From assembly GCA_013330975.1 (NCBI GenBank), contig DUHG01000167.1:1273-13212 (forward strand): 11,940 bases of DNA, given 5' to 3'. The notes below the pieces were generated by a model. It made no database searches and was not told the DNA's origin. It saw only the letters and a program-made list of their open reading frames with translations. The DNA comes from Candidatus Bathyarchaeota archaeon. GTDB taxonomy: Archaea; Thermoproteota; Bathyarchaeia; Bathyarchaeales; Bathycorpusculaceae. This document shows positions 1-11,940 of the stretch, piece after piece. Numbering within the stretch: the stretch's first letter is position 1; each line of letters opens with the position of its first letter. Position numbers and translations under genes: made by a program.

Positions 1-303
1 GGCGATGCAAACAGAGTGGTGGAAGAAAAACTCTTAGGCATAGCTGATCGTGTAATAATGAACCTCCCCGAGAACGCAATAGAATTCGTTTCGGCAGCCT
101 GTCGTGCAATCAAGTCTTCAGGTGGCACTTTGCACTACTATGGCTTTGTTCGCCTACCTGAGACAGCGCAAAACCTGCAAACAAGGTTCTCTGAGAAAGT
201 TAAAAGAACAGGTAGAAGTGTAGAGAATTTTCAGATGGTTAAGGCAATTAGAGAGACAGCACCCTATGAGGTACAAGTAGTGTTGGACGTAAGAATAAGT
301 TAA
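1..303 (+). CDS. tRNA (guanine-N1)-methyltransferase Trm5-like, 3' end only
   Basis: Only the last 100 codons are present; the frame is open from base 1 and stops with TAA at 301-303. The visible part is the C-terminal half of a class I SAM-dependent methyltransferase fold. It opens with Gly-Asp-Ala, the usual end of a motif contacting cofactor or base, and carries a DRVIMNLP stretch at bases 46-69, the NLP-type motif of the Trm5/Taw2 group. It continues with a GGTLHYYGF strand and ends with a VVLDVRIS strand, as these proteins typically do. Trm5 methylates N1 of G37 next to the tRNA anticodon, which prevents frameshifting; in archaea the product can feed wyosine synthesis. The paralogues Trm5a/b/c and Taw2 cannot be told apart without the N-terminus. 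The stop overlaps the stop of the convergent gene by three bases. Confidence 0.75.
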   Translation, partial: GDANRVVEEKLLGIADRVIMNLPENAIEFVSAACRAIKSSGGTLHYYGFVRLPETAQNLQTRFSEKVKRTGRSVENFQMVKAIRETAPYEVQVVLDVRIS

Positions 304-719
304 TAATCAATTGTGAGAGTAATTTTGACTTTTTGTGCTGGATCTTTGAGTTTTTCAAGAAGGCGTTCAGAGATATCTTTTGCTGCCTTGTCCGCGCCTA
401 TAGCGAGAGTTCTGCTGCATACATAACTGCTCTTTCTGATAACCATGTCCCTTTCATGCGTAAGAATAAGACGTGAAGATCCAAGTGCATTGACTGTTTC
501 TGAAAAATTGCCAGCCTCAATGAGAATTGTCAATCTTGCGTTATCATTTGCCAAACTCTTCTTGAATGCACTGTTCAAGTCTGCAACTGCCCTGTCGGTA
601 CCGACCACAATTATGCAGTCGCCCATTTTTGAAAGATGCCCGTCCTTTGTGAATTCAAGCGTCGTTTTGTGCGTTGCTTGAACGTTTACGTGCCCATGAC
701 CAAAAACAACTTCACTCAA
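300..719 (-). CDS. DUF371 family conserved archaeal protein
   Basis: A 139-residue protein recognised as DUF371, a conserved archaeal family of unknown function. The family signature is visible: an N-terminal GHGHVNVQATHKTTLEFTK segment with closely spaced histidines, then GDCIIVVGTDRAVADL, and a later ILTHERDMVIRKSS strand with a basic alternating pattern. I chose the TTG at 719 because it overlaps the upstream gene's TGA as TTGA, a classic coupled start, and gives MSEVVFGHGHVN, which matches the usual short lead before the GH.NV motif. A TTG at 731 would add four residues. No signal peptide or membrane segment is visible, so it is probably cytosolic. Coupling to the upstream regulator suggests co-expression. 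The histidine-rich start could bind metal, but that is speculation. Confidence 0.8.
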   Translation of the reverse strand: MSEVVFGHGHVNVQATHKTTLEFTKDGHLSKMGDCIIVVGTDRAVADLNSAFKKSLANDNARLTILIEAGNFSETVNALGSSRLILTHERDMVIRKSSYVCSRTLAIGADKAAKDISERLLEKLKDPAQKVKITLTIDY

Positions 720-1702
720 GCCAATTTGCAATATTGTTCTGAAACCTCTATCGAATCTACTTTTCCATCTCCATCGAGGTCATAGCCATGTATGATTGCA
801 GCAAATGTTGCACCGTCGCAGTAGCTCTTTAAAGTCTTGTCATGAAAGTTAGTTAATGCCAGTACACAAGCTTTGGTTCCAACAGCTTTGTTCCCTGCCA
901 CAACGATGATGCGCTTGCTTTGATCCCATGGGTTAGGCATCTTCGCGACTATTCCTATTGTATCGGCCGTGTAGACGCGCGATGATTCCTGCGAAACCAA
1001 GCCACCGAGGAGAAAGCCATTCTCAGAAGGTTGCATGTTGAACCTAACCGGCAGATGTTCATTTATCTCCTGCGTCAGAAGATTGGTTCCTGGACCGCCG
1101 ACGAGTATGAGGTTGTTCTTTTCTTCTTTTTCGGCCTTCACGTCCGTGTCCAGCTTGATCGCAAACTCGATGGGATTCTTTATGAATTGCCCCATGAACA
1201 AAGTTAGAGCAGCAGCATAGTGACCATCTCTCGCACTCGTTTTGAATGGGCCGTGAGGCGCTGGGCATCCCACAACAACTTTGCCTTCAAGAAACCCATT
1301 TTCGTTGATGAATTCTCGAAAGAATCCTTGCAGCGGTTTGTTTGCCGAGAGAAATGATGTTCTTCTTTTCCCAAGATCCTTATATCCGTCTGCAAACTCG
1401 AAGCCAAAAGCAGATGCAACCGTCCTATAGTACTTCGCTATAGCCCCCTTTTTGTTCTCTTCCTTCTCAACGGTGATAGCCCCTGCTTTCGCCAATCTTC
1501 GGACATGATAGTAGACCAGCTGCTCGTGAACTCCGATATGCCTGCTGAGTTCTAACGGATACATAGCCTCCTCAGAAAGAGCCTTCAATATTTCTAGACT
1601 CGTCTTGCTCAGGGTCATTTTGAGTTTCTGAGAATCCATCATATGGATTGTTTTGGCTTTCTGACTCTTTCCGTCATCCTCTAGCAGAAGCTTGTTGGTC
1701 AA
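716..1702 (-). CDS. winged-helix regulator with S-layer-like domain and EF-hand loop
   Basis: About 328 residues. Roughly residues 30-90 form an ArsR-like winged helix (SLEILKALSEE, then LELSRHIGVHEQLVYYHVRRL as turn and recognition helix, then a wing rich in K and E). The remainder resembles the C-terminal region of archaeal S-layer-type proteins: VGGPGTN near residue 201, a YTADTIGIVAKMPNPW segment, and a VVAGNKAVGTKACVLAL segment. It ends in a perfect calcium-loop pattern, D308-x-D310-x-D312-G-x-V-D316-x-x-E319. No signal peptide or membrane helix is seen, so it should act in the cytoplasm as a transcription regulator. Start choice: TTG at 1702 has a strong Shine-Dalgarno (GAGGAG, 1709-1714) six bases upstream and a TATA box at 1733-1741. 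The ATG at 1729 would lie upstream of the expected transcript start. It is coupled to the DUF371 gene and divergent from glmS. The ligand is unknown. Confidence 0.75.
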   Translation of the reverse strand: MTNKLLLEDDGKSQKAKTIHMMDSQKLKMTLSKTSLEILKALSEEAMYPLELSRHIGVHEQLVYYHVRRLAKAGAITVEKEENKKGAIAKYYRTVASAFGFEFADGYKDLGKRRTSFLSANKPLQGFFREFINENGFLEGKVVVGCPAPHGPFKTSARDGHYAAALTLFMGQFIKNPIEFAIKLDTDVKAEKEEKNNLILVGGPGTNLLTQEINEHLPVRFNMQPSENGFLLGGLVSQESSRVYTADTIGIVAKMPNPWDQSKRIIVVAGNKAVGTKACVLALTNFHDKTLKSYCDGATFAAIIHGYDLDGDGKVDSIEVSEQYCKLA

Positions 1703-1732
1703 GTGACTCTCCTCGAAAACAAGCGGCATCCT

Positions 1733-1741
1733 TTATTAAAA
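1733..1741 (-). promoter_or_regulatory. TATA box of the regulator-DUF371 operon
   Basis: On the minus strand the sequence reads TTTTTAATAAAG, a good archaeal TATA element. A transcript start about 25 bases downstream would fall near 1711-1716, immediately upstream of the GAGGAG ribosome site and the TTG start at 1702. This agreement supports both the promoter and the start choice. It is pattern-based only. Confidence 0.45.
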
Positions 1742-1913
1742 ATCTTTTCATGGTGTCTCTGCGGAAAAGCCAGTTGCCGCTCGATCTTTCGAATAAGCTA
1801 AGAAACCATTACAAGATTCTCTTTACAACTGAAAGGAGCTTCCTAAAAATGCTTAATAGCAAAACCAACGCATGAAATGATCTGTCAGAAAAGCGAACAG
1901 GCATGAGACAAAA

Positions 1914-3743
1914 ATGTGCGGAATATTTGGCTGTATTATGAGTGAAGGAAAAGCAGCTCCAGTGATTCATGAGTCTCTGAAAAGACTCGAATATCGTGGT
2001 TATGATTCAGTAGGCATTGCCACACTATACAACGGAGCAGCGACAATCAAGAAAGACCAAGGAAAAATCGACGATGTTCACCGATTTCTAAATCTTGATG
2101 ATTTGCCAGGCTCACTAGGCATCGGTCACACAAGGTGGGCCACGCACGGGGCACCTCTGAAGGTCAACGCGCACCCCCACGTCGACTGTAGCGGTCGAAT
2201 AATAGTAGTACATAATGGCATAATCGAGAACTTCTCCGAACTCAGGCTGGAAATGGAGTCACAAGGACATAGATTCCTCTCCAAGACTGACACTGAAGTT
2301 ATAGCTCATCTAATCGAAGAGAATCTCAAGCGCAACCCAACCTTGGACCTTTCTGAAGCTGTGCGTGAAACAGTGAAAAGAATAGATGGGTCCTACGCAC
2401 TGGCTGTAATTTCAACGACAGAGCCTGACAAGATAGTTTGCGCCAGAAATGAAAGCCCTCTTGTTTTAGGCTTGGCTGAAGATGCCCTTTATTGCGCCTC
2501 CGATATACCAGCATTTCTGCCGATGACCAACCGAGCGATTTTGATAAACAATGGCGAACTTGCTATTCTCTCGAAAACTGGCTACGAAATAAGGAAGATC
2601 CAAGACAACATTCTTGTCACTCGCGAGCCAGAAATTATTGAATGGACTGCGGAGATGGCAGTCAAGCAGGGATACCCACACTTCATGATCAAGGAGATCC
2701 ATGAGCAACCGGAGACATTGCATAATACACTGAGACTTCAGGATCACTATCTTGATCTAATTTCGACGTTCCTCGACAGGGCAAATGAAGTGTTCCTTGT
2801 TGCTTGCGGGACTTCATATCATGCTTGCCTAGCCGCTTCCTACATGTTCTCAAAACTCGCTTTCCTGCCAACTTATCCTGTTTATGCATCTGAATTCATA
2901 GAGCAGCATGGCAAGTCGGTAAACATAGACAGCACCATTTTGGCAGTCAGTCAGTCAGGTGAAACAGCTGATACGCTCGCAGCTGTAACTGCAAGTCAAC
3001 AGCGGGCCGCCACAATACTCGGTCTGACAAACGCCATCGGGTCTACTCTTACGAGAGTCTCAAGAGTCTACATCGGTCAACAGTCTGGTCCAGAAATTGG
3101 CGTCGCAGCAACAAAAACATTCACTTCACAGCTTTCAGTGTTGGCTCAGCTAGCGCTAAGGCTTGCTAAGAAGAGAGGCAAGGTTTCGCAGGACGAAATG
3201 GATTTTCTAGAAGAGAAACTTAAACAACTGCCAGATATAGTGCAAAGCATCGTTGACAATCAAGAAGAGAAAATCAAGAATATCGCCGAGAAGTACAGAG
3301 AGGCCAAAGTTTTCTTCTTCCTTGGACGAGGAATAAGCACGGCAACCGCCTATGAGGGCAGACTCAAACTCATGGAAATAGCTTATTTGCCCTCTATCGC
3401 GTTTCCAGCGGGAGAAAGCAAACACGGACCTATCAGTCTGATAGAAACTGGATTTCCAGTCGTTTTTATCTGCCCTAAGGATGGGTCTCACAGAACTTTG
3501 GTCGGAAACATAATGGAGATGAAAGCACGAGGAGCCTCAATAGTCTCAATAGTAGAACAAGGAGATGAGGAAATAAAGGCTTTGTCGGATGATTATGTTG
3601 AAGTTCCCTCTGGAATACCCGAAATTCTATCGCCGATACCCTTCATAATACCTTTGCAGCTCTTAGCATATTATATGTCGATTGGACGGGGTTATAATCC
3701 AGACATGCCTAGAAACCTGGCAAAGTCGGTGACGGTTAAGTAA
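1914..3743 (+). CDS. glmS: glutamine--fructose-6-phosphate aminotransferase (isomerizing)
   Basis: A 609-residue enzyme converting fructose-6-phosphate and glutamine to glucosamine-6-phosphate and glutamate, the entry step to UDP-GlcNAc. It starts MCGIFGC, so Cys2 becomes the N-terminal nucleophile of the Ntn-type glutaminase domain (about residues 2-220). GHTRWATHG lies at 71-79 and KTDTEVIAHL follows in the same domain. Two SIS sugar-isomerase domains follow: the first contains CGTSYHA at 298-304 and SQSGETADT, the second GRGISTATAYEG and ESKHGPI. The C-terminus ends RNLAKSVTVK, with the lysine (K604 counting Met) that forms the sugar Schiff base in this family. Length and all motifs are normal. 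The start is fixed by the required Cys2. Upstream lies a divergent 211-base space shared with the regulator gene; no convincing ribosome site is seen. Confidence 0.97.
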   Translation: MCGIFGCIMSEGKAAPVIHESLKRLEYRGYDSVGIATLYNGAATIKKDQGKIDDVHRFLNLDDLPGSLGIGHTRWATHGAPLKVNAHPHVDCSGRIIVVHNGIIENFSELRLEMESQGHRFLSKTDTEVIAHLIEENLKRNPTLDLSEAVRETVKRIDGSYALAVISTTEPDKIVCARNESPLVLGLAEDALYCASDIPAFLPMTNRAILINNGELAILSKTGYEIRKIQDNILVTREPEIIEWTAEMAVKQGYPHFMIKEIHEQPETLHNTLRLQDHYLDLISTFLDRANEVFLVACGTSYHACLAASYMFSKLAFLPTYPVYASEFIEQHGKSVNIDSTILAVSQSGETADTLAAVTASQQRAATILGLTNAIGSTLTRVSRVYIGQQSGPEIGVAATKTFTSQLSVLAQLALRLAKKRGKVSQDEMDFLEEKLKQLPDIVQSIVDNQEEKIKNIAEKYREAKVFFFLGRGISTATAYEGRLKLMEIAYLPSIAFPAGESKHGPISLIETGFPVVFICPKDGSHRTLVGNIMEMKARGASIVSIVEQGDEEIKALSDDYVEVPSGIPEILSPIPFIIPLQLLAYYMSIGRGYNPDMPRNLAKSVTVK

Positions 3744-3763
3744 CTTTCATCCTCCTTTTCTCC
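3744..3763 (+). terminator. pyrimidine-rich tract after glmS
   Basis: Immediately after the glmS stop the plus strand is a T/C-rich run (CTTTCATCCTCCTTTTCTCC). Archaeal RNA polymerase terminates at T-rich stretches without needing a hairpin. The run is interrupted by C residues, so this is a weak candidate. Confidence 0.3.
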
Positions 3764-3784
3764 CGGAGTTCCTAAACGAGCATG

Positions 3785-3792
3785 TTAAAAAG
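3785..3792 (+). promoter_or_regulatory. TATA box for pcm (leaderless-type spacing)
   Basis: TTAAAAAG is centred about 26 bases before the GTG at 3814, the distance from an archaeal TATA box to the transcript start. No Shine-Dalgarno lies before the GTG, so the mRNA may be leaderless, beginning at or near the start codon. Confidence 0.35.
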
Positions 3793-3813
3793 TAACCTTC
3801 ACAACTACTCTTC

Positions 3814-4533
3814 GTGGTGTTTGTTCTGGAAAAGAATGACTGGGAAAAACTCATTGATAATCTGATTAAACAAGGCATACTCCGCAACCCCAAAGTCATC
3901 AGCAGCATGCGTATAGTCCCTCGAAGCAAGTTTCTTTCTTCTAACTCAAAGTCGTACAGTGCAGTAGATACTCCGCTTCCAATTGGCTTCGGGCAAACCA
4001 TCTCTGCGCCACATGGTCTCAGCTCGTCCTGAACCAGACGAAACATGGTTTGCATAATGAACGAAGCCCTTCAATTGGAAGTTGGTCACAAAGTACTAGA
4101 AGTAGGCGGAGGATCCGGCTGGCATGCTGCGACGATAGCGGAGACAGTAGCGCCCAAAGGTTCGCCGAGAAGTGAGTGGGGTCACGTTTACACTCTGGAA
4201 ATTGTCCAAGCGCTAGGAGAAAACGCTAGGAGAAATATCATAAATGCTGGTTACGGTGATCGTGTCACAATTGCAGTCGGTGATGGTTCCAAGGGATATC
4301 CTGAGAAGGCCCCTTATGATCGTGTTGTTGTAACTGCGGCTGCTCCAAACGTGCCCAAACCCTTGGTCGAGCAGCTAAAACAGGATGGAATAATGCTAAT
4401 ACCCGTGGGTAGCGTTTCGATGTTTCAAACGCTAGTTAAAATAACAAAGGGAACGGATGGGAAGATTAGGGAAGAGAACCTGGGCGGAGTCGCTTTTGTG
4501 CCCCTGACAGGCGAGTTTGGACACAGGTTTTAG
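3814..4533 (+). CDS. pcm: protein-L-isoaspartate O-methyltransferase, interrupted by 30 bases with in-frame TGA
   Basis: The enzyme methylates isoaspartyl residues in aged proteins with SAM, allowing their repair. The first part (GTG 3814 to TGA 4030-4032) holds the Pcm N-terminus: VPRSKFL, then VDTPLPIGFGQTISAPH. The second part (ATG 4045 to TAG 4533, same frame) resumes at MVCIMNEALQL, then the SAM motif VLEVGGGSG (residues 84-92 of the joined protein) and DRVVVTAAAPNVPKPL, ending in FVPLTGEFG. The family reads QTISAPHMV without a break, so 30 bases appear to be inserted between His and Met. Removing them gives an intact 229-residue protein of normal size. All other motifs look conserved, unlike a decaying pseudogene. 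Possible explanations are a small archaeal intron, a true nonsense insertion, reinitiation at 4045, or an assembly error. The gene ends one base before the convergent fen stop. Confidence 0.85.
3993..4053 (+). other. candidate relaxed bulge-helix-bulge RNA structure around the insertion
   Basis: GCAAACCAT (3993-4001) and ATGGTTTGC (4045-4053) are perfect nine-base complements flanking the insertion. Inside, TCTG (4003-4006) pairs with CAGA (4035-4038), giving a four-pair central helix. An inner hairpin pairs 4016-4017 plus 4019-4022 with 4029-4034 around a six-base loop. This leaves a 5' bulge at 4007-4015 and a 3' bulge at 4039-4044, each containing one edge of the insertion. The order matches the archaeal splicing-endonuclease substrate, but the bulges are 9 and 6 bases rather than the canonical 3, and the inner helix has a bulged C4018. 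Confidence 0.4.
4015..4044 (+). other. 30-base intron-like insertion in pcm
   Basis: The extra bases separate the codons for the conserved Ala-Pro-His and Met-Val of Pcm and contain TGA at 4030-4032. The edges are ambiguous: removing 4013-4042, 4014-4043 or 4015-4044 all restore Ala-Pro-His-Met-Val in frame. A seven-base repeat, ACATGGT, occurs at 4011-4017 and 4043-4049, offset by 32 bases, so recombination between the repeats would not restore the frame. No similarity to a known mobile element is seen. Confidence 0.6.
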
Positions 4534-4534
4534 A

Positions 4535-5569
4535 CTAGCTAAACCATTTCTCAAGAGTTGTTTTTCCTTTTAGCTTGTCAGTGAGCTCCTGAGTTCGGTT
4601 GATTGCTTTTCTTACACGTTCTTCCGAGAAGTCCTTTTGCCTAACCAAGAAATCAACGATGCCTTCTTCATCTGGAGCCCCCCAGTTCAGCTCATAAACC
4701 TCTGTGACTTCGGGGTTCATGAATATTTCGCGTATCTGTCTGGGTTCTACAGGGAATTGAGCAGCCTTAATTTGCGGCAGCGCACTTTCAAGTGTTCTGT
4801 ATTTTTTTACGAGTTTCAAGGCAGTTTTTGGTCCCAAGCCCTCAATTCCGTCAGGGTTGAAGTCCGTGCCTGTCAGTATGCCCACGTCTATTAGCTGCTC
4901 GTGAGTGATGCCCAGATGTTCCAATGCTTTTCTCAACTCCATGAGTTCGGGCACGACATCAACATATACTTTTTTGCTGGGCAGTTTTCTTCTTCCAGAG
5001 ATCGTGAGGTTTCTTATGAGTTTCTCCGCTCCGAAAAGGAGGCTGTCGTAGTCCTGACTTGCACAATAGTCTGCATCACCCCGCTTAGTCATATGTGCTG
5101 CCTGAGCTTCGCCTTCGCTAGGAGCTTGAACCCATGGAAGACCCATAAGAGACAGAAGACGTTTGCTATCATCTTCCATATAGTCCCTCATGCTCGAAGT
5201 TGCCTGGGCATACTTAAAGGCCTCTCGGAGTTTGCCCTTTGCCACCGCTTTCTGGTATTTGACAGCAGCTTTGACTTTGACTTCCCTACGACGCTCAAGC
5301 TCCGCTCTTTTCAGGGCTGGTGGCGAACCGTCAAAAACGTAAATTGGTTTTATTCCGAGTTCGACAAGATTGCTTGTTCGATAAAACAAACCGCTGAGAT
5401 GACTTGTGACTTTTCCTGTGGTATCCTTGAGAGGAGTACCATCGGGTTGACGGATAATCGCGAGGAACTGATATATTGCATTGTAGGCGTCTATGGCGAC
5501 TACTTTCCCGCTCAGCTCTTCAAGCGCTATTCTTTGTATCGGAATGAGACTTCTGAGATTTACTCCCAA
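4535..5569 (-). CDS. fen: flap endonuclease 1 (FEN-1, Rad2/XPG family)
   Basis: A 344-residue structure-specific nuclease that removes 5' flaps during Okazaki-fragment maturation and base-excision repair. The N-domain runs from MGVNLRSLIP through VAIDAYN (Asp27) and FDGSPP. The I-domain has the metal-binding PSEGEAQ and ASQDYDSLLFG acidic clusters. A TGTDFNPDGIEG segment leads into the helix-two-turn-helix GLGPKTALKLVKK. The last residues, TTLEKWFS, form a PCNA-interacting PIP box. Start choice: TTG at 5569 gives Met-Gly-Val, matching the family's conserved Gly2, whose mature N-terminus lies by the active site, and puts the first catalytic Asp at 27. A GTG at 5578 would add three residues before that glycine; its bases are better read as part of a weak AGTGG ribosome site. 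Convergent with pcm, divergent from the zinc-ribbon gene. Confidence 0.96.
   Translation of the reverse strand: MGVNLRSLIPIQRIALEELSGKVVAIDAYNAIYQFLAIIRQPDGTPLKDTTGKVTSHLSGLFYRTSNLVELGIKPIYVFDGSPPALKRAELERRREVKVKAAVKYQKAVAKGKLREAFKYAQATSSMRDYMEDDSKRLLSLMGLPWVQAPSEGEAQAAHMTKRGDADYCASQDYDSLLFGAEKLIRNLTISGRRKLPSKKVYVDVVPELMELRKALEHLGITHEQLIDVGILTGTDFNPDGIEGLGPKTALKLVKKYRTLESALPQIKAAQFPVEPRQIREIFMNPEVTEVYELNWGAPDEEGIVDFLVRQKDFSEERVRKAINRTQELTDKLKGKTTLEKWFS
4557..4572 (+). terminator. T-rich tract after pcm, inside the convergent fen gene
   Basis: GTTGTTTTTCCTTTTA begins 24 bases after the pcm stop, on the pcm strand. It is the complement of the Lys/Thr-rich codons near the fen C-terminus, so it may simply reflect coding. 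As an archaeal T-rich terminator it is plausible but weak. Confidence 0.25.
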
Positions 5570-5603
5570 AACAGCCACTGCAATGATATGGCTGAAAACG
5601 CAG

Positions 5604-5611
5604 ATAATAAA
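5604..5611 (-). promoter_or_regulatory. TATA box for fen
   Basis: The minus strand reads TTTATTAT here, about 38 bases before the TTG at 5569. This predicts a transcript start near 5582 and a short 5' leader of about a dozen bases. It sits back to back with the TATA box of the divergent gene. Confidence 0.4.
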
Positions 5612-5634
5612 CTTCCGAATGAGGGAGCACAGCA

Positions 5635-5642
5635 GATATAAA
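5635..5642 (+). promoter_or_regulatory. TATA box for the zinc-ribbon/EF1-beta operon
   Basis: GATATAAA lies about 43 bases before the ATG at 5682. A start of transcription near 5664 would leave a leader of roughly 18 bases containing GGAGA (5668-5672), a ribosome site nine bases from the ATG. Confidence 0.5.
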
Positions 5643-5681
5643 GGAGACTAGCGTATCAGACGGTCACGGAGATAATCCTTC

Positions 5682-5870
5682 ATGTCAGAAAAAACTGGAA
5701 CGCTTTCGCTTGCAACATGCACTAGCTGCGGCAAACCTATCCCCCCAGGTTCAGAGGCGACCAAGTTTTTATGCCCAAGTTGTGGGGAGATCCAAATTAG
5801 GCGAGATGGAAAGTGCCGCAAGTTTGGTCGACCTTATAAATGCCCCAAGTGTGGGTTCATAGGACCGTGA
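5682..5870 (+). CDS. small zinc-ribbon protein, COG2888/HVO_2753-like
   Basis: A 62-residue protein with cysteine knuckles CTSCG and CPSCG, a single Cys in GKCRKF, and a final CPKCGFIGP. This architecture and the GFxGP ending belong to the archaeal small zinc-finger family (COG2888, described as RNA-binding and linked to translation; HVO_2753 in Haloferax is a member). The family normally has four CxxC knuckles. Here the third reads D-G-K-C, so one expected cysteine is Asp, leaving seven. It sits 15 bases before the EF1-beta gene, a pairing common in archaea, which supports a translation role. The start is supported by GGAGA at 5668-5672 and a TATA box. The biochemical function is not established. 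Confidence 0.88.
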
Positions 5871-5885
5871 AGCGGGGTATAAACA

Positions 5886-6161
5886 ATGGGAACTGTGATT
5901 GTTACTTACAAGATTTTTCCAGAAGACATCGTTGAGAATTTTGACAACTTGAAGAAGGAGATTGACGGAAAACTCCCTCGAAATTCATCTATATCGGGAT
6001 ATGGGGAAGAGCCAGTCGCATTTGGTTTGAAGGCACTCCTGGTTCAGGTTAGATTCCCAGAGGACCAAACAGGACTTGTTGATGAGTTTGAAAGCGAAAT
6101 AGGACAGATCAAAGGAGTCAGCCAAGTTCAGACGTTAATGGTGCGAAGATCGAGCAGATAA
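5886..6161 (+). CDS. translation elongation factor 1-beta (aEF1B)
   Basis: A 91-residue guanine-nucleotide exchange factor that recharges aEF1A with GTP. The protein is the compact alpha-beta sandwich corresponding to the catalytic C-terminus of eukaryotic eEF1B-alpha. Visible landmarks are the MGTVIVTYKIFPED first strand, the ISGYGEEPVAFGLKAL segment that contacts the factor, and a final strand ending QTLMVRRSS. Full length for archaeal members. GGGG at 5874-5877 lies eight bases before the ATG and serves as the ribosome site. It is the second gene of the pair with the zinc ribbon. The 261 bases that follow up to the next gene hold no recognisable RNA gene. Confidence 0.95.
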   Translation: MGTVIVTYKIFPEDIVENFDNLKKEIDGKLPRNSSISGYGEEPVAFGLKALLVQVRFPEDQTGLVDEFESEIGQIKGVSQVQTLMVRRSSR

Positions 6162-6391
6162 GTGGAACGGGACATTAACGACTAGCTTATGGAGCCAATC
6201 CAAACGACCTATTTTGGGTTCGCCACTTGGACGGTTATAGCAAGTCACTTGCAATGAAGAAAAGGCTTACAAAGGCTACGGTATTAGGTTTGGCGTGCGT
6301 GATTTTGGTCAGACAAAATGAGATCGCCCAGCGAGCCATCAAAAACTCTAGGACCAATATCTTCTTTACTTGAAGCAAAATTGGACAACGC

Positions 6392-6399
6392 ATATAAAA
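6392..6399 (+). promoter_or_regulatory. TATA box for the small membrane protein gene
   Basis: ATATAAAA is centred 27-28 bases before the ATG at 6423, so transcription should start within a few bases of the start codon. This favours a leaderless mRNA and argues against the longer reading frame that begins at 6318. Confidence 0.45.
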
Positions 6400-6422
6400 T
6401 CATCAAAACAGAGAAGGGCAAT

Positions 6423-6713
6423 ATGAGCGAGAAGGATTGGACATGGAAAGAATCGCTCAGAATCGGAGCAGCCTTGCTAGCTGCTTTTGCAGTTATGTAC
6501 ACGATTGTAATTGCAGAAATTCCGCAATCGTTTAAAAGGGGAGGTACTGAGGGGATGATTCTAACATTCTTCAAAACTATTATTGGCAACTCATGGGATG
6601 GCGCAGGTTATAACATGATGCTCGTTCTCACGATACTTTTGATAGGGGGCGGGGCAATGGGGAACTACGGAATCAAAATAGTGAAGCGCTCTCTCAGTGT
6701 ACGTGGAAAGTAA
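6423..6713 (+). CDS. small two-helix membrane protein, unknown function
   Basis: A 96-residue protein I do not recognise. It has a short polar, Trp-containing N-terminus (MSEKDWTWKESLR), a first hydrophobic helix (about residues 15-35, IGAALLAAFAVMYTIVI), a polar linker with FKRGG and an amphipathic ILTFFKTIIG stretch, a second hydrophobic helix (about 64-82, MMLVLTILLIGGGAMG) and a basic tail (KIVKRSLSVRGK). By the positive-inside rule the C-terminal tail is cytoplasmic, and with two helices the N-terminus would be too. ATG 6423 is chosen from the TATA spacing; the frame is open back to 6318, but that part looks non-coding. It could be a subunit of a membrane complex. No function can be assigned. 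Confidence 0.6.
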   Translation: MSEKDWTWKESLRIGAALLAAFAVMYTIVIAEIPQSFKRGGTEGMILTFFKTIIGNSWDGAGYNMMLVLTILLIGGGAMGNYGIKIVKRSLSVRGK

Positions 6714-6909
6714 AAGTGATACAAGCACAAGCCTGGGTTTCTAGAATTATGAAAAACAGTAACACTTTCAGCAAGGACTAAAATCTTTAATGGCTTTTGC
6801 GAATCGCTATAACCCCGGAGAAAGGAAACATTCTGAGTTTTCGAGGACAATGTTTTTGCTTTGAAGCCAGTTGGCAGATGACTTCATATTACAGGTTTCG
6901 TACTCTAAC

Positions 6910-6917
6910 TTTATATA
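6910..6917 (+). promoter_or_regulatory. TATA box for the cdc48 operon
   Basis: TTTATATA is a near-ideal archaeal TATA box 56-63 bases before the TTG at 6973. It predicts a start near 6940 and a leader of about 33 bases carrying GGAAGGA (6959-6965), a ribosome site seven bases from the TTG. The 259 bases between the membrane protein and cdc48 otherwise show only a T-rich stretch near 6851-6863. Confidence 0.55.
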
Positions 6918-6972
6918 GGAATTAGACCCTTTCCAACGTGTTCATCCTTACGCAACATAGGAAGGATTCTGT

Positions 6973-9144
6973 TTGAGCGAAGTTCAACTACGAGTAGGTG
7001 ATGCAAGACAACGAGACGTTGGAAGAGGCATCGCCAGAATTGATCAAAGAACCATGCAGAAACTGGGCATAAGCGCAGGCGACGTAATTGAGATTATAAA
7101 TAAACGCACTACCTCGGCCATTGCTTGGCCAGCATACAGCGAAGACCAGAACCGAGACATCATCCGCATAGATGGCTTTACCAGAAAAAACAGTGGCGTT
7201 GCAATAAATGAATATGTTGTGGTGCGACCAGCCAAAGTGAAGACGGCCCTAAGCTTAACTCTGGCTCCGGTTGATATGCGTTTGAACGTTGACGAGGATT
7301 TTACGAACTTTGTAAGAAATCGTCTTATGGAACGCACGCTGGTCGAAGGCGACACTACATTGGTTATGATGCTGGGACATGCCATACCGTTTACTGTCTC
7401 GAAGACTCGTCCTCATGGAATCGTTAAAGTCACCGCTGAGACGAGACTCACAATTCTAAACGAGCCTGCACCTGAAACAAAGGGATTACCAAGAACAACC
7501 TACGAGGATATTGGCGGACTGCATGAAGAGATCCAACGCGTCCGCGAAATGGTTGAACTCCCTCTCAGGCATCCTGAACTCTTTCAGCGATTGGGCATCG
7601 AACCGCCAAAAGGTGTGTTGCTGCATGGGCCGCCGGGTTGCGGCAAAACACTCCTCGCAAGAGCTGTGGCAAATGAGTCAGAAGCCAATTTCTACTCGAT
7701 AAACGGACCAGAGATAATGAGCAAATTCTATGGTGAGTCCGAAGCTCGACTGCGCGAGATCTTCCAACAAGCCCAACAGAATGCCCCGAGCATAATATTT
7801 GTTGACGAACTCGATGCTATAGCGCCCAAAAGAGAGGAAGTTACCGGCGAAGTTGAAAGACGCGTCGTTGCACAGCTTCTAGCTCTTATGGATGGCTTAT
7901 CAGGCAGAGGCAATGTCATAGTTATCGGGGCAACCAATAGACCAAGCGCTCTTGATCCAGCATTAAGGCGACCGGGAAGGTTCGATAGGGAAATTGAAAT
8001 TGGAGTCCCAGACAAAGTCGGAAGACACGAAGTTTTGCAGATTCACACGAGAGGGATGCCTCTGGCTGAGGATGTGGATCTGAAGAAGCTTGCCGATATG
8101 ACACATGGATACACTGGAGCTGACTTGTCAGCATTGGGAAGAGAAACCGCGATGAAAGCGCTTCGAAGGTACTTGCCGCAGATAAACCTCGAAGAGGAAC
8201 GCATACCACCAGCCGTGCTCGAAAAGATGGATGTTAGAATGGATGATTTCATTAACGCTTACAAAGAGGTAACGCCAACCGCCATGCGGGAAGTGTACAT
8301 TGAGGTTTCAACCGTCCACTGGGATGATGCGGGTGGGCTTGAAGATGTGAAGCAGCATTTGAAGGAAGCCGTTGAGTGGCCGCTGAAGACCCCAGAGGTG
8401 TTCACGCGTTTGGGAATCAAGCCGCCCAAAGGAATATTATTGTACGGTCCGCCAGGATGCGGGAAGACATTGCTTGCCAGAGCGGTCGCGACAGAAAGCG
8501 AAGCAAATTTTATTTCAATAAAGGGACCTGAAGTCTTTTCCAAATGGGTTGGAGAGTCAGAGAAAGCTATTCGGGAAGTCTTTCGGAAAGCTCGTATGGC
8601 AGCACCTGCGGTGATATTCTTGGATGAAATGGATTCTCTAACACCCCGGAGAGGAGGAGGTTTTTCTGACAGCGGTGTTTCTGAACGCGTGATAAGCCAG
8701 TTATTAACCGAAATGGATGGAATAGTCACACTTCAAGACATTGTTGTCATTGCAGCCACTAATAGACCTGACGTGGTTGACCCGGCTGTACTTCGACCCG
8801 GAAGATTTGACAGATTAATCTACGTTTCAGAACCAGACGAAAAGAGCAGGCTCCAGATATTCAAAATCTACACGAAAGATATGCCCACGGCAAAAGATGT
8901 AGATCCGGGTCAACTCGCCACACTTACGAAGTACTATTCTGGTGCAGATATCGAGTCTTTGTGCAGGGAGGCTGCGATGCATGCACTAAGAAGAGATGTT
9001 AAAGCAGGCGAAGTTACAATGAAAGACTTCCAGGACGCCATTAAAGAAGTGGGTCCTTCTGTGAGTCCCGATATGGAAAAGTGGTACAAGAGTTTCATGC
9101 AGCAAGTACGGCAAGTTCAGAAGCCAGCAACGCCTGTAGCATAG
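6973..9144 (+). CDS. cdc48: Cdc48/VCP/p97-type AAA+ ATPase (VAT-like)
   Basis: A 723-residue unfoldase forming hexamers that extract and unfold proteins for degradation or recycling. The N-domain (about 1-185) starts with the double-psi barrel sequence [19 protein letters not shown]1 has Walker A GPPGCGKT at 219-226 and Walker B with D278 and E279 in [13 protein letters not shown]2 has Walker A at 492-499 and Walker B with D551 and E552 in [13 protein letters not shown]. Pore segments are KFYGESE (D1) and KWVGESE (D2). Arginine-finger regions read RPGRFDR in both domains. The TTG start is supported by a GGAAGGA ribosome site and a strong TATA box. The C-terminus ends QKPATPVA, without the hydrophobic-Tyr-X tail by which some family members dock on the 20S proteasome. 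It is the first gene of a run of five. Confidence 0.97.
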
Positions 9145-9146
9145 GG

Positions 9147-9386
9147 ATGAAGAAAATGTCTCCGACTAAAACCTGGAAAACCCGCCCTGCCAATTATACT
9201 CTAATTGAAGTCTTGGGCAAGAAAGGCGACATGACGGACGATGACCTATTTGATGCCTTGAAAGATGAATACGGAGATCTGGGATTCAAAGACTTCAATG
9301 AACTTCTAATGCAGCTGGAAGTCGCTGGAAAAATTCGCACAACTTCTTTGGCAAGGGGAAAGCGGCGCATCGAACTCATTCAGTAG
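9147..9386 (+). CDS. small winged-helix-like protein coupled to cdc48
   Basis: A 79-residue protein of unknown function. After a basic N-terminus (MKKMSPTKTWKTR) the pattern is helix (TLIEVLGKKG), helix (DDDLFDALKDEYG), helix (FNELLMQLEVAGKI), then a two-strand wing (RTTSLARGKRRIEL). That order fits a winged-helix fold for DNA or protein binding. It begins two bases after the cdc48 stop, so it is almost certainly translated from the same message; ATG 9156 is an alternative start nine bases on. No cysteines, membrane segments or catalytic motifs are visible. The position suggests a Cdc48-linked adaptor or a regulator of the operon, but this is inference. The frame extends back into cdc48 to 9081, which I regard as overlap by chance. 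Confidence 0.75.
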   Translation: MKKMSPTKTWKTRPANYTLIEVLGKKGDMTDDDLFDALKDEYGDLGFKDFNELLMQLEVAGKIRTTSLARGKRRIELIQ

Positions 9387-9416
9387 AAACGAGAGCCAGG
9401 TTCCGCGTGTAAGCAA

Positions 9417-10643
9417 ATGAACACGGCTTCAGACGCGGTAGTTGTGGGTTGCGGGCCCGTTGGAGCTTTTGCAGCGTGGAACCTTTCGAAACTCGGAATT
9501 GATGTTACAGTTTTTGAAGAACACGCCAAAGTTGGGGTTCCATCCCATTGTGCAGGGCATTTGAGTATTCGAGGTCTGAAGTCTCTGGGGTTGGACAAAC
9601 TTCCGAGCGGTATTGTTGAGAACACTTACTCTGGGGCAAACTTCTATTCAGCGAAAGGCACAAAGTTCTCGGTGCGACTGCGGAAACCTGTCACATGTTC
9701 TGTGAACCGCATTTTGTTTGATAGATTTCTAATGCAGAAGGCAACAGAAGCAGGAGCGACAGTTTTGCTAAACTCCCGGGCAAAGTCTCTGGTTGTTAGG
9801 AACGGGAGAGTTTTTGGCGTAAATGTGGACCAGTTGAGGCTTGGCGAAAGACAATCTGAAGCCAGAGTTGTTGTGGATTGTGAAGGAATTTCTTCCAGAC
9901 TAGTAAGGCAGGCGGAATTGGCAGTTCCCACTCGCAAAGAGATTGTTTATGGTGTGGAAGCGGAAGTCGAGAATGTTGAGGATGTAGTCAGCGACGAAGT
10001 CGAAGTCTATCTAGGCAGTGATTATGCACCAGGATTCTACGCCTGGCTTATGCCCAGGCGCGATGGCACCGCAAAAGTTGGCTTAGCCGCAACACGAGGA
10101 AGTCCAAAAGAGCTTTTCCAGAAAGTCCTATCGAGACACCCCGCTGCATCGAAGCAGCTTTCAAAAGCAAAAGTTAGGCAGACGACTTTCCATTCGATAA
10201 GTCTTGGCGGACCTATACTCAGAACTTATGCCAATGGATTCTTGGTGGTTGGAGACGCGGCTTCTCAGGTTAAGCCAACAACAGGCGGAGGAGTAGTTTT
10301 CGGCCTGACCTGTGCCAAAATAGCTGCTGAAGTTGTTGCTGAAGCCATAAGAAAGAACAACACATCTTCCAACTTTCTCAAGCAATATCAAGATCTTTGT
10401 GACAGAAAGCTAGGTTTTGATTTCAGAACAATGTTGATTGCGCGCAAGTTCATTTACTCTTTGTCTGATAGGAAAATTGATGATGCGCTGCGATTCAGCC
10501 ACAAGTTCAAATTGAGTGAGGCATTGAGAGATGTAGATGAGATTGACCTCCAAGGGCAAACCCTTCTCAGAACTATAGGCAAGCCGGCCCTGTTTGTCGG
10601 TCTAGCCTACCTCCTTCTGCTTTATTTGACGGCAAATCCTTAA
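9417..10643 (+). CDS. geranylgeranyl reductase family FAD-dependent oxidoreductase
   Basis: A 408-residue flavoenzyme of the family that saturates the double bonds of geranylgeranyl chains in archaeal ether lipids. The N-terminal Rossmann motif VVGCGPVGAFAAWNL (GxGxxG at 11-16) binds FAD and is followed by the acidic strand end VFEEH. C45 lies in PSHCAGH, the conserved cysteine motif of this group. The second FAD motif GDAASQVKPTTGGGV begins at residue 279, a strong signature for geranylgeranyl reductases. The last 20 residues include a hydrophobic stretch (ALFVGLAYLLLLYL), suggesting a C-terminal membrane anchor near its lipid substrate. It starts 30 bases after the winged-helix gene. The exact substrate, free diphosphate or phospholipid, cannot be read from sequence. 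Confidence 0.9.
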   Translation: MNTASDAVVVGCGPVGAFAAWNLSKLGIDVTVFEEHAKVGVPSHCAGHLSIRGLKSLGLDKLPSGIVENTYSGANFYSAKGTKFSVRLRKPVTCSVNRILFDRFLMQKATEAGATVLLNSRAKSLVVRNGRVFGVNVDQLRLGERQSEARVVVDCEGISSRLVRQAELAVPTRKEIVYGVEAEVENVEDVVSDEVEVYLGSDYAPGFYAWLMPRRDGTAKVGLAATRGSPKELFQKVLSRHPAASKQLSKAKVRQTTFHSISLGGPILRTYANGFLVVGDAASQVKPTTGGGVVFGLTCAKIAAEVVAEAIRKNNTSSNFLKQYQDLCDRKLGFDFRTMLIARKFIYSLSDRKIDDALRFSHKFKLSEALRDVDEIDLQGQTLLRTIGKPALFVGLAYLLLLYLTANP

Positions 10644-10685
10644 AGCGTCATACTGTAACTTCAATCGTCGCAGCTGAGGATTATC

Positions 10686-11048
10686 ATGGGCGAATTCGAG
10701 TATAAGCAAGTCTTAGTTTTTCGAAGTGATCTGAAATTGGGTAAAGGAAAAATTGCAGCGCAGGCAGGTCACGCTGCAGTCGCTGCAGCTGAAGAAGCCC
10801 ATAAGCGCCACCGAATATGGTGGGAAGCCTGGATTTTTGAAGGACAGCGAAAAATTGCTGTTAAGGTCAAGGACGAAAAGGAGCTAAAAGAACTCGAGAC
10901 ACAATCCAAGGAACTTGGTCTTCCAAATGCTCTCATCGTTGACAGTGGGCTGACCCAGATTCCTGAAGGCACCGTGACCTGCTTGGGCATCGGTCCTGCC
11001 CCTGCCCGTATGATTGATAGACTGACACTCAAGCTTCCTCTGCTTTAG
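10686..11048 (+). CDS. pth2: peptidyl-tRNA hydrolase, Pth2 type
   Basis: A 120-residue enzyme that cleaves peptidyl-tRNAs released from stalled ribosomes. It is the archaeal/eukaryotic Pth2 fold, unrelated to bacterial Pth. Family marks are the basic LKLGKGKIAAQAGHA segment (residues 16-30, with K20 and K22 near the active site), AVKVKDEKEL in the middle, and D86-x-x-x-T90 plus T98 in VDSGLTQIPEGTVT. The C-terminus is GIGPAPARMID followed by the final LKLPLL strand. Length is typical. The ribosome site GAGGA (10676-10680) is five bases before the ATG. It follows the reductase by 42 bases and precedes truD by about 10 bases; pth2 next to truD is a known archaeal arrangement. Confidence 0.96.
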   Translation: MGEFEYKQVLVFRSDLKLGKGKIAAQAGHAAVAAAEEAHKRHRIWWEAWIFEGQRKIAVKVKDEKELKELETQSKELGLPNALIVDSGLTQIPEGTVTCLGIGPAPARMIDRLTLKLPLL

Positions 11049-11058
11049 AGAAGGCGTC

Positions 11059-11940
11059 TTGGTTTTGCAGGTTCCAGTTATAGATGAAACGCTTGGGATG
11101 AGAGTATATGTTTCCAAAACTCCGGGCATAGATGGAATTATTCGAGAAGCAATCGATGATTTTGTCGTAGAGGAGACTCTTGTTGACGGTTCCGTTGCCG
11201 GAGTCGAAGGACAAGCTGAGAAAAGAGCTTTGGGAGCTACAAGTCAGGAGCAGGACTATCTTCTCTGTGTTCTGATCAAACGCAACTTGGACACTTTGGG
11301 CGCGGTATTGCGTATAGCGAAAGAACTGGGAATAAGCCAGAGCCGGATTCAGATTGCTGGAATGAAAGATGCGAGAGCAGTAACGGCTCAGCACATAACA
11401 ATTAGGGGCGTGTCCGCGAAAGCTGTTTCAGGAATTAGCGTGCCAGGCATGGAAGTGAGACCATTGGGGTACTTTCGCGATGGGCTTGCACCTTTCTACT
11501 TGCTGGGCAACAAGTTTAGAATAAAAATAAGAGACATCAAGAAAGGAGCAAATAGCGCTGCCACTAGGATTGCAGAAACGGTAAGTGAGCTAGAGAGCTT
11601 TGGCGGAATTCCAAATTTTTTCGGGCACCAACGATTTGGGACAAGACGACCAATAACGCATCTTGTTGGAAAATCGATTATCAAAGGAGATTTTGAGAGG
11701 GCAGCAGTGCTATTCCTTGCCGAGACAAGCGAGTATGAACGTCCTGAATCGGTGCAAGCCCGAAGCGAGCTCCTTGCGACTCAAGACTATAAGAAAGCGT
11801 TGCGCGATTTTCCTAGACAACTGCGATATGAGAGAGCTATGCTCAGCCATCTAGCTGTTGAGTCCAAGGATTTCGTTGGTGCTTTCGAACGATTGCCCCA
11901 AAAACTTCAGGAGCTATTTGTTCAAGCTTATCAGTCATAT
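11059..11940 (+). CDS. truD: tRNA pseudouridine synthase TruD, 5' part (cut by window end)
   Basis: The frame stays open to the last base, giving 294 codons of an enzyme that in archaea usually runs to about 400 residues. TruD converts U13 of tRNAs to pseudouridine. The N-terminus reads VPVIDETLGM, then KTPGIDGIIREAIDDFVVEE, the classic TruD opening. The catalytic aspartate is D104 in AGMKDARAVTAQ. NFFGHQRFGTRRPITH (from residue 186) is the second hallmark motif. The start is uncertain: TTG 11059 follows GAGAAGG (11048-11054) by four bases, and TTG 11065, two codons on, follows it by ten. An ATG at 11098 would remove the conserved VP lead. It is probably co-transcribed with pth2. Confidence 0.94.
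   Translation, partial: MVLQVPVIDETLGMRVYVSKTPGIDGIIREAIDDFVVEETLVDGSVAGVEGQAEKRALGATSQEQDYLLCVLIKRNLDTLGAVLRIAKELGISQSRIQIAGMKDARAVTAQHITIRGVSAKAVSGISVPGMEVRPLGYFRDGLAPFYLLGNKFRIKIRDIKKGANSAATRIAETVSELESFGGIPNFFGHQRFGTRRPITHLVGKSIIKGDFERAAVLFLAETSEYERPESVQARSELLATQDYKKALRDFPRQLRYERAMLSHLAVESKDFVGAFERLPQKLQELFVQAYQSY

Follow-up and report, generated by a model that had tools for sequence, protein, structure and literature searches.

An interrupted pcm gene

What are the 30 bases which, with an in-frame stop codon among them, divide a pcm gene into two open reading frames? The window, by which we mean the whole stretch of 11,940 nucleotides that was analysed, is bathyarchaeal DNA. Its two pcm frames, 3814-4032 (+) and then 4045-4533 (+), share one reading frame, and the first is closed by a TGA at 4030-4032. 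The Pfam PCMT profile finds positions 4-60 in the first frame and 61-208 in the second, hence the domain is complete once the two are joined, and removal of the 30 bases leaves a protein of 229 residues. The initial annotation had described pcm as split by a 30-base insert carrying an in-frame TGA, with a joined product of this length, and both statements are borne out. The interruption falls in a SAPHMV motif, and an alignment of P0008, a full-length relative, with the solved enzyme 1jg1 runs through it. The features that we annotate at this locus are as follows.

3814..4012 (+): pcm exon 1; Pfam PCMT 4-60; purifying selection, no stop in 35 tested codons
4006 (+): outer closing G, paired with C4044; G-C in 101/101 distinct loci
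4007..4010 (+): 5′ strand (CGCC) of the central helix, in exon 1, partner 4037-4040; structure rule and covariation
4011..4013 (+): 5′ bulge A-C/A, predicted cut 4012/4013; BHB rule and bulge types
4013..4042 (+): predicted BHB intron, 30 nt; sole placement restoring His between Pro and Met; orthologous inserts aligned, n=101
4014..4036 (+): intron hairpin, TGGT c TCAG (CTCGTC) CTGA ACCA; BHB rule, minimum-energy folds and covariation
4037..4040 (+): 3′ strand (GACG here) of the central helix; pairs with CGCC save for one C.A mismatch
4041..4043 (+): 3′ bulge A-A/A, predicted cut 4042/4043; BHB rule
4043..4533 (+): pcm exon 2, AC (the remainder of His) and then ATG GTT; Pfam PCMT 61-208

Exon 1 ends in ...GQTISAP followed by a C, the first base of the split His codon. 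Its GTG start is given as called, and a start a few codons further on is possible. Gene callers begin the exon 2 protein at the ATG at 4045. The initial placement of the insert at 4015-4044 is replaced by 4013-4042, on the BHB rule and the comparison of 101 loci, while its length of 30 nt and the restored Pro-His-Met-Val both stand. No tRNA was found in the window.

The insert recurs in one codon

Comparison with relatives, which had been proposed as a check, shows that the insert is variable: of 231 pcm loci, with the window included, 162 have one, always inside the same His codon. These 231 entries come from two overlapping genome sets and the window, and consist of 162 interrupted loci, 66 continuous loci and three that were set apart. 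After identical stretches are collapsed, 101 distinct interrupted sequences (the window among them) and 49 distinct continuous ones are left. In the class of genome G001 a pcm match was found in 211 of 256 genomes, and 149 of these, the rest having weaker matches, supplied 150 classified loci, of which 100 are interrupted and 50 continuous. A scan of representative genomes yielded 192 loci, and the best 80 of them comprise 63 interrupted and 17 continuous. The classifier alone returned 99/49 and 62/17 for the two sets; the difference is due to the restoration by hand of the three loci that stand outside the counts of 162 and 66. Two of these, L026 and L104, are one sequence; their insert, again in this codon, is cut by a contig end and was read by eye. 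The third (L151) is uninterrupted and reads SAPQ.

Could an intact copy of the gene be present elsewhere? Each of the ten genomes searched, seven of them interrupted, has one strong pcm match, with an additional weak match in one, and no intact spare copy was seen in these ten. Some genomes of the G001 class list a second pcm match, and G116 has two strong matches, both interrupted. One scan of viral contigs found no relative. The stops flagged in exon 2 of three genomes (G005, G081 and G082) appear to be the normal C-terminal ones, as a stop near residue 161 is also seen in the related loci L047, L027 and L057.

In all 162 loci the insert can be placed in exactly one way such that a His is restored between Pro and Met and the ATG is preceded by two bases of exon 2. 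These two bases are AC in 101/101 distinct loci, and the ATG is present in all 101. The length of the insert ranges from 21 to 48 nt, with 31 nt the commonest (38/101), followed by 30 nt (18) and 32 nt (17), and 21-22 nt in seven. Divided by three, these lengths leave a remainder of 0 in 28 distinct loci, 1 in 46 and 2 in 27. The argument made initially from a length that is a multiple of three thus fails and, as the lengths are variable and most often 31 nt, the frame-preserving 30 nt of the window is a coincidence. Read through without splicing, exon 1 reaches a stop before the ATG in 79 of the 101. The codon that then follows Pro is His in 62 of the 101, Leu in 26, Gln in 11 and Arg in 2; in the 39 that are not His, the motif residue therefore exists only after splicing.

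A conserved structure spans the junctions

In the interrupted loci, the exon 1 sequence CGCC or CACC lies directly 5′ of a bulge, and GGCG or GGTG lies directly 5′ of a second bulge in 99/101 distinct loci, the other two being the window and L193 with GACG. All four central pairs form in 160 of the 162 loci, with CACC/GGTG counted. The bulges are 3 nt long, of the forms NCN and NNA, and cuts placed by the BHB rule rejoin C and AC as His, in frame, in 101/101. Hairpin pairing occurs in 92-100% of distinct loci at positions 1-6 from the base and in 62-71% at positions 7-9. The outer helix between the exons has one invariant G-C pair (101/101) and is imperfect beyond it; this pair, G4006-C4044 in the window, gives no covariation because it never varies.

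The rule by which loci were found used the rejoined His and not the pairing. The named structure pairs in 94.4% of the cells of the 101-row alignment, against 80.7% in shuffles, which ignore relatedness, and pairing falls to 21.9-40.2% when the partner is slid by 1-3 columns. The covariation score is 0.478 versus 0.198, and 221 cells are changed on both sides versus 77.8 in shuffles. In 500 shuffles, four of the five measures were never reached; less striking is the fifth, which counts the pairs that show any two-sided change (8 versus 6.7, reached in 33/500). Such changes are found in all seven intron stem pairs, for example the first, which over 100 distinct rows is U-A in 47, C-G in 40 and G-C in 11. 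RNAalifold, run unguided, returned 10 of the 12 named pairs.

One weak point is the window's own copy. Its central helix has three of four pairs and one C.A mismatch, a single base that could be a sequencing error, and its 3-nt bulges presuppose that this mismatched helix forms. Folded freely, the window keeps the intron hairpin, the stem of which reappears in minimum-energy folds that take in the flanks; of the four central pairs only two form, and the exons pair with each other in a long helix instead. Taken by itself, the explicit BHB structure comes to -3.1 kcal/mol, and the best fold to -20.2 kcal/mol.

Codon use and selection

The second base of the central helix comes from the Ala codon of the motif. 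This codon is GCG in 98 and GCA in 3 of the 101 distinct interrupted loci, and the three GCA loci have a matching U in the central helix. GCG accounts for 18 of 48 in the continuous loci, where one further locus has Glu, and the other Ala codons of the interrupted genes are spread over all four. The third base of the neighbouring Pro codon falls in the bulge; here CCA or CCT is used in 101/101 interrupted loci and in 23 of 38 Pro codons in continuous ones. Comparisons of this kind do not depend on the alignment but ignore relatedness, and on these codon counts the Ala and Pro codons that feed the motif appear frozen in interrupted genes and free in the others.

Over 78 close pairs, exon 1 has pN 0.059 and pS 0.361 and exon 2 has pN 0.051 and pS 0.371, which indicates purifying selection on both. 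In none of the 101 distinct loci does a stop occur among the 35 codons of exon 1 that were tested. When exon 1 is read in its shifted frames, pN exceeds pS (first 60 sequences), and stops occur in 78 and 73 of the 101.

A predicted archaeal intron and its alternatives

We conclude that the 30 bases are very probably an archaeal BHB intron in the pcm pre-mRNA, a prediction drawn from sequence comparison. The initial annotation had left three options open, a removed intron, a nonsense insertion and a consensus error. Comparison strongly favours the first and contradicts the other two, since recurrence at one codon in 162/231 loci is not expected of an error or a one-off mutation. An error of sequencing or assembly in the window is the least probable reading of all, given that many independent assemblies carry the same type of insert; for the same reason the same-codon inserts are not an accident of assembly. 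A pseudogene or nonsense insertion would account for the in-frame stop of the window and for the read-through stops that precede the ATG in 79/101 loci, and is nevertheless very improbable: position and grammar are constant over 101 distinct sequences, and the purifying selection on both exons, with no stop in the 35 exon 1 codons, contradicts the decay of disrupted relatives that had been named as possible counter-evidence.

What if the two halves are proteins in their own right? A split gene, its halves translated separately into two subunits, with an ATG of its own for the second, and the hairpin serving as a separator or as an aid to re-initiation, would agree with the conservation of the exon 2 ATG in 101/101 aligned loci, where gene callers also begin. 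It is an unlikely reading, if the best of the alternatives, as it leaves aside the restoration of His by the BHB cut sites in 101/101 loci, the unspliced exon 1 that lacks the motif His in 39/101, the exon 1 codons frozen to suit a helix, and the continuous pcm of many relatives (66/231 loci). Programmed translational bypassing, in which the ribosome hops over the hairpin, is about as improbable as a pseudogene. The window does have ACATGGT on either side of the insert (4011-4017 and 4043-4049), resembling take-off and landing sites, but these repeats are spaced by 32 and so do not fit the frame of a 30-nt gap. Among loci, both the length and the flanking codons differ, and bypassing predicts neither the CGCC/GGCG pairing nor two 3-nt bulges nor a frozen Ala codon. 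An origin of the gap by clean loss of one repeat copy (32 nt) was also considered and is ruled out, being out of frame.

How might the predicted intron be removed? In the folded pcm transcript, the CGCC at the end of exon 1 would pair with a stretch close to the intron's 3′ end, giving two 3-nt bulges on opposite strands that flank a 4-bp helix, above the intron hairpin. In each bulge the tRNA splicing endonuclease EndA would cut between the second and third bases, and the exons would then be joined by a ligase, probably RtcB. This would restore the His codon from C and AC inside QTISAP-H-MV and so give the full-length Pcm; active enzyme would be made from spliced mRNA only. Inserts of 21-48 nt are too short to hold a group I or II ribozyme core. 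Transcription and translation share one compartment in archaea, and the pcm message would therefore have to be spliced before ribosomes meet the stop.

Genes for EndA are present in all 40 genomes of relatives examined (31 interrupted, 9 not), with two copies in 32. RtcB is present in 37 of the 40 and was not found in the other three, all interrupted, which may be incomplete genomes. Heterotetrameric EndA has been linked to broader substrates in the accessible text of PMC12397907 and PMC2738675, although the former also cites a heterotetramer of constrained specificity. Two copies would fit the heterotetrameric type.

Distribution and history of the insert

The 101 distinct loci were used to build a covariance model, which matches 48 of 398 genomes sampled across the phylum at E 0.01 or better, after filters that lose weak matches. 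Five of the 48 are 35-nt matches of E 0.002-0.005 to uninterrupted loci (L257, L258, L259, L083 of G124 and L125 of G141). Eight lie outside the class of G001, six of them interrupted and two continuous. A second class has the interrupted pcm in five of the seven genomes sampled, and a third class has it in the only one; the introns in these classes are 23-34 nt long, with CACC/GGTG or CGCC/GGCG. In a deep group (L213, L216, L219, L220, L222, L225, L230 and L260) the pcm introns measure only 21-22 nt, a length that must be near the minimum able to hold a BHB motif.

The gene tree of 159 rows is short and poorly resolved (70 of 156 inner branches open) and implies at least 14 changes of state, three of them forced by strongly supported branches. 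Such a tree cannot tell gain from loss, and early gain with repeated loss is the simplest reading.

The intron is also seen on contigs labelled Njordarchaeum (L059) and Wukongarchaeum (L075), both of which were kept among the 101. Mis-binning is probable, because L059 groups with a G001-class locus, in a genome that has two matches to the intron model, and L075 falls among bathyarchaeal loci.

Comparison with cbf5 and other archaeal introns

Is pcm alone in being interrupted in this way? A flag raised in a search, rather than any design of ours, pointed to cbf5. A search with TruB_N matched 22 of 26 genomes. Among 20 cbf5 loci, 18 (L268 and L270-L286) have an insert of 17-76 nt at the Asp codon of HGGTLDP, which we take to be the catalytic residue, and two (L267 and L269) are continuous. 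With the best of up to 11 cut placements taken for each locus, all 18 share one placement, 4/4 central pairs and the cut geometry of pcm, and 16 have at least three unbroken stem pairs. These BHB-like cbf5 inserts serve as a positive control for the reading of pcm.

The helix arrangement predicted for the pcm insert is that of archaeal tRNA introns, in which a 4-bp helix, flanked by two 3-nt bulges, joins the 5′ exon to the intron's 3′ end; the host of the pcm intron is an mRNA instead. The accessible text of PMC2738675 gives tRNA introns as 11-175 nt and cites Watanabe 2002 on cbf5, the archaeal gene with a proven intron in its coding region. The crenarchaeal cbf5 intron disrupts the codon of the catalytic residue, according to the same text. 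The pcm intron is similar to that of Desulfurococcales and Sulfolobales cbf5 (16-44 bp there) in being short, in lying in a coding exon, in disrupting a conserved active-site codon and, on the simplest reading, in its loss from some lineages. Both are BHB-like; the cbf5 intron is cut by EndA, and the cutting of the pcm intron is predicted. The differences, as far as that text goes, are in the gene and in the taxonomic range, which is Bathyarchaeia and two further classes for pcm. Furthermore, the pcm motif is near-canonical in 99/101, whereas nearly all of the newly predicted cbf5 motifs are there called unconventional. Our results now place predicted cbf5 introns beyond the orders given in that portion of the paper.

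The Haloferax HVO_1309 intron (PMC7714728, accessible text) is likewise a BHB in an mRNA, cut by the splicing endonuclease; it lies in a 5′ UTR and the pcm intron within coding sequence. Putative 12-bp introns of an archaeal virus, cited in the available part of PMC2738675, are also small frame-preserving inserts in coding sequence. A 2016 review (PMC4810243) knows introns in archaeal coding mRNAs from cbf5 only, and in 2020 cbf5 was the only other mRNA case beside the new leader intron (PMC7714728), both according to the portions available. Our literature searches, which covered few subscription papers and these sources in part, found no report of a pcm intron.

Implications and further observations

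The pcm insert would be a second, deeply conserved coding-sequence case beside cbf5, predicted from sequence, and offers about 100 natural variants of one substrate with which to study how an intron is kept, resized and lost. It also raises a testable puzzle, the timing of pcm splicing relative to translation in one compartment. One speculative idea, which we consider doubtful, is that pcm and cbf5 belong to a small, ancient set of Thermoproteota mRNA introns, long kept in active-site codons because splicing by the tRNA machinery gates enzyme production, so that the state of tRNA processing would bear on both protein repair and RNA modification.

The results are also of importance for protein databases. 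Of the 120 database proteins that match the second half best, 117 could be assigned, 78 as exon 2 only, 38 as full length and one as a late start. The 78 start at or near the junction Met; P0077 was removed from this tally (79 to 78) as it is continuous and starts 23 residues upstream of the junction. It is 100% identical to P0095, and both are uninterrupted. With 78/117 of the best matches reduced to exon 2, many bathyarchaeal Pcm records are therefore probably without their first 60-70 residues. When 117 full-length database proteins were compared with the interrupted loci, no match reached 90% even in exon 2 (best 88.3%), and so no spliced form was found among these proteins. Three pairs of one full-length and one exon-2-only protein (P0133/P0087, P0049/P0111 and P0028/P0029) have exon 2 identities of 95.7-96.9% and may reflect intron-free strains or spliced RNA.

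A loose BHB scan over 800 kb (L287-L326) of an 868,956-base chromosome (G127 C1) gave 66 candidates, with incomplete decoy controls, and no claim of extra mRNA introns is based on it. The scan recovered the pcm intron at 428864-428894 (-), and among eight candidates inspected by eye only pcm looked like one gene on both sides. Finally, elsewhere in the window, at 716-1729 (-), matches to HTH_20 and S_layer_C lie in one frame, which is an odd combination.
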